Shown: one piece after another, positions 1 through 64,000 of the stretch
Position numbering within the stretch: position 1 is the first letter of the stretch
Layout of the letters: every line of letters starts with the position of its first letter
NCBI RefSeq assembly: GCF_013359775.1
Contig: NZ_JABMCI010000069.1
Coordinates: 124,001 to 188,000, forward strand
Direction: 5' to 3'
DNA from: Cellulomonas humilata
GTDB lineage: Bacteria; Actinomycetota; Actinomycetes; Actinomycetales; Cellulomonadaceae
Length of the DNA: 64,000 nt
Translations under genes and position numbers: made by a program
The notes under the pieces: generated by a model
Seen by the model: only the letters and a program-made list of their open reading frames with translations
Told to the model about the DNA's origin: nothing
Database searches by the model: none

Positions 1-225
1 CTCCGCGAGGTACCGCAGCCGGGCGCGCTCGCGGGCGTCCAGCCACGACTGCACGCCGAGCAGGACCAGCACGAGGGCGACGACCGTCGCGGTCGCCCGC
101 CCGGCGTGCCGCCGCGCCCAGAGGGGCACCCGTCGGGTGCGGTCGTCGTCAGGGGCGTCGAGCTCGTCGAGCTCGTCGAGCTCGACGGGCGCGAGGTGCA
201 CGGCGTGCCCGGCCGGGGCGCTCAT
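1..225 (-). CDS. PQQ-propeller-type membrane protein, N-terminal part only
   Basis: The ATG at 225 opens a frame that runs off the left edge, so only 75 codons are visible. A charged, Asp/Glu-rich cytoplasmic head (a LDELDELD-like stretch coded by 9-bp tandem GAGCTCGTC repeats) precedes one hydrophobic segment at about residues 45-60, then an Arg-rich helix. The layout of acidic head, single transmembrane helix and DARERARL-type helix matches the gene immediately upstream in the same direction, whose product carries PQQ-like propeller repeats. It starts 3 nt after that gene's stop, so the two are probably a co-transcribed paralogous pair. The propeller itself lies outside the window, so the family call is by similarity of layout only. 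Confidence 0.7.
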   Translation of the reverse strand, partial: MSAPAGHAVHLAPVELDELDELDAPDDDRTRRVPLWARRHAGRATATVVALVLVLLGVQSWLDARERARLRYLAE

Positions 226-228
226 CGC

Positions 229-1797
229 TCACCCGAGGACGGCGACCGAGCCGCTGTCCATCCACACGTACAGCCGCGGGTCGTGCCAGCCCGACCGGAA
301 ACCCTGCACGAAGGCGGTCGACCGGTCCCCGGCGACCTCCTCGGAGAGGTCGGTGCTCCACGCCAGCTCACCGTCGCGCAGCGAGTACGCCTCGAGCGTC
401 ACGCCCAGCCCGGGGACCAGCAGGTTCGTGCCGTCGGTGGACAGCTGGTGCGCCAGGCGCTCGAGCGGGGTCCGCCACAGCACCTCGCCGGTGGTGGCGT
501 CGAGGGCGCGCAGGGAGTCACCGGTGGCGACGTAGAGCGTCCCGTCGAGCATGAGCCCGGCGACCACGGAGCCCTCCAGGTGCCAGAGCAGGTCCCCGGT
601 GCGCGCGGAGCGCCCGCTGAGCCCGTCGGTCCCGCGCGCGCCGTCCCCGATGGTGATCACCACGTCCGGGGCGGAGCCGTCGTCGACCGCGAGCCAGCCG
701 GCCGTCTCGTCGATGGCGACCTCCGTCCCGTCCTCCAGCAGCAGGATCCCCCGATACAGGTCCGACGACGTCCAGGTGCTCTTGATGAATACGCCCGCCC
801 GGGCCGGCTGCAGCCACGACGCCGGCTCGAGCGGCACGTCGCGCACCAGGTCGCCGCCGGTGGTGAGGATCCAGGCGTGGTTGTCGACCCCGACCACGAT
901 CCGGTCGTCGTGGGTCTGCACGGAGGCCGCGGTCAGCCCGGACAGTCCCTCCGGGCCGTCGTCCCGGCTGACGACGTCGGTCACCGGGGAGGTCCAGGTC
1001 CAGCGGGCGTCGCCGGTGATGAGGTCGGTGGCGGTGACCTCCCAGCTCACCGCGTCCGCGTCGGTCTCCGCCGGGCTGCCGTCGTCGGTCACCCGCTCGG
1101 CGACGACCATCGCCTGGTCGGTGAACGCCAGCCCCGAGCCGCCGTCGACCACGCGCTCGGCCAGCAGCCGGCCGTCGGACGGGTCGAGGACCCAGACCGA
1201 CGACGGAGGGGTGCCCTGGACGCCCTCGCCGTACTGCTGCGAGACGCACGCGGCCACCGACGGGCCCTCGTGGAGCAGTGCGCTGCAGGAGATCCAGAGC
1301 TCGGGGGACGAGCTGGTGGGGGTCGGCTGGGGGGTGGGGAGGTCCACCGGGGTGACCCAGGCGACGGCCCCGGTGTCCGGGTCGAGCCCGACGACCGAGG
1401 GGGAGCCGTCCGCGTCCTGGATCCCGCCGACGAGCACCCCGTCGACCATCGCGCCGGACTGGAGCGCGGCCGCCAGCCGGGGTTCGGCCCGCCAGATCAC
1501 GCCGATCGACGAGTCCGCGGGCGCCACGACGCCGGGGATGGCCGCCAGCGCGGCCAGGCGCGCGGCCTCGCGGCGGTCGATCACGAGCTGGGTGACCAGG
1601 AGCGTCGCGACGAGCACTGCCGCGGCCGGCACGAGCGTCCGAGCGTGCCGGCGCAGCCACGTCCGCGCGGCCAGCACGTCGTCGGTCCGCCCGGCGGGGG
1701 CGTCCTCGTCGAGCGCGACGTCCACGCGACGCCCCGGGGCGGCCGAGGGGGAGCGCACGGGCTCGTCCGCAGCCTCGACGAGCTCGACCTGGTGCAT
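229..1797 (-). CDS. membrane-anchored PQQ-like beta-propeller protein
   Basis: About 522 aa. After an acidic cytoplasmic head, a single transmembrane helix (about residues 54-73) anchors a large extracytoplasmic domain. That domain contains repeated blade motifs of the PQQ/quinoprotein type (GLDPDTGAVAWVT, ARTGDLLWHLEG, LDATTGEVLWRT, LRDGELAWST), so it should fold as a beta-propeller. Such proteins usually act as binding scaffolds, and no dehydrogenase active site was recognised. In-frame starts also exist at 1818 (GTG) and 1809 (ATG); 1797 is preferred because GGAAG lies 12 nt upstream, but this choice is weak. It forms a tandem paralogous pair with the truncated gene at the left edge. Ligand and role are unknown. 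Confidence 0.75.
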   Translation of the reverse strand: MHQVELVEAADEPVRSPSAAPGRRVDVALDEDAPAGRTDDVLAARTWLRRHARTLVPAAAVLVATLLVTQLVIDRREAARLAALAAIPGVVAPADSSIGVIWRAEPRLAAALQSGAMVDGVLVGGIQDADGSPSVVGLDPDTGAVAWVTPVDLPTPQPTPTSSSPELWISCSALLHEGPSVAACVSQQYGEGVQGTPPSSVWVLDPSDGRLLAERVVDGGSGLAFTDQAMVVAERVTDDGSPAETDADAVSWEVTATDLITGDARWTWTSPVTDVVSRDDGPEGLSGLTAASVQTHDDRIVVGVDNHAWILTTGGDLVRDVPLEPASWLQPARAGVFIKSTWTSSDLYRGILLLEDGTEVAIDETAGWLAVDDGSAPDVVITIGDGARGTDGLSGRSARTGDLLWHLEGSVVAGLMLDGTLYVATGDSLRALDATTGEVLWRTPLERLAHQLSTDGTNLLVPGLGVTLEAYSLRDGELAWSTDLSEEVAGDRSTAFVQGFRSGWHDPRLYVWMDSGSVAVLG

Positions 1798-1854
1798 CCG
1801 GCCGGGCATCTTCCGCACGCTACGCCTCGGTCGTGCGACCGACCACCAGGGGTC

Positions 1855-2620
1855 TCAGAGGCGGTCGGCGAGCTCCGCCAGCGCGGCCACCAGCTCGTCG
1901 GGTCCGTCGACGCGGTAGCGCGCCATCGTGCCTCCGTGCCCGACCTTGACCGTCAGGTCGCCGTCACGGAGCGCCTCGAACGCGTGCTCGTCGGTGACGT
2001 CGTCGCCCGCGTACAGGACCACCGCCGCGCCGAGCTCGTCGCGCAGCGCCGTGAGCGCCTCGCCCTTGCTGGCACGGAGCACCGAGATCTCGACGACGTC
2101 CTTGCCGTGCAGGACGCCCGAGCCCAGGCGCTCCCCGAGGACCATCGCCTCCTCCTCGGCCGGACGGGCCACCGCGTCCTCGGCCAGTCGGGTGTGCACG
2201 ACGACGGCGGTCGGCTTGGTCTCCACCCAGACGCCGTCCCGGCCCCGGGTGATCCGGGCGGCCTCCGCGCCGAGCGACGCCAGCCGGTCCGCCTGCTCGT
2301 CGGTCAGCCGGACGACGTCGCGGTCGAGGCCGAACGTCGTCACCCGCGCCCGCTCCGCGCCATGGCTCCCGATGAGGAACGTCCCGGGCGGCACCTGGGC
2401 CAGCGTGTGCAGGTCGTGCATCGCGCGGCCGGACACCAGCGCGAGCGCGACGCCGGGCGTGCCGGCCAGCCGTTCGAGCGCGTCGATGCCGTCGGGCAGG
2501 ATCCGGGACGCGGACGGGTCGTCCTGCAGCGGGGCCAGCGTGCCGTCGAAGTCGAGGGCGACCAGCAGTGGGCGGCGCGACGAGTCAGCCGCGAGGGCGC
2601 CGAGCGCGGCGGTGAGGTCC

Positions 2621-2628
<8 letters not shown>
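1855..2628 (-). CDS. otsB: trehalose-6-phosphate phosphatase
   Basis: 257 aa HAD-superfamily phosphatase that removes phosphate from trehalose-6-phosphate, the second step of the OtsAB route to trehalose. HAD motif [10 protein letters not shown] is at residues 26-34 (nucleophile Asp26, acid/base Asp28). Motif II is [10 protein letters not shown], and the Mg-binding motif [13 protein letters not shown] lies in the C-terminal half. The length is typical. The GTG start overlaps the otsA stop by 8 nt, so the two are translationally coupled and co-transcribed in the order otsA-otsB. Trehalose normally serves as compatible solute and as mycolate/cell-wall or reserve sugar; the particular use here cannot be read from the sequence. 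Confidence 0.93.
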
Positions 2629-4069
<1,441 letters not shown>

Positions 4070-4165
4070 CAGATCAACTCCTCGGGTCTGCGACCGACCC
4101 TATCTGTGCTGGTCGGACCGCGCGTTGCCGGGCGGGGGGCTGAGGGCTCCGGCTACGGTGCGGGG

Positions 4166-5860
4166 ATGGAGCGGATGGGTCTGGAGCCCGGGACGGAGAT
4201 CGGCGGATACACCGTCGTCGCCCCCCTGGGCTCGGGCGGCATGGGGACGGTCTACCGGGCGGTCGACGGCGGCGGCGACGCGGTCGCGCTCAAGATGCTG
4301 CACCCGCACATCGGGTCCGACGCCGTCGCGCGCGACCGGCTGCGCCGCGAGGTGCACGCCCTGCAGAAGCTGCGGCACCCGGGCGTGGCCGCGATCCTGG
4401 ACGCCGAGGCCGACTCGACCGAGGCGTTCCTGGTCACCGAGCTGGTGCCCGGCGACAACCTCGAGGAGCACGTGCGCGAGCGCGGGCCGCTGGACGCCGA
4501 GGAGCTGCTGGACCTGGCCGAGGGGCTGCGCGACGCCCTCGTGGCGGTGCACGGCGCCGGGGTGGTGCACCGCGACCTCAAGCCGTCCAACGTGATCGTC
4601 GGCGACGACGGGCCGGTGCTCATCGACTTCGGCATCGCGCAGGCCGCGGACGACTCGAGGCTCACCGCCGAGGGCATGGTCCTGGGCACCCCCGGCTACC
4701 TCGCGCCCGAGCTGCTGGACGGCGACGAGCCCGACACGTCCTCCGACTTCTGGGGCTGGGCGGCGATCCTGGCGTTCGCGGCCACCGGTCGGGACCCGTT
4801 CGGCACCCGCCCGCTCGAGGCCGTGCTCGCCCGGGCGCGCTCGGGGGACGTCGACCTCGCCGGGCTCGGGCCGCTGACCACCGCTGCGCTCCGGCACGCC
4901 CTGGCACCGGCCGCGGCCGACCGCACGTCCCCGGACGACGTGGTCGCCGCGCTGACGGTGGTCGTCGCGGAGGGCGAGTCGATCGCCGACGAGACCGACA
5001 CCGCGCTGCTCGTCGCCGACGACCTCGTCGGGACCACCGTCCTGGCGGCCGAGCCGGCGACCGTGGCGGTCGCGTCCCGCACCGTGCCCCCCGCGATCGC
5101 CAACGACGGGCACACACGCGCGTTCGACCCGACCGACCTCGCGCCCGTCGGGGCCGACGGGGAGTGGGAGGAGGACCCCGAGGGGGTCGACTGGATCAAC
5201 GACGACCTCGACGCGTCGGAGGAGCCGGAGCCCGAGGGTTCCGGCTACGAGCGCCCGCCCGCGCGCCGCCGGTGGGGCACCCTGCTGGCGGCTGCGCTGC
5301 TGCTGGGCTCCGCCGGTGCCCTGTACCCGGGCGTGACGCTCATCGTGTTCGCGGTGCTGGTCCTGATCGTGCGGACGGCCGGTTCCACGGTCGAGGCCAT
5401 GCACGGCCGCCGGGAGCGCGCCGGGGTGCGCCGCTCCGACCGCGCCGTCGCCACCGCCACCGTGCCCTGGCACCTGCTGCGCTCGCTCGTCGGGCTGATC
5501 CCGTCGCTCGTCGTCGGCGCCAGCGTCGTCGTGATCCTGCTCGGCCTGTCCTGGTGGCTGATCGGCGACGGCCGCTGGGTGATCGGCGACTCGCCGTCCG
5601 GGCAGGAGCCCCAGGGCCTGACCGCGGCGATCCTCGTCGGCACGATCGTCCTGCTCGGCGCGGCGGTCGTCTGGTGGGGACCGCTGTCGCTGATGACCCG
5701 CATCGGCGCCCGCCGGGTGCTCGCCGTCGTGGCGCCGGGCCGCACCGGAGCGCTCGTCGCCACCGTGGTCCTGCTGGCTGCCTCCGCGGTCTTCCTCGCC
5801 CAGATCTTCAGCGGCAGCGAGATCACCTGGGCGCCGCTGCCCACCCCCGTCCTGCCCTGA
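4166..5860 (+). CDS. membrane Ser/Thr protein kinase (PknB-like) with multi-pass C-terminus
   Basis: 564 aa. The N-terminal half is a complete Hanks-type kinase: glycine loop GSGGMGTVY (residues 22-30), ATP-binding Lys43, catalytic HRDLKPSN, DFG, and a GTPGYLAPE activation segment, so it should be active. A linker rich in Thr and acidic residues follows. The C-terminal 200 residues hold about four hydrophobic helices, in place of the single helix plus PASTA or other sensor domain of classical actinobacterial kinases. The ATG at 4166 sits 6 nt after TACGGT, an extended leaderless arrangement, and no Shine-Dalgarno is visible. A longer open frame from 1928 is antisense shadow of otsAB. Substrate unknown. 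Confidence 0.88.
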   Translation: MERMGLEPGTEIGGYTVVAPLGSGGMGTVYRAVDGGGDAVALKMLHPHIGSDAVARDRLRREVHALQKLRHPGVAAILDAEADSTEAFLVTELVPGDNLEEHVRERGPLDAEELLDLAEGLRDALVAVHGAGVVHRDLKPSNVIVGDDGPVLIDFGIAQAADDSRLTAEGMVLGTPGYLAPELLDGDEPDTSSDFWGWAAILAFAATGRDPFGTRPLEAVLARARSGDVDLAGLGPLTTAALRHALAPAAADRTSPDDVVAALTVVVAEGESIADETDTALLVADDLVGTTVLAAEPATVAVASRTVPPAIANDGHTRAFDPTDLAPVGADGEWEEDPEGVDWINDDLDASEEPEPEGSGYERPPARRRWGTLLAAALLLGSAGALYPGVTLIVFAVLVLIVRTAGSTVEAMHGRRERAGVRRSDRAVATATVPWHLLRSLVGLIPSLVVGASVVVILLGLSWWLIGDGRWVIGDSPSGQEPQGLTAAILVGTIVLLGAAVVWWGPLSLMTRIGARRVLAVVAPGRTGALVATVVLLAASAVFLAQIFSGSEITWAPLPTPVLP

Positions 5861-5946
5861 GCCGTCTCGCCATGCGGGACCCTTCTGGCGCGCCGCCGCG
5901 TCACCCTCTTGGGTGAAGGTTCGGTGGTCGGGGGAGGAGCGCGGGG

Positions 5947-6117
5947 ATGTCGCTGGAGGCAGAGGCCGAGGTCGTGACGGGTCGGCGCAGCAACGGCGAC
6001 GTGGTCCGGTTCGACCGACGCACAGGAGCGCTGGGCGTCTTTCGCGGCGACGTGATCGTGGCGTACTTCCGTCCCGACGAGGGCTACGAGTTCTTCCTGC
6101 GCGAGATCGCCAAGTGA
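5947..6117 (+). CDS. 56-aa protein resembling the tail of polymorphic-toxin proteins
   Basis: A very short gene with a strong ribosome-binding site (GGGAGGAG just upstream of the ATG). The product has a NGDVVRFDRRTGALGVF motif followed by an aromatic FRPDEGYEFF segment. From memory, the pattern NGD-x-x-R-[FY]-x(5)-G-x-x-GV followed by YF-x-P occurs at the extreme C-terminus of large secreted polymorphic toxins and a few free-standing small proteins; I could not check this. Its TGA overlaps the GTG of the next gene (GTGA), so the two are translationally coupled, as in toxin-immunity or toxin-antitoxin pairs. Function unproven. Confidence 0.62.
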   Translation: MSLEAEAEVVTGRRSNGDVVRFDRRTGALGVFRGDVIVAYFRPDEGYEFFLREIAK

Positions 6118-6530
6118 CCTCGTTCGACGACGCCTTCACCGCTGTCGTGCGCGCCCGCGGCGTGTGGCGCGACGACACCCCCTCCGCCGTGCTCGAGCGC
6201 TGGTCGAGCTTCGTCGCCGAGTGCGAGCACGGCTACCGGGGCGACGAGTTCGCGTACGCCAACGAGGCGATGTCACGGACCACGCTCGAGGCGGCGCTGA
6301 CCGACCCGTCGCTGGCCGGCCGCCCTGAGCTGGCACTGCTGCGCCGCCGCGTCGAGGCGGTCGACGCCCGGTTCCGCCCGCTGCTGATGGAGCACGCGTT
6401 CCCGCGGATTGACCCCGACGAGTGGTGGCTGCGGGGGATCGTGCGGCGGGCCGGCGGGCGGCTGGCGCAGGACTGGAAGCGGTCGTTCGGGTTCGACATC
6501 GAGGTGGTCCGGCGGCCCCGTCCGTCGTGA
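6114..6530 (+). CDS. uncharacterised protein coupled to the 56-aa gene
   Basis: 138 aa, soluble, predicted mostly alpha-helical, with no signal peptide or membrane segment. Recognisable stretches are VLERWSSFVAECEHGY, the Trp-rich IDPDEWWLRGIVRRAGG and a basic tail. I do not recognise a named family. The GTG start overlaps the stop of the preceding 56-codon gene by 4 nt, which fixes the start. The preceding gene resembles the C-terminal tip of polymorphic toxins, so an immunity or antitoxin role is an attractive guess; the reverse assignment, or a partner of unrelated function, is equally open. Confidence 0.7.
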   Translation: MTSFDDAFTAVVRARGVWRDDTPSAVLERWSSFVAECEHGYRGDEFAYANEAMSRTTLEAALTDPSLAGRPELALLRRRVEAVDARFRPLLMEHAFPRIDPDEWWLRGIVRRAGGRLAQDWKRSFGFDIEVVRRPRPS

Positions 6531-6571
6531 CGAGGCCCGGATCCTCAGCCGCGCCCCCTACGCTGTGCCGC

Positions 6572-7069
6572 ATGATCGCGCGACGAGGGCCGCACCTGGC
6601 CGTCGCACGCCTGTCCCTGGTCGGCGCGTTCGTGCTGGCGGGGCTGGCCGCCGCGGTCGCCGCCGAGGGTCGCGTGCTGCTGCACGACTGCGTGAGCGCC
6701 GCGGGAGTGCTCGGCCCGCTCGGGCTGCGCCTGTCGGTGCTCCGCGACGCCGCCGACTGCCCGGAGGGCGCCTACGGACTGGGCACGGTGTCGCAGGGCG
6801 CCGTCGTGCTGCTCAGCGTGGCTGCGCCCGTCGCGGCCCTGTACCTCCTGCTCACCGCGTGCGGAGTCGGGTTGTCCGCCCTGCTCGTGCGTGCCGGGCG
6901 CCAGCTGCGGCGGCTGGTCGGCCAGGCCCTGCGGGGCGGCCTGCGCGCCGCCCGACCGCTGCCGGTCGCGGTCGGTGCGCACCTGGTCCCGCAGCCCGTG
7001 GTCCCGTCGTGGACCGACCGGGTGCTCGTCGGCAGCATCGCGCGACGGGGTCCCCCCGCGACGGCCTGA
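6572..7069 (+). CDS. small membrane protein, unknown function
   Basis: 165 aa with two clear hydrophobic segments, about residues 10-30 (LSLVGAFVLAGLAAAVAAE) and 75-105 (GAVVLLSVAAPVAALYLLLTA-type). Between them is an extracytoplasmic loop holding two Cys (HDC, DAADC), and a basic cytoplasmic tail follows. The ATG at 6572 follows TACGCT by 7 nt, so the transcript is probably leaderless. That promoter placement rules out the longer in-frame start in the previous gene. No family recognised. It is followed in the same direction by the DsbA-like gene after 43 nt. Confidence 0.68.
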   Translation: MIARRGPHLAVARLSLVGAFVLAGLAAAVAAEGRVLLHDCVSAAGVLGPLGLRLSVLRDAADCPEGAYGLGTVSQGAVVLLSVAAPVAALYLLLTACGVGLSALLVRAGRQLRRLVGQALRGGLRAARPLPVAVGAHLVPQPVVPSWTDRVLVGSIARRGPPATA

Positions 7070-7112
7070 CCTCGCACCCACCCGTCGTCCCTTCGTCCCA
7101 CCAGGAGCACCC

Positions 7113-8009
7113 ATGCCCACCAACGACCCCCGTCCCACCAAGGCGGTGCGACGCGACGAGGCCCGCCTCAAGGCCGCGCAGATGCGCAAGGAGCAGGAGC
7201 GCAAGGCCAAGCGGAACCGGCTCCTCGCGATCGCCGGACTCGCCGTCGCCGTCATCGCGCTCGTCGCCGTCGCGTTCACGATCGTCAACCAGAACAAGGC
7301 CAACGAGGCCGCCAACTCCGACGTCGTCTACGGCCAGGACGCCGAGAACGTCGTCGCCCCGCTGCTGGCCGACGTCACGTCGCCCGCAACCGCCGACGAC
7401 ACCGGCGGCATCCCCGTCAGCGCGGACGGCGTGGGCACGGTCGGCGACGGTGACGTCGACCTGACCATCTACTTCGACTACATGTGCCCCTACTGCGGCC
7501 AGTTCGACGCCACCAACTCGGCCGACCTGGACGCGATGATCGAGGAGGGCGGCGTGACCATCACGTACCACCCGATCTCGATCCTCGACCGCATGTCGGC
7601 CGGCAGCTCGTACTCGACCCGCACCGCCAACGCGACGGCGATCGTGGCCGACCAGGCTCCCGAGCAGTTCACCGCGTTCGTCACGGCCCTGTACGAGGAC
7701 CAGCCGGCGGAGGGCACCTCGGGCCGGACCGACGCCGAGATCAAGAAGATCGCCACGGACGTCGGCGTGCCGGCCGAGGTGGCCGACACGTTCACCGACA
7801 CGGTCGACGGCACCTTCGCCACGGACGCCGAGGAGTCGGTCGCCGGCACGTGGCGGACGTTCGCCCCGTGGGTCGCCGCCGCGACCAACCAGGCCGGTCT
7901 CGACCTGCCCAAGCTGTCCACCCCGGCCGTGCTGATCAACGGCACGGACTTCAGCGGGTGGCAGACGCCGGGCGCCCTGAAGCAGGCGGTCGAGGCCGCC
8001 AAGTCCTGA
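7113..8009 (+). CDS. membrane-anchored DsbA/thioredoxin-like disulfide protein
   Basis: 298 aa. A highly charged cytoplasmic head is followed by one transmembrane helix (about residues 36-57) and an extracytoplasmic thioredoxin-fold domain of the DsbA/thioredoxin_4 group. The redox centre is Cys125-Pro-Tyr-Cys128, preceded by the typical FDYMCPYC context, and the cis-proline loop (LSTPAVLING) is near the C-terminus. It should form or isomerise disulfides in exported proteins. CACCAGGAGCACCC upstream supplies the ribosome-binding site. A strong hairpin terminator follows the stop, ahead of the tRNA gene. Confidence 0.9.
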   Translation: MPTNDPRPTKAVRRDEARLKAAQMRKEQERKAKRNRLLAIAGLAVAVIALVAVAFTIVNQNKANEAANSDVVYGQDAENVVAPLLADVTSPATADDTGGIPVSADGVGTVGDGDVDLTIYFDYMCPYCGQFDATNSADLDAMIEEGGVTITYHPISILDRMSAGSSYSTRTANATAIVADQAPEQFTAFVTALYEDQPAEGTSGRTDAEIKKIATDVGVPAEVADTFTDTVDGTFATDAEESVAGTWRTFAPWVAAATNQAGLDLPKLSTPAVLINGTDFSGWQTPGALKQAVEAAKS

Positions 8010-8020
8010 CCCTCGGACGA

Positions 8021-8050
8021 CCGGGCGCTCCCTGCGGGGGGCGCCCGGTT
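8021..8050 (+). terminator. rho-independent-type terminator after the DsbA-like gene
   Basis: Perfect 8-bp stem CCGGGCGC (8021-8028) / GCGCCCGG (8041-8048) around a 12-nt loop, then TT. It lies 11 nt after the DsbA-like stop. As usual in actinobacteria it lacks a long U-tract. Confidence 0.7.
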
Positions 8051-8065
8051 ATCCTGGGCGCGCCC

Positions 8066-8142
8066 GCCTCCTTAGCTCAGTCGGCCAGAGCACCTGTCTT
8101 GTAAACAGGGGGTCATCGGTTCGAATCCGATAGGGGGCTCCA
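8066..8142 (+). tRNA. tRNA-Thr, anticodon TGT
   Basis: The full cloverleaf can be drawn. The acceptor stem GCCTCCT (8066-8072) pairs with AGGGGGC (8132-8138) with one G-T pair. The D arm is GCTC..GAGC. The anticodon stem CCTGT/ACAGG encloses loop CTTGTAA with anticodon TGT, reading ACA/ACG-type Thr codons. The T arm is ATCGG-TTCGAAT-CCGAT. Discriminator T is followed by an encoded CCA (8140-8142). A TATCCT -10-like hexamer lies 12 nt upstream, immediately after the terminator of the previous gene. Confidence 0.97.
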
Positions 8143-8205
8143 TCGCCACGCCGCGGTCATCCCGCGGTCTCCGGCCGTTCACCTGCGCCGAGCACCATCG
8201 ACGGC

Positions 8206-8475
8206 ATGCGCGTGGAACGAGGACGACCCTCCGCCCGGTCGATGTCGATCGCCGAGCCCGTCTACGTCGTCGAGCTCTGGTCGAGCAGGGACGTCGGCGA
8301 GCAGTGGCGGCTGCTGGATGCCGAGGACATCGACGACGTCCTGGACTGGGCGCGACGACGGCAGCAGGGCCGGGTCCTGACCGTGAGCGTGGAGCACCAC
8401 GACGAGTACGGGACCTCGGTGCTGCGCCTGCTCGGGCCCGCACGTGCCGTGGGCGGGTCGCTCCGGTCGGCCTGA
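8206..8475 (+). CDS. small hypothetical protein
   Basis: 89 aa, soluble, with no motif I recognise. The middle part ([34 protein letters not shown]) reads like a short alpha/beta domain, and the end ([20 protein letters not shown]) like two beta strands. An internal ATG at 8242 is the alternative start and would remove a basic leader of 12 residues; neither start has a convincing ribosome-binding site. It converges on the Ppx/GppA gene with 9 nt between stops. Confidence 0.55.
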
Positions 8476-8484
8476 CCGGCCGGG

Positions 8485-9411
8485 TCAGGAGAGCCGCTCG
8501 AGGTACTGCAGGATCAGGCCCTCCCGCAGGGCCCAGGGGGACACCTCGAGCTCGTCGACGCCGAACGCCCGCATGGTCTCGGAGAGCACGATGCCGCCCG
8601 CGACGATCTGGAACGTCCGGTCGGCCGTGATGCCCGGCAGGGCGGGTCGCGAGTCGGCGGGGAGACGGGCGAGGCGGGGGACCCAGTCGTCGAGGCCGGA
8701 CCGGCGCAGCAGCCGTCGGTCCTGCGGCCCCACTCCGTCCGCGAGCGAGCCCGCCAGCCGGGCCAGCGAGCGGATCGTCTTGGACGACCCGACCACGTGC
8801 GCCGGGTCGGGGCGGCCGGCGAAGTGCGCGCGGGCCTCGGCCAGCTGCGCCCGAACGTGTGTGCGCAGGGCGGCGAGCTGGTCGGCCGTCGGGGGGTCGT
8901 CGTGCAGGAACGACACCGTCGAGCGACCGGCACCCAGAGGCAGGGAGAGGGCCACGTCCGGGTCCTCGCTGCCCCCGGCGGCCAGCTCCAGCGAGCCGCC
9001 GCCGATGTCGAGCAGCAGGATCTCGCCCGCCGACCAGCCGAACCAGCGCCGGACGGCCAGGAACGTCGAGCGCGCCTCGTCGTCCCCGGTGAGCACCTGC
9101 AGCCGGACACCCGTCGTCGACTCCACCAGGTCGAGCACCTCGGTACCGTTGCCGGCCTCGCGCAGGGCCGAGGTCGCGAACGGCAGCAGCTCGTCGATCC
9201 CGGCCGTGGCACCCGCGGCGACGGCAGCGGCGACCGCGTCGACGACCGCGCGGACCCCCTCGGGGCTGATGGAGCCGGACGGCTCGAGGTAGCGCATGAG
9301 GCGCAGCACGGACCGGTGCGACGACTGCGCGACCGGTGGGCCGCCGCGGTGGGCGTCGACCACGAGCAGGTGCACGGTGTTCGATCCGACATCCAGCACT
9401 CCGAGTCGCAT
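8485..9411 (-). CDS. ppx: Ppx/GppA family exopolyphosphatase or ppGpp phosphohydrolase
   Basis: 308 aa of the ASKHA phosphotransferase fold. The phosphate-1 loop [13 protein letters not shown] is at the N-terminus, [11 protein letters not shown] follows, and the phosphate-2 loop [11 protein letters not shown] is near residue 145. The length equals that of the short actinobacterial Ppx proteins (Ppx1/Ppx2 type), which lack the C-terminal HD domain of E. coli Ppx. It acts on polyphosphate or on pppGpp; the sequence does not decide. The start at 9411 is supported by TAACGT 7 nt upstream (leaderless), not the GTG at 9420. The divergent region it shares with the phytase/GDPD gene holds a PHO box. 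Confidence 0.9.
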
Positions 9412-9446
9412 GGGTCGCACGTTACGGGCGGGAGGGCCTCGCGCGC

Positions 9447-9479
9447 AGTCACAGGAGGTTCACACCCTGGTCATCCGGA
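9447..9479 (+). promoter_or_regulatory. PHO box (PhoP site), three 11-bp units
   Basis: Three contiguous 11-mers, AGTCACAGGAG (9447), GTTCACACCCT (9458) and GGTCATCCGGA (9469), each carry TCA at positions 3-5. They resemble the actinobacterial PhoP direct-repeat unit G(G/T)TCAYYYR(G/C)G; the third unit matches at all but the last position. The site lies 52 nt before the start of a secreted phosphodiesterase and 36 nt before the Ppx start on the other strand, both phosphate genes. Confidence 0.72.
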
Positions 9480-9530
9480 ACTGTCCGGTTTGTCGTGCGC
9501 TGGTCGCCGGAGAGGAGTTCCATCGAACTC

Positions 9531-11750
9531 ATGAGACGCACCGCAGCACTCTCTGTCCTCGCGGCGGCCGTGACCGCCGCCCTCCTCGCCCCCACGCCGG
9601 CGATCGCGGGTGACCGCGGGGGTCGGCACGCCGTCGCCCAGCCCACGCTCGTCGCTCGCGCCACCCTGTCCGCCGACTTCCTCGCTCCCGGACCGCCCTC
9701 GGGGGCGCTCGCCACACCCGCCAACGGTCGGCAGGGCCCGTTCGCCGGCCAGGTGATCCCCGGGTTCTCCGGCATGGTCGACGCCGGGGACGGCACGTTC
9801 TGGGCGCTGCCCGACAACGGGTTCGGCACCAAGGCGAACTCCGCGGACTTCCTCCTGCGGATGTACCACGTGACGCCGCAGTGGCAGACGGCCGGTGGGG
9901 GACCCGGGGAGATCGGCGTCGGGGAGTTCGTCTCCCTGCGCGACCCGGACCGCCGGATCGACGTCCCGATCGTGAACGACGCCACCGCGGACCGCCTGCT
10001 GACCGGCGCGGACTTCGATGTCGAGTCCGTGGTCCGCGCGGCGGACGGCAGCTTCTGGATCGGCGAGGAGTTCGGTCCGTTCCTGCTGCACGTCGACGCG
10101 ACCGGGAAGCTCCTGGCGGCCCCCGTGCCCTTCGTCGGCGGCAAGTCGCCGCAGAACCCGTACCTCGCCCCTGGAGAGACGCCGCGGGTCCGCGCGAGCC
10201 GCGGGTTCGAGGCGCTGGCCGGGTCGCGCGACGGCCGGTACCTCTACCCGATCACCGAGGGCGCGTTCGTCGACGACGCGCAGCAGCGCCGCCGCACGAT
10301 CTACGAGTTCGACACCGCGGCGGGCGCCTACACCGGACGCACCTGGGCCTACCAGACGCACCAGGACGCGAACGTCATCGGCGACGCGTTCCTGACGGGC
10401 AAGCGCGAGCTGCTGGTGATCGAGCGCGACGACTTCCAGGGCGCCGCCTCGGTGATGAAGCGCGTCTACCGGGTCGACCTCGGCACGACGGACGCCGACG
10501 GCTACGTGCGCAAGACGCTCGTGCTCGACGCGCTGAAGATCGCCAACCCGGACCACCTGGGCTCGGGCGACGGCTACGGCACCGACGACCCGTTCTCGCT
10601 GCCCGTCCAGTCGTTCGAGACCGTCGTGCAGCTGCGTGACGGCCGCCTGCTCCTCGCCAACGACAACAACTACCCGGGGAACGCGGCGCGCATCCCGGGC
10701 ACCCCGGACGACACGGAGCTGGCCCTCGTCGACCTCCGCCAGGTGCGGGCGCCGAAGGCAGGCGACATCACGGTGGTCGGTCACCGCGGCGCCAGCGGCT
10801 ACCGCCCGGAGCACACGCTCGCGTCCTACGAGCTGGCGATCCAGCAGTGCGCGGACTACATCGAGCCCGACCTCGTCTCGACGAAGGACGGCGTGCTCGT
10901 CGCCCGGCACGAGAACGAGATCAGCGGGACCACGGATGTGGCCGCCCGCGCCGAGTTCGCGGACCGCCGAGCCACCAGGACGATCGACGGTCGCAGCGTC
11001 ACGGGGTGGTTCACGGAGGACTTCACGCTCGCCGAGCTGAAGACCCTGCGGGCCAAGGAGCGGCTCCCCGCGGTGCGGCCCGCCAACACCGCCTTCGACG
11101 GGCTCTACGAGGTCCCGACGTTCGACGAGGTGCTCGACCTCGCGCGGCACTCGGTCAGCTGCGACGGGCAGCCCGTGGGGGTCTACCCGGAGACCAAGCA
11201 CCCGACGTACTTCGACTCGATCGGGCTGTCGCTCGAGGAGCCGCTGCTGGCCCAGCTCACGGCCAACGGGCTGAACGACAAGCGGTCGCCGGTGATCATC
11301 CAGAGCTTCGAGACCGGCAACCTGCGCGAGCTCGACCGGCTGACCAAGGTCCAGCTGGCCCAGCTGGTCGACTGCGCGGGGGCACCGTACAACCTGGTCG
11401 CCGCCGGCGACCCGCGCACCTACGCGGACCTGGTGACGCGCTCGGGCCTGCGGCAGATCGCCACCTACGCCGACGGTGTGGGCCTGTGCAAGGACAGGAT
11501 GATCCCGCGGAACCCGGACGCGACCCTCGGGACGCCCACGCCGGTCATCCGGGACGCCCACAAGGTCGGCCTGGAGGTCCACGGGTGGACGTTCCGGCGG
11601 GAGAACCAGTTCCTGCCGGCCGAGTTCCGCAGCAGCGCGGACCCGAACGCCGTCGGTGACCTGGCCGGGGAGATCCGGGTGTTCGTGAAGGCGGGGATGG
11701 ACGGGCTGTTCAGCGACAACCCCGACATCGCTGCAGCCACCGTGGGCTGA
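9531..11750 (+). CDS. secreted phytase-like esterase / glycerophosphodiester phosphodiesterase fusion
   Basis: 739 aa. A Sec signal peptide ([26 protein letters not shown]) is followed by an esterase-like-activity-of-phytase domain at about residues 40-400, with the DNGFGTKANS and IGEEFGPFLLHVD motifs. A GDPD domain occupies about residues 415-735; its HRGASGYRPEHTLASYE contains the catalytic His and metal ligand, with IEPDLVSTKDGVLVARHE after it and LFSDNPD at the end. It should release phosphate or glycerophosphate from organic phosphate esters outside the cell. A GAGAGGAG ribosome-binding site lies about 13 nt upstream. A three-unit PHO box upstream predicts induction by phosphate starvation. 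Confidence 0.92.
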   Translation: MRRTAALSVLAAAVTAALLAPTPAIAGDRGGRHAVAQPTLVARATLSADFLAPGPPSGALATPANGRQGPFAGQVIPGFSGMVDAGDGTFWALPDNGFGTKANSADFLLRMYHVTPQWQTAGGGPGEIGVGEFVSLRDPDRRIDVPIVNDATADRLLTGADFDVESVVRAADGSFWIGEEFGPFLLHVDATGKLLAAPVPFVGGKSPQNPYLAPGETPRVRASRGFEALAGSRDGRYLYPITEGAFVDDAQQRRRTIYEFDTAAGAYTGRTWAYQTHQDANVIGDAFLTGKRELLVIERDDFQGAASVMKRVYRVDLGTTDADGYVRKTLVLDALKIANPDHLGSGDGYGTDDPFSLPVQSFETVVQLRDGRLLLANDNNYPGNAARIPGTPDDTELALVDLRQVRAPKAGDITVVGHRGASGYRPEHTLASYELAIQQCADYIEPDLVSTKDGVLVARHENEISGTTDVAARAEFADRRATRTIDGRSVTGWFTEDFTLAELKTLRAKERLPAVRPANTAFDGLYEVPTFDEVLDLARHSVSCDGQPVGVYPETKHPTYFDSIGLSLEEPLLAQLTANGLNDKRSPVIIQSFETGNLRELDRLTKVQLAQLVDCAGAPYNLVAAGDPRTYADLVTRSGLRQIATYADGVGLCKDRMIPRNPDATLGTPTPVIRDAHKVGLEVHGWTFRRENQFLPAEFRSSADPNAVGDLAGEIRVFVKAGMDGLFSDNPDIAAATVG

Positions 11751-11765
11751 CGCCCGGCGCGCACA

Positions 11766-11800
11766 GGCCGGTCCCCGGGAACGTCCTCCGGGGGCCGGCC
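11766..11800 (+). terminator. hairpin terminator after the GDPD gene
   Basis: Stem GGCCGGTCCCCGG (11766-11778) / CCGGGGGCCGGCC (11788-11800), 13 bp with one G-T pair and a 9-nt loop, starting 15 nt after the stop codon. No U-tract. Confidence 0.7.
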
Positions 11801-11875
11801 CTCGTCGTACGGCCCCCGAACGGGTGAACTCGTCGTGCGCACCAAACGTTCGCCTCGGGGAAATCTGGCCGAAAC

Positions 11876-11888
11876 GACACGTGTGTCA
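11876..11888. promoter_or_regulatory. GACACGYGTGTCA dyad, possible operator
   Basis: GACACGTGTGTCA, an inverted GACAC/GTGTC pair, 103 nt before the PfkB-family gene. The same 13-mer with one change (C for the seventh base) forms a perfect palindrome in the promoter of the DUF3263 gene at 21912-21924. GACAC is also the reported WhiA core, but the binding protein is unknown here. Confidence 0.35.
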
Positions 11889-11906
11889 CTCTCGATGACG
11901 AGCGTC

Positions 11907-11943
11907 CCGAGGCCCCGGTTCGAGCTTGGCTCCCGGGCCTCGG
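11907..11943. promoter_or_regulatory. long inverted repeat upstream of the PfkB-family gene
   Basis: CCGAGGCCC (11907-11915) and GGGCCTCGG (11935-11943) form a perfect 9-bp inverted repeat around 19 nt, ending 47 nt before the ATG. It could be a 5'-UTR hairpin, a second terminator of the upstream transcript or an operator; position alone does not decide. Confidence 0.4.
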
Positions 11944-11990
11944 GGTGCCCAGCGAGACCCCACCCCCGATGCCGGTGAACTGAGGATGCG

Positions 11991-12911
11991 ATGAACCCAC
12001 GACACGACGTCCTGGTCGTCGGCGAGGCCCTGATCGACGTCCACGACGACGGCATGACCATCCGGGAGCGCCTCGGCGGCAGCGCGGGCAACATCGCCGT
12101 GGGCCTGGCCCGGCTGGGCCGGGACACGCTGCTGCACACGTCGATCGGCCGCGACGAGCGCGGCGACGACATCACCGCGTACCTGACGGCGTCGGGCGTC
12201 GGGCTCTCCGACTCGTCCGTCACGCCGGGGAGCTCGTCGGTGGCGCGTGCGGTGCTACGGGTCGACGGCTCGGCGCGGCACGACTTCCGGATCCACTGGG
12301 CGCCCGCGGCGGACCCGGGGACGGCCACCGCGCGCTGCGTCCACGCCGGCTCGGTCGCGGCGTACCTGGAGCCGGGTGCCAGCACGGTGCTGGACCTGGT
12401 GTCCCGCTCCCACGGCCGGTCCCTGATCACGTTCGACCCGAAGATCGAGCCGGCCCTCGTGGGCGCCCGCGAGGACGCCCGCCGGCGGACGCTCCAGTTC
12501 GTCGAGCTGGCCGGCATCGTGAAGGCGCGTGAGAGCGATCTCACGTTCCTGTACCCCGACGACGACCCGGTCGACGTCCTGCGCGACTGGATCGGCCGAG
12601 GTCCCGACCTGGCCGTGCTGACCCGCGGTCCGCACGGCGCCACCGCCGTCACGGCCCGCGGGGTCGTCGACGTGCCGGGCATCTCCGTGCTCTACGCCGA
12701 GGCCGGGGTGGGCGGGGGCGACGCGTTCATGTCGACCCTGATCGACAGCGCGCTGACGCTCGACGCCGACGTCAGCATGCGCTGGCTGCGCTCGGGCGCC
12801 CCGGTGGTCGAGCAGGTGCTGGCGCGCTCGGTGCAGGCGGCGGCCCTCACGGTCGCGCGGCTCGGCGCCGTCCCGCCCACCGCGGAGGAGCTCGCCTCCG
12901 CGGGTGCCTAG
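11991..12911 (+). CDS. PfkB-family carbohydrate kinase
   Basis: 306 aa ribokinase-fold kinase. The N-terminal signature is LGGSAGNIAVGLARLG at about residues 27-42. The C-terminal ATP/anion-hole signature reads GVGGGDAFMSTLID, with the catalytic Asp in GGGDAF replacing the usual GAGDAF. FDPKIEPAL and the ESDLTFLYP segment are typical of sugar kinases of the fructokinase/KdgK group. The acceptor sugar cannot be read from the sequence. The ATG has a weak GAGGATGCG ribosome-binding site. It stands alone, convergent with phoX, the two stops being 3 nt apart. Confidence 0.88.
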   Translation: MNPRHDVLVVGEALIDVHDDGMTIRERLGGSAGNIAVGLARLGRDTLLHTSIGRDERGDDITAYLTASGVGLSDSSVTPGSSSVARAVLRVDGSARHDFRIHWAPAADPGTATARCVHAGSVAAYLEPGASTVLDLVSRSHGRSLITFDPKIEPALVGAREDARRRTLQFVELAGIVKARESDLTFLYPDDDPVDVLRDWIGRGPDLAVLTRGPHGATAVTARGVVDVPGISVLYAEAGVGGGDAFMSTLIDSALTLDADVSMRWLRSGAPVVEQVLARSVQAAALTVARLGAVPPTAEELASAGA

Positions 12912-12913
12912 GC

Positions 12914-14983
12914 TCAGGCCTTCCACACCTGGACGACGCTGGGACGGGGTCCGCCCCACCGGCCGTCGGTGAGCGACCCCGGCGCCACGTAGTCGGGGAA
13001 GTAGGAGTGCTGCTGGGCCCAGGTGCCGTTCTCCCCGGGGTGCTGGACGGCCACGTAGACCATCTCGTCCGCGTCGCGCACCACCGGCCCGCACGTCTCG
13101 GCCTCGGCCGGCACGGACAGGAACTGCTGGACTCGGCCGCGCTCCGGACCCTCGAGCGGCACCTTGAACAGGCCGTCGCCGTACCCGATGACGCCGGGCG
13201 CCCCGTCGGTGGCGAGCCACATGGCGCCGGTCGAGTCGAAGGCGACGTTGTCCGGGCAGGAGATGGGGGAGACCTGGTCGGCGGGGAACCCGGCGAAGTA
13301 GGTCGACGTGTTCGTGGCGGGGTCGCCGCAGAGCAGGAGGATGCTCCAGCCGAAGCTGGTGGCGGCAGCGTCGTTGCCCGCCTCGGTGATCTCGATGACG
13401 TGGCCGTCGCGGTTGTTGGTCCGGGGGTTGGGCTCGACCGCGCCCTCCTTGCCGGCCTTCCCGCGGTCGGTGTTGTTGGTGCACACCACGTAGACCCGGC
13501 CCGACGTCGGGTGCGGCTCGACGTCCTCGCAGCGGTCCATCTTGGTGGCACCGGCCACGTCCGCGGCGAGCCGCGTGTCGACCAGGACCTGCTCGGTGCT
13601 GAACCCGGGGACGTGGCTCACGCCGTCGATCACCAGCGGGATCCACTCGCCGGTGCCGTCGAACGCCCCGTCCGAGGGGAGCGCGCCGGTGCCGGTGATC
13701 TCCGCGGCGGCGGAGTCGCCGGTGAACCGGGCGACGTAGAGGCTGCCGGCGGTGAGCAGCGTCTTGTTGTGCCGACGGCTGCGCTTGCTCGACCCGGGCC
13801 GGTAGGAGTCCGTCGAGACGAACTTGTAGAGGTAGTCGAACCGCTCGTCGTCGCCCATGTAGGCCACGGCCCGCCCGGTGCGCCCGATGACGACGTTGGC
13901 ACCCTCGTGCTTGAACCGGCCGAGCGCGGTGTGCTTGACGGGCGGGCTGTACGGGTCCAGCGGGTCGACCTCGACGATGTACCCGAACCGGTGGGGCTCG
14001 TTCTCGTAGCCGGGGGTGCGCGCGTCGAACCGGGGGTCCACGGCCTCCCACCCGCGTGCGGTCGCCCTGTCGGCCAGGCCGTAGCGCAGGTCGGACGCGC
14101 TGGTGCCGGCCGTGCGGAAGTAGCCGTTGAAGTTCTCCTCGCCGGACAGCACCGTGCCCCACGGCGTGGTCCCGCCCGCGCAGTTGCCGAGCGTGCCCCG
14201 CACGGTCGTGCCCGTGGGGTCCTCGACCGTCCGCAGCAGCGCCGAGCCCGCGGCGGGGCCGCTGAACGTGAACGGGGTGCTCGCCGTGATCCGGCGGTTG
14301 AGCGGGGCGCCGACGACGTACTTCCACGGCCGGCGCTTGCGGGTCCGGTACAGCTGCACGATCGACATCCCGTGCGCGGCGATCGCGATGCGGCGCTGCT
14401 CGTCGAGCTGCTCCGGCGTCACGGCCGGCGGAAACATGATGCTCTCGTTCGTGTACTCCTGGTTGGCGACGAGGATCGCGCTGTACCCGAGCGGTCCCTC
14501 GATGATGTCGAGGTAGTCGTTGTTGTAGCCGAACTGGCGCTCCTGGAGCTGCGCGGTCTGGGCGTTCGGGTCGAACGCGTCGCGCGCGGAGAACAGCGGG
14601 TCTCCCCAGCGGATGATCGGCGACCACCGGTACCCGTCCGGCACGACGAACGAGTCGGCGGACGCGGGCACCGGCGCGATCGGGGTGAACGCCAGCCGCG
14701 CGCCCGGACGACCCCCCGCGGCGGCAGGCAAGGCGTCGCCGACGGCGGCACCGACGACGATCGCACCGCCGGCGGCGACCGCCCCCCACAGCACCGAGCG
14801 TCGGGTCATGCTCGCGCTCGCGATGTCCCGGAAGTACGCGTTCTCGCTGGTGTTGGGCACCGGGTGGAAGCAGGCGTCGGCGCACTTCAGGTGACAGGTC
14901 ACCGCGGACCGCTTGCCCGCGGTGTGCCCGGCCATGGGCAGCAGGGGACGTCGGCCGGTCTCCTGGTCATCGGTGGTGGTCAT
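12914..14983 (-). CDS. phoX: PhoX-family secreted alkaline phosphatase (DUF839)
   Basis: 689 aa. A twin-arginine signal (MTRRSVLWGAVAAGGAIVVGAAVG) lies unusually far in, at about residues 58-82, after a Cys-rich leader with CHLKCADAC. The rest is the PhoX/DUF839 beta-propeller phosphatase, which uses Ca and Fe ions and is exported folded by TAT. Recognisable stretches include PWGTVLSGEENFNGYF, PGYENEPHRFGYIVEVDP, GRFKHEGANVVIGR, MDRCEDVEPHPTSGRVYVVCTNN and PDNVAFDSTG. The ATG at 14983 is preceded by GGAGGG at a 9-nt spacing, so the longer upstream frame is rejected. A three-unit PHO box upstream indicates PhoP control. Confidence 0.92.
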   Translation of the reverse strand: MTTTDDQETGRRPLLPMAGHTAGKRSAVTCHLKCADACFHPVPNTSENAYFRDIASASMTRRSVLWGAVAAGGAIVVGAAVGDALPAAAGGRPGARLAFTPIAPVPASADSFVVPDGYRWSPIIRWGDPLFSARDAFDPNAQTAQLQERQFGYNNDYLDIIEGPLGYSAILVANQEYTNESIMFPPAVTPEQLDEQRRIAIAAHGMSIVQLYRTRKRRPWKYVVGAPLNRRITASTPFTFSGPAAGSALLRTVEDPTGTTVRGTLGNCAGGTTPWGTVLSGEENFNGYFRTAGTSASDLRYGLADRATARGWEAVDPRFDARTPGYENEPHRFGYIVEVDPLDPYSPPVKHTALGRFKHEGANVVIGRTGRAVAYMGDDERFDYLYKFVSTDSYRPGSSKRSRRHNKTLLTAGSLYVARFTGDSAAAEITGTGALPSDGAFDGTGEWIPLVIDGVSHVPGFSTEQVLVDTRLAADVAGATKMDRCEDVEPHPTSGRVYVVCTNNTDRGKAGKEGAVEPNPRTNNRDGHVIEITEAGNDAAATSFGWSILLLCGDPATNTSTYFAGFPADQVSPISCPDNVAFDSTGAMWLATDGAPGVIGYGDGLFKVPLEGPERGRVQQFLSVPAEAETCGPVVRDADEMVYVAVQHPGENGTWAQQHSYFPDYVAPGSLTDGRWGGPRPSVVQVWKA

Positions 14984-15057
14984 CGCGGGAACCCTCCGTC
15001 GCCGTGCACGCTCTGGTGCTCCCACGGTGCCGGTCGGCCGGATGCGGCAGAACGGAC

Positions 15058-15090
15058 GCCGGATGGCGGCCCGGTGAACGTCTCGGGAAC
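15058..15090 (-). promoter_or_regulatory. PHO box (PhoP site) of phoX, three 11-bp units
   Basis: Read on the minus strand, three contiguous 11-mers point at phoX: GTTCCCGAGAC (15090-15080), GTTCACCGGGC (15079-15069) and CGCCATCCGGC (15068-15058). The middle unit is one substitution from the Streptomyces-type core GTTCACCCGGC. The box ends 75 nt before the phoX start codon and so fits a -35-region activator site. Confidence 0.72.
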
Positions 15091-15102
15091 GGGCGGCGGA
15101 CG

Positions 15103-15696
15103 TCACTCCACCCGCAGGTCCAGCCCCATGGCCTCGACGAGCGTGACCGCCTGCGGCAGCGTGATGATGGCGCGCTCCAGCGTCGTGGACACCGGGTCGA
15201 TCCCCGTGAGGTCGCTGCCCCGCAGGTCGCACCCGGTCAGGTCGGCCCGCAGCAGCGACGCGCCGGCCAGGTCGCAGTCGCGCAGGGTGCCGCCGACCGC
15301 CCGGGCGCCGGTGAGGTCGGCCTCGCGCAGGCGTACGCCGGTGAACGTCGCCGAGTGCAGGTCCGCGCCGGGCAGGGCGACGAACGACCAGTTCCCGCCC
15401 TCGACCTTGGTGATGTCCCACGTGCAGCCGTCGAACCGCGAGCCGACCAGCTTGCACCGTTCGAACCGGGCGTCGAAGAAGTTCGAGCGGTGGAAGGTGC
15501 AGTTCACGAACGCGGCGTCGGTGTGCACGGACGCGTTGAGCTTCGCGTTGCGGAAGACGCACTCCTCGAAGACGGCGCCGACGCCGAACGCCTCGGTGAG
15601 GTCCAGGTCCAGGAACTCCACGTTGCGGAACTCCTGCCCGGACAGGTCCCGCGCGTACCAGTCCTCGCCCCGGATCACGGTGGTGGTCGACGGCAT
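15103..15696 (-). CDS. pentapeptide-repeat protein
   Basis: 197 aa made largely of A(D/N)LxX-type pentapeptides, e.g. NAKLN, RSNFF, RCKLVGSRF, GADLH, EADLTGARAVGG, RDCDLAGASLLRADLTGCDLRGSDLTG. It should fold as a right-handed quadrilateral beta-helix like MfpA/Qnr proteins. There is no signal peptide. The C-terminal 25 residues (TLERAIITLPQAVTLVEAMGLDLRVE) look like a helical cap. DNA-gyrase protection is one known role of the family, but most members are uncharacterised. The start is 1 nt beyond the response-regulator stop, so both are one operon. Confidence 0.88.
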   Translation of the reverse strand: MPSTTTVIRGEDWYARDLSGQEFRNVEFLDLDLTEAFGVGAVFEECVFRNAKLNASVHTDAAFVNCTFHRSNFFDARFERCKLVGSRFDGCTWDITKVEGGNWSFVALPGADLHSATFTGVRLREADLTGARAVGGTLRDCDLAGASLLRADLTGCDLRGSDLTGIDPVSTTLERAIITLPQAVTLVEAMGLDLRVE

Positions 15697-15697
15697 G

Positions 15698-16369
15698 TCA
15701 GACGGCCGGCCCGGTCTCCTCGAGGAGCCGCAGGGCGGCGCTCACGCGGGGGTTGCGCTGCGGGTCGGCATCGATACCGAGCGTGGCGTACATCCCGTTG
15801 ACGTGGTTCTGTACAGACTTCTCCGTGATGCCCAGACGGTCGCCGATGCCGGCGTTCGACAGGCCGGACGCCAGCAGCCGGAGCACCTCGTACTGCCGGT
15901 CCGTGAGCCGGGCGACCGCCGACCCGGCCCGCGGGGTCATCCGCGCGATCAGCGCGGGGTCGAGCACCGTCTCCCCGACAGCGGCCGCGCGCACCGCGTT
16001 GACCAGCACCTCCTCGCTGGTCGAGGACGTCTTGGACAGGTAGCCCCAGCCCGAGGCGACATCGGCGGGCAGGTCCAGCAGGAGGTCCATGGCGTCGTGC
16101 GCCGACAGCAGCAGGATGCCGAGCGTGGGCATCCTGCGGCGCAACGTCACGCCCAGGGAGATGCCGTTGCCGTCGGGCAGGTCGATGTCCAGGACCACGC
16201 AGTCCACCAGGCCCGGGCGCAGCATGCGGGCGGCCTCCGTGGCCGTGCCGATGGCCGCGACGACGTGCAGGCCGGGGGTGCCGGACAGGGTGTGCTCGAG
16301 CATCGACCGGAACAGCGGCTGGTCCTCGACGACGGCGATGCGCAGGGGGTTGGTGCTGGGAACACTCAT
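15698..16369 (-). CDS. NarL/LuxR-family response regulator
   Basis: 223 aa. The receiver domain (residues about 8-125) has VVEDQPLFR for the acidic pocket, phospho-acceptor Asp in VVLDIDLPDG, a LSAHD switch and a KTSS lysine. A LuxR-type helix-turn-helix follows (LTDRQYEVLRLLASGLSNAGIGDRLGITEKSVQNHVNGMYATLGI). The ATG at 16369 sits 7 nt after GATACT, a leaderless start, which rejects the longer frame. The likely partner is the histidine kinase 112 nt away on the other strand. It is co-transcribed with the pentapeptide-repeat gene downstream. Confidence 0.92.
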   Translation of the reverse strand: MSVPSTNPLRIAVVEDQPLFRSMLEHTLSGTPGLHVVAAIGTATEAARMLRPGLVDCVVLDIDLPDGNGISLGVTLRRRMPTLGILLLSAHDAMDLLLDLPADVASGWGYLSKTSSTSEEVLVNAVRAAAVGETVLDPALIARMTPRAGSAVARLTDRQYEVLRLLASGLSNAGIGDRLGITEKSVQNHVNGMYATLGIDADPQRNPRVSAALRLLEETGPAV

Positions 16370-16481
16370 CGGCGCCAGTATCGTCTGCGCCGGGGTTCCC
16401 CGCGCGCCACGCGCCGCGGGACCCTGAACCGAACGCGTCACCGGGCGCGCCACCGACGACGTCGAACGGAGCACGCGCCCC

Positions 16482-17654
16482 ATGACGACCCCGTCGACGG
16501 ACTCGGCCGCGGTGCTGGCTCTCCAGCGCGGCGACCTGCGACGTGACCAGATCACCCTGCTGCGCGGCACGGCGATCGTGGCGCTGGGCTACGGGTTGGG
16601 CGCAGCGCTCCAGCTGACCTACGTGTTCGCGGCGGACAGCCCGGCGTGGGCGTCCGTCCCGTTCTGGTCACGGCTCGCGTCGAACATCGCCGAGGTCGCC
16701 ATCCTCGTCGGGGTGCTCGCGGCGTTCCAGGCGCACCGCGCGACCCGCGTCTGGTGGATGGTCGCGTTCGTCGTCTCCGCCTCGGCGGTCGCAACCGTCG
16801 GCCGCTTCGGGGCCCAGCTCCTGTTCGGGGTGCACGAGGACCCGTCCGCCGCCGTGCGTGAGGCCGAGGTGGTCAGCGGCTTCATCCTCGCCGCGATCTC
16901 GGGCGGGATCGGCATGTGGGCCATGGCCACCCGGCGGGTGGCGAGGGTCCGCACCCGCGAGTCCACCCGGAACGCGGTGCACGTGGAGGTGGCGCTCAAG
17001 GCGCTCGAGCAGGAGGAGATCCGGGTCCGGCGGGCGGTCGCGGAAGGCTTGCACGGCACCCTGCAGAGCAAGCTCGTGCTCGTCGACGCGCGGTTGGCCG
17101 ACGTGCTCGCCCGCGCCCGGGAGCGCGGGATGGGCGCCGACGACGTGGAGTCGCTGGCGTGGGTGCGCACCGAGCTCGACGAGACTCGTGAGATCGACGT
17201 GCGCGAGATGAGCCGGCTGCTGTACCCCGACCGCCTCGAGCTCGGGCTGGTGCCGGCGCTGCGCGCGCTCCTGGGCCGCATCCCGGCCAGCATCGCCACG
17301 CGGCTGGCGGTGAGCGACGCCGTCCGGACGCTCGACGACCCGACCGCGTGCACCCTGACGGTCAGCGAGCGGCTGCTCGCGGTCCGGGTGGTGGAGGAGG
17401 GGCTGACCAACGCGCTCAAGCACGGCCCCGCCTCGTCGCTCGCCGTCGAGCTCGACGTGGCCGACGGCGTGCTGCACGTGAGGGTCGAGAACGACGGCGA
17501 GCTGTACGACCCCGCCGTCGCCGGGACGCCCTCGGGCACCGCCCGGCTGGGAATGCGGCTCAACCTCGTCGGCGGTCGGCTGGTCCTGTCGCCCGGTGCC
17601 GAGAAGGGTGCTCGCCTCGAGGCCTGGCTGCCCCTGGGGGCCGGCGCACAGTAG
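16482..17654 (+). CDS. membrane sensor histidine kinase, NarX/DesK-like
   Basis: 390 aa. Four hydrophobic helices fill the first 150 residues, with no sizeable extracellular sensor domain, so it may sense in or at the membrane. The dimerisation helix holds RRAVAEGLHGTLQSKLVLVDARL, where the His of GLHG is the probable phospho-acceptor (HisKA_3 arrangement). The ATPase domain has VVEEGLTNALKHGP (N box) and VENDGELYDP (G1 box), ending in GMRLNLVGGRLVLSPGAEKGARLEAWLPL. It diverges from the LuxR-type response regulator at 16369 and is followed by the exported-protein/signal-peptidase cassette. Confidence 0.9.
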   Translation: MTTPSTDSAAVLALQRGDLRRDQITLLRGTAIVALGYGLGAALQLTYVFAADSPAWASVPFWSRLASNIAEVAILVGVLAAFQAHRATRVWWMVAFVVSASAVATVGRFGAQLLFGVHEDPSAAVREAEVVSGFILAAISGGIGMWAMATRRVARVRTRESTRNAVHVEVALKALEQEEIRVRRAVAEGLHGTLQSKLVLVDARLADVLARARERGMGADDVESLAWVRTELDETREIDVREMSRLLYPDRLELGLVPALRALLGRIPASIATRLAVSDAVRTLDDPTACTLTVSERLLAVRVVEEGLTNALKHGPASSLAVELDVADGVLHVRVENDGELYDPAVAGTPSGTARLGMRLNLVGGRLVLSPGAEKGARLEAWLPLGAGAQ

Positions 17655-17862
17655 GACGTGTGTCCAGGTTGGGACGTCCGCCGGATTCGTCCGGGGTGAA
17701 AGAAACCGGCCTTTCGGGCCCCCCAGGTGCTGCCACCCAGACTTGGACGGGTGACCATGTCGATGAGACCTACGTTCGCGGTCGACCGCCACTGTGGCGA
17801 GTCTCCGTGTGGGTTTCGGTGAGGTACCGATTCCCCGGCACCTCACCCTCAGGAGAATCACC

Positions 17863-18336
17863 ATGGCTTCCACCAAGTCCAAGAAGTCCCGCAAGGGCAT
17901 CGCCGTCGCGCTGGCGTTCCTCGGCATCGCGGGCCTGTCGCTCGCGTCCGCCGCGCAGCTCAACCTGACCAACACGTCCTCGGCGCTGCCGCAGGCCGCC
18001 ACGACGACCGTGACCGGCGCCTGCCAGCAGACCGACATCGCCGTCTCGTTCGGCACGACCCCGGTCGCGGGCACGCTGGCCACCGGCGCCTCGTTCGGCT
18101 ACAACGCGACGGTCGACAGCCTGGTGCTCACGAAGATCGACGCCAACTGCGCCGGCAAGACGATCAAGATCGCCCTCGGCGACGCCACGGGCACCAAGCT
18201 CGGCACCGAGTACAGCTCCACCGTCGTCGCCGGCGGCGGCCCCCTGTCGCTCACGCTGAACGGCACCACGCCGCTCGTCACGATCCCCGCGGCCGACGTC
18301 TCCAAGATCGCGAAGGTCTCCGTCACGATCTACTGA
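17863..18336 (+). CDS. exported TasA/camelysin-like protein with SipW-type signal
   Basis: 157 aa. A basic N-terminus (MASTKSKKSRKG) precedes hydrophobic IAVALAFLGIAGLSLASAAQL. The ~120-residue Thr/Ala/Gly-rich domain has two Cys (GACQQTDIAVSF and DANCAGKTIKIALGD) and ends in VSKIAKVSVTIY. The pattern of short signal, ASAA-L junction, TxxGACxxxxV and I-xx-I-xx-x-CxGK is that of small actinobacterial exported proteins found beside ER-type signal peptidases. An AGGAGA ribosome-binding site is 6 nt before the ATG. It is first in a three-gene cassette with the signal peptidase 26 nt downstream. A structural surface or fibre role is inferred from the Bacillus tapA-sipW-tasA precedent. Confidence 0.78.
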   Translation: MASTKSKKSRKGIAVALAFLGIAGLSLASAAQLNLTNTSSALPQAATTTVTGACQQTDIAVSFGTTPVAGTLATGASFGYNATVDSLVLTKIDANCAGKTIKIALGDATGTKLGTEYSSTVVAGGGPLSLTLNGTTPLVTIPAADVSKIAKVSVTIY

Positions 18337-18362
18337 CGGAACCTGACCCGAGGCGTCCCTCC

Positions 18363-18953
18363 GTGGACACGAGCACCGCCGAAGCAGCCGACCGCACCGG
18401 TCGGCTGCTTCGGCGCGTCCGGGACGTCTTCTTCTGGGTCGCCGTCGCGGCCTGCGCGTGGCTCCTGTGGCCGTCCAGCGTCGGCGGCTGCACCACCCTG
18501 ATCATCGTCAGCGGCCACTCGATGGAGCCGACCTACGCCACCGGGGACCTCGTGGTCGCGCGGTGCGGCGAGCCGGCCGTCGGCGACGTCGTCGTCTACC
18601 GGCCGACGGAGCTGGGCGGCGACGCCCGCATCATCCACCGGGTGATCGGCGGCGACGCCACCGGGTGGCAGATCCAGGGCGACAACAACGACTGGGTCGA
18701 CCCGTTCGCACCGACCAACGACGAAGTGATCGGTGTCGCCGCGATCCACATCCCGAAGGTCGGCCTCGTGGCCTCGGCGATCGCGAGCCCGTGGATCTGG
18801 GCCAGCCTGATCGTCCTCGCGATCGCCCTCCTGGTGTGGCCGCGCGACGAGGACGACGAGGACGACGAGGAGCCGGCTCCGCCGGTCGGTGCCATGAGCT
18901 CCCGCGACGGGTCCGACCCGGTCCCGGAGCTCGACCCGGTGGCCGGATCATGA
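18363..18953 (+). CDS. ER-type (S26B, SipW-like) signal peptidase I
   Basis: 196 aa. An N-terminal transmembrane helix (FFWVAVAACAWLLWP) is followed by the catalytic-serine box SGHSMEPTYATGDLV, a VGDVVVYRP stretch, and RIIHRVIG with His in the place of the general-base Lys of ordinary bacterial enzymes. GDNN follows, and a second helix (IASPWIWASLIVLAIALLVW) precedes an acidic cytoplasmic tail. The Ser-His catalysis and two-helix topology define the S26B/SipW group, which usually process a few dedicated substrates, here presumably the two flanking exported proteins. The GTG start has GAGGCG upstream, and the stop overlaps the next ATG (ATGA). Confidence 0.93.
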   Translation: MDTSTAEAADRTGRLLRRVRDVFFWVAVAACAWLLWPSSVGGCTTLIIVSGHSMEPTYATGDLVVARCGEPAVGDVVVYRPTELGGDARIIHRVIGGDATGWQIQGDNNDWVDPFAPTNDEVIGVAAIHIPKVGLVASAIASPWIWASLIVLAIALLVWPRDEDDEDDEEPAPPVGAMSSRDGSDPVPELDPVAGS

Positions 18954-19771
18954 GCCACCGTCTCCGCGGCGGGGCCGTCGCCGCCCTGATCGCGCTCGCG
19001 ACGCTGGTCGCCCTGATGGTGGCGCCCGGATACGCCGCCGGCCTCACGCTCGTCGGCAAGTCCAGGCCCTTCGCGGCCACGTCGTCCAGCTGCACGACCG
19101 GCACCCTCACCGTCGCGCCGAGCGGCACCCCGGTTGCCGGGAAGTACACGGCGGTCACCGTCTCCGGGATCAAGGGCTCCACGTGCGCTACCGGCCGCGT
19201 CATCGTCTACGGGTCGTCGGCCCCCGGCACCATCGTCTTCACCGGCACGGGCACGGTCACGGGCACGACGATGACGGCGACATCGTCGGCGTTCACCCCG
19301 CCGGCCTCGGCGGCGGCGGCGGTCTACCTGACCCTCAACGGCTGGCTCGTGCGGGCAACGTGGGCCTATACGCCCCCGCCGCCCCCGCTGCTCAGCTGCA
19401 CGACCCCGTACGACGCGACTGCGACGTGCACGGCGACGGTCGCCAGTGGGACCCAGTGGCCTACGCCGCCGACCGACTACCTCGGGATGGTGCGGATCAG
19501 CACGACGTCGACGACCGCCGTGCGGTGGCGGATCACGATGAACCTGTCGGACGCCACCCTCCCGTTCCTGGCGAAGGCGCTGCTCGACACCCAGGGCGGC
19601 CTGGTCCTCATCGGCACGGTGGACTGCGCCGCGACCCCGCGGACGATCACGGTCGAGGGGACGACCGCCTGGGGCAACTACAACACCGTGGTCGCCGGGC
19701 GGACCGAGAACCTCCAGGTGCACGGGTACTCCACGGTCCAGTCGGGGACCCTGCTCCTGCGCTGCCCGTGA
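18950..19771 (+). CDS. exported Thr-rich protein, signal-peptidase cassette
   Basis: 273 aa. Signal region GGAVAALIALATLVALMVAPGYAAGLTLVG is followed by a domain of about 110 residues rich in Thr, Ser and Gly, a proline hinge (TPPPPPLLSC) and a second domain of about 140 residues with paired Cys. It ends in SGTLLLRCP. The composition suggests an all-beta secreted protein. The first domain has SSCTTGTLTVAPSGTP, which could carry an intramolecular disulfide. The start is fixed by the ATGA overlap with the signal-peptidase gene. I do not recognise a named family; by position it is a likely second substrate of the S26B peptidase. Confidence 0.8.
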   Translation: MSHRLRGGAVAALIALATLVALMVAPGYAAGLTLVGKSRPFAATSSSCTTGTLTVAPSGTPVAGKYTAVTVSGIKGSTCATGRVIVYGSSAPGTIVFTGTGTVTGTTMTATSSAFTPPASAAAAVYLTLNGWLVRATWAYTPPPPPLLSCTTPYDATATCTATVASGTQWPTPPTDYLGMVRISTTSTTAVRWRITMNLSDATLPFLAKALLDTQGGLVLIGTVDCAATPRTITVEGTTAWGNYNTVVAGRTENLQVHGYSTVQSGTLLLRCP

Positions 19772-19778
19772 CCGGACG

Positions 19779-20576
19779 TCAGTCCAGCGGAGCCAGCTCC
19801 GGCCGCTTCGGCACGCGCTCGTCGCCCGACGACTTCCCGCGCAACCGCCGGGTGGCCCACGGGTAGACGTGCTCCCGCACCCAGGCGGCGTCCTCGCGGG
19901 CCTTCGTCATCCGGGGTGTCGGCGGCAGCGGGGTGAGCGGGTCGTCCCAGGAGGCGTCGTCGGGGTCCAGCCCCAGCCCCACCAGGGCGCCCTGCGCCAC
20001 GCGGGCGTGACCGTCGGTGGTCAGGTGGATGCGGTCGTCGGCCCACATCCGCCAGTCCCGCAGCGAGCGCATGCCCCACAGGTCCACCACGTAGGCGCCG
20101 TGCCGACGTGCCATCGACCAGATGAGCGCGTTGTAGATCCCGACCCGGCTGCGCGTGGCCTTCACCAGCGGGCTGTCCGCGGCGTCGACGCCCGTGCCGA
20201 GCAGCACGTCGACGCCCGCCTCGCGCAGGCGGACGACGCCGGCCTCGAGGTTGCGGGCCAGCCGGTCGATGTCGGCGGTGGGACGCAGGATGTCGTTGCC
20301 GCCGCCGACCAGGCTCACGAGGTCCGGCTTCAGCGCGAGCGCCGCGGGCACCTGCTCGACGAGGATCGGGCGCAGCAGCCGCCCGCGGATGGCGAGGTTC
20401 GCGTACTGCAGCGGTGACTCGCCCGCGGCGGAGCGTCGCTGCGACAGGTGCGACGCCAGCAGGTCCGCCCATCCGCGCTGCGGTGCCTCGACGCCGTCGG
20501 GGGAGTCCCACAGGCCCTCGGTGAACGAGTCGCCGATCGCCACGTACCGGGACCAGGGCGGGATCTGGTTGCTCAC
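19779..20576 (-). CDS. SGNH/GDSL hydrolase
   Basis: 265 aa. Block I is AIGDSFTEGLWDS with the nucleophilic Ser near residue 17, block II Gly in ANLAIRGR, block III GGGNDIL, and block V DRIHLTTDGH with the catalytic Asp-His pair. There is no signal peptide, so it is a cytoplasmic esterase or acyl-hydrolase of lipase_GDSL_2 type. The C-terminal 60 residues carry extra basic helices after the catalytic core. The GTG start lies 6 nt after CACAAT, an imperfect leaderless -10. It converges on the exported-protein gene with 7 nt between stops. Substrate unknown. Confidence 0.92.
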   Translation of the reverse strand: MSNQIPPWSRYVAIGDSFTEGLWDSPDGVEAPQRGWADLLASHLSQRRSAAGESPLQYANLAIRGRLLRPILVEQVPAALALKPDLVSLVGGGNDILRPTADIDRLARNLEAGVVRLREAGVDVLLGTGVDAADSPLVKATRSRVGIYNALIWSMARRHGAYVVDLWGMRSLRDWRMWADDRIHLTTDGHARVAQGALVGLGLDPDDASWDDPLTPLPPTPRMTKAREDAAWVREHVYPWATRRLRGKSSGDERVPKRPELAPLD

Positions 20577-20670
20577 CGGGACATTGTGCCCGCGCTCGCG
20601 AACTCCTCAACTCACCTGTGTCCTGGTCGATGGGCCGGGTGAGGACCAGGTCCCGCACTCGGGGCAGGGC

Positions 20671-20696
20671 GCGTCACGACCACACGATCGTGACGC
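20671..20696. promoter_or_regulatory. 9-bp inverted repeat upstream of a small exported-protein gene
   Basis: GCGTCACGA (20671-20679) and TCGTGACGC (20688-20696) form a perfect dyad with an 8-nt spacer, 64 nt before the ATG at 20761. It may be an operator or a transcript hairpin. Confidence 0.4.
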
Positions 20697-20760
20697 CGAC
20701 GCCGAGCAGGATGCTGACGCCGCCTCCACGCGCACGACCGCGCCCACGGAGGGGAGCGTC

Positions 20761-21159
20761 ATGACGTCGACCCGAAGACGCGTCGGCCCGTCGTCCGAGC
20801 GGCTGTTCTGGGCAGGCTCGCTGGTCGGGCTCGCCATCGCGGGCATGTTCGCGTCCGCGCGGTTCGCGGGACAGACCGTCTCCGCCGCCTCGGGGTGCGA
20901 CACCTCGACGGTCGACTGGGGCTACGAGGTCGAGCTGAGCCCTGGCACGGGGGCCTACTCGCTCGCCGGGACGCGCTTCGACCGGGTCCCCCCGGGGTGT
21001 GCCGGCGCGCGGGCGGTGATCGTCTACCGCGACGACCAGCAGGTGCAGCACCGGTCCGAGGTGGTGCTCGTCGCCGGGCTGGTGGACCAGCTGGCCGACG
21101 AGGTGTGGACCGCGCACGCCCTGACCAGGGCCTCGTGGGGGATCGTCTCGGGGACCTGA
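20761..21159 (+). CDS. small membrane/exported protein, unknown
   Basis: 132 aa with one hydrophobic segment near residues 14-32 (LFWAGSLVGLAIAGMFASARFAG), then an extracytoplasmic domain of about 95 residues. The domain has two Cys (SGCDTSTVDWGYEVEL and VPPGCAGARAVIVY) that could form a disulfide. GGAGGGGAGC precedes the ATG. The domain pattern (CDTSTVDW..., GCAG...VIVYRDD) loosely recalls the small exported proteins served by the S26B peptidase 2 kb upstream, but I could not establish homology. Its TGA abuts the ung stop; the two stop codons sit in a perfect palindrome ACCTGATCAGGT (21154-21165). Confidence 0.66.
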   Translation: MTSTRRRVGPSSERLFWAGSLVGLAIAGMFASARFAGQTVSAASGCDTSTVDWGYEVELSPGTGAYSLAGTRFDRVPPGCAGARAVIVYRDDQQVQHRSEVVLVAGLVDQLADEVWTAHALTRASWGIVSGT

Positions 21160-21837
21160 TCAGGTCAGCGACCAGTCCACCGGGTCCGCGCCCTGCGCCA
21201 CCAGCAGCTCGTTGACGCGGGAGAACGGCCGGGAGCCGAAGAACCCGCGGCTCGCGGACAGCGGGCTGGGGTGCACGCTCTCGACCGTCGGCACGGACCC
21301 GAGGGCGGGCTTGAGCGACTGCGCGTCCCGCCCCCAGAGCACCGCGACGAGGGGGCCGCCGCGCTCGACGAGGGCCGCGATCGCCCGGTCGGTCACCGCC
21401 TCCCACCCGTGCCGCCGGTGCGACGCGGGCGCCCCCGGACGGACCGTGAGCACCCTGTTGAGCAGCATCACGCCCTGGTCGGCCCACGGGGACAGGTCGC
21501 CGCTGGTCGGGGGTGCCACGCCGACGTCCGCCACCAGCTCGGTGAAGATGTTGGTCAGCGACCGCGGCAGGGGCCGGACGTCGGGCTGCACCGAGAAGGA
21601 CAGGCCCATCGGGTGCCCCGGCGTCGGGTACGGGTCCTGGCCGACGACGAGCACGCGAACCTCCGCGAGCGGCCGCCGGAAGGCCCGCAGCACGGCATCT
21701 CCGGCCGGCAGGTAGCTGCGCCCGGCCGCGACCTCGTCGCGCAGGAACTGCCCCGCCGCGCGAAGCTGCGGCTCGACCGGTGCGAGGGCGACGGCCCAGT
21801 CGGGGGCGACGAGCTGGTCCAGCGGCGCGGCGGTCAC
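21160..21837 (-). CDS. ung: uracil-DNA glycosylase, family 1
   Basis: 225 aa. It removes uracil from DNA to start base-excision repair. The water-activating loop [20 protein letters not shown] holds the catalytic Asp and Tyr of GQDPY. A Phe-containing base pocket ([11 protein letters not shown]), [24 protein letters not shown] and the DNA-intercalation loop [18 protein letters not shown] with the catalytic His are all present. The GTG at 21837 lies 7 nt after TAGCCT, a leaderless arrangement, so the upstream extension of 16 residues is rejected. Confidence 0.95.
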
Positions 21838-21908
21838 GCCCGCGAGGCTACCGATCCTGCGCCGCGTGGACGACCGCCGCGGCACACGGGCGACGACGCG
21901 CCGACGGG

Positions 21909-21926
21909 AATGACACGCGTGTCATT
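21909..21926. promoter_or_regulatory. 18-bp perfect palindrome over the -35 region of the DUF3263 gene
   Basis: AATGACACGCGTGTCATT is a perfect palindrome. A TACGAT -10-like hexamer lies at 21934-21939, so the dyad covers the expected -35 region and is a strong operator candidate. The core GACACGYGTGTCA recurs at 11876-11888 upstream of the PfkB-family gene. Confidence 0.6.
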
Positions 21927-21998
21927 ACGGTCGTACGATGACGGCTGTCGGTCAGCACCCCGGGTGCGGGCCGAGCCCCCGAGAGCACAGGAGGACGC

Positions 21999-22304
21999 AT
22001 GGACGCCGCGACGATCACCGTCGGTCACATCCCGGCACCCAGCAGCCCCCGCCCGGCGGAGCTCTCCGAGCGCGACGAGCAGGTGCTCGCGTTCGAGCGG
22101 CAGTGGTGGAAGTACGCGGGCGCCAAGGAGTCGGCCATCCGCGAGCTGTTCGACATGTCGGCCACGCGGTACTACCAGGTGCTGAACGCCCTCATCGACG
22201 ACCCGGCGGCCCTCGCGCACGACCCGATGCTCATCAAGCGCCTGCGCCGCATGCGGTCATCGCGCCAGCGCGCTCGCACCGCCCGTCGCCTCGGCGACGC
22301 CTGA
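21999..22304 (+). CDS. DUF3263 protein (small HTH-like)
   Basis: 101 aa. The core ELSERDEQVLAFERQWWKYAGAKESAIRELFDMSATRYYQVLNALIDDPAALAHDPMLIKRLRR is the actinobacterial DUF3263 signature, with a sigma-factor-like helix-turn-helix at AIRELFDMSATRYYQVLN and a basic C-terminus. Family members are small, conserved and uncharacterised; DNA binding is plausible. AGGAGG lies 7 nt before the ATG, giving a leader of about 50 nt from the TACGAT promoter. The palindrome over that promoter suggests repression or autoregulation. Confidence 0.9.
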   Translation: MDAATITVGHIPAPSSPRPAELSERDEQVLAFERQWWKYAGAKESAIRELFDMSATRYYQVLNALIDDPAALAHDPMLIKRLRRMRSSRQRARTARRLGDA

Positions 22305-22410
22305 TCCACCCGTCTTTGTGCGCCGCCGTCCGCATCGCTGCACGTGACACGGCCCACGTCAGGCCGCAGGTGGACCCGCCCCCATGGCCTGAGCCGTTAG
22401 CCTGTCGGCC

Positions 22411-23004
22411 GTGAGCAAGGCGGAGTACTCCTATCCCGAGGACGAGTTCGACGTCCCGTCGAATCCTGACGTCCCCCGAGGCGTGCACCGCGCCCCCCGC
22501 TCGGCGTGGAGCAGGTGGTGGCCGTTCCTGGCGGTCGTCGTGCTCGCACCCGTGCTCGCGTTCGCGGCCGTGAACTACCTGGCGCGCGACGGCAACCTCC
22601 CCTCGCTCCCGGGCACGTCGACGGCGCCCGAGGCGCAGGACGAGACACCGGCAGACACCCCGACCGAGGGCGAGACTCCCGCGGACACCGAGACGACCCC
22701 GGTGGACGAGCCCGCGGCGCCGACCCCCGTGCTCGACACGCCGATCGTGGTGCTCAACGCGGCCAGCATCGGCGGCCTCGCCGCGACGCAGGCGGAGAAG
22801 CTCACCACCGCCGGGTTCACCGCCGTCACCACCGGCAACACCGAGGCGACCACCGACGACTCGGTCGTGTTCTACGCGACCGAGGACCAGGTGGCGACCG
22901 CCCAGCTGGTCGCCGACACGCTCGGCCTGAGCGCCCCGACCCTCTCCGCGGCGGACGCAGGAACCGGCATCTCCGTCGTCCTCGTCACCGACCCCGACGC
23001 CTGA
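22411..23004 (+). CDS. membrane protein with LytR_C-type extracytoplasmic domain
   Basis: 197 aa. A cytoplasmic head precedes one transmembrane helix (about residues 33-53, [22 protein letters not shown]). A Thr/Glu/Pro-rich stalk follows, then a LytR_C-like domain ([30 protein letters not shown] ... [22 protein letters not shown] ... [11 protein letters not shown]). The domain is the accessory module of LytR-CpsA-Psr cell-wall ligases, but the catalytic LCP domain is absent. The GTG sits 7 nt after TAGCCT, again leaderless. It is probably a cell-envelope accessory protein. Confidence 0.88.
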
Positions 23005-23120
23005 CCGGTCAGCTCGGACGGACCCGAGAACACCCTGGTCGGCGCGGGAGCGCGGCCACTAGGCTCTCGCGCACCGGACGCCGGCGGAGCGTCCGGGCAC
23101 CGGACGTCGAGGAGCACGGC

Positions 23121-23324
23121 ATGGCCCAGGGCATCGTGAAGTGGTTCAACGCGGAGAAGGGGTACGGCTTCATCACCCCGACGGGGGGAGGCCAGGACCT
23201 CTTCGTGCATTTCAGCGCCATCCAGTCGGACGGCTACCGGTCCCTCGAAGAGGGCCAGGGCGTCGAGTTCGAGGTCGGACAGGGCACCAAGGGACCCCAG
23301 GCGGAGCAGGTCCGCGGTCTCTGA
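23121..23324 (+). CDS. cspA: cold-shock protein (CspA family)
   Basis: 67 aa single cold-shock domain. RNP1 is GYGFIT and RNP2 is LFVHFSAI, within [18 protein letters not shown]. It is a single-stranded nucleic-acid-binding RNA chaperone. GAGGAG lies 7 nt before the ATG. Paralogous to, but distinct from, the extended cold-shock protein at 54264. A strong hairpin follows the stop. Confidence 0.96.
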
Positions 23325-23335
23325 CCCCCCACCTG

Positions 23336-23369
23336 GACGGGCCGTGCACCCCGGGGTGTGCGGCCCGTC
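23336..23369. terminator. bidirectional terminator between cspA and the GH15-like gene
   Basis: GACGGGCCG (23336-23344) pairs with CGGCCCGTC (23361-23369), and the inner CACCCC/GGGGTG extends it to a near-perfect 17-bp hairpin. It lies between convergent genes. Confidence 0.75.
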
Positions 23370-23375
23370 GGCGTG

Positions 23376-24875
23376 TCACCCCTCGAGTGCGTCGAGGGCC
23401 AGCAGCACGCAGGCCGCGCTCCAGCCCAGCGGTGCGACGGCCGCGGGGGAGCCGTCGGCGAGCACCTTCTCCGGCAGCGAGCCTGAGGGCGTGCGGTGGG
23501 TGTCGAGGAACGTGAGCCAGCCGTCGGCCAGGTCGGCGTCGCCGCTCTCCGCCGCCACCCACGCGTAGAGCGACGTCTGCGGCGTCCAGGAGACTCCGTC
23601 GTCGCGCCACCCCGCCCCGGGCGCCAGGCCGTTCGCAGGTCGCACCATCGCCACCGCGGACGCCCGCCACGCCTCGTCGGCACCGGGCACCGCGGCGGTG
23701 AGGAAGGGCGGGAGCAGGAAGGCGCTGGCGGCGTCCGCGTGGCCACCGTCGGCGTACCGGCCGAACCCGGTCGGGCCGAACGCGCGGATCACGGCCACCT
23801 TGGAGCGGATCGAGGCGTCGAACGCGGACCGGGCGAGTGCGTCGTCGCCGGTGAGCACCAGCACGCCCGACGCCTGCTGGAGCCCCGCGACGAGCGGCGC
23901 GACCGTGCCGAGCGTGAGGGCGTCCTCGGGCACCTCCCAGTAGTCCGGCGACGCGGGCGGGAGGCCGTCGCGCGCGACGAGGTCGATCGCGTGCCGGGTG
24001 GAGCGCAGCAGCAGCGGGCGCAGCTGCTCCGCGGCCGCCGCGCGGTCGTCGGGGTCGGCGATCTCCGCGAGCACCATGCCGGCCGCCCACAGCGCCCAGC
24101 CTGTGCCGTCGGTCTGCACGCCGCGCTCGTCCGGAGGCCCCGACCCGTCGGGCAGGTAGCGCGCCTGGAACGAGCCGTCCGGCGACTGCACGCGGTCGAG
24201 GAAGCCGAGGATCTCCAGGGCGTCGTCCACGTGGCCGGTGCGGGCCAGCGCGACGGCGACGAACGAGGCGTCGCGCGGCCACACGTACCGCCACTTCTCC
24301 GACCAGGCCGCGACGGCCGCCCCGTCGGGGAGCATCAGCGCGTGCAGGTCCAGCAGGGCCGCGCGGGCCATGTCCTCGTACGGTCCGCCGGCGCCCGGGA
24401 CGGTGCCGGACGCGAGCCAGGCGCGCTGGCGCCCGGCGACGGTGGCAGCTGCCCGGACGGTCGCCTGGTGCCCGGTGGGCGCTGCCCCGGTGACGACGCG
24501 CGTGAGGGTCGACGCGGCGGGGTCGACCACGTGGGTGCCGGGCAGGAACGTCGCGTCGGTGCCGACGGCGAGCGGCACCCGCAGACCGCCCGCGTACGTG
24601 GTCAGCCCCTCGAGGTAGAGCGGGATGGTCGCGTACCGGCTGGCCGGCGCGTCGCCCGAGACGGGTGCGGCGGGACCGTCGGCGGCCAGAGCCCCGGCGG
24701 GCGCGGTGGCGACGATGGTGGTGGTGGCCGCGACGACGAGCGCGGTGGCCACGAGCCCGCCCGTGCGGCGGGGGAGGTCGGCGTGGCGCGGGCGGCGCGA
24801 CGGGCGCAGGGGCGCGACGAGACTGCCGACGGTCCGCCGACCACCAGTGTCGACGTCGTCGTCGTGACCCAGCAC
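23376..24875 (-). CDS. exported glycoside hydrolase family 15-like protein
   Basis: 499 aa. A basic cytoplasmic head is followed by a hydrophobic segment near residues 40-62 (GGLVATALVVAATTTIVATAPAGALA), a signal or anchor. The (alpha/alpha)6-type catalytic region shows GH15 landmarks: KWRYVWPRDASFVAVALARTG, SPDGSFQARYLPDG, TDGTGWALWA, SPDYWEVPEDALTL with the candidate acid Glu, and GVSWTPQTSLYAWV near the end. GH15 enzymes include glucoamylases, glucodextranases and trehalases; the substrate cannot be fixed. The GTG lies 6 nt after TATCGT. Confidence 0.87.
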   Translation of the reverse strand: MLGHDDDVDTGGRRTVGSLVAPLRPSRRPRHADLPRRTGGLVATALVVAATTTIVATAPAGALAADGPAAPVSGDAPASRYATIPLYLEGLTTYAGGLRVPLAVGTDATFLPGTHVVDPAASTLTRVVTGAAPTGHQATVRAAATVAGRQRAWLASGTVPGAGGPYEDMARAALLDLHALMLPDGAAVAAWSEKWRYVWPRDASFVAVALARTGHVDDALEILGFLDRVQSPDGSFQARYLPDGSGPPDERGVQTDGTGWALWAAGMVLAEIADPDDRAAAAEQLRPLLLRSTRHAIDLVARDGLPPASPDYWEVPEDALTLGTVAPLVAGLQQASGVLVLTGDDALARSAFDASIRSKVAVIRAFGPTGFGRYADGGHADAASAFLLPPFLTAAVPGADEAWRASAVAMVRPANGLAPGAGWRDDGVSWTPQTSLYAWVAAESGDADLADGWLTFLDTHRTPSGSLPEKVLADGSPAAVAPLGWSAACVLLALDALEG

Positions 24876-24942
24876 ACGCGCACGATAGCGCTGGTGGGCG
24901 CCTTGCGGTGCCGCGGGGAGCGCTGCTCACAGCGAACGCTGC

Positions 24943-24968
24943 TTGCACTCTCGGGGGTCGAGTGCTAA
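24943..24968. promoter_or_regulatory. CIRCE operator 1 (HrcA site) of groEL
   Basis: TTGCACTC-N9-GAGTGCTAA, the CIRCE inverted repeat with one base missing from the left arm relative to TTAGCACTC. It lies about 150 nt before the groEL ATG. Confidence 0.88.
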
Positions 24969-24977
24969 CCATTGGAC

Positions 24978-25004
24978 TTAGCACTCTCCGGTGGAGAGTG
25001 ACAG
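24978..25004. promoter_or_regulatory. CIRCE operator 2 (HrcA site) of groEL
   Basis: TTAGCACTC-N9-GAGTGACAG: the left arm is exact, the right arm matches in its first five bases. A second CIRCE 35 bp after the first implies tight HrcA repression. A CAGAAT -10-like hexamer at 25002-25007 lies at the edge of this copy. Confidence 0.8.
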
Positions 25005-25026
25005 AATCACCACGGCCGTCAGGTGA

Positions 25027-26748
<1,722 letters not shown>

Positions 26749-26777
26749 TCCGCAGCTGAGGCGCTAGCAGTCTCTGG

Positions 26778-26809
26778 ACGGGCCGGTCACCTTCGGGTGA
26801 CCGGCCCGT
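26778..26809 (+). terminator. terminator of groEL
   Basis: Perfect 14-bp stem ACGGGCCGGTCACC / GGTGACCGGCCCGT with a TTCG tetraloop (26792-26795), 29 nt after the stop. Strong intrinsic terminator. Confidence 0.88.
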
Positions 26810-26835
26810 TCGTCGTCCCCGGGGCGGGGAGCCGG

Positions 26836-26903
26836 CGAGATCGGCAGTTCCCGCTGAGATCGGCACCTGCAACTGCCGACGTCGGCGGCAGCTGCCGATC
26901 TCG
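26836..26903. repeat. dyad-rich intergenic repeat element
   Basis: CGAGATCGGCAG (26836-26847) is the exact inverse of CTGCCGATCTCG (26892-26903). TCGGCAGTT (26841-26849) is the inverse of AACTGCCGA (26871-26879), and GAGATCGGCA also repeats directly at about 26854. It lies between the convergent groEL and aminotransferase stops and looks like a REP-type intergenic element. Confidence 0.6.
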
Positions 26904-26918
26904 TCCGGTCGCTGCCGG

Positions 26919-28145
26919 CTACTGGCGGTAGCTGGACAGGAAGTTGCCCATGCGTTCGATGGCCTCCTGCAGGACCCTCGCCTCCGGGAGCGTGACGATG
27001 CGCAGGTGGTCCGGGGTGGGCCAGTTGAAGCCCGTGCCCTGGACCAGCAGGATGTGCTCGCTGACCAGCAGGTCGTAGACCAGGCGGGCGTCGTCGCGGA
27101 TCTCGTGGACGTCCGGGTCCAGGCGCGGGAACAGGTAGAGGGCACCGTCGGGGCGGACGCAGTCGACGCCGGGGATCGAGGTCAGCCCGCGGTAGGCCAC
27201 GTCCCGCTGCTCGTGCAGGCGACCGCCGGGGGCGATGAGGGCGTCGATGCTCTGGATCCCGCCGAGGGCTGCCTGGACGGCGTGCTGGGCGGGGACGTTC
27301 GGGCACAGGCGCGTGGACGCCAGGAGGGTGATGCCCTCGAGGAAGCCGGTCGCGTGCTCGCGTGGTCCGGTGACGACGAGCCAGCCGGAGCGGTAGCCGG
27401 CCACGCGGTACGTCTTGGACAGGCCGTTGAACGTCAGGCACAGCAGGTCAGGGGCGACGGTGGCCATCGGGATGTGCTGGGCGCCGTCGAACAGGATGCG
27501 GTCGTAGATCTCGTCGGCGAGCAGCAGGAGGCTGTGCTCCCGCGCGATCTCGGCGATGCCCTCCAGCACGGTGCGTGAGTAGACCGCGCCGGTGGGGTTG
27601 TTGGGGTTGATGACGACGATCGCCTTGGTCCGGGGGGTGACCAGGGAGCGTAGGTGCTCCAGGTCGGGCTCCCAGCCGGCGGACTCGTCGCAGCGGTAGT
27701 GCACGGGCACGCCGTCGGACAGCGAGGTCATCGCGGTCCACAGGGGGTAGTCGGGGGAGGGGATGAGCACCTCGTCGCCCTCGTCGAGGAGTGCCTGCAT
27801 GACCATGGTGATGAGCTCGGACACGCCGTTGCCCAGGTAGACGTCGTCGACGTCGATCTCCGGGAAGCCGGGCTCGGTCTCGTACCGGGTGACCACCGCG
27901 CGACGGGCGGAGAGGATGCCGCGCGAGTCGGTGTACCCGTGCGCGTGGGGGATAGCGGCGATGACGTCGCGGACGATCTGGTGCGGCGCCTCGAACCCGA
28001 ACGCGGCGGGGTTGCCGGTGTTGAGCCGCAGGATGGTGTGGCCCTCGGCCTCGAGCCGGACGACCTCGTCCAGGGCGGACCCGCGGATCTCGTAGAGCAC
28101 GTTCTTGAGCTTCGACGACTGGTCCAGCGGGCGCAGGTGCGGCAT
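26919..28145 (-). CDS. PLP-dependent class I/II aminotransferase, alanine aminotransferase-like
   Basis: 408 aa fold-type I aminotransferase. RLNTGNPAAFGFEAP at the N-terminus, HGYTDSRGILSARRAV, YLGNGVSELI, PSPDYPLWTA, VINPNNPTGAVYS, LLLADEIYDRILFDG, and the PLP-Lys region FNGLSKTYRVAGYRSGW are all present. This set is typical of AlaA/YfbQ-type enzymes (glutamate-pyruvate transaminase) and their actinobacterial homologues. The ATG at 28145 follows TACGCT by 6 nt, a leaderless start. It diverges from urtA; alanine/glutamate interconversion fits a nitrogen neighbourhood but is not proof of shared control. Confidence 0.93.
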   Translation of the reverse strand: MPHLRPLDQSSKLKNVLYEIRGSALDEVVRLEAEGHTILRLNTGNPAAFGFEAPHQIVRDVIAAIPHAHGYTDSRGILSARRAVVTRYETEPGFPEIDVDDVYLGNGVSELITMVMQALLDEGDEVLIPSPDYPLWTAMTSLSDGVPVHYRCDESAGWEPDLEHLRSLVTPRTKAIVVINPNNPTGAVYSRTVLEGIAEIAREHSLLLLADEIYDRILFDGAQHIPMATVAPDLLCLTFNGLSKTYRVAGYRSGWLVVTGPREHATGFLEGITLLASTRLCPNVPAQHAVQAALGGIQSIDALIAPGGRLHEQRDVAYRGLTSIPGVDCVRPDGALYLFPRLDPDVHEIRDDARLVYDLLVSEHILLVQGTGFNWPTPDHLRIVTLPEARVLQEAIERMGNFLSSYRQ

Positions 28146-28167
28146 CCGTCGAGCGTATCGCCGGCCC

Positions 28168-28205
28168 GTGACTGAACCGGGACCGGTCCGAAACAGACCG
28201 TTTAC
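28168..28205 (+). promoter_or_regulatory. GlnR-like nitrogen box upstream of urtA
   Basis: GTGAC-N6-GGGAC-N6-GAAAC-N6-TTTAC: four pentamers spaced exactly 11 bp, all ending in AC. It follows the actinobacterial GlnR pattern GTnAC-N6-GAAAC-N6-GTnAC-N6-GAAAC, with the first pentamer exact and the others partial. It lies 155 nt before urtA. Confidence 0.55.
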
Positions 28206-28265
28206 GGGGGCTCGTCGCTGCCTGAAACACCCCGTCCCTAGGTTCGTCACCCATGGGCACAGGGA

Positions 28266-28273
28266 TGTATACA
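28266..28273. promoter_or_regulatory. GntR-type operator TGTATACA of the urt operon
   Basis: Perfect 8-bp palindrome of the kind bound by FadR/VanR-like GntR regulators, 87 nt before the urtA start. The same octamer occurs once more, in front of the urea carboxylase gene (34157-34164). A GntR/FCD regulator is encoded between the two. Confidence 0.6.
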
Positions 28274-28359
28274 GCGCGGGACACAGCGCGGTGTCACGCA
28301 CTGTCCAGGGCCCGGGTCCGGCACTGCCCCTCAGCTTCTTCAGCGAAAGGCATCGTCCG

Positions 28360-29628
28360 TTGAACACACAGTCCAGATTCAGCACGCGCGCTCTTGCCCT
28401 CCCGGCGGCCGCCCTGGTCGTCGCCCTCGGCGTCGCCGGCTGTGGCGCCCGCACCTCCGACGACCCCGGCGCCGACAGCTCGGCGTCGTCGGCCTCGTGC
28501 GTCGACACGTCCGGCGACACCGTCAAGATCGGCTTCCTCAACTCGCTGTCCGGCACCATGGCCATCTCCGAGCAGACCGTCCGCGACTCGCTCGACCTGG
28601 CCGCCGAGGAGATCAACGCCGACGGCGGGGTCCTGGGCAAGCAGCTCGAGATCGTCGCGGAGGATGGCGCCTCCGAGCCCACCGTGTTCGCGGAGAAGGC
28701 CGAGAAGCTCATCTCGTCCGACTGCGTCGCCGCGGTGTTCGGCGGCTGGACGTCCTCGTCGCGCAAGGCCATGCTCCCCGTCTTCGAGGCCAAGGACTCG
28801 CTGCTGTTCTACCCGGTCCAGTACGAGGGCCTGGAGGCCTCGCCCAACATCTTCTACACGGGCGCGACGACCAACCAGCAGATCCTGCCCGGCATGGACT
28901 ACCTCAAGGAGCAGGGCAAGTCGAAGATCTTCCTGGTCGGCTCCGACTACGTGTTCCCGCGGACGGCCAACAAGGAGATCATCGCCTGGGCCGGTGCCAA
29001 CGACGTGGAGATCGTCGGTGAGGAGTACGCCCCGCTCGGGCACACCGACTTCGCGACGATCGTGAACAAGCTCAAGGGCTCGGGCGCCGACGCGGTGTTC
29101 AACACCCTCAACGGCGACTCCAACGTCGCGTTCTTCAAGGAGTACAAGAACGTCGGCCTGGCCGCGGACACGCTCCCCGTCGTCTCGGTGTCGATCGCCG
29201 AGGAGGAGGTCGGTGGCATCGGCATCGACAACATCGTCGGCCAGCTCACCGCGTGGAACTACTACCAGACGGTCGACAGCCCCGAGAACGCCACGTTCGT
29301 CGAGGCGTTCAAGGCCAAGTTCGGCGACGAGCGCGTCACGTCGGACCCGATGGAGGCGGCGTACACGTCGCTCTACCTGTGGAAGGGCATGGTCGAGAAG
29401 GCCGAGTCGTTCGAGGTCGGGGCCATCCAGGAGGCGGCCGGCGGCGTGACGTTCGACGCCCCCGAGGGCACGGTCACGGTGAACGGCGACAACCACCACA
29501 TCGCCAAGACCGCGCTCATCGGCAAGATCGGCCCCGACGGGCTCATCTACACCGAGTGGTCGTCGGACGGCCCCATCGAGCCGGACCCGTTCCTCGAGGG
29601 CTACGACTGGGCCGAGGGCCTGTCCTGA
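28360..29628 (+). CDS. urtA: urea ABC transporter, substrate-binding lipoprotein
   Basis: 422 aa. A lipoprotein signal (LVVALGVAGC, lipidated Cys28) precedes a periplasmic-binding-protein type 1 domain of the UrtA/AmiC group: VKIGFLNSLSGTMAISEQTVRDSLDLAAEEIN, VAAVFGGWTSSSRKAMLPVFE, PVQYEGLEASPNIFYTGATTNQQILP, GSDYVFPRTANKEI, NTLNGDSNVAFFKEY, and the C-terminal NHHIAKTALIGKI. Substrates of this subfamily are urea and short amides. The start is a TTG at 28360 with GAAAGG 9 nt upstream. It is first of urtABCDE, under GlnR-like and GntR-like sites. Confidence 0.94.
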   Translation: MNTQSRFSTRALALPAAALVVALGVAGCGARTSDDPGADSSASSASCVDTSGDTVKIGFLNSLSGTMAISEQTVRDSLDLAAEEINADGGVLGKQLEIVAEDGASEPTVFAEKAEKLISSDCVAAVFGGWTSSSRKAMLPVFEAKDSLLFYPVQYEGLEASPNIFYTGATTNQQILPGMDYLKEQGKSKIFLVGSDYVFPRTANKEIIAWAGANDVEIVGEEYAPLGHTDFATIVNKLKGSGADAVFNTLNGDSNVAFFKEYKNVGLAADTLPVVSVSIAEEEVGGIGIDNIVGQLTAWNYYQTVDSPENATFVEAFKAKFGDERVTSDPMEAAYTSLYLWKGMVEKAESFEVGAIQEAAGGVTFDAPEGTVTVNGDNHHIAKTALIGKIGPDGLIYTEWSSDGPIEPDPFLEGYDWAEGLS

Positions 29629-29640
29629 CCCACCCCTGAC

Positions 29641-29680
29641 GCGGTGGCCCGGCGGCTCCTCTGTGACGCCGGGCCACCGC
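29641..29680 (+). promoter_or_regulatory. intercistronic hairpin between urtA and urtB
   Basis: Perfect 14-bp stem GCGGTGGCCCGGCG / CGCCGGGCCACCGC with a 12-nt loop, 12 nt after urtA and 32 nt before urtB. Such hairpins after binding-protein genes partly stop transcription or protect the upstream mRNA so that the binding protein exceeds the permease. Confidence 0.75.
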
Positions 29681-29712
29681 CCCTCCTCGCACGGACAGGA
29701 AGGCGGGTCCGG

Positions 29713-30597
29713 ATGGATGCCCTCGTCTCACAGCTCTTCGCGGGCCTCAGCCTGGGGTCGGTGCTGCTGCTCGCGGCGCTCGGCCTGGCGCTGACGTTCG
29801 GCCAGATGGGCGTCATCAACATGGCGCACGGCGAGTTCATGATGGCCGGCGCGTACACGGCGTTCGTGGTGCAGAAGGTGATCGCCGACGCCGGGGTGTC
29901 CCTGCTGGTCTCGCTGGTGATCGGGTTCCTCGTCGGCGGCCTGCTCGGGCTGATCCTCGAGATCACGCTCATCTCGCGCATGTACACGCGCCCGCTGGAC
30001 ACCTTGCTCGTCACGTTCGGTGTCGCGCTGGTGCTCCAGCAGCTGGCGCGCGACGTGTTCGGCGCCCCCAACGTGGACGTCCGCGCACCGGCCTGGCTGT
30101 CCGGGGCGGTGCCGATCCTCGGCGTCGGGATCCCGCGGACCCGGCTGTTCATCCTGGCGCTCGCGATCGTCTGCGTGGTCGCCCTGGCGCTCCTGCTCAA
30201 GCTCAGCCCGCTCGGTCGGCGCATCCGGGCCACCGTGCAGAACCGCGACCTGGCCGAGACGTCGGGGATCTCGACGCGGGCCACCGACCGGCTGACCTTC
30301 TTCATCGGGTCCGGTGTGGCCGGCGTCGCGGGCGTGGCGCTCACCCTGCTCGGGTCGGTCGGTCCGACCGTGGGCACCAACTACATCGTCGACGCCTTCC
30401 TGGTCGTCGTGGTCGGCGGCATCGGCCAGCTCAAGGGAGCGGTGATCGCGGCGTTCGGCCTCGGGCTGCTCTCGGCAGGCTTCGAGTACTCGACCACCGC
30501 CAGCCTGGCCAAGGTGCTGCTGTTCGTCGTCATCGTCGCGTTCCTGCAGGTCAGGCCCCAGGGGCTCGTCTCGGTGCGCACGCGGAGCCTCGCATGA
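29713..30597 (+). CDS. urtB: urea ABC transporter, permease 1
   Basis: 294 aa, LivH-type inner-membrane permease with about eight hydrophobic helices. Signature GLALTFGQMGVINMAHGEFMMAGAY is near the N-terminus. RPLDTLLVTFGVALVLQQLARDVFG and NRDLAETSGI (the EAA-like cytoplasmic loop) follow, then VVGGIGQLKGAVIAA. AGGAAGG precedes the ATG by about 10 nt. The stop overlaps the urtC start (ATGA). Confidence 0.94.
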   Translation: MDALVSQLFAGLSLGSVLLLAALGLALTFGQMGVINMAHGEFMMAGAYTAFVVQKVIADAGVSLLVSLVIGFLVGGLLGLILEITLISRMYTRPLDTLLVTFGVALVLQQLARDVFGAPNVDVRAPAWLSGAVPILGVGIPRTRLFILALAIVCVVALALLLKLSPLGRRIRATVQNRDLAETSGISTRATDRLTFFIGSGVAGVAGVALTLLGSVGPTVGTNYIVDAFLVVVVGGIGQLKGAVIAAFGLGLLSAGFEYSTTASLAKVLLFVVIVAFLQVRPQGLVSVRTRSLA

Positions 30598-31682
30598 GCC
30601 CCCGCGTCCGGGTCTGGGGCGGTCTCGTCATCGCCGCCGTGGTGCTCTTCGGCGTGGCGCCGGCCCTGCTGTCGGACTTCCGGCTCAACCTGCTGGCCAA
30701 GTTCTGCTGCCTGGCCATGGTCGCGGTCGGCATCGGGCTGGCGTGGGGGCGCGGCGGGATGCTCGTGCTCGGCCAGGGGGTGTTCTTCGGCCTGGGCGGC
30801 TACCTCATGGCCATGCACCTCAAGCTGTCCGACGCGGGCCCCGGCGGGGTGCCCGACTTCATGCTCCTGTACGGCGACGGCACGGTGCCGGGCTGGTGGG
30901 AGCCGTTCCGGGACCCCGTGGTCACCATCCTCGCGATCCTGGTCCTGCCCGCGTTCGTGGCCACCCTGCTGGGCCTCGCGGTGTTCAAGCGGCGGGTCCG
31001 CGGCGCCTACTTCGCCATCCTGTCGCAGGCGCTCGCGGCGGCGTTCGCCATCCTGCTGATCGGCCAGCAGAAGGTCACCGGCGGCACCAACGGGCTCAAC
31101 GGGTTCCAGTCGTTCTTCGGGTTCACGCTCTCCGACCCCGTGAACAAGCGGATGCTCTACTTCATCGCCGCGGGCGTGCTGCTCGCCATGGTCGCGATCG
31201 TGCGGCTGGTGATGAACTCCCGCTACGGCGAGCTGCTCGTGGCGGTGCGCGACCAGGAGAACCGCGTCCGGTTCCTCGGCTACGACCCCGCCCTGGTCAA
31301 GGTGGTCGCCTACGCGATCGCCGCCTGCTTCGCCGCGATCGGCGGGGCGCTGTTCACGCCCATCGTCGGGATCATCTCGCCGGCCGACGTGGGCGTGGTG
31401 CCCTCGATCGGGTTCCTGGTCGGCGTCGCGATCGGCGGGCGCGCCACCCTGCTCGGGCCGGTGCTCGGTGCGATCGGGGTGTCGTGGGCGGAGACCTCGC
31501 TGTCGGAGTCGTTCCCGTCGTTCTGGATCTACTTCCAGGGCGCGCTGTTCATCCTCGTCGTCGCGTTCCTGCCCAACGGGCTGGCGACGATCGGGCGGCT
31601 GTTCCGCCGCCGGGTGAAGGAGCCGGAACCCGTGCCTGACGCCGCGCCCGCCACCCTCGAGACCGCGGGGACGCCGACATGA
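30594..31682 (+). CDS. urtC: urea ABC transporter, permease 2
   Basis: 362 aa, LivM-type permease partner of UrtB. Typical UrtC stretches are GIGLAWGRGGMLVLGQGVFFGLGGYLMAMHL, GAYFAILSQALAAAF, GGTNGLNGFQ, VRDQENRVRFLGYDPALVKV (the ATPase-contact loop) and ADVGVVPSIGFLVGVAIGGRATLLGPVLGA. The C-terminus is a charged cytoplasmic tail. It overlaps urtB and urtD by 4 nt each. Confidence 0.94.
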   Translation: MSPRVRVWGGLVIAAVVLFGVAPALLSDFRLNLLAKFCCLAMVAVGIGLAWGRGGMLVLGQGVFFGLGGYLMAMHLKLSDAGPGGVPDFMLLYGDGTVPGWWEPFRDPVVTILAILVLPAFVATLLGLAVFKRRVRGAYFAILSQALAAAFAILLIGQQKVTGGTNGLNGFQSFFGFTLSDPVNKRMLYFIAAGVLLAMVAIVRLVMNSRYGELLVAVRDQENRVRFLGYDPALVKVVAYAIAACFAAIGGALFTPIVGIISPADVGVVPSIGFLVGVAIGGRATLLGPVLGAIGVSWAETSLSESFPSFWIYFQGALFILVVAFLPNGLATIGRLFRRRVKEPEPVPDAAPATLETAGTPT

Positions 31683-32512
31683 CCGACGAGACAGGATCGC
31701 TGGACCCCGAGGCGCTCGAGGCGGTCATCGCCGCCGACGAGTCTCGGTTCCGGCACGACTACCTCGAGATCCGCGACCTGCGCGTGGTGTTCGACGGGTT
31801 CGTCGCCGTGGCGGGCGTCGACCTCACCGTGACGCAGGGAGACCTGCGGTTCCTCATCGGCCCCAACGGTGCCGGCAAGACCACGATCGTCGACGCCATC
31901 ACGGGGCTGGCGTCGGCGACGGGGTCCATCCGGTTCGGCGGCGTGGAGCTCGTCGGCAAGCCGTCGCACAAGGTCGCGCGCGCCGGGGTGGGCCGCACGT
32001 TCCAGACGGCCAGCGTGTTCGACCAGCTGACTGTGCTCCAGAACCTGGACATCGCGGCGGGCTCCGGCCGGAAGGCCCGGGTGATGCTGCGGCGGCGGTC
32101 GTCGGTTCCCGAGGCCGTCGAGGCGGCGCTCGAGACGGTCGGGCTGACGCACCTGCGGGACGTGCCGGCTGGGGTGCTCGCGCACGGGCAGAAGCAGTGG
32201 CTGGAGATCGGGATGCTCCTGGTGCAGGACGCCCGGCTGCTGCTGCTCGACGAGCCCGTGGCGGGCATGAGCCAGGCCGAGCGCGAGGAGACCGGGCTGC
32301 TGCTCCAGCGGATCGGTGCCCAGCGGACGGTGGTCGTGGTCGAGCACGACATGGAGTTCCTGCGCAGCTTCGCCTCGTCGGTGACGGTGCTCCACCAGGG
32401 GTCGGTGCTCAGCGAGGGGACGGTGGCGCAGGTGCAGGCGGACCCGAAGGTGGTCGAGGTGTACCTGGGCCGAGGCGCGGGCGCACGAGGGACAGGAGCC
32501 TCCGATGCTTGA
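31679..32512 (+). CDS. urtD: urea ABC transporter, ATP-binding protein 1
   Basis: 277 aa LivG-type ATPase. An N-terminal extension of about 35 residues precedes the domain. Walker A is GPNGAGKT within the UrtD-typical DLRFLIGPNGAGKTTIVDAITG, Q-loop follows, GVLAHGQKQWLEIGMLL stands for the signature motif, Walker B is LLLLDEPVAGM and the H-loop VVVEHDMEFL. The degenerate AHGQKQ signature is normal for this subfamily. It overlaps urtE by 8 nt. Confidence 0.94.
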   Translation: MTDETGSLDPEALEAVIAADESRFRHDYLEIRDLRVVFDGFVAVAGVDLTVTQGDLRFLIGPNGAGKTTIVDAITGLASATGSIRFGGVELVGKPSHKVARAGVGRTFQTASVFDQLTVLQNLDIAAGSGRKARVMLRRRSSVPEAVEAALETVGLTHLRDVPAGVLAHGQKQWLEIGMLLVQDARLLLLDEPVAGMSQAEREETGLLLQRIGAQRTVVVVEHDMEFLRSFASSVTVLHQGSVLSEGTVAQVQADPKVVEVYLGRGAGARGTGASDA

Positions 32513-33200
32513 GCTCACCGGGGTGCACGTGGGGTACGGGCGGACGTCCGTGGTGCACGGGGTCGACATCGCCGTGGCCGACGGCGGGGTGACCGCGATC
32601 ATGGGCCACAACGGCGCCGGCAAGACGACCCTGCTCCGGGCGGCCGTCGGGCTGCTGCCGGTGCGCAGCGGTCGGGTCACCCTGTTCGGGGAGGACGTGT
32701 CGAGGCTGCGGCCGCACCAGCGCGTGCGCCGCGGGCTCGCGTACGTGCCGCAGGGGCAGCAGTCCTTCGGGCAGCTCACCGCGCGGGAGAACCTCCAGCT
32801 GGTCGCGGACGGCGCGGGGTCCGCGGGGGCGGCTCGGATGGACGACGCGCTCGACCTGTTCCCCGCCCTGCGCGACCTGCTCGGCCGGCGTGCCGGGCTC
32901 CTGTCCGGCGGTCAGCGGCAGCAGCTCGCCATCGCCCGCGCGCTGCTCACCGGCCCGCGCGTCCTGATCCTCGACGAGCCGACCGAGGGCATCCAGCCGT
33001 CCGTCGTGCAGGAGATCGAGGACGCCATCGGCACCCTGACCCGGACGGGCGGGCTGTCCGTGCTGCTGGTCGAGCAGCACGTCGGGTTCGCCCTCGCCGC
33101 GGCCGGGCAGTACTACGTGCTGGAGTCCGGACGGGTGACCCGCTCGGGTGCGGGCGGGGCCGACCAGGAGGCCGACGTGCGGGCGGCGATGGCCCTGTGA
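32505..33200 (+). CDS. urtE: urea ABC transporter, ATP-binding protein 2
   Basis: 231 aa LivF-type ATPase. Walker A GHNGAGKT, YVPQGQQSFGQLTARENL (UrtE-type Q-loop), signature LSGGQRQQLAIARALL, Walker B LILDEPTEGIQPSVV and H-loop LLVEQHVGFAL are all present. It completes the five-gene Urt system. The gene begins inside the end of urtD, and the regulator gene starts 40 nt after its stop. Confidence 0.94.
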   Translation: MLELTGVHVGYGRTSVVHGVDIAVADGGVTAIMGHNGAGKTTLLRAAVGLLPVRSGRVTLFGEDVSRLRPHQRVRRGLAYVPQGQQSFGQLTARENLQLVADGAGSAGAARMDDALDLFPALRDLLGRRAGLLSGGQRQQLAIARALLTGPRVLILDEPTEGIQPSVVQEIEDAIGTLTRTGGLSVLLVEQHVGFALAAAGQYYVLESGRVTRSGAGGADQEADVRAAMAL

Positions 33201-33240
33201 GCGTCGGTGCGGTCCCCCTGGAGGTCTACGCTTCGTGACC

Positions 33241-33924
33241 ATGAGCACGGAGGATCCCCGCTCCTTGCGGGACGTGGTCTATCAGCAGCTGCGCGACGAG
33301 ATCCTCAACGGACGAGTCTCGCCGCGGGAGCGGCTGACGGAGCCCAAGCTCGGCAAGCAGTTCGACGTCTCCCGCACCCCGGTGCGCGAGGCGCTGTCCC
33401 GGCTGCTGTCCGACGGCCTGGTGGAGCGCACCGACTTCGGGTACGCCGTCGTCGTGCCCAGCCTGGAAGACCTGCGCAACCTGTACGAGCTGCGGATCAC
33501 GCTCGAGCTGCGCGGGATCGCCCGGGCCATCGAGAACCCGCAGGTCCGGCACGACGAGGAGCTGCTGCGCACCGAGCGGGAGAAGTGGGCCGACCTGCGC
33601 GACGCCCCGCCCGAGCCGGACGCCAGCTTCGTGCTCTTCGACGAGGGGTTCCACCAGGTGCTCTCCCGGTCGTCGGGGAACACCCAGCTCACCGGCGCCC
33701 TGGTCACCGTGAACCAGAAGATCCGCGCGGTGCGCATGCACGACTTCGTGGAGCCCGACCGCATCACCGCGACCATCGACGAGCACCTCGAGATCCTGAC
33801 CCTGGTCCTCGCTCGTGAGCTGCCGTCGGCCCTGACCGCCCTGCACAAGCACGTGGGGGAGTCGCTCGAGGTCGTCATGGAGCGCGCGACGAGGTCGATG
33901 ACCCGGATGGCGCTCGCGGGCTGA
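33241..33924 (+). CDS. GntR-family transcriptional regulator, FCD subgroup
   Basis: 227 aa. The N-terminal winged helix is LRDVVYQQLRDEILNGRVSPRERLTEPKLGKQFDVSRTPVREALSRLLSDGLVER (the PVREALxxL GntR signature). A FadR-type FCD ligand domain follows, with LYELRITLELRGIARA, FHQVLSRSSGN and IDEHLEILTLVLAREL carrying the His metal ligands. It lies between the urea transporter and urea-degradation genes and is the natural candidate to bind the TGTATACA operators upstream of both. The ATG lies 8 nt after TACGCT, so it can also be made from its own leaderless promoter. Confidence 0.92.
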   Translation: MSTEDPRSLRDVVYQQLRDEILNGRVSPRERLTEPKLGKQFDVSRTPVREALSRLLSDGLVERTDFGYAVVVPSLEDLRNLYELRITLELRGIARAIENPQVRHDEELLRTEREKWADLRDAPPEPDASFVLFDEGFHQVLSRSSGNTQLTGALVTVNQKIRAVRMHDFVEPDRITATIDEHLEILTLVLARELPSALTALHKHVGESLEVVMERATRSMTRMALAG

Positions 33925-33955
33925 CCGCTCGCCGCTGGCCGCCGGCGGACCGCAA

Positions 33956-34062
33956 CGTCCGAGCATGTGGCTGCCATGGCGCGCACTTCCTCGGACGTCC
34001 CGATCACCACCGCCGCGGCGTCCGAGCATCTGGTCGCCGGAGCGCGCACTTCCTCGGACGTC
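33956..34062. repeat. two 44-bp imperfect direct repeats with internal dyads
   Basis: Copy 1 (33956-33999) and copy 2 (34019-34062) are offset by 63 bp and share CGTCCGAGCAT, a GCGCGCACTTCC core and CTCGGACGTC. Each copy begins with GTCCGAG and ends with CTCGGAC, so each can fold into a stem. Non-coding, located after the GntR gene stop and before the urea-carboxylase promoter. Confidence 0.72.
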
Positions 34063-34088
34063 ATGTCCCAGCGACCTCGGGAGCACGC

Positions 34089-34126
34089 GTAACGCACCGT
34101 TTACCCGGGTGCGAGGGGTGGGAAAC
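34089..34126 (+). promoter_or_regulatory. GlnR-like nitrogen box upstream of urea carboxylase
   Basis: GTAAC-N6-TTTAC-N6-GCGAG-N6-GAAAC, pentamers spaced exactly 11 bp. The first and last match the GlnR consensus half-sites GTnAC and GAAAC exactly; the middle two are degenerate. It lies 91 nt before the urea carboxylase start and mirrors the box at urtA. Confidence 0.6.
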
Positions 34127-34156
34127 ACGGCCTCCGTAGCGTGCCGGATACCGGGG

Positions 34157-34164
34157 TGTATACA
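34157..34164. promoter_or_regulatory. GntR-type operator TGTATACA of the urea-carboxylase operon
   Basis: Perfect 8-bp palindrome; flanking GGG and CCC one base out extend the symmetry. It is 53 nt before the start codon and identical to the octamer upstream of urtA. Confidence 0.62.
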
Positions 34165-34217
34165 TCCCGCGCCGAGCGCCCTCCGGGGGCCCGGCCCGAC
34201 CGCACCCGGGGGACGCC

Positions 34218-37200
34218 GTGTTCGACACCCTGCTCGTGGCCAACCGCGGCGAGATCGCCGTCCGCATCCTGCGCAGCGCGCGCGAGCTCGGCCTCAAGAC
34301 GGTGGCGGTCTACTCGGACGCCGACGCGGCCGCCCCGCACGTGCGACTGGCGGACGTGGCCGTGCGCCTCGGCCCTGCGGCGGCGGGCGAGAGCTACCTG
34401 CGCCCCGAGCTCGTGCTGCACGCGGCGGCGGAGAGCGGGGCCGGTGCGATCCACCCCGGGTACGGGTTCCTGTCCGAGAACGCGCAGTTCGCGCGCGAGG
34501 TCGAGGCGGCGGGGCTCGCGTTCGTCGGGCCGACGCCCGCGCAGCTGTCGGTGTTCGGCGACAAGCACCAGGCGCGCGAGGCGGCAGCCGCGGCGGGCGT
34601 GCCGCTGGTCGCGGGCAGCGGTCTGCTGGGGTCGGTCGAGGAGGCGCTCGCGGCCGCGTCGGTCGTCGGCTATCCGGTCATGGTCAAGGCGGTCGGCGGC
34701 GGCGGCGGGATCGGCATGCAGGCGTGTGCCGACGCCGACCAGCTGGTGGCCGCCTTCGACCGCGTGCAGCGGCTGGCGGCGGCGAGCTTCGGCAGCGCCG
34801 GGGTGTTCCTGGAGCGGTTCGTGTCCCGCGCGCGGCACCTGGAGGTGCAGGTGTTCGGCGACGGCGTCGGCCGCGTGGTCAGCCTGGGCGACCGCGACTG
34901 TTCCCTGCAGCGGCGCAACCAGAAGGTGGTCGAGGAGGCGCCGGCACCCGCACTGCCCGACGACGTGCGCGCGATGCTGCACGAGTCCGCCCGCGCGCTG
35001 ACGGCGTCGGTGGCGTACCGGTCCGCGGGCACGGTGGAGTACGTGTACGACGTGGACCGCGGCGAGGCGTCGTTCCTCGAGGTCAACACGCGGCTCCAGG
35101 TCGAGCACCCGGTGACCGAGGCCGTGACCCGAGTCGACCTGGTGGCGTGGATGCTCCAGCTGGCACAGGGCGACGTCTCGTTCCTGAACGGCGTCCCCGA
35201 CGAGGGTCCGGCGGTCGTCGGTCACGCCGTCGAGGTCCGCGTCTACGCCGAGGACCCCCGCAAGGACTACCAGCCGAGTGCCGGGCTGCTCACGGAGGTC
35301 GTGTACCCCGACGACCCGGCGGTGCGCGTGGACGCGTGGGCCGAGACCGGGCAGCAGGTGACCAGCCACTACGACCCGATGTTGGCCAAGGTGATCGTGC
35401 ACGCGGCCGACCGGTCCGCTGCATTCGCGGCATCGGCCGAGGCGCTCGCGGCCACCCGGTTCACCGGGGTGCAGACGAACCTCCCGCTGCTGCGCGAGGC
35501 GGTCCGGCAGCCCGACGTGCTGGCCGCCGAGCACACCACGGGCACCCTCGCAGGGGTCACGGACGACGAGCCGTATATCGACGTCGTCCGGCCCGGCGTG
35601 ATGACGACCGTGCAGGACTGGCCGGGCCGGCTCGGCTACTGGGACGTCGGCATCTCGCCCTCGGGGCCGATGGACGACCTCTCGTTCCGGCTGGGCAACC
35701 GCGCGCTGGGCAACCCCGAGGGCGCGCCCGGGCTGGAGTGCACGCTGACCGGACCGCGCCTGCGGTTCAGCCACGAGACGGTCGTCTGCGTGACGGGTGC
35801 GCCCGCGCCGGTGACGGTCGACGGCGCCGCGGTGCCGCAGTGGGAGCCTGTGACCATCCCCGCGGGCGCGGTGCTCGACGTCGGCGCTCCGTTCGATGCC
35901 GGCCTGCGCACCTACGTCCTGCTGCGCGGCGGGCTGGACGTGCCGCTCTACCTCGGCTCGGCGTCGACCTTCTCGATGGGCGGCTTCGGCGGGTACACCG
36001 GCCGCGCGCTCGTCGTCGGCGACACGCTGGTGCCGGGCGTCCCCGACGGACCCGACCCGGTCGCCGTGCCGGAGGACCTCCGTCCGCAGCTGGTGCACGA
36101 GTGGGAGGTGGCGGTCCAGGAGGGACCGCAGCCGGCGCCGTCGTACTTCACGCCCGCGGACATGGACATGTTCTACGAGGCCACGTGGCAGGTGCAGACG
36201 CACGCCAACCGCACCGGCATCCGGCTCACCGGACCGAAGCCGCAGTGGGCGCGACCCGACGGCGGCGAGGCGGGCCTGCACCCGTCGAACCTGCACGACA
36301 ACCCGTACTCGGTCGGCGCGCTGAACGTCTCCGGCGACACCCCGATCCTGCTCGGCCCCGACGGCCCCAGCCTCGGCGGGTTCGCGTGCCCGCTGACCGT
36401 GGTGGTCGGGCACCGCTGGAAGATGGGCCAGATCCGGCCCGGCGACACCGTGCGGCTGCTGCCCGTGCCCGACGCCACGGCGGACGCGCTGCGCACCGAC
36501 GACGCCCTGCGCGCGTCGGCGCACCTCGGCCCTGACGTGCTCACCGGCCCCGACGGCGACGACGGCGTCCTTGCGCGGGTCGCCGGCACGCCCGACGTCG
36601 TCTACCTGCGCGGTGGCGACGACAACGTGCTCGTCGAGTACGGCCCGATGGTGCTCGACCTGGGCCTGCGGATGCGGGTGCACGCCCTGGGCGAGGCGTT
36701 GAAGGGCACCCCGGGCGTCATCGACATCACACCCGGCGTTCGCAGCCTGCACGTGCACGTCGACCCGGCGGTGCTCGGCGTGCGCGCGCTGGTGGACGTG
36801 CTGGTCGGGCTCGAGGCGTCGCTGCCCGCCACGGAGGACCTCGTCGTGCCGAGCCGGCGCATCCACCTGCCGCTGTCGTTCGACGACCCGGTGATCGCCG
36901 AGGCGGTCGCCCGCTACCAGGCCGGGGTCCGCCCGGAGGCGCCGTGGCTGCCGTCGAACATCGAGTTCGTCCGCCGCATCAACGGCCTGCCGTCCACCGA
37001 CGACGTGTTCGACACGATGATGGCCGCCGAGTACCTGGTGCTCGGCCTCGGGGACGTCTACCTCGGCGCCCCGCTGGCCGTCCCGCTCGACCCCCGGCAC
37101 CGCCTGATGACCACCAAGTACAACCCGGCCCGTACGTGGACCGCCGCCGACACCGTGGGGCTCGGCGGTCAGTACCTCTGCGTCTACGGCATGGACTCGC

Positions 37201-37820
37201 CCGGCGGCTACCAGCTGGTGGGCCGCACGGTGCCCATCTGGTCCGGGCACCGGCAGCGGGGGGTCTTCGAACCCGGCAAGCCCTGGCTGCTCCGGTTCTT
37301 CGACCGGGTCGTCTGGCACCCCGTCGCGGCCGACGAGCTGCTCACCCAGCGCGACGCGTTCGCTGCGGGCCGGCTCGACGTCGAGGTGGAGCACGGCACG
37401 TTCTCCTACCGCGAGCACCTGGAGCTCCTGACCGAGCACGCCGACGACATCGCCGAGTTCCAGGCACGCCAGGCCGCCGCCTTCGCCGACGAGCGCGCAG
37501 CCTGGGAGCTGGCGGGAGAGTTCGACGCCCCCACCGAGGAGCCCGCGCACGCGGGGGACCTGGGTGCCGGGCCCGGCGAGATCGAGCTGCTCGACGGCTG
37601 CGTGCTGGTCGAGGCGCCCATGGTCGGCAGCGTCTGGCGGATCGAGGCGCAGGCCGGCGAGCAGGTCAAGGAGGGCGACCTGATCGTCGCGCTGGAGGCC
37701 ATGAAGCTCGAGCTCGGCGTCACCGCGCCCGCCGACGGGACCGTGCTCAAGGTCCTCGTCACACCGGGGCAGCACGTCGCGCCCGGCGCGCCGCTCGCGA
37801 TCTTGGCGGTGGGTGCGTGA
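34218..37820 (+). CDS. uca: urea carboxylase, biotin-dependent
   Basis: 1200 aa single-chain enzyme that carboxylates urea to allophanate with ATP and bicarbonate. The order is: biotin-carboxylase domain (LLVANRGEIAVRILRSA at the start, KAVGGGGGIGMQ ATP loop, EVNTRLQVEHPVTE catalytic loop) to about residue 445; KipA-like and KipI-like carboxyltransferase domains (about 450-1090; GDTPILLGPDGPSLGGFACP and SLHVHVDPAVLGVR are typical); and a C-terminal biotinyl domain with VALEAMKLELG, whose Lys is biotinylated. Length equals the bacterial family. The GTG start has GGGGGA upstream. It overlaps the allophanate hydrolase start (GTGA). Confidence 0.94.
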   Translation: MFDTLLVANRGEIAVRILRSARELGLKTVAVYSDADAAAPHVRLADVAVRLGPAAAGESYLRPELVLHAAAESGAGAIHPGYGFLSENAQFAREVEAAGLAFVGPTPAQLSVFGDKHQAREAAAAAGVPLVAGSGLLGSVEEALAAASVVGYPVMVKAVGGGGGIGMQACADADQLVAAFDRVQRLAAASFGSAGVFLERFVSRARHLEVQVFGDGVGRVVSLGDRDCSLQRRNQKVVEEAPAPALPDDVRAMLHESARALTASVAYRSAGTVEYVYDVDRGEASFLEVNTRLQVEHPVTEAVTRVDLVAWMLQLAQGDVSFLNGVPDEGPAVVGHAVEVRVYAEDPRKDYQPSAGLLTEVVYPDDPAVRVDAWAETGQQVTSHYDPMLAKVIVHAADRSAAFAASAEALAATRFTGVQTNLPLLREAVRQPDVLAAEHTTGTLAGVTDDEPYIDVVRPGVMTTVQDWPGRLGYWDVGISPSGPMDDLSFRLGNRALGNPEGAPGLECTLTGPRLRFSHETVVCVTGAPAPVTVDGAAVPQWEPVTIPAGAVLDVGAPFDAGLRTYVLLRGGLDVPLYLGSASTFSMGGFGGYTGRALVVGDTLVPGVPDGPDPVAVPEDLRPQLVHEWEVAVQEGPQPAPSYFTPADMDMFYEATWQVQTHANRTGIRLTGPKPQWARPDGGEAGLHPSNLHDNPYSVGALNVSGDTPILLGPDGPSLGGFACPLTVVVGHRWKMGQIRPGDTVRLLPVPDATADALRTDDALRASAHLGPDVLTGPDGDDGVLARVAGTPDVVYLRGGDDNVLVEYGPMVLDLGLRMRVHALGEALKGTPGVIDITPGVRSLHVHVDPAVLGVRALVDVLVGLEASLPATEDLVVPSRRIHLPLSFDDPVIAEAVARYQAGVRPEAPWLPSNIEFVRRINGLPSTDDVFDTMMAAEYLVLGLGDVYLGAPLAVPLDPRHRLMTTKYNPARTWTAADTVGLGGQYLCVYGMDSPGGYQLVGRTVPIWSGHRQRGVFEPGKPWLLRFFDRVVWHPVAADELLTQRDAFAAGRLDVEVEHGTFSYREHLELLTEHADDIAEFQARQAAAFADERAAWELAGEFDAPTEEPAHAGDLGAGPGEIELLDGCVLVEAPMVGSVWRIEAQAGEQVKEGDLIVALEAMKLELGVTAPADGTVLKVLVTPGQHVAPGAPLAILAVGA

Positions 37821-39565
37821 CGGGGACGACGATGGACGGCGTGACGAGCGAGACGCGGGTGTCGGCAGCTGTCGGGGTGGCCGAGGCGCGCGTCCGTGCC
37901 GCGTACGCGCGGATCTCCGAGGTCGACCGGCCGGAGGTCTGGATCGCGCTCCTCCCGGAGCAGGTGGCTCTCGAGTCTGCCCGAGAGGTCGATGCCCGCC
38001 GCGCCGCCGGCGCCATCCTCCCGCTCGCGGGGCGCACGGTGGCGGTCAAGGACAACATCGACGTCGCCGGGGTCCCGACGACCGCCGCGTGCCCGTCCTA
38101 CGCCACGGGGCCCGCGACCCTCACCGCTGCCGCGGTGCAGGCCCTGGTCGACGCGGGCGCCGTGGTGCTCGGCAAGACCAACCTCGACCAGTTCGCCACC
38201 GGGCTCGTCGGGGTCCGCAGCCCGTACGGCGCTGTCCGGCACGCCACCCTGCCCGAGCGTGTCTCCGGGGGGTCCAGCTCCGGGTCGGCCGTCGCCGTGG
38301 CGCTCGGCATCGCCGACATCGGGATCGGCACGGACACCGCCGGGTCGGGCCGCGTGCCGGCCGCGTTCGGGGGGCTGGTAGGTATCAAGACGACCCTCGG
38401 CCTCGTGCCGACCACGGGCGTCGTCCCCGCCTGCCGGAACTACGACGTGGTCACCACCTTCACGCGGGACCTGGAGCTCGGCGTCCTGGCCACCCGGACG
38501 ATGACCGGCGCCGACCCGCTCGACCCGGTGCGCCGCCCGTGGCCTGCGGACGTGCGGCTGGGACTGCGCACCGCGCCCGTGGTGGCGATCCCGCGCGACG
38601 CGGACGTGGCCTCCCTCTCGGCCGGCTGGCGAGCCGCGTTCGACGCCGCCGTCCAGGCGGTCCGCGCGGTCGGTGGGCAGGTCAGGACCGTGGACATCTC
38701 GGGGATGCTCGCCGCCGCCCGGCTGCTCTACGACGGCGCGATCGTCGCGGAGCGCTACGAGGCCGTCGGGGCGTTCCTCGCCGACGCGCCCGACGCCGAC
38801 CCGACCGTGCGGTCGATCATCCTGGCCGGCCGCGACGCCCCGGCCCACGCCTACGTCACCGACCGGGCACGGCTGGCCGCGGCCAAGGTCGAGGCGGCGG
38901 CCGTGCTGGACGGCTGCGACCTGCTCCTGCTGCCCACCACCACGGAGCACCCGACGATCGCCGCCGTGCAGGCCGACCCGGTGGCCATCAACCGACGCCT
39001 CGGCACGTACACCAACTTCGTCAACCTGCTCGACATGGCGGCCGTCGCGATCCCCGCCGGGACGGCGGACGGGGGACCGTTCGGGATCACCCTGGTGTCG
39101 CGCGCGTTCGACGACCAGCTGGCGGTCGATCTCGCGGCACGGATGCTGGGCGTCGAGGGCGCGCTCCTCGTCGAGGACGGTGTCGACGTCCTCGTGGTCG
39201 GCGCCCACCTGCGCGGCCAGCCCTTGAACCGGGAGCTGGAGGAGCTCGGTGCGCGGTTCGGCCGCCCGGTCCGGACGTCGGACGCCTACCGCCTGGTCGC
39301 CCTCGACACCCACCCCCGCAAGCCCGGCCTGCTGCGCGTGGGTCCCGGCGCGGGGGCGCCGATCGCGGGCGAGGTGTGGCGGCTGTCGGCCGGCGCGCTG
39401 GGCAGGATGCTCGCCGGCCTGCCCGCTCCGATGATGCTGGGTCAGGTCGAGCTCGCGGACGGCTCGTGGGTGGTCGGCTTCGGCTGCACCGCGGAGGCGG
39501 GCACCGCCGGGGCCGACATCACCGAGACGGGCGGCTGGGTGGAGGCCCTGCGGCGCGGCCTCTGA
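37817..39565 (+). CDS. atzF: allophanate hydrolase (AtzF type)
   Basis: 582 aa. The N-terminal amidase-signature domain has the Ser-cisSer-Lys triad (Lys in TVAVKDNIDVAG, SGGSSSGSAVAVA, DTAGSGRVPAAF), cleaving allophanate to two ammonia and two CO2. The C-terminal domain (about residues 460-582; VVGAHLRGQPLNRELEELGARF, ETWRL-like GEVWRLSAGALGRML) is the allophanate-hydrolase decarboxylase domain. With urea carboxylase it gives nickel-free, ATP-dependent ureolysis. The start at the overlapping GTG (37817) or ATG 37832; the former is chosen for coupling. Confidence 0.94.
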   Translation: MTGTTMDGVTSETRVSAAVGVAEARVRAAYARISEVDRPEVWIALLPEQVALESAREVDARRAAGAILPLAGRTVAVKDNIDVAGVPTTAACPSYATGPATLTAAAVQALVDAGAVVLGKTNLDQFATGLVGVRSPYGAVRHATLPERVSGGSSSGSAVAVALGIADIGIGTDTAGSGRVPAAFGGLVGIKTTLGLVPTTGVVPACRNYDVVTTFTRDLELGVLATRTMTGADPLDPVRRPWPADVRLGLRTAPVVAIPRDADVASLSAGWRAAFDAAVQAVRAVGGQVRTVDISGMLAAARLLYDGAIVAERYEAVGAFLADAPDADPTVRSIILAGRDAPAHAYVTDRARLAAAKVEAAAVLDGCDLLLLPTTTEHPTIAAVQADPVAINRRLGTYTNFVNLLDMAAVAIPAGTADGGPFGITLVSRAFDDQLAVDLAARMLGVEGALLVEDGVDVLVVGAHLRGQPLNRELEELGARFGRPVRTSDAYRLVALDTHPRKPGLLRVGPGAGAPIAGEVWRLSAGALGRMLAGLPAPMMLGQVELADGSWVVGFGCTAEAGTAGADITETGGWVEALRRGL

Positions 39566-39576
39566 ACACCCGAGCG

Positions 39577-39852
39577 CTACCGGTGCCTGGTGCGGTCCCG
39601 GGCAGGTATCCGGAGCCCGGACGCGCGCAGGCGCCGGATCAGCTCCTTGGCGCTCACCAGCTCGGCGCCGAGCGCCACCAGCTCCTCGATCCGCTGGTCC
39701 GGAACGTCGTAGTGGTCGAGGTCGAACCCCCGTGGCGGGATCCCGGCCCGGGACGCGAACGCGTGCAGCTCCTCCAGCGACGAGTCGCTGACCAGGTGGC
39801 CCCAGAGCATGCCGTGGTTCGGCCACATCGGGGGGTCCACCAGCACGGTCAC
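39577..39852 (-). CDS. DUF4031 protein
   Basis: 91 aa. MTVLVDPPMWPNHGMLWGHLVSDSSLEELHAFASRAGIPPRGFDLDHYDVP is the DUF4031 signature, with conserved His/Asp residues suggestive of metal binding. The remainder (LGAELVSAKELIRRLRASGLR) is helical and basic. A small cytoplasmic protein of unknown role, common in actinobacteria. It converges on the allophanate hydrolase gene with 11 nt between stops. Confidence 0.88.
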   Translation of the reverse strand: MTVLVDPPMWPNHGMLWGHLVSDSSLEELHAFASRAGIPPRGFDLDHYDVPDQRIEELVALGAELVSAKELIRRLRASGLRIPARDRTRHR

Positions 39853-39882
39853 GGCTCGAGCGTAGGCACGGGTGTGCGGTCC

Positions 39883-40173
39883 TCACACGCTGAACAGGCG
39901 GGATGCCTGCGACTCGGCCTCCGCGTAGGTGCGCGCCGCCGACTGCATCGCGGCCACGATCTGCTCCAGCGACGCGTCGAGCCGCGCCTCCGTGGCCGAC
40001 CAGTCGGTGAGCACACCGGCGAAGGCGGTCGCGGCGGCGCCCCGCCACGAGCCCTGGAGGTCGGCGAGCTGCCGGTGCATCGCGGCGACCTCGCTACGGA
40101 TGGTGCCCGCGCGCGCCTGGACGCTCGCCGCCGCCGTCGCGACCTGCGCACTGTCGACCTCGTACCTGCTCAT
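39883..40173 (-). CDS. WXG100-family (ESAT-6-like) protein
   Basis: 96 aa two-helix hairpin: MSRYEVDSAQVATAAASVQARAGTIRSEVAAMHRQLADL, then the turn GSWRGAAATAF (W-x-G with one residue between), then a second helix ending in ARTYAEAESQASRLFSV. The length and WxG turn fit substrates of type VII (ESX) secretion. No ESX apparatus or partner gene is near, so it is an orphan. GGAGG lies 5 nt before the ATG. Possibly co-transcribed with DUF4031, 30 nt downstream. Confidence 0.85.
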   Translation of the reverse strand: MSRYEVDSAQVATAAASVQARAGTIRSEVAAMHRQLADLQGSWRGAAATAFAGVLTDWSATEARLDASLEQIVAAMQSAARTYAEAESQASRLFSV

Positions 40174-40514
40174 GGGACCTCCGTCGTCGAGGCCGGGTGA
40201 TCCCGGCGCTGGTCGAGGACGCTACGAGGGCCGCGAGCCGAGCGGGTGGTGGTCGGTGTCATCGGTGCGAGTGCGCGCGGCCCGATGGGGCTGTGGGCGG
40301 CTGGGCGGCCCGACAGGGCGGGGTGCGGGCGGTTGCACCCGGCGGTCCGTCCCCGGTCGGGGTGCCGCTGCACCCCGACCCGGGACCGACCAGCTCTCAG
40401 TCACACATTCGCAGCCCGACCAAGGACCAGCAGAACGAGGCACGCGAGAGCGCTCCCACAGCGTACTACGCCACGACTCCGGGACCGCCCCCGCACGACA
40501 CCGCGTTCAGCCGG
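40174..40514. other. gene-free region with hairpins
   Basis: No supported gene in 341 bp. It holds a perfect 11-bp hairpin GGTCGGGGTGC/GCACCCCGACC (40355-40380, CGCT loop), likely the terminator of the HD-domain gene, and a GGGTGC/GCACCC pair (40321-40340). The left end should hold the WXG100 promoter, but no clear -10/-35 was seen. Confidence 0.5.
40355..40380 (-). terminator. hairpin terminator of the HD-domain gene
   Basis: Perfect 11-bp stem GGTCGGGGTGC / GCACCCCGACC with loop CGCT, about 135 nt after the HD-domain gene's stop on the minus strand. The distance is long, so the assignment is tentative. Confidence 0.5.
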
Positions 40515-41321
40515 TCAGGAGCGTGCGGCGGTCGAGTCCTCGGTGCCGCGCTCGGCGCCCACGGTGTGCTCGGCCGTGTGCTCGGTGCCGCGTTCGGTAC
40601 CCCGCTCGGCCGCGGCCGTCGCAGCGGCGGCGTCGATCGCGCGGAGCTCCTTCTCCAGCCGCTGGAGCTCGCCGGACAGGTTCTGCCGCGCGGGCTCCTC
40701 CCACGCCGACCCCAGCGGGCTGACGAACAGGGACGGCCGGGCGAGCAGCTTGTGCAGGATGCGCACCCGGGCGCGCAGGTAGTCCTCGACCGGCAGGTGC
40801 GAGTACTCGGTGCGGATGTCCTGCACGTACGCCTTGTACTTCTGCGGCTCGGTGGCGAGCATGGCCAGGTCGGCGTCGCAGAGCACCGCGCAGTCGAAGT
40901 CCGACGGGTTGGGTGCGTGCCGGACCAGGGCGACGACGAGGTCGTGCACGCGCTGGGCGCGGGCCTCGGGGACGCCCAGGGCCAGCAGCTCGTCGAACGC
41001 CAGCCGGGCGCTGGCGATCTCGTCCTCGCCGCCACGGTTGGCGTAGGCCTTGCGGTCGGCGGCGTCGAAGATGGCGCCGTGGTACCAGGCGGCCAGGCGC
41101 ACGACGTCGGGCTGGTGGGTCTCCTCGACCAGCTCGTCGACACGGATGAGCACGTCGACCAGGTGCTTCAGGTTGTGGAACGACCGTCCGGGCGAGCCCC
41201 ACCGGTCCACCAGCGCCTGCCCGGCGTCGCGGATCTGCTCGGTGGGAGCGGTGGCACCGGCCCCGACGGCACTGCGCACGAACGCGGACAACAACCACTG
41301 CGGTGCGTCATGGACGCCCAT
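40515..41321 (-). CDS. HD-domain metal-dependent phosphohydrolase-like protein
   Basis: 268 aa. The segment RSFHNLKHLVDVLIRVDEL then LAAWYHGAIFDAADRKAYANRGGEDE gives His and Asp ligands of an HD-like fold of the COG4339 type, and VHDLVVALVRHAPNPSDFDCAVLCDADLAMLA adds more His/Asp residues. The family's substrate is unknown. The last 35 residues (AAERGTERGTEHTAEHTVGAERGTEDST) are a low-complexity repeat coded by near-tandem 12-24 bp units, probably disordered. It follows the histidine kinase region on the same strand but in a separate transcription unit. Confidence 0.8.
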   Translation of the reverse strand: MGVHDAPQWLLSAFVRSAVGAGATAPTEQIRDAGQALVDRWGSPGRSFHNLKHLVDVLIRVDELVEETHQPDVVRLAAWYHGAIFDAADRKAYANRGGEDEIASARLAFDELLALGVPEARAQRVHDLVVALVRHAPNPSDFDCAVLCDADLAMLATEPQKYKAYVQDIRTEYSHLPVEDYLRARVRILHKLLARPSLFVSPLGSAWEEPARQNLSGELQRLEKELRAIDAAAATAAAERGTERGTEHTAEHTVGAERGTEDSTAARS

Positions 41322-41364
41322 GAATCAGCCTTCGTCCGACGGTAGGAACCCGCCATGGTAGCCC

Positions 41365-42894
41365 TCAGGACTGTGACTCGTGGGCCGGAGCGGGGAGGGT
41401 GACGCGGACCGTGGTCCCGCCCCCGGGTGTCTGCGACAGGAGCACCGACCCGGAGTGCGCGTCGACGATCGCGGCGACGATCGCCATGCCCAGCCCCGCG
41501 CCCCCGGAGTCGCGCCCGCGGCTGGCGTCCACCCGGTAGAACCGCTCGAACACGCGCGCCGCGTGCTCCGGGTCGATGCCGGGCCCGTGGTCGCGCACCT
41601 CCAGGGCACCCTCGCCGGTGGGCAGCATCCCGACCGCGATCTCGACCGGGGTGCCGGGCGGGGTGTGCTGGACGGTGTTGCCGACGAGGTTGGCCAGCAC
41701 CTGACGCAGCCGCGACTCCTCGCCGACGACGACGCACGGCGCGCCCGCGGCCCCGTCGACCAGCGGGACCAGCCGCGTCGAGCGGGACGGGTCGAGGGCG
41801 TGCAGGTCGCTGACCGCGTCCGCGGCGAGCACGGTGAGGTCCACGGGGCCGGTGCGCAGGGGGCGGCCCTCGTCGAGGCGGGCGAGCGCGAGCAGGTCCT
41901 CGACCAGCGCGCCCATGCGGGTGGCCGACTGCTCGATGCGGCGCAGGGTGTCGTCCACCTGGTCGGTCGTGGTCAGGGCACCCATCCGGTACAGCTCGCC
42001 GTAGCCGCGGATGGTTGCCAGCGGGGTCCGCAGCTCGTGGGAGGCGTCGGCGACGAACCGGCGCATCCGGGCCTCCGACGCGGACTGCGCCCCGAAGGCC
42101 TGCTCGATCTGCGCGAGCATCCCGTTCAGGGCGGCGCTGAGCCGGCCCACCTCGGTGTGCTCGGGCCCCGACGGCACGCGTTGCGTGAGGTCGCCTGCGG
42201 CGATCGCCGCGGCGGTCGTCTCGATCTCCCGCAGCGGCTTGAGCGAGCGACGGACCGCCCAGGCGCCCGCGACCGCGCCCAGGAGCACGATGCCCAGCCC
42301 GCTGAGCAGCAGCACGAGAGTCATCCGGCGCACCGTGTGCTGGATGTCGCCGAGGGGGAGCGCGATGACCGCGGTGCCGACCGTCCCGTCCCGCATCGTG
42401 AAGTTGTAGGCCACCACGCGCCACTGCGAGCCCGGCTGCGTGGAGGAGACCGTGAAGGGGTCGCCATGGCGGGCGGTCGCCTGGTCGATGCTCATCGACG
42501 GCACGTTCGGTGTGCCGTACTGGTCGCGGGTGGTCTCCGAGAGGATCGGCAGCTCGTCGTCGTCGACCGCGTACCGCAGGTAGTAGTCGCTCGGCGTGTA
42601 GAACGGGTTGCCGCTGATGTCGAGCTGGCTCAGCCGCTGCGTCGCCACCTGGGTGCCCTCGGTCTGGAGCTTGGTGTCCACCTGGCCGACGAGCGTCCCC
42701 TCGAGCAGGGCCGCGCTGGTGGCCCCGGCGAGCACCAGCCCGAACGCGAGCAGGACCGTGACGATGCCGACCAGGCGGGTGACCAGGGGGACGCCCGCCC
42801 AGCGGTCGCGGAGCGCGCCCAGCGGGCGTCCTGGGGGCGCGGTCTCCGCGATCTGCGCGGTGTCGTCGGGTGCCGTCGGGGCCGTCGTGCTCAC
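41365..42894 (-). CDS. OmpR-type sensor histidine kinase
   Basis: 509 aa. Two transmembrane helices (about residues 40-62 and 175-200) flank an extracytoplasmic domain of about 110 residues. HAMP follows (RRSLKPLREIETTAAAIAAGDLTQRVP), then the HisKA box FVADASHELRTPLATIRGYGEL with phospho-acceptor His, N box NLVGNTVQHTP, G1 VRDHGPGIDPEHAARVFERFYRVD and G2 GGAGLGMAIV. The architecture matches actinobacterial TcrY/TrcS-type kinases. The start overlaps the response regulator stop by 4 nt. Signal unknown. Confidence 0.94.
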   Translation of the reverse strand: MSTTAPTAPDDTAQIAETAPPGRPLGALRDRWAGVPLVTRLVGIVTVLLAFGLVLAGATSAALLEGTLVGQVDTKLQTEGTQVATQRLSQLDISGNPFYTPSDYYLRYAVDDDELPILSETTRDQYGTPNVPSMSIDQATARHGDPFTVSSTQPGSQWRVVAYNFTMRDGTVGTAVIALPLGDIQHTVRRMTLVLLLSGLGIVLLGAVAGAWAVRRSLKPLREIETTAAAIAAGDLTQRVPSGPEHTEVGRLSAALNGMLAQIEQAFGAQSASEARMRRFVADASHELRTPLATIRGYGELYRMGALTTTDQVDDTLRRIEQSATRMGALVEDLLALARLDEGRPLRTGPVDLTVLAADAVSDLHALDPSRSTRLVPLVDGAAGAPCVVVGEESRLRQVLANLVGNTVQHTPPGTPVEIAVGMLPTGEGALEVRDHGPGIDPEHAARVFERFYRVDASRGRDSGGAGLGMAIVAAIVDAHSGSVLLSQTPGGGTTVRVTLPAPAHESQS

Positions 42895-43610
42895 GTCGAC
42901 TCGCGCAGCAGGTAGCCCACGCCGCGCTTGGTGTGGATGAGCGGGGGCAGCCGGGACCCGTCCGGCCCGTCGATCTGGTCCACCTTCCGGCGCAGGTAGG
43001 AGATGTAGGACTCGACGATGTTGGCGTCGCCGCCCCAGTCGTACTGCCAGACGTGGTCGAGGATCTGCGACTTCGACAGCACCCGGCCCGGGTTGAGCAT
43101 GAGGTAGCGCAGGAGCTTGAACTCGGTGGGGGACAGGTCCACCGCGTGGCCGGCGCGGACCACCTCGTGGGAGTCCTCGTCCAGCTCGAGGTCCGCGTAC
43201 CGGAGCACGCTGCCGTCGTCGGCGAGGCCCGGCCGCGTCCGGCGCAGGACCGCGCGGATGCGGGCGACGACCTCCTCCAGGCTGAACGGCTTGGTCACGT
43301 AGTCGTCGCCGCCGACCGTCAGGCCCTGCACCTTGTCGGCCGTGTCGTCGCGCGCGGTGAGGAACAGGACCGGGACGTGCTGGCCCTTCTCGCGCAGGCG
43401 TCGGGTGACCGTGAACCCGTCCATGTCGGGGAGCATCACGTCCAGCACCACCAGGTCCGGCTCGACCTCGCGCGCGAGGCGCAGGGCGGAGCCCCCGTCG
43501 GCGGCGGCGTAGACCTCGAAGCCGGCGAAGCGCAGCGACGTGGCCAGCAGCTCGCGGATGTTCGGCTCGTCGTCGACGACGAGCAGACGTGCCTCCGGGG
43601 GTGTGGACAT
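42891..43610 (-). CDS. OmpR-family response regulator
   Basis: 239 aa. The receiver domain has VVDDEPNIRE, phospho-acceptor Asp in VVLDVMLPDMDG, LFLTARDD and YVTKPFS. A winged-helix trans_reg_C domain follows (LSPTEFKLLRYLMLNPGRVLSKSQILDHVWQYDWGGDANIVESYISYLRRKVD ... IHTKRGVGYLL). It resembles TcrX/TrcR-type regulators. First gene of the two-component operon. GTTCGCT direct repeats 30 nt upstream may be its own binding site. Confidence 0.95.
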   Translation of the reverse strand: MSTPPEARLLVVDDEPNIRELLATSLRFAGFEVYAAADGGSALRLAREVEPDLVVLDVMLPDMDGFTVTRRLREKGQHVPVLFLTARDDTADKVQGLTVGGDDYVTKPFSLEEVVARIRAVLRRTRPGLADDGSVLRYADLELDEDSHEVVRAGHAVDLSPTEFKLLRYLMLNPGRVLSKSQILDHVWQYDWGGDANIVESYISYLRRKVDQIDGPDGSRLPPLIHTKRGVGYLLREST

Positions 43611-43638
43611 CCTCCGATTCTCCGCCCGGAGCCTGGGA

Positions 43639-43665
43639 GTTCGCTGGGTGAATGCGGGGTTCGCT
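43639..43665. promoter_or_regulatory. GTTCGCT direct repeats upstream of the response regulator
   Basis: GTTCGCT at 43639-43645 and again at 43659-43665, 20 bp apart (about two helical turns), each followed by a GAATG. OmpR-type regulators bind such direct repeats, so autoregulation is plausible. Confidence 0.4.
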
Positions 43666-43792
43666 CGAATGTGATGACGCGCACGCGTGACAGATTCATC
43701 CGGTCGGCAAAGATGGACGAGCGACCTGGAAGCGGACAGATCGGACGGCCGTTCGTTGCGGGATCGGGGTTCGGCGGGGGTACCGTCTCCGC

Positions 43793-44548
43793 GTGACCCT
43801 CCCCTTCTCCGGTGGCCCCCGGCCGGTCGTCACCGTCATCCAGAGCTCTCCCGACGTCCCGCTCGACCGCTTCGGCGAGTGGCTCGGCGACGTCGAGCTG
43901 CGCATCGTCGCGGCCTTCGCCGGTGAGAGCGTTCCCGCGGTCGACCAGGTGGGCGACGGACTCGTCGTCCTCGGCGGCCACATGTCCGCGCACGACGACG
44001 CCACCGCCGTCTGGCTGCCGGAGCTGCGCGCGCTGCTCGCGGACGCCAGCGCGCAGGGCGTCCCGACGCTCGGCATCTGCCTCGGTGCCCAGCTGCTCGC
44101 CGCGGCGCGCGGCGGCCGCGTGCAGGTGGCGGCCCCTCCGGGACGCGAGTCCGGCGTCGTCGACGTGCGCTGGCGGCCCGAGGCCACCGGCGACGTGGTC
44201 GTCGGTGCCGTCGCGGCCCTGGCCGACGCCCGGCACGCCACGCCGCAGCCGAGCATGCACGCGGACGCCGTCGTGGACCTGCCGCGCGGTGCGGTCTGGC
44301 TGGCGTCGTCGGCCATGTACCCGTACCAGGCCTTCCGCATCGGCTCCGCCTGGGGCGTGCAGTTCCACCCCGAGGCCGGCGCGGACACGCTGCGCGGCTG
44401 GGCCGACGGGCACGACGACGTCGACACCGACGCCGTCCTCGCGGCCTACGCTGCCCGCCAGGGCGAGGTCGAGGCCGTGGGCCGCACGCTCGCCGAGTCG
44501 TTCGCCGCGCACGTGCGCGCGACCGCGCAGGAGCCCGTCTCCGCCTGA
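43793..44548 (+). CDS. class I glutamine amidotransferase (GuaA N-domain-like)
   Basis: 251 aa free-standing triad amidotransferase. The nucleophile elbow is GICLGAQLLAAARGG with the catalytic Cys, and the His is in WGVQFHPEAG. VLGGHMSAHDD forms the oxyanion strand. There is no synthetase domain, so it belongs to the stand-alone group related to gamma-glutamyl hydrolases of polyamine or amino-acid conjugates; the substrate is not predictable. The GTG lies 6 nt after TACCGT, consistent with a leaderless mRNA. A strong hairpin follows the stop. Confidence 0.9.
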   Translation: MTLPFSGGPRPVVTVIQSSPDVPLDRFGEWLGDVELRIVAAFAGESVPAVDQVGDGLVVLGGHMSAHDDATAVWLPELRALLADASAQGVPTLGICLGAQLLAAARGGRVQVAAPPGRESGVVDVRWRPEATGDVVVGAVAALADARHATPQPSMHADAVVDLPRGAVWLASSAMYPYQAFRIGSAWGVQFHPEAGADTLRGWADGHDDVDTDAVLAAYAARQGEVEAVGRTLAESFAAHVRATAQEPVSA

Positions 44549-44557
44549 CCGGACAGC

Positions 44558-44591
44558 AGAGCGCCCGACCCCTGCGGGGGTCGGGCGCTCT
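44558..44591. terminator. bidirectional terminator between the amidotransferase gene and pspA
   Basis: Perfect 15-bp stem AGAGCGCCCGACCCC (44558-44572) / GGGGTCGGGCGCTCT (44577-44591) with a 4-nt loop between convergent genes. The strongest hairpin in the window. Confidence 0.88.
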
Positions 44592-44600
44592 CGTCGTGCG

Positions 44601-45365
44601 TCAGGCCTCGATCTCCGGGGTGACCCGCGTGGTGCCCAGCTGCTGCGGGGCGCTGCCGGCCTTGAGCGCGGCCAGCCGCGCCTCGACCTCGATCTGCTCG
44701 GAGGACGCCTCGAGCTCCGAGAACTGCGAGTCGAGGGAGGATGCGGCGATCTCCGCCTGGCCCATCGCGAGCGCCTCCTCGCGGCGCACCTTGTCCTCGA
44801 AGCGGGAGATCTCGCTGGTCGGGTCCAGCACGTTGATCGAGCTGATCGCGGTCTGCACGGTCTGCTGCGCCTCGGCGGACTTCTGCCGGGCGACCAGGGT
44901 GTCCCGGCGCGACTTCAGCTGGCCGAGCTTGTCCTTCATCATGGCCAGGCCGGACTTGAGCTTCTCGACGGTCTCCCGCTGCGACGCGATGAGCGGCTCT
45001 GCCTCGCGGACCTCGCCCTCCGCGGTGAGCTGCTTGCCGAGCGCGATCTTGGCGAGGTTGTCGAACTTGTCGGCGTTCGCGGCGTCACCGGCGGAGCGGT
45101 ACTGGTCCGCGCGGCTGGACGCGGCCAGCGCCTTGCTGCCCCACTCGCGCGCCGCGGAGACGTCCTCGTTGTAGTCCTGCTCCGCCAGGCGCAGGTTGCC
45201 GATGGTCTGCGCGATCGCGCGCTCGGCGTCCCCGATCGAGCCGGTGTAGTCGCGCACCAGCTGGTCCAGCATCTTCTGCGGGTCCTCGGCCTGGTCGATG
45301 AGCGCGTTGATGTTGGCGCGGGCCAGCTGGGTGATCCGCCCGAACACGCTCTGCTTCTCGGTCAT
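44601..45365 (-). CDS. pspA: PspA/IM30 (Vipp1) family protein
   Basis: 254 aa, almost entirely coiled coil. MTEKQSVFGRITQLARANINALIDQAEDPQKMLDQLVRDY is the family's amphipathic helix plus conserved start, followed by ESCRT-III-like helices. It should bind and stabilise stressed cytoplasmic membrane. GAGAGG lies 8 nt before the ATG. It lies 60 nt downstream of the TPM-domain gene on the same strand, so the two form one unit. There is no PspF/PspBC system nearby; actinobacterial PspA has other partners. Confidence 0.93.
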   Translation of the reverse strand: MTEKQSVFGRITQLARANINALIDQAEDPQKMLDQLVRDYTGSIGDAERAIAQTIGNLRLAEQDYNEDVSAAREWGSKALAASSRADQYRSAGDAANADKFDNLAKIALGKQLTAEGEVREAEPLIASQRETVEKLKSGLAMMKDKLGQLKSRRDTLVARQKSAEAQQTVQTAISSINVLDPTSEISRFEDKVRREEALAMGQAEIAASSLDSQFSELEASSEQIEVEARLAALKAGSAPQQLGTTRVTPEIEA

Positions 45366-45425
45366 CGCTCGTGCCTCTCGTCGTCCGTGTCGACCGGAGC
45401 ATCCCGGCCGTCGTGCTCTCTGCTG

Positions 45426-47405
45426 TCAGAAACCCCCGCCGAACCCTCCGTCGCCGAAGCCGCCGCCACCGCCTCCTCCGCCACCGCCGCCCCAGCCGCC
45501 ACCGCCGCCGAAGCCGCCGCCGCCGCGCAGGACGCTGTCCAGCAGGATGCCGCCGAGCACCATCCCGCCGACGCCGTTCAGCCCGCCGCCCCGGCCACCC
45601 GGCTGGCCGCCGCCGACCTGGAGCTGGTCCGCCCGCTCGACGTCCTGCTGCGCGAGGTCCGCCGCCTCGCGCGCCAGCTGCTCGGCGCGCTGCGCGGTGG
45701 CGAGCGCCGCGGAGGCGTCCGCCGGCCGCTGGTCGAGGGCGATCACGCGCAGGCGCTCGGCCTCGGCCAGCCGGGTCCGCGCCTCCGGACCGACGGCCCC
45801 GCGGCGGGTGCTGAGGAAGTCGCCCGTGGCACGCAGGGTGGACTCGAGCCGGCCGAGGACGTCGTCGAGCTGCCGCTGCGCGCGGCGGTCCTGCTCGACC
45901 GCGTCCCGGGTGGGGGCGAGCGCCGCGTCCAGCGCGGCCTCGGCGTCGGTGATCGCGCGCATCGCGGCGAGCGGGTCGCCGGTGCCGGCGCGGGCGGCGC
46001 GAGCGGCCTCGACCGCGGTCCGGGCCGTCTGGGCGGGGGCGGCGACCTCGGGCTTGTCGCGGGCGAGCTGGTCGACGTCGGTCAGGTCGGCGGAGATCGA
46101 GGCGATCGCCGCGTCGATGCGGGAGCCGATCACGGCGAGCTCCGGCCCGGCGCGGTCGACGGCGTCCAGCAGCGTCGACACCTGGCTCAGGGCCTCCTCC
46201 GCGGCGCGGGCGTACCCGACCGCGGTACCGCGCTGACCGCTGCCCACGGCCTCCTCGCCGCGGCCGACCGTCGTGTCGATCTCGTCGAGGAGCTGCTGCG
46301 CCTGGTCGGGGTTGCGTGCGACCGACGCGAGCGTGACCGCCGGGTAGGTCGCGGCCAGCGTGCTGACCGTGACGCGTGCCGGGTCGATCCGCTGCCGCAG
46401 CGCGGTCGCGGAGCGGGCATGGGACTCCAGGGCCTGCTCGACGTGGGCCTCGAGGTCGCGCAGGTGGTCGAAGCCGGCCTTCTGCGCGTCGAGCATCGCG
46501 GACACCGCGGCGCAGGTCCGCAGGATTCGCGTGGCCGTCTCCCGGACCTGGGGCTCGGTGTCGGGGATGTTGTCGTCGAGCGTCTGGCGCAGCCGGAAGG
46601 CCTCGGTGACCTGTGCCTTCGCGTCGGCGAGCACGGTCTCGAACTCGCCGGTGGCGTCGGGTCCGAACTGGGCCTGGGCGAACCCGAGCTCCTCGTCGGA
46701 GGCCTTGACCGCGTCGTCGATCGCGACGAGCGCGGATGCGGAGCGGCGGTCGAGCTCGGCCGTCGGGAGGGCCGCCAGCTCGTCGCCGGGGGCCGGTGCA
46801 CCGGGTGCCACGACCCCGGCGGCGCGGCGGCGGGACATCACCCACCGCAGACCGAAGAACCCGGCGATGACCACCAGGCCGATGACGAGCACCGTGCCGA
46901 AGCCGCCACCACCACCGCCGCCGCCCGACGAGCCGGTGGCCGAGGCGCGCAGGGAGTCCGCCGTGGCGACCGCCGCGCCGGCCCAGTCGTCCTCACGCAG
47001 CCGGTCCTCGGCGGCGGTGCTGGCCGCCTCGACCTGCGAGCTGGACAGTCCCTCGACCGTCTCCGGGGCGAGCGCGTACCGCCGCGCGTCGGTGGCGACG
47101 GCCAGGATGACGTCCTGCGAGCCGAGGCCCGACCTCTGCGCGGTCTCCTGCGCCCACTCGACGGGGTCGGCGCCACCGAAGTCGGCGACGTAGACGACGT
47201 ACAGCTGGAGCGAGGTGTCCTGCGCCAGCTGGTCGAGTGCCGCCTGGACCTCCGACTCACTGCCGTCGAGCGCCCCGACCTGGTCGGTGATCTCCCCCGT
47301 GAGGGACAGCGGGCCGACGGTCGGCAGGAGACCGGCACCGATCAGGAGCGGGGCTCCGAGCAGCAGCGGGACGAGCACGGACAGGCGACGTCGCAGGGCG
47401 GGCAC
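45426..47405 (-). CDS. TPM-domain membrane protein with long coiled-coil tail
   Basis: 659 aa. A signal/anchor (LSVLVPLLLGAPLLIGAGL) precedes a TPM domain at about residues 35-160 (LTGEITDQVGAL, LYVVYVADFGGADPVEWAQETAQRSGLGSQDVILAVATDARRYAL). A Gly run and a transmembrane helix (GTVLVIGLVVIAGFFGLRWV) follow, then about 400 residues of Ala/Arg/Asp-rich helices and a Gly-Phe tail (GGGGFGDGGFGGGF). TPM proteins occur in photosystem II repair and beside PspA/Vipp1 proteins. The GTG start has AAGGATC upstream. It precedes pspA in an operon. Confidence 0.9.
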   Translation of the reverse strand: MPALRRRLSVLVPLLLGAPLLIGAGLLPTVGPLSLTGEITDQVGALDGSESEVQAALDQLAQDTSLQLYVVYVADFGGADPVEWAQETAQRSGLGSQDVILAVATDARRYALAPETVEGLSSSQVEAASTAAEDRLREDDWAGAAVATADSLRASATGSSGGGGGGGGFGTVLVIGLVVIAGFFGLRWVMSRRRAAGVVAPGAPAPGDELAALPTAELDRRSASALVAIDDAVKASDEELGFAQAQFGPDATGEFETVLADAKAQVTEAFRLRQTLDDNIPDTEPQVRETATRILRTCAAVSAMLDAQKAGFDHLRDLEAHVEQALESHARSATALRQRIDPARVTVSTLAATYPAVTLASVARNPDQAQQLLDEIDTTVGRGEEAVGSGQRGTAVGYARAAEEALSQVSTLLDAVDRAGPELAVIGSRIDAAIASISADLTDVDQLARDKPEVAAPAQTARTAVEAARAARAGTGDPLAAMRAITDAEAALDAALAPTRDAVEQDRRAQRQLDDVLGRLESTLRATGDFLSTRRGAVGPEARTRLAEAERLRVIALDQRPADASAALATAQRAEQLAREAADLAQQDVERADQLQVGGGQPGGRGGGLNGVGGMVLGGILLDSVLRGGGGFGGGGGWGGGGGGGGGGGFGDGGFGGGF

Positions 47406-47467
47406 GCACTGATCCTTCCGGTGGGTACTACCCGCCGCAACGGCTCACGCCCGTGGACGGTTCCCGG

Positions 47468-49129
47468 TCAGTCGAGCTCGGCCTCCGTGGCGGGGTCCAG
47501 GTCCTCGGCGTCGACGATCGAGTACGCGTAGCCCTGCTCGGCCAGGAACCGCTGCCGGTGGGCGGCGAAGTCCTGGTCCACGGTGTCGCGGGCGACGACC
47601 GTGTAGAAGTGCGCGGTGCGGCCGTCGCCCTTGGGACGCATGATCCGGCCGAGCCGCTGCGCCTCCTCCTGCCGGGAGCCGAACGAGCCGGACACCTGGA
47701 TGGCCACGGACGCCTCGGGCAGGTCGATGGAGAAGTTGGCGACCTTGCTGACCACCAGCTTGGTGATCTCGCCCGACCGGAACGCGTCGAACAGCCGCTG
47801 GCGCTCGTGCACGGTGGTCTCGCCGGTGATGAGGTCGGCGTTGAGGTGCTCCGCGAGCGTGTGGAGCTGGTCCAGGTACTGCCCGATCACCAGCGTCGGG
47901 TCGCCCTCGTGCTTGGCGACCAGCTGCTCGACGACGCGGTTCTTGCCCTTGGCGGTGGCGGCGAGCCGGTACCGCTCCTCCGGCTCGGCGACCGCGTAGG
48001 CCATCCGGTCGGCGTCGGGGAGGGTGAGGCGCACCTCGACGCAGTCGGCGGGCGCGATGTAGCCCTGGGCCTCGATGTCCTTCCACGGGGCGTCGAACCG
48101 CTTGGGGCCGATGAGGCTGAACACCTCGTCCTCGCGGCCGTCCTCGCGGACCAGGGTGGCGGTCAGGCCGAGGCGGCGGCGCGCCTGGAGGTCCGCGGTC
48201 ATCCGGAAGATCGGCGCCGGGAGCAGGTGGACCTCGTCGTAGACGACCAGGCCCCAGTCGCGGGCGTCGAGCAGCTCGAGGTGCGTGTAGACGCCCTTCC
48301 GCTTGGTGGTGAGCACCTGGTACGTGGCGATGGTCACCGGGCGGACCTCCTTGCGGGCACCGGAGTACTCGCCGATCTCGTCCTCGGTCAGCGACGTGCG
48401 CTTGATCAGCTCGTCGCGCCACTGCCGGGCGCTGACCGTGTTGGTCACGAGGATCAGGGTGGTGGTCGACGAGCGCGCCATGGCCCCCGCACCGACGAGC
48501 GTCTTGCCGGCGCCACAGGGCAGGACGACCACGCCGGATCCACCGTGGAAGAAGCCGTCGACGGCTTGCTGCTGGTACGGCCGCAGGTGCCAGCCGTCCT
48601 GGACCAGGTCGATCTGGTGCGCCTCGCCGTTCACGTACCCGGCGAGGTCCTCGGCTGGCCAGCCCAGCTTGAGCAGCACCTGCTTGAGGTGGCCGCGCTC
48701 GGACGGGTGGACGAGGACGTCGGTCGCGTCGATGCGGGCGCCGAGCAGCCCGGCGGTGCGCTTGGAGCGGACCACCTCGACCAGCACCGCGGGGTCCAGG
48801 GCGTGCAGGATCAGGCCGTGCACGGGGTCCTGGATGAGCTGGAGGCGCCCGTACCGGGACATGATGTCCGCGACGTCGACCAGCAGGGCGTGCGGCACGG
48901 GGTAGCGCGAGTACTCGAGCAGGACGTCGACCACCTGCTCGGCGTCGTGACCCGCGGCGCGCGCGTTCCACAGGCCCAGCGGGGTCAGGCGGTACGTGTG
49001 CACGTGCTCCGGGGCGCGCTCCAGCTCCGCGAACGGAGCGATCGCGCGTCGGCACGCCTCGGCCTGGTCGTGGTCGACCTCGAGCAGCAGCGTCTTGTCG
49101 CTCTGCACGATGAGGGGGCCGTTGGTCAC
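47468..49129 (-). CDS. XPB/Rad25-type DNA helicase
   Basis: 553 aa superfamily 2 helicase. An N-terminal damage-recognition-like domain (about residues 1-170) is followed by LRPYQQQAVDGFF (Q motif region), Walker A LPCGAGKTLVGAGAM, Walker B VVYDEVHLLPA (DEVH box), motif III GLTATLVREDG, the XPB RED motif region (REDGRED), and motif VI QRLGRIMRPKGDG. Bacterial XPB of this type is an ATP-dependent 3'-5' DNA-unwinding enzyme. Start is a GTG overlapping the upstream gene's stop (GTGA). Paired with a helicase-associated protein. Confidence 0.93.
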   Translation of the reverse strand: MTNGPLIVQSDKTLLLEVDHDQAEACRRAIAPFAELERAPEHVHTYRLTPLGLWNARAAGHDAEQVVDVLLEYSRYPVPHALLVDVADIMSRYGRLQLIQDPVHGLILHALDPAVLVEVVRSKRTAGLLGARIDATDVLVHPSERGHLKQVLLKLGWPAEDLAGYVNGEAHQIDLVQDGWHLRPYQQQAVDGFFHGGSGVVVLPCGAGKTLVGAGAMARSSTTTLILVTNTVSARQWRDELIKRTSLTEDEIGEYSGARKEVRPVTIATYQVLTTKRKGVYTHLELLDARDWGLVVYDEVHLLPAPIFRMTADLQARRRLGLTATLVREDGREDEVFSLIGPKRFDAPWKDIEAQGYIAPADCVEVRLTLPDADRMAYAVAEPEERYRLAATAKGKNRVVEQLVAKHEGDPTLVIGQYLDQLHTLAEHLNADLITGETTVHERQRLFDAFRSGEITKLVVSKVANFSIDLPEASVAIQVSGSFGSRQEEAQRLGRIMRPKGDGRTAHFYTVVARDTVDQDFAAHRQRFLAEQGYAYSIVDAEDLDPATEAELD

Positions 49130-51531
49130 GAAGTCTCCTGACGATCGTCTTCGGTGGCGCGCGTGACGCTCGCGATCCGGTGCACCGCCACGGTGAGCTC
49201 GGACTCGCGTGCGGTGTCGATCGCCCGCAGCCGCCCGCCCTCGACCCGCAGGGGTCGCAGCAGACGCCGCTGCGGGACACCGTGCGAGCCCACCAGCTCG
49301 ACCCACACCTCGACCTTCTCGGCCGCCGCCTCGCGCAGCAGCACCAACGCATCCACGGGGTCGGCTGTTCCCGCGGCCGGCGCGGGTGGCGGGGCAGGCG
49401 GCGCGGACGTGCGCCGGACGGGGGGCGGCAGGATGGCCCCCGGCAGCCGCTCGGCCTCGTCGGCCTTGCGCTCCTGCTCGGCCCGCCGCAGCTGCGGCAC
49501 GAGGGCGAGCAGGCGGTCGTCGCCGAGGACCTCCCGGGCGCCGCTGGGGGCCGTGTCCGACGCGCGTCGGCGGGCGCCCGCGGTGGCGCGACGCCCGACC
49601 CGGCGCACCGCCGAGACGACGTGCAGCACCTGGCCGTCCGGTCCCTCCGCGACGGGTGCCAGCCCGTGCGCGCGCAGGGCCTCGACCAGCTCGCGGGCGG
49701 GTGCCTGCGCGGCCAGGACGGTCGGTGCCAGCTGGACCAGGCCGAGGGTCGCCAGCCGCGGGTCCTCCGCCAGGCCGGCCAGGAGCGACGGGTCGTCGGC
49801 GCGCACGTAGCCGGAGGCCGAGCCCACACGGAGGCGGCCGTGCCGACGCGCCGCGTCCCGGACCAGGTACTCGAGCGGCTGCGGGACTCCGGAGCGGCTG
49901 TGGGTCGCCAGCTCGGCGAGCAGCCCGTCGGCGGTCGCGCCGGCGTCGAGCGCGCGGCGGACGGAGTCCGGCGTGAACCGCACCGTGAGCGCGCCGCCGC
50001 GGGACTCGACGTGCGCGGTCCGGTCCAGCACGTCCTCGAGCTCGGGGGTGGGCCGGCCGGGGACCACACCGGTCAGGTCGCCCTGGAGCAGGATCTCGCC
50101 GACCGCGGGAGGCAGGGCCGCCGCGAGCGCGTCGGCGGGGTCGGCCGACTCGGCGCCGACCAGCGGGGCGGTCTCGACGAGCAGGGCGCGACCGGCGTCG
50201 GACAGCGCTCCCGCACCGAGGATGCCGAGCCGGCCGGCCTCGATGAGCACCGCCTGGACGGCCGCGGGCGGCGGGACCGACCGCGGCGTCCGCCAGCGCA
50301 GGACCGCGACCACGTGCGCGGCGTCCAGGGCGGTGCCGGGCGGGGTGTCGGCGAGGACGTCGAGCACCGACCGACGCAGGCGGGGTGCCCAGGTGCGCTG
50401 GAGCTCGGGGTCGAGCGCGGCACGGACGCCGCCGCGCTCGTCACGCCCGCCGACCAGCCACGGGGTGCGCAGCGTCGACCGCCACGTGCGGGCCAGTGCG
50501 GCCCAGCGGTCGGGGACGTCGCGGACGGCCCACTCGTCGACGGCCACGGTGGGGGCGAACGACGGGTTGTCCTCGCCGTCGTCGGCGATGAAGGCCGCGG
50601 CCCCGGCCAGCTCGATGACGAAGGCGGCCTCGGCCTCGTCGGTCTCCAGGGCAGTCGCCACCCGCCGCAGCTCACGCACCCCCAGCCCGCCGCCGCGCAG
50701 GACCCCGGGCGGCGTGTGCTCCCAGAGGCGCACGAGGCGGGCGACGAGGAGCACGATCCGCTCCCCGGCCGCCGCCGACTCGGCCGCGACCAGCGCGTGG
50801 GTGCGGTGCGGGACGTCGTTGGGCAACGCCGGAGGCGACGCGGGCGCCGCGTGCGTGCGACCGCCGCGCAGGGCGAGCGCGACCGCGCGCGGCATGACCA
50901 CGTGGCGGGAGTCGCCGGGCAGGAGCAGGTGCCGGCGGACCAGCCAGTCCACGGCGGCCGCGGCGGCGGTGCTGTTGGACGGGGCGAGGCCGACGGGCGG
51001 ACCCCACAGCAGGGCGTCGAGCACGGGCCGCGCCCCCGCGGGGGCGGTGTCGAGGAGGGTCGGCAGGTCGTCGAGGCCGACCGGTTCCGGCGGCGTGCCG
51101 CGCCGGGTCCCCGCGTCCAGGGGAGCGAGCCCGGCGGGGTACGGGCCGAGGATCTCGGCGAGCCCGGGGGACGGCAGCAGCGGGGCGTCCGCCGCGTCGG
51201 AGTCGGGGTAGACCAGGGTGCCGACGAGTGCGAGCCGCAGGGCGCGCTCCACCAGGGCGATGCCGGCGGCGTCGGTGGCGCCGAGCGCGTGCGGGAGGTC
51301 CGCGGCGGTGACCGGGCCGGGCTCGGACAGGGCGACGACCGCCTCCAGCACCTGGAGCACGCTGGCGTCGACCGCGGCGAGCGCGCGCTCGAGGCTCGAC
51401 CGGCTGGTGGCGCGGACCGCCAGCGACGAGAGGGTCGCGGGCGACGGCGACGCCAGGTCCGGTCGGCTGCGCAGGAGCGCGACGAGCTCGTCGTCGCTGC
51501 GTTCCCGCAGATAACCGGTGAAGGTGGGCAT
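49126..51531 (-). CDS. helicase-associated domain protein (XPB partner)
   Basis: 801 aa. MPTFTGYLRERSDDELVALLRSRPDLASPSPATLSSLAVRATSRSSLERALAAVD opens a winged-helix-like region. The C-terminal part contains an XPB/Ssl2-like N-terminal domain (ILLQGDLTGVVPGRPTPELEDVLDRTAHVESRGGALTVRFTPDSVRRALDAG), the family's hallmark, and a WYL-like end (VWVELVGSHGVPQRRLLRPLRVEGGRLRAIDT). It lacks helicase motifs. The ATG at 51531 follows TAAGGT by 7 nt. Coupled to the XPB gene by a 4-nt overlap; this pairing is conserved in actinobacteria, function undefined. Confidence 0.9.
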   Translation of the reverse strand: MPTFTGYLRERSDDELVALLRSRPDLASPSPATLSSLAVRATSRSSLERALAAVDASVLQVLEAVVALSEPGPVTAADLPHALGATDAAGIALVERALRLALVGTLVYPDSDAADAPLLPSPGLAEILGPYPAGLAPLDAGTRRGTPPEPVGLDDLPTLLDTAPAGARPVLDALLWGPPVGLAPSNSTAAAAAVDWLVRRHLLLPGDSRHVVMPRAVALALRGGRTHAAPASPPALPNDVPHRTHALVAAESAAAGERIVLLVARLVRLWEHTPPGVLRGGGLGVRELRRVATALETDEAEAAFVIELAGAAAFIADDGEDNPSFAPTVAVDEWAVRDVPDRWAALARTWRSTLRTPWLVGGRDERGGVRAALDPELQRTWAPRLRRSVLDVLADTPPGTALDAAHVVAVLRWRTPRSVPPPAAVQAVLIEAGRLGILGAGALSDAGRALLVETAPLVGAESADPADALAAALPPAVGEILLQGDLTGVVPGRPTPELEDVLDRTAHVESRGGALTVRFTPDSVRRALDAGATADGLLAELATHSRSGVPQPLEYLVRDAARRHGRLRVGSASGYVRADDPSLLAGLAEDPRLATLGLVQLAPTVLAAQAPARELVEALRAHGLAPVAEGPDGQVLHVVSAVRRVGRRATAGARRRASDTAPSGAREVLGDDRLLALVPQLRRAEQERKADEAERLPGAILPPPVRRTSAPPAPPPAPAAGTADPVDALVLLREAAAEKVEVWVELVGSHGVPQRRLLRPLRVEGGRLRAIDTARESELTVAVHRIASVTRATEDDRQETS

Positions 51532-51670
51532 CCGCACAACCTTACGTGCCCCTGGGTGGGTGCGGGGGCGTCCGCTACTGGTGGGTAACAGGCGTGCGCC
51601 GGTGCGTCTGGCAGTCTCGGCACCACGCGGGTGGCGTACCCCGCCCGTGCCGCTCACCCGTGGAGGTTCC

Positions 51671-52891
51671 GTGCCCCTCATCGTCGACGTCCTGGCCGGC
51701 CTGCGGGCCGACGCCGAGGCGCAGCTCCCGTCCCTCGTCGAGCTGCGGCGTGCCCTGCACCGCACCCCCGAGATCGGGCTCGACCTCCCGGCGACCCAAC
51801 GGCTCGTCCTGGACGCCCTCGCCCCTCTCGGCCTGGAGGTGAGCACGGGGACCGGCCTCACCTCCGTCGTCGCCGTGCTGCGCGGGGGGCGCCCCGGTCC
51901 GGCCGTCCTGCTGCGCGGGGACATGGACGCGCTGCCCGTCACCGAGGACTCCGGCGAGCCGTTCGCCTCCGAGCGCGCCGGGGTCATGCACGCGTGCGGT
52001 CACGACCTGCACGTGGCCGGGATCGTCGGCGCGGCCCGGTTGCTCGCCTCTCGCCGCGACGAGATCGCCGGCGACGTCGTCCTCATGTTCCAGCCCGGCG
52101 AGGAGGGCGACCACGGTGCGCGGCTGATGATCGACGAGGGCGTCCTCGACGCCGCCGGGTCGCGGGTGGTGGCCGCGTACGGCCTGCATGTCCTGTCGTC
52201 CGCGCTGCCCGCGGGTCTGGTGGCGTCGAGGTACGGCACCGCGCTGGCCGCGGCCGACACCGTGCACGTCGCGATCCAGGGCCGCGGCGGGCACGGCTCC
52301 ATGCCGCACCTCGCGGCCGACCCCGTGACGGTCGCGGCGGAGATCGTGCTGGCGCTCCAGACCATGGTCACCCGGCAGTTCGACGTGTTCGACCCCGTCG
52401 TCGTCACGGTGGGCAAGATCGCGGCCGGCACGACCGACAACGTGATCCCGTCGACCGCCGTGCTGGAGGCGACCGTCCGCACCTTCTCCGAGACGACGCA
52501 CGGGCTGGTGCCCGAGCGGCTGACCCGCGTGGTCGAGGGCATCGCCGCGGCTCACGGGCTGACCGCCACGGTCGACTACCGGCGCGGCTACCCCGTCACG
52601 TCGAACACGCCCGCCGAGGTGGACCGTGCCGCCGGCGTGGTCCGGGGCCTCTTCGGCGAGCAGGCCTACCTGACCATGCCGCAGCCGCTCTCCGGCGCGG
52701 AGGACTTCTCCTACGTGCTCCAGCACGTGCCCGGCGCCTACCTGGCGCTCGGCGCGACGCCTGTCGGCGAGGACCCGGCGACGGCCGCGTACAACCACTC
52801 CGCGCACGCACGGTTCGCGGAGGAGTCGCTCGCGGTCGGACCGGCGGTGCTCGCGGCGCTCGTGCTGGACCGGCTCGCCGAGGGCGCGTAG
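51671..52891 (+). CDS. M20-family amidohydrolase
   Basis: 406 aa metallo-amidohydrolase of the HipO/AbgB type. RRALHRTPEIGLDLPATQRLV at the N-terminus, metal-binding LLRGDMDALPVTE and MHACGHDLHVA, catalytic Glu pair in QPGEEGDHGARLMIDEG, dimerisation-domain GRGGHGSMPHLAADPV, and PLSGAEDFSYVLQHVPGAYLALG are all present. It removes acyl groups from N-acyl amino acids or peptides; the substrate is unknown. GGAGG lies 5 nt before the GTG. Divergent from the helicase-associated gene. Confidence 0.93.
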   Translation: MPLIVDVLAGLRADAEAQLPSLVELRRALHRTPEIGLDLPATQRLVLDALAPLGLEVSTGTGLTSVVAVLRGGRPGPAVLLRGDMDALPVTEDSGEPFASERAGVMHACGHDLHVAGIVGAARLLASRRDEIAGDVVLMFQPGEEGDHGARLMIDEGVLDAAGSRVVAAYGLHVLSSALPAGLVASRYGTALAAADTVHVAIQGRGGHGSMPHLAADPVTVAAEIVLALQTMVTRQFDVFDPVVVTVGKIAAGTTDNVIPSTAVLEATVRTFSETTHGLVPERLTRVVEGIAAAHGLTATVDYRRGYPVTSNTPAEVDRAAGVVRGLFGEQAYLTMPQPLSGAEDFSYVLQHVPGAYLALGATPVGEDPATAAYNHSAHARFAEESLAVGPAVLAALVLDRLAEGA

Positions 52892-52959
52892 CCGGACCGC
52901 CTGTGGTCGGTCGGTGAAACCGCCCTCATCCGAGCCCGCCGTCCTCCAGACTCAGCGCC

Positions 52960-53778
52960 ATGGCACTGAGGATCGCGACCGTCGGCACCACAGCCGATCT
53001 CTGCGACGCCATCGGTGCCGCCGGGCCGCAGGACGTGGGTGCCGTCCTCGCGCTCGTCGGTCACGAGAGCGCGGTCGTCCGCAAGGCGGTGGCGGTCCAG
53101 CTGCCCTACCTCACCGACGACGAACCGAGCGCCGACCTGCTCGCCACCGCGATCAGGCTGACCGCGGACCTCGACCCGCAGGTGCGGGACTGGGCGTGCT
53201 TCACGCTCGGCCAGCAGTGGCAGCAGGTCGACTCACCCGAGCTGCGCCGGGCGCTCGCGGGCCGCCTCGACGACATCGACCTCGACACCCGCCACGCGGC
53301 GCTCGTCGGGCTGTCGCTCCGGCGGGACCCGCGTGCGCTCCCCTACGTGCGGGCCGAGCTCGACCGCGCCGACGGAAGCGTCCACCGGCTCGCGATGGTC
53401 GCCGCGGGAGCCTTCGGCGACCCGACGCTGCACCCCCTCACGCTGCGCCACCAGTCCGGGTGGGACCGAGCAGGCCAGAGCGTCGCGGACTGCGCACGCC
53501 GCCTGACCGACCCGTCCGGCCCGGGCGACGACGTCCTGGACGGCGTCGCCGCGCTCCTGCGGCTGCGGGCCCACGGCTTCAACGGCGACGCCCAGCTGGC
53601 GTGGTGGGGGTGCATGACGCAGATGCTCGACATCGCACCCCACCGGGCGCGCGAGTTCTACGACGCCGTCCGGTCCCGGCTCGACGGCGACGAGAGGGCG
53701 TTGGCCGAGCTGCGGACCAAGTCGGCCCTCGCGGTCGACGCGGGGCTCCTGGAGGCGGACCTCCTCGACGTGGAGTGA
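52960..53778 (+). CDS. HEAT-repeat protein
   Basis: 272 aa made of helical pairs with the HEAT/PBS-lyase pattern, e.g. ALVGHESAVVRKAVAVQLPYL, LDPQVRDWACFTLGQQW, LDTRHAALVGLSLRRDPRALPYVRAEL. These form a superhelical scaffold for protein or nucleic-acid binding. No catalytic motif. The ATG lies 7 nt after CAGACT, an imperfect -10, so the mRNA may be leaderless. Stand-alone gene between the amidohydrolase and the DksA-like gene. Confidence 0.85.
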   Translation: MALRIATVGTTADLCDAIGAAGPQDVGAVLALVGHESAVVRKAVAVQLPYLTDDEPSADLLATAIRLTADLDPQVRDWACFTLGQQWQQVDSPELRRALAGRLDDIDLDTRHAALVGLSLRRDPRALPYVRAELDRADGSVHRLAMVAAGAFGDPTLHPLTLRHQSGWDRAGQSVADCARRLTDPSGPGDDVLDGVAALLRLRAHGFNGDAQLAWWGCMTQMLDIAPHRAREFYDAVRSRLDGDERALAELRTKSALAVDAGLLEADLLDVE

Positions 53779-53802
53779 CGCCTGCGGTCGGCCGTCCGGT
53801 GG

Positions 53803-54147
53803 TCAGCGCGCCGCGCACCCGACGCAGGTGGTCGCGGTGGGTCGGGCCTCCAGCCGGGCCGCCGCGATCGGCTGCCCGCACACGGTGCAGATCCCGTACG
53901 AGCCGTCGTCGAGCCGCGCGATCGCGGCGTCGACCGAGGCGAGCCGCTCGATCGCGTCGCGCGCCAGGGCATCGACCTGGGCGCGCTCGAACGCGATCGT
54001 CGCTCCCTCGGGGTCGTGCTCGTCGTCCGCGTTGCTGTCCCGGGAGGCGTCGACGACCGCGCGGTGCTCGCCCTGCAGCGCGGCGAGGCGCTCCAGGGTC
54101 GCGGCGCGCAGCGCCTCGAGCCGGTCTCGTGCGGACGTCTGGGTCAC
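53803..54147 (-). CDS. DksA/TraR-type zinc-finger protein
   Basis: 114 aa. An N-terminal coiled coil (TSARDRLEALRAATLERLAALQGEHRAVVDASRDSNADDEHDPEGATIAFERAQVDALARDAIERLASVDAAIARL) carries the acidic tip region, and the C-terminal zinc finger is YGICTVCGQPIAAARLEARPTATTCVGC, with four Cys. It likely contacts RNA polymerase through the secondary channel. The start is taken at the GTG of VTQTSARD; upstream codons include non-conserved sequence. Several GTG alternatives exist within 12 nt. Confidence 0.88.
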   Translation of the reverse strand: MTQTSARDRLEALRAATLERLAALQGEHRAVVDASRDSNADDEHDPEGATIAFERAQVDALARDAIERLASVDAAIARLDDGSYGICTVCGQPIAAARLEARPTATTCVGCAAR

Positions 54148-54263
54148 CCCCACCGCAACGCGACACAGCCGGTCAGGCTTCCGCGACGGGTGCCCGGGGA
54201 TTTTCGGGTGCCGTGGCCGGTAACCTTGTGGCCAGTACGTCCTTCTCATGAACGGGGTTCACC

Positions 54264-54647
54264 GTGCCTACCGGCAAGGTCAAGTGGTTCGACACCGAGC
54301 GCGGCTTCGGGTTCATCGCCAGCGACGACGGCGGCGAGGTCTTCCTGCACGCCTCCGCGCTGCCCGAGGGCGTCACGGCGCCGAAGCCCGGCGCGAAGGT
54401 CGACTTCGGCGTCGCCGACGGCCGTCGCGGCCCCCAGGCCCTGTCCGTCAAGCTGCTGGATCCCGTGCCCTCCGTCGCCAAGGCCGCGCGCAAGCCCGCC
54501 GACGACATGGCCGTCATCATCGAGGACCTCATCAAGGTCCTGGACCGCGTCGGCAACGACCTGCGTCGTGGCCGCTACCCCGAGAAGGCGCGCGGGGAGC
54601 AGTACGCCTTGCTCCTGCGCGCCGTCGCGGACGACATCGAGGCCTGA
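54264..54647 (+). CDS. cold-shock protein with C-terminal helical extension
   Basis: 127 aa. The cold-shock domain occupies residues 1-66 (GKVKWFDTERGFGFIASDDGGEVFLHASAL, with RNP1 and RNP2). A 60-residue extension is specific to this group (PADDMAVIIEDLIKVLDRVGNDLRRGRYPEKARGEQYALLLRAVADDIEA), twice the size of ordinary CspA. It presumably binds RNA through the CSD and a partner through the helices. A TAACCT -10-like element lies about 45 nt upstream of the GTG. It is followed after 2 nt by the DUF3027 gene, so the two are coupled. Confidence 0.93.
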   Translation: MPTGKVKWFDTERGFGFIASDDGGEVFLHASALPEGVTAPKPGAKVDFGVADGRRGPQALSVKLLDPVPSVAKAARKPADDMAVIIEDLIKVLDRVGNDLRRGRYPEKARGEQYALLLRAVADDIEA

Positions 54648-54649
54648 GC

Positions 54650-55686
<1,037 letters not shown>

Positions 55687-55690
<4 letters not shown>

Positions 55691-58600
55691 CCGCCGACGC
55701 CTTCGGGACGGCCGCCCTCCGCGCGGCCGTCCTGGGGGCGTGGCGCGCCTCCCCCGCTCGGCTGCGGGAGGACGCCAACACGGAGGAGGACCACGCCCGC
55801 GGCTACTACCGCGACCGGGTCCTGGTCGAGCTGGCGCAGAACGCCGCCGACGCCGCCACCCGCGCGGACGTCCCGGGCCGGCTGCTGCTGCGGCTGGCGC
55901 ACGCGGACGACGGCACCACCGCGCTGGTCGCCGCGAACACGGGCAGCCCGCTCGACGCCGAGGGCGTCGCGTCGCTGTCGTCCATGCGGGCGTCGTCCAA
56001 GCGGGACAGCCACGAGAGGGTGGTCGGCCGGTACGGCGTCGGCTTCGCGGCCGTGCGTGCGGTGGCCGACGAGGTGTCGCTGCTGTCGACCACCGGCGGC
56101 GTCCGGTTCTCCGCGCGGGACACGGCCGAGCTGCTGAGCGAGGCGTCCGCGGACGTCCCGGCGCTCGCCGAGGAGGTCCGTCGCCGGGACGGCTCGCTGC
56201 CGGCCCTGCGCCTGCCGCTCCCCGCGGACGGCCGCCCGCCCGCGGGCTACGACACCGCGGTGGTCCTCCAGCTGCGCGACGAGGTCGCCGCCGACGAGGT
56301 CCGCGCGCTGCTGCGCGAGGTCGGCGACCCGCTCCTGCTGGCCCTGCCGGGGCTGGTGGAGATCGTGGTCGAGGACCACACCTCGGACGCGCCCTCCCGC
56401 CGGTTCGCGGACGTCGAGGACCGCTGGGTGGTCGTGTCGGCCGAGGGCGACCTGCCCTACGAGGTGGTCGCCGACCGTCCGGTCGAGGAGCGCGGCGCCC
56501 GCACGTGGCGGGTGACGTGGGCGGTCCCGCGCGTGCCGGGCGTGACCTGGCCGGCGGTCGTGCACGCCCCGACGCCCACCGACGAGCCGTGCAGCGTGCC
56601 GGCACTTCTGGTCGCCACCCTCCCGCTGGACCCGACGCGCCGGCACGTGGCGCCGGGCCGGCTGGCGGACACCGTCCTGGAGCACGCCGCGACCGCGTAC
56701 GCGCGGCTGGCGCACGAGCGGGCCGAGGCCGACCACGACCCGCTGTCCCTGGTGCCCGCCGGGCTGGCCGAGGGCACCCTGGACGGCACGTTGCGGGACC
56801 TGATCGTCGAGCGGCTCGCGCGGACGCCCCTCCTCCGCCGCGCGGCGGGGTCGGCCGACGGCGACGCCCCCCACCCGCTCGTCGCCCCCGATCGCGCGGT
56901 GATGCTCGCGGACGGCGCCGGCGACCACCCGCGGGCGATGGCCGCGCTGGGCCGCCGGGTGGCCGGGCTGGTCGTCGTGCCGGTCGGCCGTGAGGGTCGG
57001 GCGCGGGCGCTCGGCGTGGAGGAGCGCAGCCTGGCCGACGTGGTGGAGGAGCTGCCCGCGGTCGACGACGGCTCGTGGGCCGAGCTGTACGACGCGCTGG
57101 ACCCGCTGGCGGACGACGCGCGGGCGCGCGAGGCCCTCGGGGCGCTCCCGGTGCCCCTCGCCGACGGGCGGGTGGTGCGGGGTGCGCGCGGCCTGGTCCT
57201 GCTCGACCCCGCGCAGGCGGCCGCGGTGGGCACCGAGGCCCTGCGCACGCTCGGGCGCTGGGGTCTGCGCGTGGTCGACGCCGGGGCGGCGCACCCGCTG
57301 CTCGGGCGCCTGGGCGCAGAGGCTCCCGACGCCCGCGGGCTCCTGGCGCACCCCGCGCTGCGGGCGGCGGTGCTGGAGCAGGCCGACGACGACGACCTCG
57401 CGCTGGCCGACGAGGTGACCCACGCGGTCCTCGCCGTCGTGCGGGCGGCAGCAGGCGACTCCGACCGCGGCCCCGGGCACGCACCCTGGCTCGGTCTGCT
57501 CACCCTCCCCGCCGCCGACGGCGAGCCGACGCCCGCCCACGGGCTGGTGCTCCCGGGCGGTCCGGCGGCCGACCTGCTGGACCCGCGGGTGCTGGCGCCG
57601 GTCACGCTGGAGGCCGTCGAGCGCTGGGGTGCCGCGACCCTCGTCGCCGCCGGCGTCCGCGACGACCTCGCCGTGGTGCACGTCTCCGACGTCGTGGCCG
57701 AGCCCGCCGCGATCGACCCGGACGGCACCGACGACGCCGACCTGGCCGCGCAGTCCCTCGACGCCTGGCCCGACTACCTCGCGCACCTGTCCGACACCCT
57801 GGGCGCCGGCGAGTACGTGGGGGACGTCGACGCCGTGGCCGACCTCGACGCGGTCGACGCCGACCGCTGGCCCGACGTCCTGGCGCGCCTCGCCGCGGTC
57901 CCCGTCCTGCGGCGGACCCTGCTGGACCCGGTGCGCGGCGAGCGCGGGGCGACCGCACGGTCGTACACCGCCTGGTGGCTGCGGGAGCGCGGTCCGGACC
58001 AGCTGGGCGGCATCTTCGCCGGCGACACGGACCAGACGGAGCCGACCCTGCGGGACGTGCTGCCCGCGGTCCCGGACGTGCTGCGCGGTCTGGACGCGGC
58101 CGTCCAGCGGGCACTCGGCGGCGTGACCGGGTTCGACCAGCTGGACGGCGACGCCTGGGTGCAGGTGCTCGACGCGCTCGGGCACCCCGGGTCCCCGGTG
58201 GACGAGCGGACGGCCGTGGCGCTCTGGCGGGGGATCGCGACGGCGGCCGACCGCGCGGACGGCGGACCGGAGGCGCGCCCGGCGGAGCGGATCCCCGCGC
58301 TCGTCGCCCCGGCGCAGGTGGCGGTGGTGCACGCCGACGACGCGGCCGTCGCCGACCAGCCCATGTGGTGGCAGCGCACCGACGTGGCGGCGATGGTGCC
58401 GGCCACGCGGGCGCACGCGGACGCCCTGGCGGCACTCCTCGACCTGCCGCTGGCCACGGAGCTGGCGGCCGGTGAGGTGGACGACGCCGGCCGTGGCGTG
58501 CAGCAGCCGGTGCCGGACGAGGTCTCCGCCCTGGTCGACGACGCCCCGGCCACGTGGTGGGAGCACGACGAGCTGACGGTCGACGGCGCACCGGTGGACT

Positions 58601-58794
58601 GGTGGGTCACCGGTGAGGGGTCGCAGGCCGTGGTCCGTGCCGTGCACGCGGCGGGTCTGGCGGCGGGGCTGGCGCAGGCCGGTGGGCGCTGGTCGGCCCG
58701 GCACGCGATCGAGGCCGTGCTGGTGGCGCCGGCGCGCGGGGCAGAGCTGGTGCTCGGGACCGTCCTCGACGACCCGGCGACCGGGACCGACTAG
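55687..58794 (+). CDS. sacsin/Hsp90-like GHKL ATPase
   Basis: 1035 aa. The N-terminal GHKL nucleotide-binding domain is clear: YYRDRVLVELAQNAADAATRADV (N box), LVAANTGSPLDAEGVASLSSMRASSKRD (G1/lid region) and VVGRYGVGFAAVRAVADE (G2 loop), as in sacsin and Hsp90. The remaining 800 residues are Ala/Asp-rich, helical and without recognised motifs. It is probably an ATP-driven chaperone-like protein. The GTG overlaps the DUF3027 stop (GTGA), so cold-shock protein, DUF3027 and this ATPase are one unit. Convergent with DUF2530: their stops share CTAG. Confidence 0.92.
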
Positions 58795-59066
58795 GGCTGG
58801 GCCGGCGGCGCGTCCGTCGGGACGACCGGGGGAGCGGGCCGGTTGCGACGGGCCCACGCGGCACCGAGGAGGCCCAGGACGACCCCCGTCGCGCAGACCC
58901 ACACGATGTCCCACTCGAGCTCGCCCGTGGCCACCAGGACACCGGTCACGAGCAGCGCCAGCCCCCAGATCCCGGTGCCCACGAGGACCACCCGCTCCAG
59001 GTCGATGGCGACCGGAGGGGGAGTGGTGCGGGTGGGATGCAGCAGGGTGGCGAACGGCGAAGGCAC
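58791..59066 (-). CDS. DUF2530 membrane protein
   Basis: 91 aa. PVAIDLERVVLVGTGIWGLALLVTGVLVATGELEWDIVWVCATGVVLGLLGAAWARRNR is the DUF2530 signature with two transmembrane helices (about residues 27-48 and 54-74), then a Pro-rich tail. Small membrane protein of unknown role found across actinobacteria. Its TAG overlaps the preceding TAG on the opposite strand in the palindrome CTAG. It follows the HDOD gene by 30 nt on the same strand, so co-transcription is possible. Confidence 0.88.
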   Translation of the reverse strand: MPSPFATLLHPTRTTPPPVAIDLERVVLVGTGIWGLALLVTGVLVATGELEWDIVWVCATGVVLGLLGAAWARRNRPAPPVVPTDAPPAQP

Positions 59067-59096
59067 GGCAGCAGCGTAGTCGCCCCTGCCGGGGCC

Positions 59097-60317
59097 TCAG
59101 GCGGTCGGTGAGACGGCGAGCGCGGTCGCGGTGGCGTAGGCCTCGGACACGGCGGCCAGGTGGGCCTGCGCCACGTCGCGGGGCACCAGACCCGTCGCCG
59201 CGACGCCGTCGAGGTCGTTCTCCTCGTGCGCCATCACCGCGGCCAGGACCGGTCCGTACACCCCGGTCTGGTCGCGCAGGGCGTACGCGATCTGCTCGGA
59301 CACGCCCGAGCGCTCGACCAGCGACTCCACGGACAGGTGCTCCTGCGCGGCGACCGCCGAGAGGAGACCGACCGTGTACCCGGCGTCCGAACCGATGAGC
59401 GTCCCGCACGTCAGTGCGCGGGCGAGGATCGACCAGAGCGCGCCGACCGTCGCCGGCCGCGCGTCGACCAGCGAGGCCATGGCCAGGGCGCTGAGCTGCC
59501 GCGGGCCCAGGAGGACGACGGCGTGGCGCACGGAGTCGATCTGGCGCCGCACCCCGGACGCGCTGGAGTTGATCATGGACAGCACGCGCATGCTCAGCTC
59601 GGGGTCCGACTCGACCGTGTGGACGACCGACTCGTGGTCGGGCGACTCCGCCGAGAGGAGGCGGACCAGGGTGAGGCACTGGATCTCGCCGGCGCGGAAC
59701 TCGCGACCGGTGCCCTCCGGGCGGCGCTCGAACATCGGGCCCTGGAGGAGGTCGACGCCGAGGTCGAGGGCGAACGCGATCGACTCGGTCGTCGCGACGC
59801 GCTCCCCGATGACGCGGACGTCGGGGTGCTGGTGGGCGCGACCGACCAGGTCCACGAGCCGGTCCTGGGAGCGGCCCATGTGGACCTTCACCACGTCGAC
59901 CAGGGGGAGCAGGGCGTCCTGCGCGGCCGTGCCGGTGTAGTCGCCGATCGCCAGGCCGTAGCCGAGCAGGCGCAGCGTGATGAGCCGTTCGGCGGTGTCG
60001 GGCCGTCCTGCCAGCGATGCGGGGATCTCGAGGGCGAACCCGGAGGAGGCCGCGGGTGCGGGCACCCGGCCCAGGAACAGCCCGGAGGTCGCGCGGAGCA
60101 TCAGCGGTCGGTCACCGGCGATCGTCGTGGGGTCCAGCGTCGCGTAGGCCTCGTCGAGCTGGTCCTCGACCTGGCTCTCCGGGAGCAGCGCGCCCTCGGC
60201 GTCGTGCACCTCGGCCCGCACCGCGTACCCGAAGACCGACCGGTCCGGGTGCACGATCGGCTGCCGCAGCAGGGTGGCGCCGCGCGTGAGGCGGTCGGAA
60301 TCGTTCAGCACGCTCAT
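59097..60317 (-). CDS. degenerate EAL-HDOD signalling protein (YuxH-like)
   Basis: 406 aa. An EAL-like domain at the N-terminus keeps the fold landmarks (LLRQPIVHPDRSVFGYAVRAEV, GERVATTESIAFALDLGVDLLQGPMFERRP) but lacks the catalytic Glu motif: the ELLxR position reads AVRAEV and the metal-binding DF motif is VHM. It should not hydrolyse c-di-GMP, though it may bind it. A C-terminal HDOD domain (SDPELSMRVLSMINSSASGVRRQIDSVRHAVVLLGPRQLSALAMASL) follows. It lies 77 nt downstream of fliW on the same strand, linking it to motility control. Confidence 0.88.
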   Translation of the reverse strand: MSVLNDSDRLTRGATLLRQPIVHPDRSVFGYAVRAEVHDAEGALLPESQVEDQLDEAYATLDPTTIAGDRPLMLRATSGLFLGRVPAPAASSGFALEIPASLAGRPDTAERLITLRLLGYGLAIGDYTGTAAQDALLPLVDVVKVHMGRSQDRLVDLVGRAHQHPDVRVIGERVATTESIAFALDLGVDLLQGPMFERRPEGTGREFRAGEIQCLTLVRLLSAESPDHESVVHTVESDPELSMRVLSMINSSASGVRRQIDSVRHAVVLLGPRQLSALAMASLVDARPATVGALWSILARALTCGTLIGSDAGYTVGLLSAVAAQEHLSVESLVERSGVSEQIAYALRDQTGVYGPVLAAVMAHEENDLDGVAATGLVPRDVAQAHLAAVSEAYATATALAVSPTA

Positions 60318-60394
60318 GTCTCTCCCCGGTGATGTTCCGTCGACCCACCCATCGGTCGAGGGGGCGAGGACCTGAGGCGTCGGGGAGAGCCTGC

Positions 60395-60841
60395 TCAGGC
60401 GACGGGTGCCCGCAGGGGCCAGTCCCCGTCCAGCACCACCTGGGCGGCGTGACCCGTGCGGGTGTCGATGACGATCGGGGCGAGCAGGTTGACGGTCGGA
60501 CCGTCCTGCGGGCCCTGCCCGGGGTGGACCACCGCGAGCACGGCGGTGTGCTCGGCGTCCGCGTCCCACGCGAGCGCACCCGCGTCGATCACGGGGGTGT
60601 AGTCGGGGAAGTGCGCCGCGGGGCTGACGACGAAGAGGCGCACGGGTGCGTCGGACTCGTCGGCGGGGACGCTGCGCAGCGCGAACAGCACGCCGCCCTC
60701 GTCGAGCGCCTCGAGGGAGTACCGCACGTGGCCCGGCAGCCCGAGCAGCGGCGTGGAGAGCTCGAGGAGCGCCGGGACGTCGACCGAGCCGGCGTCGGCG
60801 CCGGCCACGCGCACGGTGGCCTCGGCGGTGGGCGTGCTCAT
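60395..60841 (-). CDS. fliW: flagellar assembly factor FliW
   Basis: 148 aa beta-barrel. LLELSTPLLGLPGHVRYSLEAL (the family's GLPG region), DAPVRLFVVSPAAHFPDYTPVI and TVNLLAPIVIDTRTGHAAQVVLDGDWPLRAPV are typical. FliW binds flagellin and the RNA-binding regulator CsrA, linking flagellin level to flagellin translation. Its ATG overlaps the flgL stop by 4 nt. csrA, its usual neighbour, is not in the downstream 77 nt, where an HDOD gene follows instead. Confidence 0.93.
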   Translation of the reverse strand: MSTPTAEATVRVAGADAGSVDVPALLELSTPLLGLPGHVRYSLEALDEGGVLFALRSVPADESDAPVRLFVVSPAAHFPDYTPVIDAGALAWDADAEHTAVLAVVHPGQGPQDGPTVNLLAPIVIDTRTGHAAQVVLDGDWPLRAPVA

Positions 60842-61722
60842 CGCAGGAAGTCCAGGAGCGAGGGCTGCAGGACCTTGCTGGCCGCACCGAGGGCGCCCTG
60901 GTAGGCGACCTCCTGCATCTGGAGCTCGAGGATCACCTCGGCCAGGTCGATGTCCTCGATGGCGGAGAGCTGCGTCTTCACCGTGAGCTCCTGGTCCTGA
61001 AGTGCGCTGGTCGCGGTGATGATCTGGGCGTGCCGTGCACCCACCGAGGAGACCTCCGTGAGCATCGCCTCCATGCGCGAGTCGATGGCGGCGAGGTGGG
61101 CCGTCGGGTCACCGCCGGACCGCAGCGTCGCGGCGACCGTGTCCAGCAGCGCGAACACCGAGCCGCTGCCGTTGCCGAACACGGCGGCGCCGTCGGAGTC
61201 CACGCGGACGGTGTTGTTCGGGCTGACCCTGCGCTCGACGGGCAGTGCCGTGGGGCTGCCGGAGAACGCGTAGCCGGCGCCGAAGGCCTCGCCCGCGTCG
61301 GACGTGCCGGCGAACACGGTGCGGCCCACGTAGGTCGCGTTGGCCTGGTCGAGCAGCGTGTCGCGCACGCCCTCGAGCTCGGAGGCCAGCGCCTCGCGCG
61401 ACGTCGCGCCCAGCGCACCGTTGCCACCCTGGAGCGTGAGGTCGCGGGCGCGGCGCAGGGCGGCGAGCGACGAGCTCAGCGCGGAGTCCACGGTGGTCAG
61501 CCAGGAGTCGCCGTCCGAGGCGTTGCGGGCGTGCTGCGTGACGGCCCGCTGGTCGCCGCGGAGCCGGAGCATGTCCGAGGCGCCCGCCGGGTCGTCGGAC
61601 GGCAGGTTGATCTTCTTGCCGCTGGACATCTGCGCCTGGAGCCCGGCCATGGCGGACAGGTTGCCCTGGAGGTTGGCCAGCGTCTGGCGCTGGACCGTCT
61701 GATGTGTCACACGAGAGATCAC
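60838..61722 (-). CDS. flgL: flagellar hook-associated protein 3
   Basis: 294 aa. ISRVTHQTVQRQTLANLQGNLSAMAGLQAQMSSGKKINLPSDDPAGASDMLRLRGDQRAVTQHARNASDGDSWL is the flagellin-like N-terminal D0/D1 coiled coil, and LSAIEDIDLAEVILELQMQEVAYQGALGAASKVLQPSLLDFLR the matching C-terminal one. It forms the junction between hook and filament. The GTG start at 61722 has GGGGAGG 8 nt upstream; the long frame into flgK is a shadow. It lies 5 nt after flgK. Confidence 0.95.
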   Translation of the reverse strand: MISRVTHQTVQRQTLANLQGNLSAMAGLQAQMSSGKKINLPSDDPAGASDMLRLRGDQRAVTQHARNASDGDSWLTTVDSALSSSLAALRRARDLTLQGGNGALGATSREALASELEGVRDTLLDQANATYVGRTVFAGTSDAGEAFGAGYAFSGSPTALPVERRVSPNNTVRVDSDGAAVFGNGSGSVFALLDTVAATLRSGGDPTAHLAAIDSRMEAMLTEVSSVGARHAQIITATSALQDQELTVKTQLSAIEDIDLAEVILELQMQEVAYQGALGAASKVLQPSLLDFLR

Positions 61723-61727
61723 TGCGA

Positions 61728-63185
61728 CTACCTCCCCACGAGGCCGGTGCGGTTGATGAGGGTGTCGAGCATCTGGTCGATCGCGGTGAGCACGCGTGCC
61801 GCACCCTCGTACGCGCGCTGGTACGCGAGCATGTTCACGGTCTCCTCGTCGGTGTCGACGCTCGCCTGGGCGAGCTGTTGCGCGGCGGCGGTCGCGCGGG
61901 CGGACTCCGCCACCTTCGCACGGGAACCCGCCGACGCGGTGCGCACACCGAGCTCGACCACGGTCGTGCTCCACGTGGCGTCGGGGCCGTCGGCCGCCGT
62001 GGCCAGCTGGGCGATCTTGTCGCCCACCGAGCCGTCGAGGGCCCCGCCGCCGGGTGCGGCGACCGCGACGCCGGCGGGGTCGGTCACGGCGACGGTGAGC
62101 CCGAGCGCCGGCGGTCGTCCCGCGGCGAACGTGAAGAAGTCCCCTCCGGGGGCGCCGGTGCCCGACGTCACCGCGCCTGAGTGCAGCGCGTTGACCTGGG
62201 TGGCGATCCTCGTCGCGAGGGCGTCGTACCGCGCCGCGGCCTCCGTGAGGATGCCGCCGGTCCCGGTGCCGTCCGTGGGCGCGAGGGTCGAGAGCAGTCC
62301 GGCGACGCGGCCGCCGTCGAGCCCGGCGGAGCGCGTGGGGTGCGCGGCCCACACCACGGTGACGGCCTGGCCGTCGACCGGCGGGACCGCGGTGGCGTCG
62401 CCGGTGGCCTGCGCGAAGCTGGTGGCACCCTGCACGGCCAGCGCCTGCGCGCGGTTCCCCGAGACGAGGGCGTTGCCGCCGACGAGCACGTCGACCTGCC
62501 CGTCCGGGCGCACGGAGATGGCGGCGCCGGCGAGCGCGGACAGCGACGTGACGAGCTGGTCGCGCTGGTCGGCGAGCTCGTGCGCCGTGCCGCCGCCGTT
62601 GGTGATGGACAGGATGCGGCCGTTGAGGTCGGCGACGCTGGCCGCGGTGGTGTTCACCTGGTCCACCAGGGCGACCGTGGAGGAGCGGGCCTGCGTCCAC
62701 TGCGTCCGTGCCGCGTTGTGGAGGGTGCCGATCCGGTCCACGACCGCGCGGGCGTCCTCGAGCAGCACGGCCTTGGCCGACCCCTTGTCGGGGGTGTTGG
62801 CGACGTCGTGCCAGGCGCCCCAGAACGTGGACAGCTGGCTGGACAGGCCCGTGGTCCCCGGCTCGCCGACGCTGGTCTCCAGCGCGGCGTACGCCTCGGC
62901 GCGGGCAGAGAGGTAGGAGGCGCCCGACGTCTGCGTGCGCAGGCGGGCGTCGAGGAACACGTCGGCGAGCCGGTCGATGCCCGAGACGCGCGTCCCCTCG
63001 CCGGTGCCGTCGGACGTCGAGAACATCGACGGGACGGTCGCGGCAGGGAGTGCCGCCAGCGTCGCGCGCTGCCGGGTGTACCCGACGGTGTTGGCGTTGG
63101 CGATGTTCTGCCCAGCGACGTCGAGCGCCTGCCGCTGCGCGATGAGCGAGCTGAGGGCGGTGCCGAGGCCGGAGAAGGTGCTCAC
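61728..63185 (-). CDS. flgK: flagellar hook-associated protein 1
   Basis: 485 aa. N-terminus STFSGLGTALSSLIAQRQALDVAGQNIANANTVGYTRQRATL contains the rod/hook/HAP signature (ANANTxGYTRQ). The C-terminus QASVDTDEETVNMLAYQRAYEGAARVLTAIDQMLDTLINRTGLVGR pairs with it. The middle is variable. It caps the hook before FlgL and the filament. The GTG lies after AAGGG (spacing about 6). Second gene of the flgN-flgK-flgL-fliW unit, 8 nt after flgN. Confidence 0.95.
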   Translation of the reverse strand: MSTFSGLGTALSSLIAQRQALDVAGQNIANANTVGYTRQRATLAALPAATVPSMFSTSDGTGEGTRVSGIDRLADVFLDARLRTQTSGASYLSARAEAYAALETSVGEPGTTGLSSQLSTFWGAWHDVANTPDKGSAKAVLLEDARAVVDRIGTLHNAARTQWTQARSSTVALVDQVNTTAASVADLNGRILSITNGGGTAHELADQRDQLVTSLSALAGAAISVRPDGQVDVLVGGNALVSGNRAQALAVQGATSFAQATGDATAVPPVDGQAVTVVWAAHPTRSAGLDGGRVAGLLSTLAPTDGTGTGGILTEAAARYDALATRIATQVNALHSGAVTSGTGAPGGDFFTFAAGRPPALGLTVAVTDPAGVAVAAPGGGALDGSVGDKIAQLATAADGPDATWSTTVVELGVRTASAGSRAKVAESARATAAAQQLAQASVDTDEETVNMLAYQRAYEGAARVLTAIDQMLDTLINRTGLVGR

Positions 63186-63193
63186 GGGTGCCC

Positions 63194-63673
63194 TTACAGC
63201 GATCGGTCGACGAGCTGGGCGGTGGGTGCTGCGCCGGCGGCGTGACCGGAGCCGTCGTACGTGTGCACCTCCTGCAAGGACAGGAGCGTCTCCTGGGTGG
63301 CGCGGTGGGACATGGCCAGCAGCTCGCGGTTGCCGTCCGCGAGCATCGAGATCTCGGTGGTGAGGGACGCGAACGCGTCGCGGTGCGCGCGCAGGAGCTC
63401 GTCCCAGGGGGCGGGCGCCCGGTCCGCGAGCTCGGCGAGGCTGGAGCCGGGAGCGAGGCCGAGCATGGCGGCGACGGCGTCGGCCTCCGCGGCCCGGCCG
63501 AGCTCGGCCGAGCGGATCTCGTCGAGGACGGTCTCCACCTCACGGGTGGCGTGGCCGAGCCAGCGGCTGCGGCCGCTGGTGAGGATCATCTGCTCCTCCT
63601 CCAGCTTGAACAGGAGCAGCTCCAACAGGGTGCGCTCGCGCCAGAGCACGTCGGACAGCCGGGTCAGTGCCAT
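63194..63673 (-). CDS. flgN: flagellar export chaperone FlgN
   Basis: 159 aa helical protein. MALTRLSDVLWRERTLLELLLFKLEEEQMILTSGRSRWLGHATREVETVLDEIRSAELGRA is the FlgN_1 family pattern; it keeps FlgK and FlgL unfolded for export. GGAGGTGGAGCTCG precedes the ATG. It is the first gene of the leftward flagellar unit, so the promoter must be in the 327 bp to its right. Confidence 0.9.
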   Translation of the reverse strand: MALTRLSDVLWRERTLLELLLFKLEEEQMILTSGRSRWLGHATREVETVLDEIRSAELGRAAEADAVAAMLGLAPGSSLAELADRAPAPWDELLRAHRDAFASLTTEISMLADGNRELLAMSHRATQETLLSLQEVHTYDGSGHAAGAAPTAQLVDRSL

Positions 63674-64000
63674 CGAGCTCCACCTCCTCTCTTCCCGGGC
63701 GTGAAAGGCCACGGTGCTTCTGCAGCCACCTATCGGGTGGTCACCCCCGCATCGTGACTGTTCCGGGTCGACGAGTTCTGCGACGTGTGCCCGGATTTGT
63801 GACGGCGCGCCCATGACAGTACGGCTCAGCACCCATGACTTGGGCACAGTCGAAGCGCTTCCGAACTGGACGATCGTCCTACTTTCCCAGTCAGAGGTGT
63901 GGCCACGCTCCCATGACTGTGATCTACGTCACAGTGCCTGCAACCGGGTGGTAGCACCCCCCGACGGATCCCGCATGATCACGCGGGAGAACCGCGAATA
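63674..64000. other. regulatory region upstream of the flagellar unit, no gene
   Basis: No supported gene. It contains a CCACCTATCGGGTGG hairpin near 63727, CCCATGAC repeats at 63810-63817, 63832-63839 and 63910-63917, a perfect 12-bp palindrome GGACGATCGTCC (63868-63879), a CRP-like site (63918-63933), and a TCCCGC/GCGGGA hairpin (63969-63988). The minus-strand CCGATA (about 63735) recalls a FliA/WhiG -10 but has no matching -35. Confidence 0.55.
63918..63933. promoter_or_regulatory. CRP-like site TGTGA-N6-TCACA
   Basis: TGTGATCTACGTCACA is an exact match to the CRP consensus half-sites; flanking C and G extend the dyad to 18 bp. It lies 245 bp upstream of flgN and could equally serve a gene right of the window. 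Confidence 0.6.

What the first reader, a model, noticed from the sequence alone, without database searches (positions are those of the whole stretch)
17863..19771. Actinobacterial TasA/SipW-like cassette beside a two-component system
An exported Thr/Ala-rich protein, an ER-type (Ser-His) signal peptidase and a second exported protein are packed with a 26-nt gap and a 4-nt overlap. This copies the logic of Bacillus tapA-sipW-tasA, where a dedicated peptidase serves fibre proteins. A LuxR-type regulator/kinase pair sits immediately upstream, and another small exported protein with a similar Cys pattern lies at 20761. A dedicated surface-fibre or matrix system is a reasonable, undescribed possibility.
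Basis: partly seen in the sequence, partly recalled or inferred. Interest (0 to 1): 0.72.

Follow-up and report, generated by a model that had tools for sequence, protein, structure and literature searches.

The report
Dedicated-peptidase surface adhesin cassette in Cellulomonas
A Cellulomonas-type bacterium carries a conserved and, as far as our searches show, undescribed gene set that appears to export a very abundant small surface protein, a sugar-binding partner and the dedicated enzyme that trims them, perhaps to build sticky fibres for holding on to plant polysaccharides.

Summary
Of 68 loci chosen for a strong P2 hit, 66 have P1 upstream of the ER-type signal peptidase P2, 60 a P3-type hit downstream, 46 the two-component pair. 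P1 and P2 also sit together in 6 of 7 distant genomes of the phylum; the seventh is cut by a contig end. The exported proteins belong to one small two-cysteine domain family, though the window's own P4 matches only weakly. P1 has the highest codon adaptation of 53 window ORFs, above EF-Tu and ribosomal genes. An 18-bp perfect hairpin marks the P1/P2 junction; long stems occur there in 44 of 66 loci, 0 of 66 in two control stretches. P3's C-terminal domain best resembles a CBM2; in 2 of 61 relatives it is a ricin-type lectin. Best reading: dedicated signal peptidase, abundant subunit, exchangeable carbohydrate-binding adhesin. TasA membership is not supported: no PF12389 match in 49 P1 proteins, and the same genome has a separate, better TasA/SipW-like cassette. 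Fibre formation is plausible, unproven.

The parts
17863..18336 (+). P1: small exported protein, predicted major subunit; signal peptide about residues 1-30 (ASA|AQLNL), mature two-Cys beta domain (C54, C96)
   Evidence: cleavage site inferred from the conserved AxA
18363..18953 (+). P2: ER/archaeal-type signal peptidase (Ser53, His92, Asp107, Asp113)
   Evidence: TIGR02228 above cut-off, SEC11 relatives, residues invariant in 77 loci
18377..18415 (+). perfect 18-bp inverted repeat with 3-nt loop, 40 nt after the P1 stop and inside the first codons of P2; proposed to set P1 > P2 expression
18950..19771 (+). P3: exported two-domain protein, proposed adhesin
19040..19369 (+). P3 N-terminal P1-like domain (about residues 31-140)
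   Evidence: P1 profile hits P3 in many loci; P3 profile hits P1; model pLDDT mostly 82-92 from residue 51 on
19388..19768 (+). P3 C-terminal CBM2-like domain (about residues 147-273) after a Pro-rich linker
20761..21159 (+). P4: small exported two-Cys protein, separated from the cassette by a gene on the other strand; probable further member of the domain family
   Evidence: weak in the window itself (14.1 bits), stronger in relatives (L123 48.3 bits)
16482..17654 (+). histidine kinase of the adjacent two-component system
15698..16369 (-). NarL/LuxR-type response regulator, divergent from the kinase

Best explanation
The cassette is a self-contained export and processing unit for surface adhesion. 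P1, P3 (and probably P4) leave by the Sec route with a signal peptide ending ASA|[A/S]. P2, the co-encoded ER-type signal peptidase, cuts them. P1 is the abundant building block and P3 a minor subunit: a P1-like domain, a proline-rich linker and a carbohydrate-binding domain (CBM2-like here, ricin-type lectin in some relatives). The hairpin at the P1/P2 junction keeps P1 expression far above P2 and P3. After cutting, each protein starts with a short strand with alternating hydrophobic residues (A-Q-L-N-L), which may slot into a neighbouring subunit and so chain P1 into a thin fibre or coat that displays P3 and fixes the cell to cellulose or a similar glycan. Shown here by sequence: gene order, conservation, active site, shared domain family, codon bias, hairpin, domain swap. 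Inferred: substrate-peptidase pairing, P3 glycan binding, hairpin function. Speculative: polymerisation, donor strand, regulation by the two-component pair.
For: P1-P2 linkage: 61 of 68 P1 hits, 66 of 68 loci, and independently 6 of 7 distant genomes from 6 other families. P3-P2 linkage: 34 of 36 P3 hits. Shared domain: 156 P1-domain hits in 68 loci, all on the cassette's strand, none on the other. ER-type active site. The genome has a separate housekeeping signal peptidase I (134 bits), so P2 is extra. P1 codon adaptation 0.898 against 0.62-0.87 for 12 EF-Tu/ribosomal genes and at most 0.877 for 53 window ORFs; P2 0.725, P3 0.699. Hairpin z -6.1, 44 of 66 loci, controls 0 and 0 of 66. P3 C-domain: top VIA row is a CBM2, Z 7.0 against 5.6 for the next row; profile comparison with 15 CBM2 domains of the same genome scores 32.6, best of 100 column shuffles 22.2, fn3 control 14.3. 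Ricin_B_lectin in its place, 71.0 and 77.9 bits, cut-off 29. The first mature strand is conserved (positions 3 and 5 hydrophobic in 91% and 88% of 64 P1) while the monomer model leaves it unordered.
Against: No PF00553 match in 18 P3 C-domains at E <= 1 or in 61 P3 at E <= 0.01. CBM2 is rank 30 in the Foldseek list, E 0.025, behind antibody folds, and Z under 8 can be a common arrangement. The second P3 C-domain type scores no better with CBM2 (17.2) than with fn3 (18.2), though it matches the window type (41.5). Only 2 of 61 P3 carry a lectin. P1's cut site lacks the Trp at P2 and the aromatic at P2' that block LepB in TasA (PMC10269814 passages), so a general peptidase might cut it. In the family, neighbours with no clear link (SGNH 56, UDG 53 of 68 loci) are also conserved, so synteny there is partly passive. 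No sortase motif or membrane anchor seen in P1 or P3. Nothing shows polymerisation. The window's P4 is a weak family match.
Confidence: 0.5

Rival explanations
1. Surface coat or carbohydrate-binding secreted proteins without fibres: P2 processes P1 and P3, P1 forms a coat or stays soluble at high level, P3 is a separate wall- or matrix-bound lectin.
For: The same sequence evidence fits; no assembly factor is visible in the cassette; the P1 model is a generic Ig/FnIII-like sandwich.
Against: The P1-like domain at the start of P3 and the conserved mature N-terminal strand suggest subunit-subunit contact.
Confidence: 0.33
2. A true TasA/SipW (camelysin) system that has diverged beyond profile recognition.
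For: Same gene logic; P1-versus-PF12389 profile score 23.9 exceeds 100 column shuffles (best 15.8), over the signal and first mature strand.
Against: Probability only 9.6% and nothing past the N-terminus; no PF12389 hit in 49 P1; P2 scores 27 bits with the Bacillus SipW model, cut-off 190, less than the 50.8 bits of the C27 peptidase; the genome keeps a separate PF12389 protein with its own peptidase.
Confidence: 0.1
3. P2 is a redundant signal peptidase that happens to sit in a conserved neighbourhood; P1 and P3 are cut by the housekeeping enzyme.
For: Ordinary AxA cut site in P1; housekeeping peptidase present; whole neighbourhood conserved in the family.
Against: P1 and P2 are found together in 6 of 7 distant genomes.
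Confidence: 0.07

Closest known systems
Bacillus subtilis tapA-sipW-tasA / B. cereus sipW-calY (TasA/camelysin fibres)
   Same: ER-type signal peptidase co-encoded with its exported, abundant small beta proteins; conserved strand at the mature N-terminus. TasA polymerises through such a strand (PMC9674648, PMC10151520: passages).
   Different: P1 is not recognised by PF12389 and has a conserved Cys pair and an AxA|[AS]QLN site instead of TWA|AFND. The partner carries a glycan-binding domain. The order is subunit-peptidase-adhesin.
The PF12389/SipW-like cassette on contig C27 of the same genome (L236)
   Same: ER-type peptidase directly after an exported protein.
   Different: Exported protein matches PF12389 (24.6 bits) and weakly the TasA model (28.3 bits, cut-off 450); it is not homologous to P1 beyond the N-terminus.
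CBM2 and ricin-type lectin domains of actinobacterial polysaccharide enzymes
   Same: P3 C-domain resembles CBM2 by fold and profile; the swap with PF00652 is clear in two relatives.
   Different: Here fused to a subunit-like domain instead of an enzyme; below Pfam recognition for CBM2.
Donor-strand fibres: archaeal threads and chaperone-usher pili
   Same: Possible N-terminal strand linking subunits (PMC9715654 passages).
   Different: No chaperone or usher; linkage not shown here.

Membership tests
TasA/camelysin (PF12389) | match to the family profile | tested here: not met
   No PF12389 match at E <= 0.1 in 49 P1 members; none for P1, P3, P4 at E <= 1
TasA/camelysin (PF12389) | remote homology by profile-profile comparison | tested here: inconclusive
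   Probability 9.6%, 44 columns, signal and first mature strand only; above 100 column shuffles
TasA/camelysin (PF12389) | jelly-roll fold | tested here: inconclusive
   P1 model mean pLDDT 57.1; best VIA Z 5.9, generic Ig/FnIII rows
TasA/camelysin (PF12389) | co-encoded ER-type signal peptidase | tested here: met
TasA/camelysin (PF12389) | donor-strand filament | not testable with these tools
   only monomers could be modelled
ER/archaeal-type signal peptidase (TIGR02228) | profile above cut-off and Ser-His active site | tested here: met
   59.1 bits, cut-off 51.85; S53 and H92 in 77 of 77 loci
Bacillus SipW equivalog (NF046067) | profile above cut-off | tested here: not met
   27 bits, cut-off 190
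CBM2 (PF00553), P3 C-domain | match to the Pfam profile | tested here: not met
   0 of 18 C-domains at E <= 1, 0 of 61 P3 at E <= 0.01
CBM2 (PF00553), P3 C-domain | CBM2 fold and remote homology | tested here: inconclusive
   3ndy_E Z 7.0, rmsd 3.9, 88 aligned; profile probability 69-72%, score 32.6 against shuffle maximum 22.2
Sortase-assembled pili | LPXTG-type C-terminal sorting signal | tested here: not met
   P1 ends KVSVTIY and P3 ends LLLRCP; read by eye

The most novel reading that the evidence does not exclude
A fibre system of Actinomycetota that arose apart from TasA: an ER-type signal peptidase frees a donor strand on a very abundant two-cysteine subunit (P1), which chains into fibres tipped by a paralogous subunit (P3) with an exchangeable glycan-binding domain, here for cellulose.
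Probability: 0.33. Interest if true: 0.82.

Novelty: new variant of a known kind. Interest (0 to 1): 0.6.

Why it matters
Dedicated signal peptidases serving fibre proteins are worked out mainly for Bacillus TasA and its relatives. A second lineage, with an exchangeable sugar-binding partner, would show that this logic arose or was rebuilt elsewhere. It would also give cellulose-degrading actinobacteria a testable attachment system. The P1 family has no Pfam or NCBIfam model that it matches, so these proteins are probably annotated only as hypothetical (inference).

Tried and rejected
TasA kinship by PDB sequence search: the P1 profile finds only a transporter stretch over the signal peptide (best E 0.13) and a cyanovirin at E 7.4. 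TasA/camelysin was also not among the 50 fold rows shown for P1 or P3; that absence proves nothing.

NCBIfam 'alternate signal' families: 49 P1 proteins gave no meaningful match (best E 0.013). Pfam gave scattered single hits of no pattern.

A sigma-70 scan of 17600-21200 found no promoter-like site. The conserved hairpin has no T run directly after it, so a simple intrinsic terminator is not claimed.

Literature: ten searches listed nothing on this cassette. I saw listings and abstract starts, and passages of four papers (PMC9674648, PMC10151520, PMC9715654, PMC10269814); no paper was read whole. Preprints and most subscription papers are not held.

Selections to know: the P2 side used the 69 best rows, whose list was cut. 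I prepared 68 regions and fetched 67; the second G176 cassette was left out. Loci were picked for a strong P2 hit, so the counts are conditional on P2. Its 60 P3 loci include L118 and L160, which I dropped from the P3 alignment as not clean two-domain P3. The C-domain alignment holds 18 of 22 listed full-length sequences (near-duplicates and L121 dropped). One search gave 49 of 75 hairpin loci, including three duplicates; one search gives 44 of 66. One search prints conditional E-values, so I quote bits.

The codon table was built from 12 genes recognised by eye in one ribosomal region. The 53 window ORFs were chosen mechanically by GC3. The 65 of 72 loci with P1 above P2 used the window genome's table and are approximate.

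Full report
What is there. The three genes lie exactly as described: P1 17863-18336, P2 18363-18953, P3 18950-19771, with P4 at 20761-21159 and a divergent regulator/kinase pair upstream.

P2 is an ER/archaeal-type signal peptidase: TIGR02228 59.1 bits, above cut-off, with SEC11A/C as PDB relatives. Ser53, His92, Asp107 and Asp113 are invariant in 77 loci. The genome has a separate housekeeping signal peptidase I (134.2 bits).

Conservation. In 200 genomes of the family, P1 is found in 62, P3 in 36 and P4 in 27 at E <= 0.001. P2 is found in 127 at E <= 1e-6, many of the weaker ones being other peptidases of the family. Of 68 P1 hits, 61 have one of the 69 best P2 hits within 700 nt downstream on the same strand. 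Of the seven exceptions, two lie at contig ends, three are extra copies near a cassette and two lie in frames of about 1,400 aa. P3: 34 of 36 hits follow P2; P4: 22 of 28. In 68 loci chosen for strong P2 hits, 66 have P1 upstream, 60 a P3-type hit downstream, 38 a further P1-domain protein at 1.3-4.2 kb and 46 the two-component pair. All 156 P1-domain hits are on the cassette's strand, none on the other. Neighbours with no clear link are conserved too (SGNH in 56 and UDG in 53 of 68), so synteny within the family is partly passive. The stronger test is distance. A P1 profile finds 8 of 396 genomes across the phylum (own included). In 6 of the 7 distant ones, from six other families, a P2-type peptidase of 122-148 bits lies beside one to four P1-type genes on the same strand; the seventh stretch ends with its contig.

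One domain family. The P1 profile hits P3-type and P4-type proteins (L151 P3 39.8 bits; L123 P4 48.3 bits), and the P3 profile hits P1 (the window's P1 at 21.5 bits). The link is weak for the window's own P4 (14.1 bits, i-E 0.02). P1 ends its signal with an invariant A-x-A. The next residues are [AS]-Q-L-N-L with hydrophobic positions 3 and 5 in 91% and 88% of 64 P1 sequences. Two cysteines are 93% conserved across 73 loci.

Dosage. With a codon table from 12 EF-Tu/ribosomal genes of the same genome, P1 scores 0.898, above all 12 (0.62-0.87) and all 53 mechanically chosen window ORFs. P2, P3 and P4 score 0.725, 0.699 and 0.611. An 18-bp perfect hairpin (18377-18415) lies 40 nt after the P1 stop, inside the start of P2 (RNA z -6.1). 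Stems of 10 bp or more occur within 160 nt of the P1 stop in 44 of 66 loci, and in 0 of 66 for two equal stretches inside P1 and P2. I read this as a device for P1 in excess over P2 and P3; its function is inferred.

P3 as adhesin. From the sequence alone I noted a CBM2-like C-half before any fold search (note). The model (pLDDT 77.6) then gave the CBM2 of Clostridium cellulovorans EngD as first VIA row (Z 7.0, rmsd 3.9, 88 residues; next row 5.6). In the Foldseek list it is rank 30 at E 0.025, behind antibody chains, and Z below 8 may be a common arrangement. Comparison of 18 P3 C-domains with 15 CBM2 domains of the same genome gave 69-72% probability and score 32.6, above 100 column shuffles (best 22.2), the reversed profile (11.7) and an fn3 control (14.3). 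No Pfam CBM2 match was found. A second C-domain type matches the window type (score 41.5) but not CBM2 over fn3 (17.2 and 18.2). In two of 61 relatives the same place holds a clear ricin-type lectin (71.0 and 77.9 bits, cut-off 29). An exchangeable glycan-binding domain on a subunit-like stem is what one expects of an adhesin.

Is it TasA? It works in a similar way on paper, but membership is not supported. No PF12389 match was found in 49 P1 proteins. The profile comparison is limited to the N-terminus (9.6%). The P1 model is too poor to settle the fold (pLDDT 57.1). P2 scores 27 bits with the Bacillus SipW model (cut-off 190). The genome has a separate cassette on contig C27: a PF12389 protein (24.6 bits; TasA model 28.3 bits) followed at once by its own ER-type peptidase (55.9 bits TIGR02228, 50.8 bits SipW model). 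P1's cut site lacks the Trp and Phe that block the general peptidase in TasA (PMC10269814 passages), which is a point against strict dependence on P2.

Mechanism, with odds. P2 processing P1 and P3 is likely (about 0.85). P3 as a glycan-binding adhesin is more likely than not (about 0.6). Assembly of P1 into fibres by an N-terminal donor strand, as in TasA (PMC9674648, PMC10151520 passages), is about even or less (about 0.4). Control by the two-component pair rests on adjacency alone.

Novelty. Ten literature searches listed nothing on this cassette, and neither Pfam nor NCBIfam has a model that P1 matches. I file it as a new variant of a known kind: a dedicated-signal-peptidase surface system with its own subunit family and an exchangeable adhesin.

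Noticed in passing
L236 5127-6579 (contig C27 of the same genome): A second ER-type peptidase cassette in the same genome: a PF12389 camelysin-type exported protein followed after 4 nt by its own peptidase.
   Followed up: partly
L034 8778-10205 (and the same region of L102): A further P1-like / P2-like / P1-like triplet directly downstream of the first cassette.
   Followed up: no
L037 8878-10190: Downstream of the cassette, another exported protein followed by an ER-type peptidase-like gene, with a signal that looks like the classical SipW-dependent kind (label by eye).
   Followed up: no
L237-L243: Distant genomes of the phylum carry one to four tandem P1-type genes beside the peptidase, without a clear P3.
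   Followed up: partly
L117, L118, L122, L140, L144: In one genus the cassette has gained extra P1-like genes after P2 and lacks the adjacent two-component pair.
   Followed up: no
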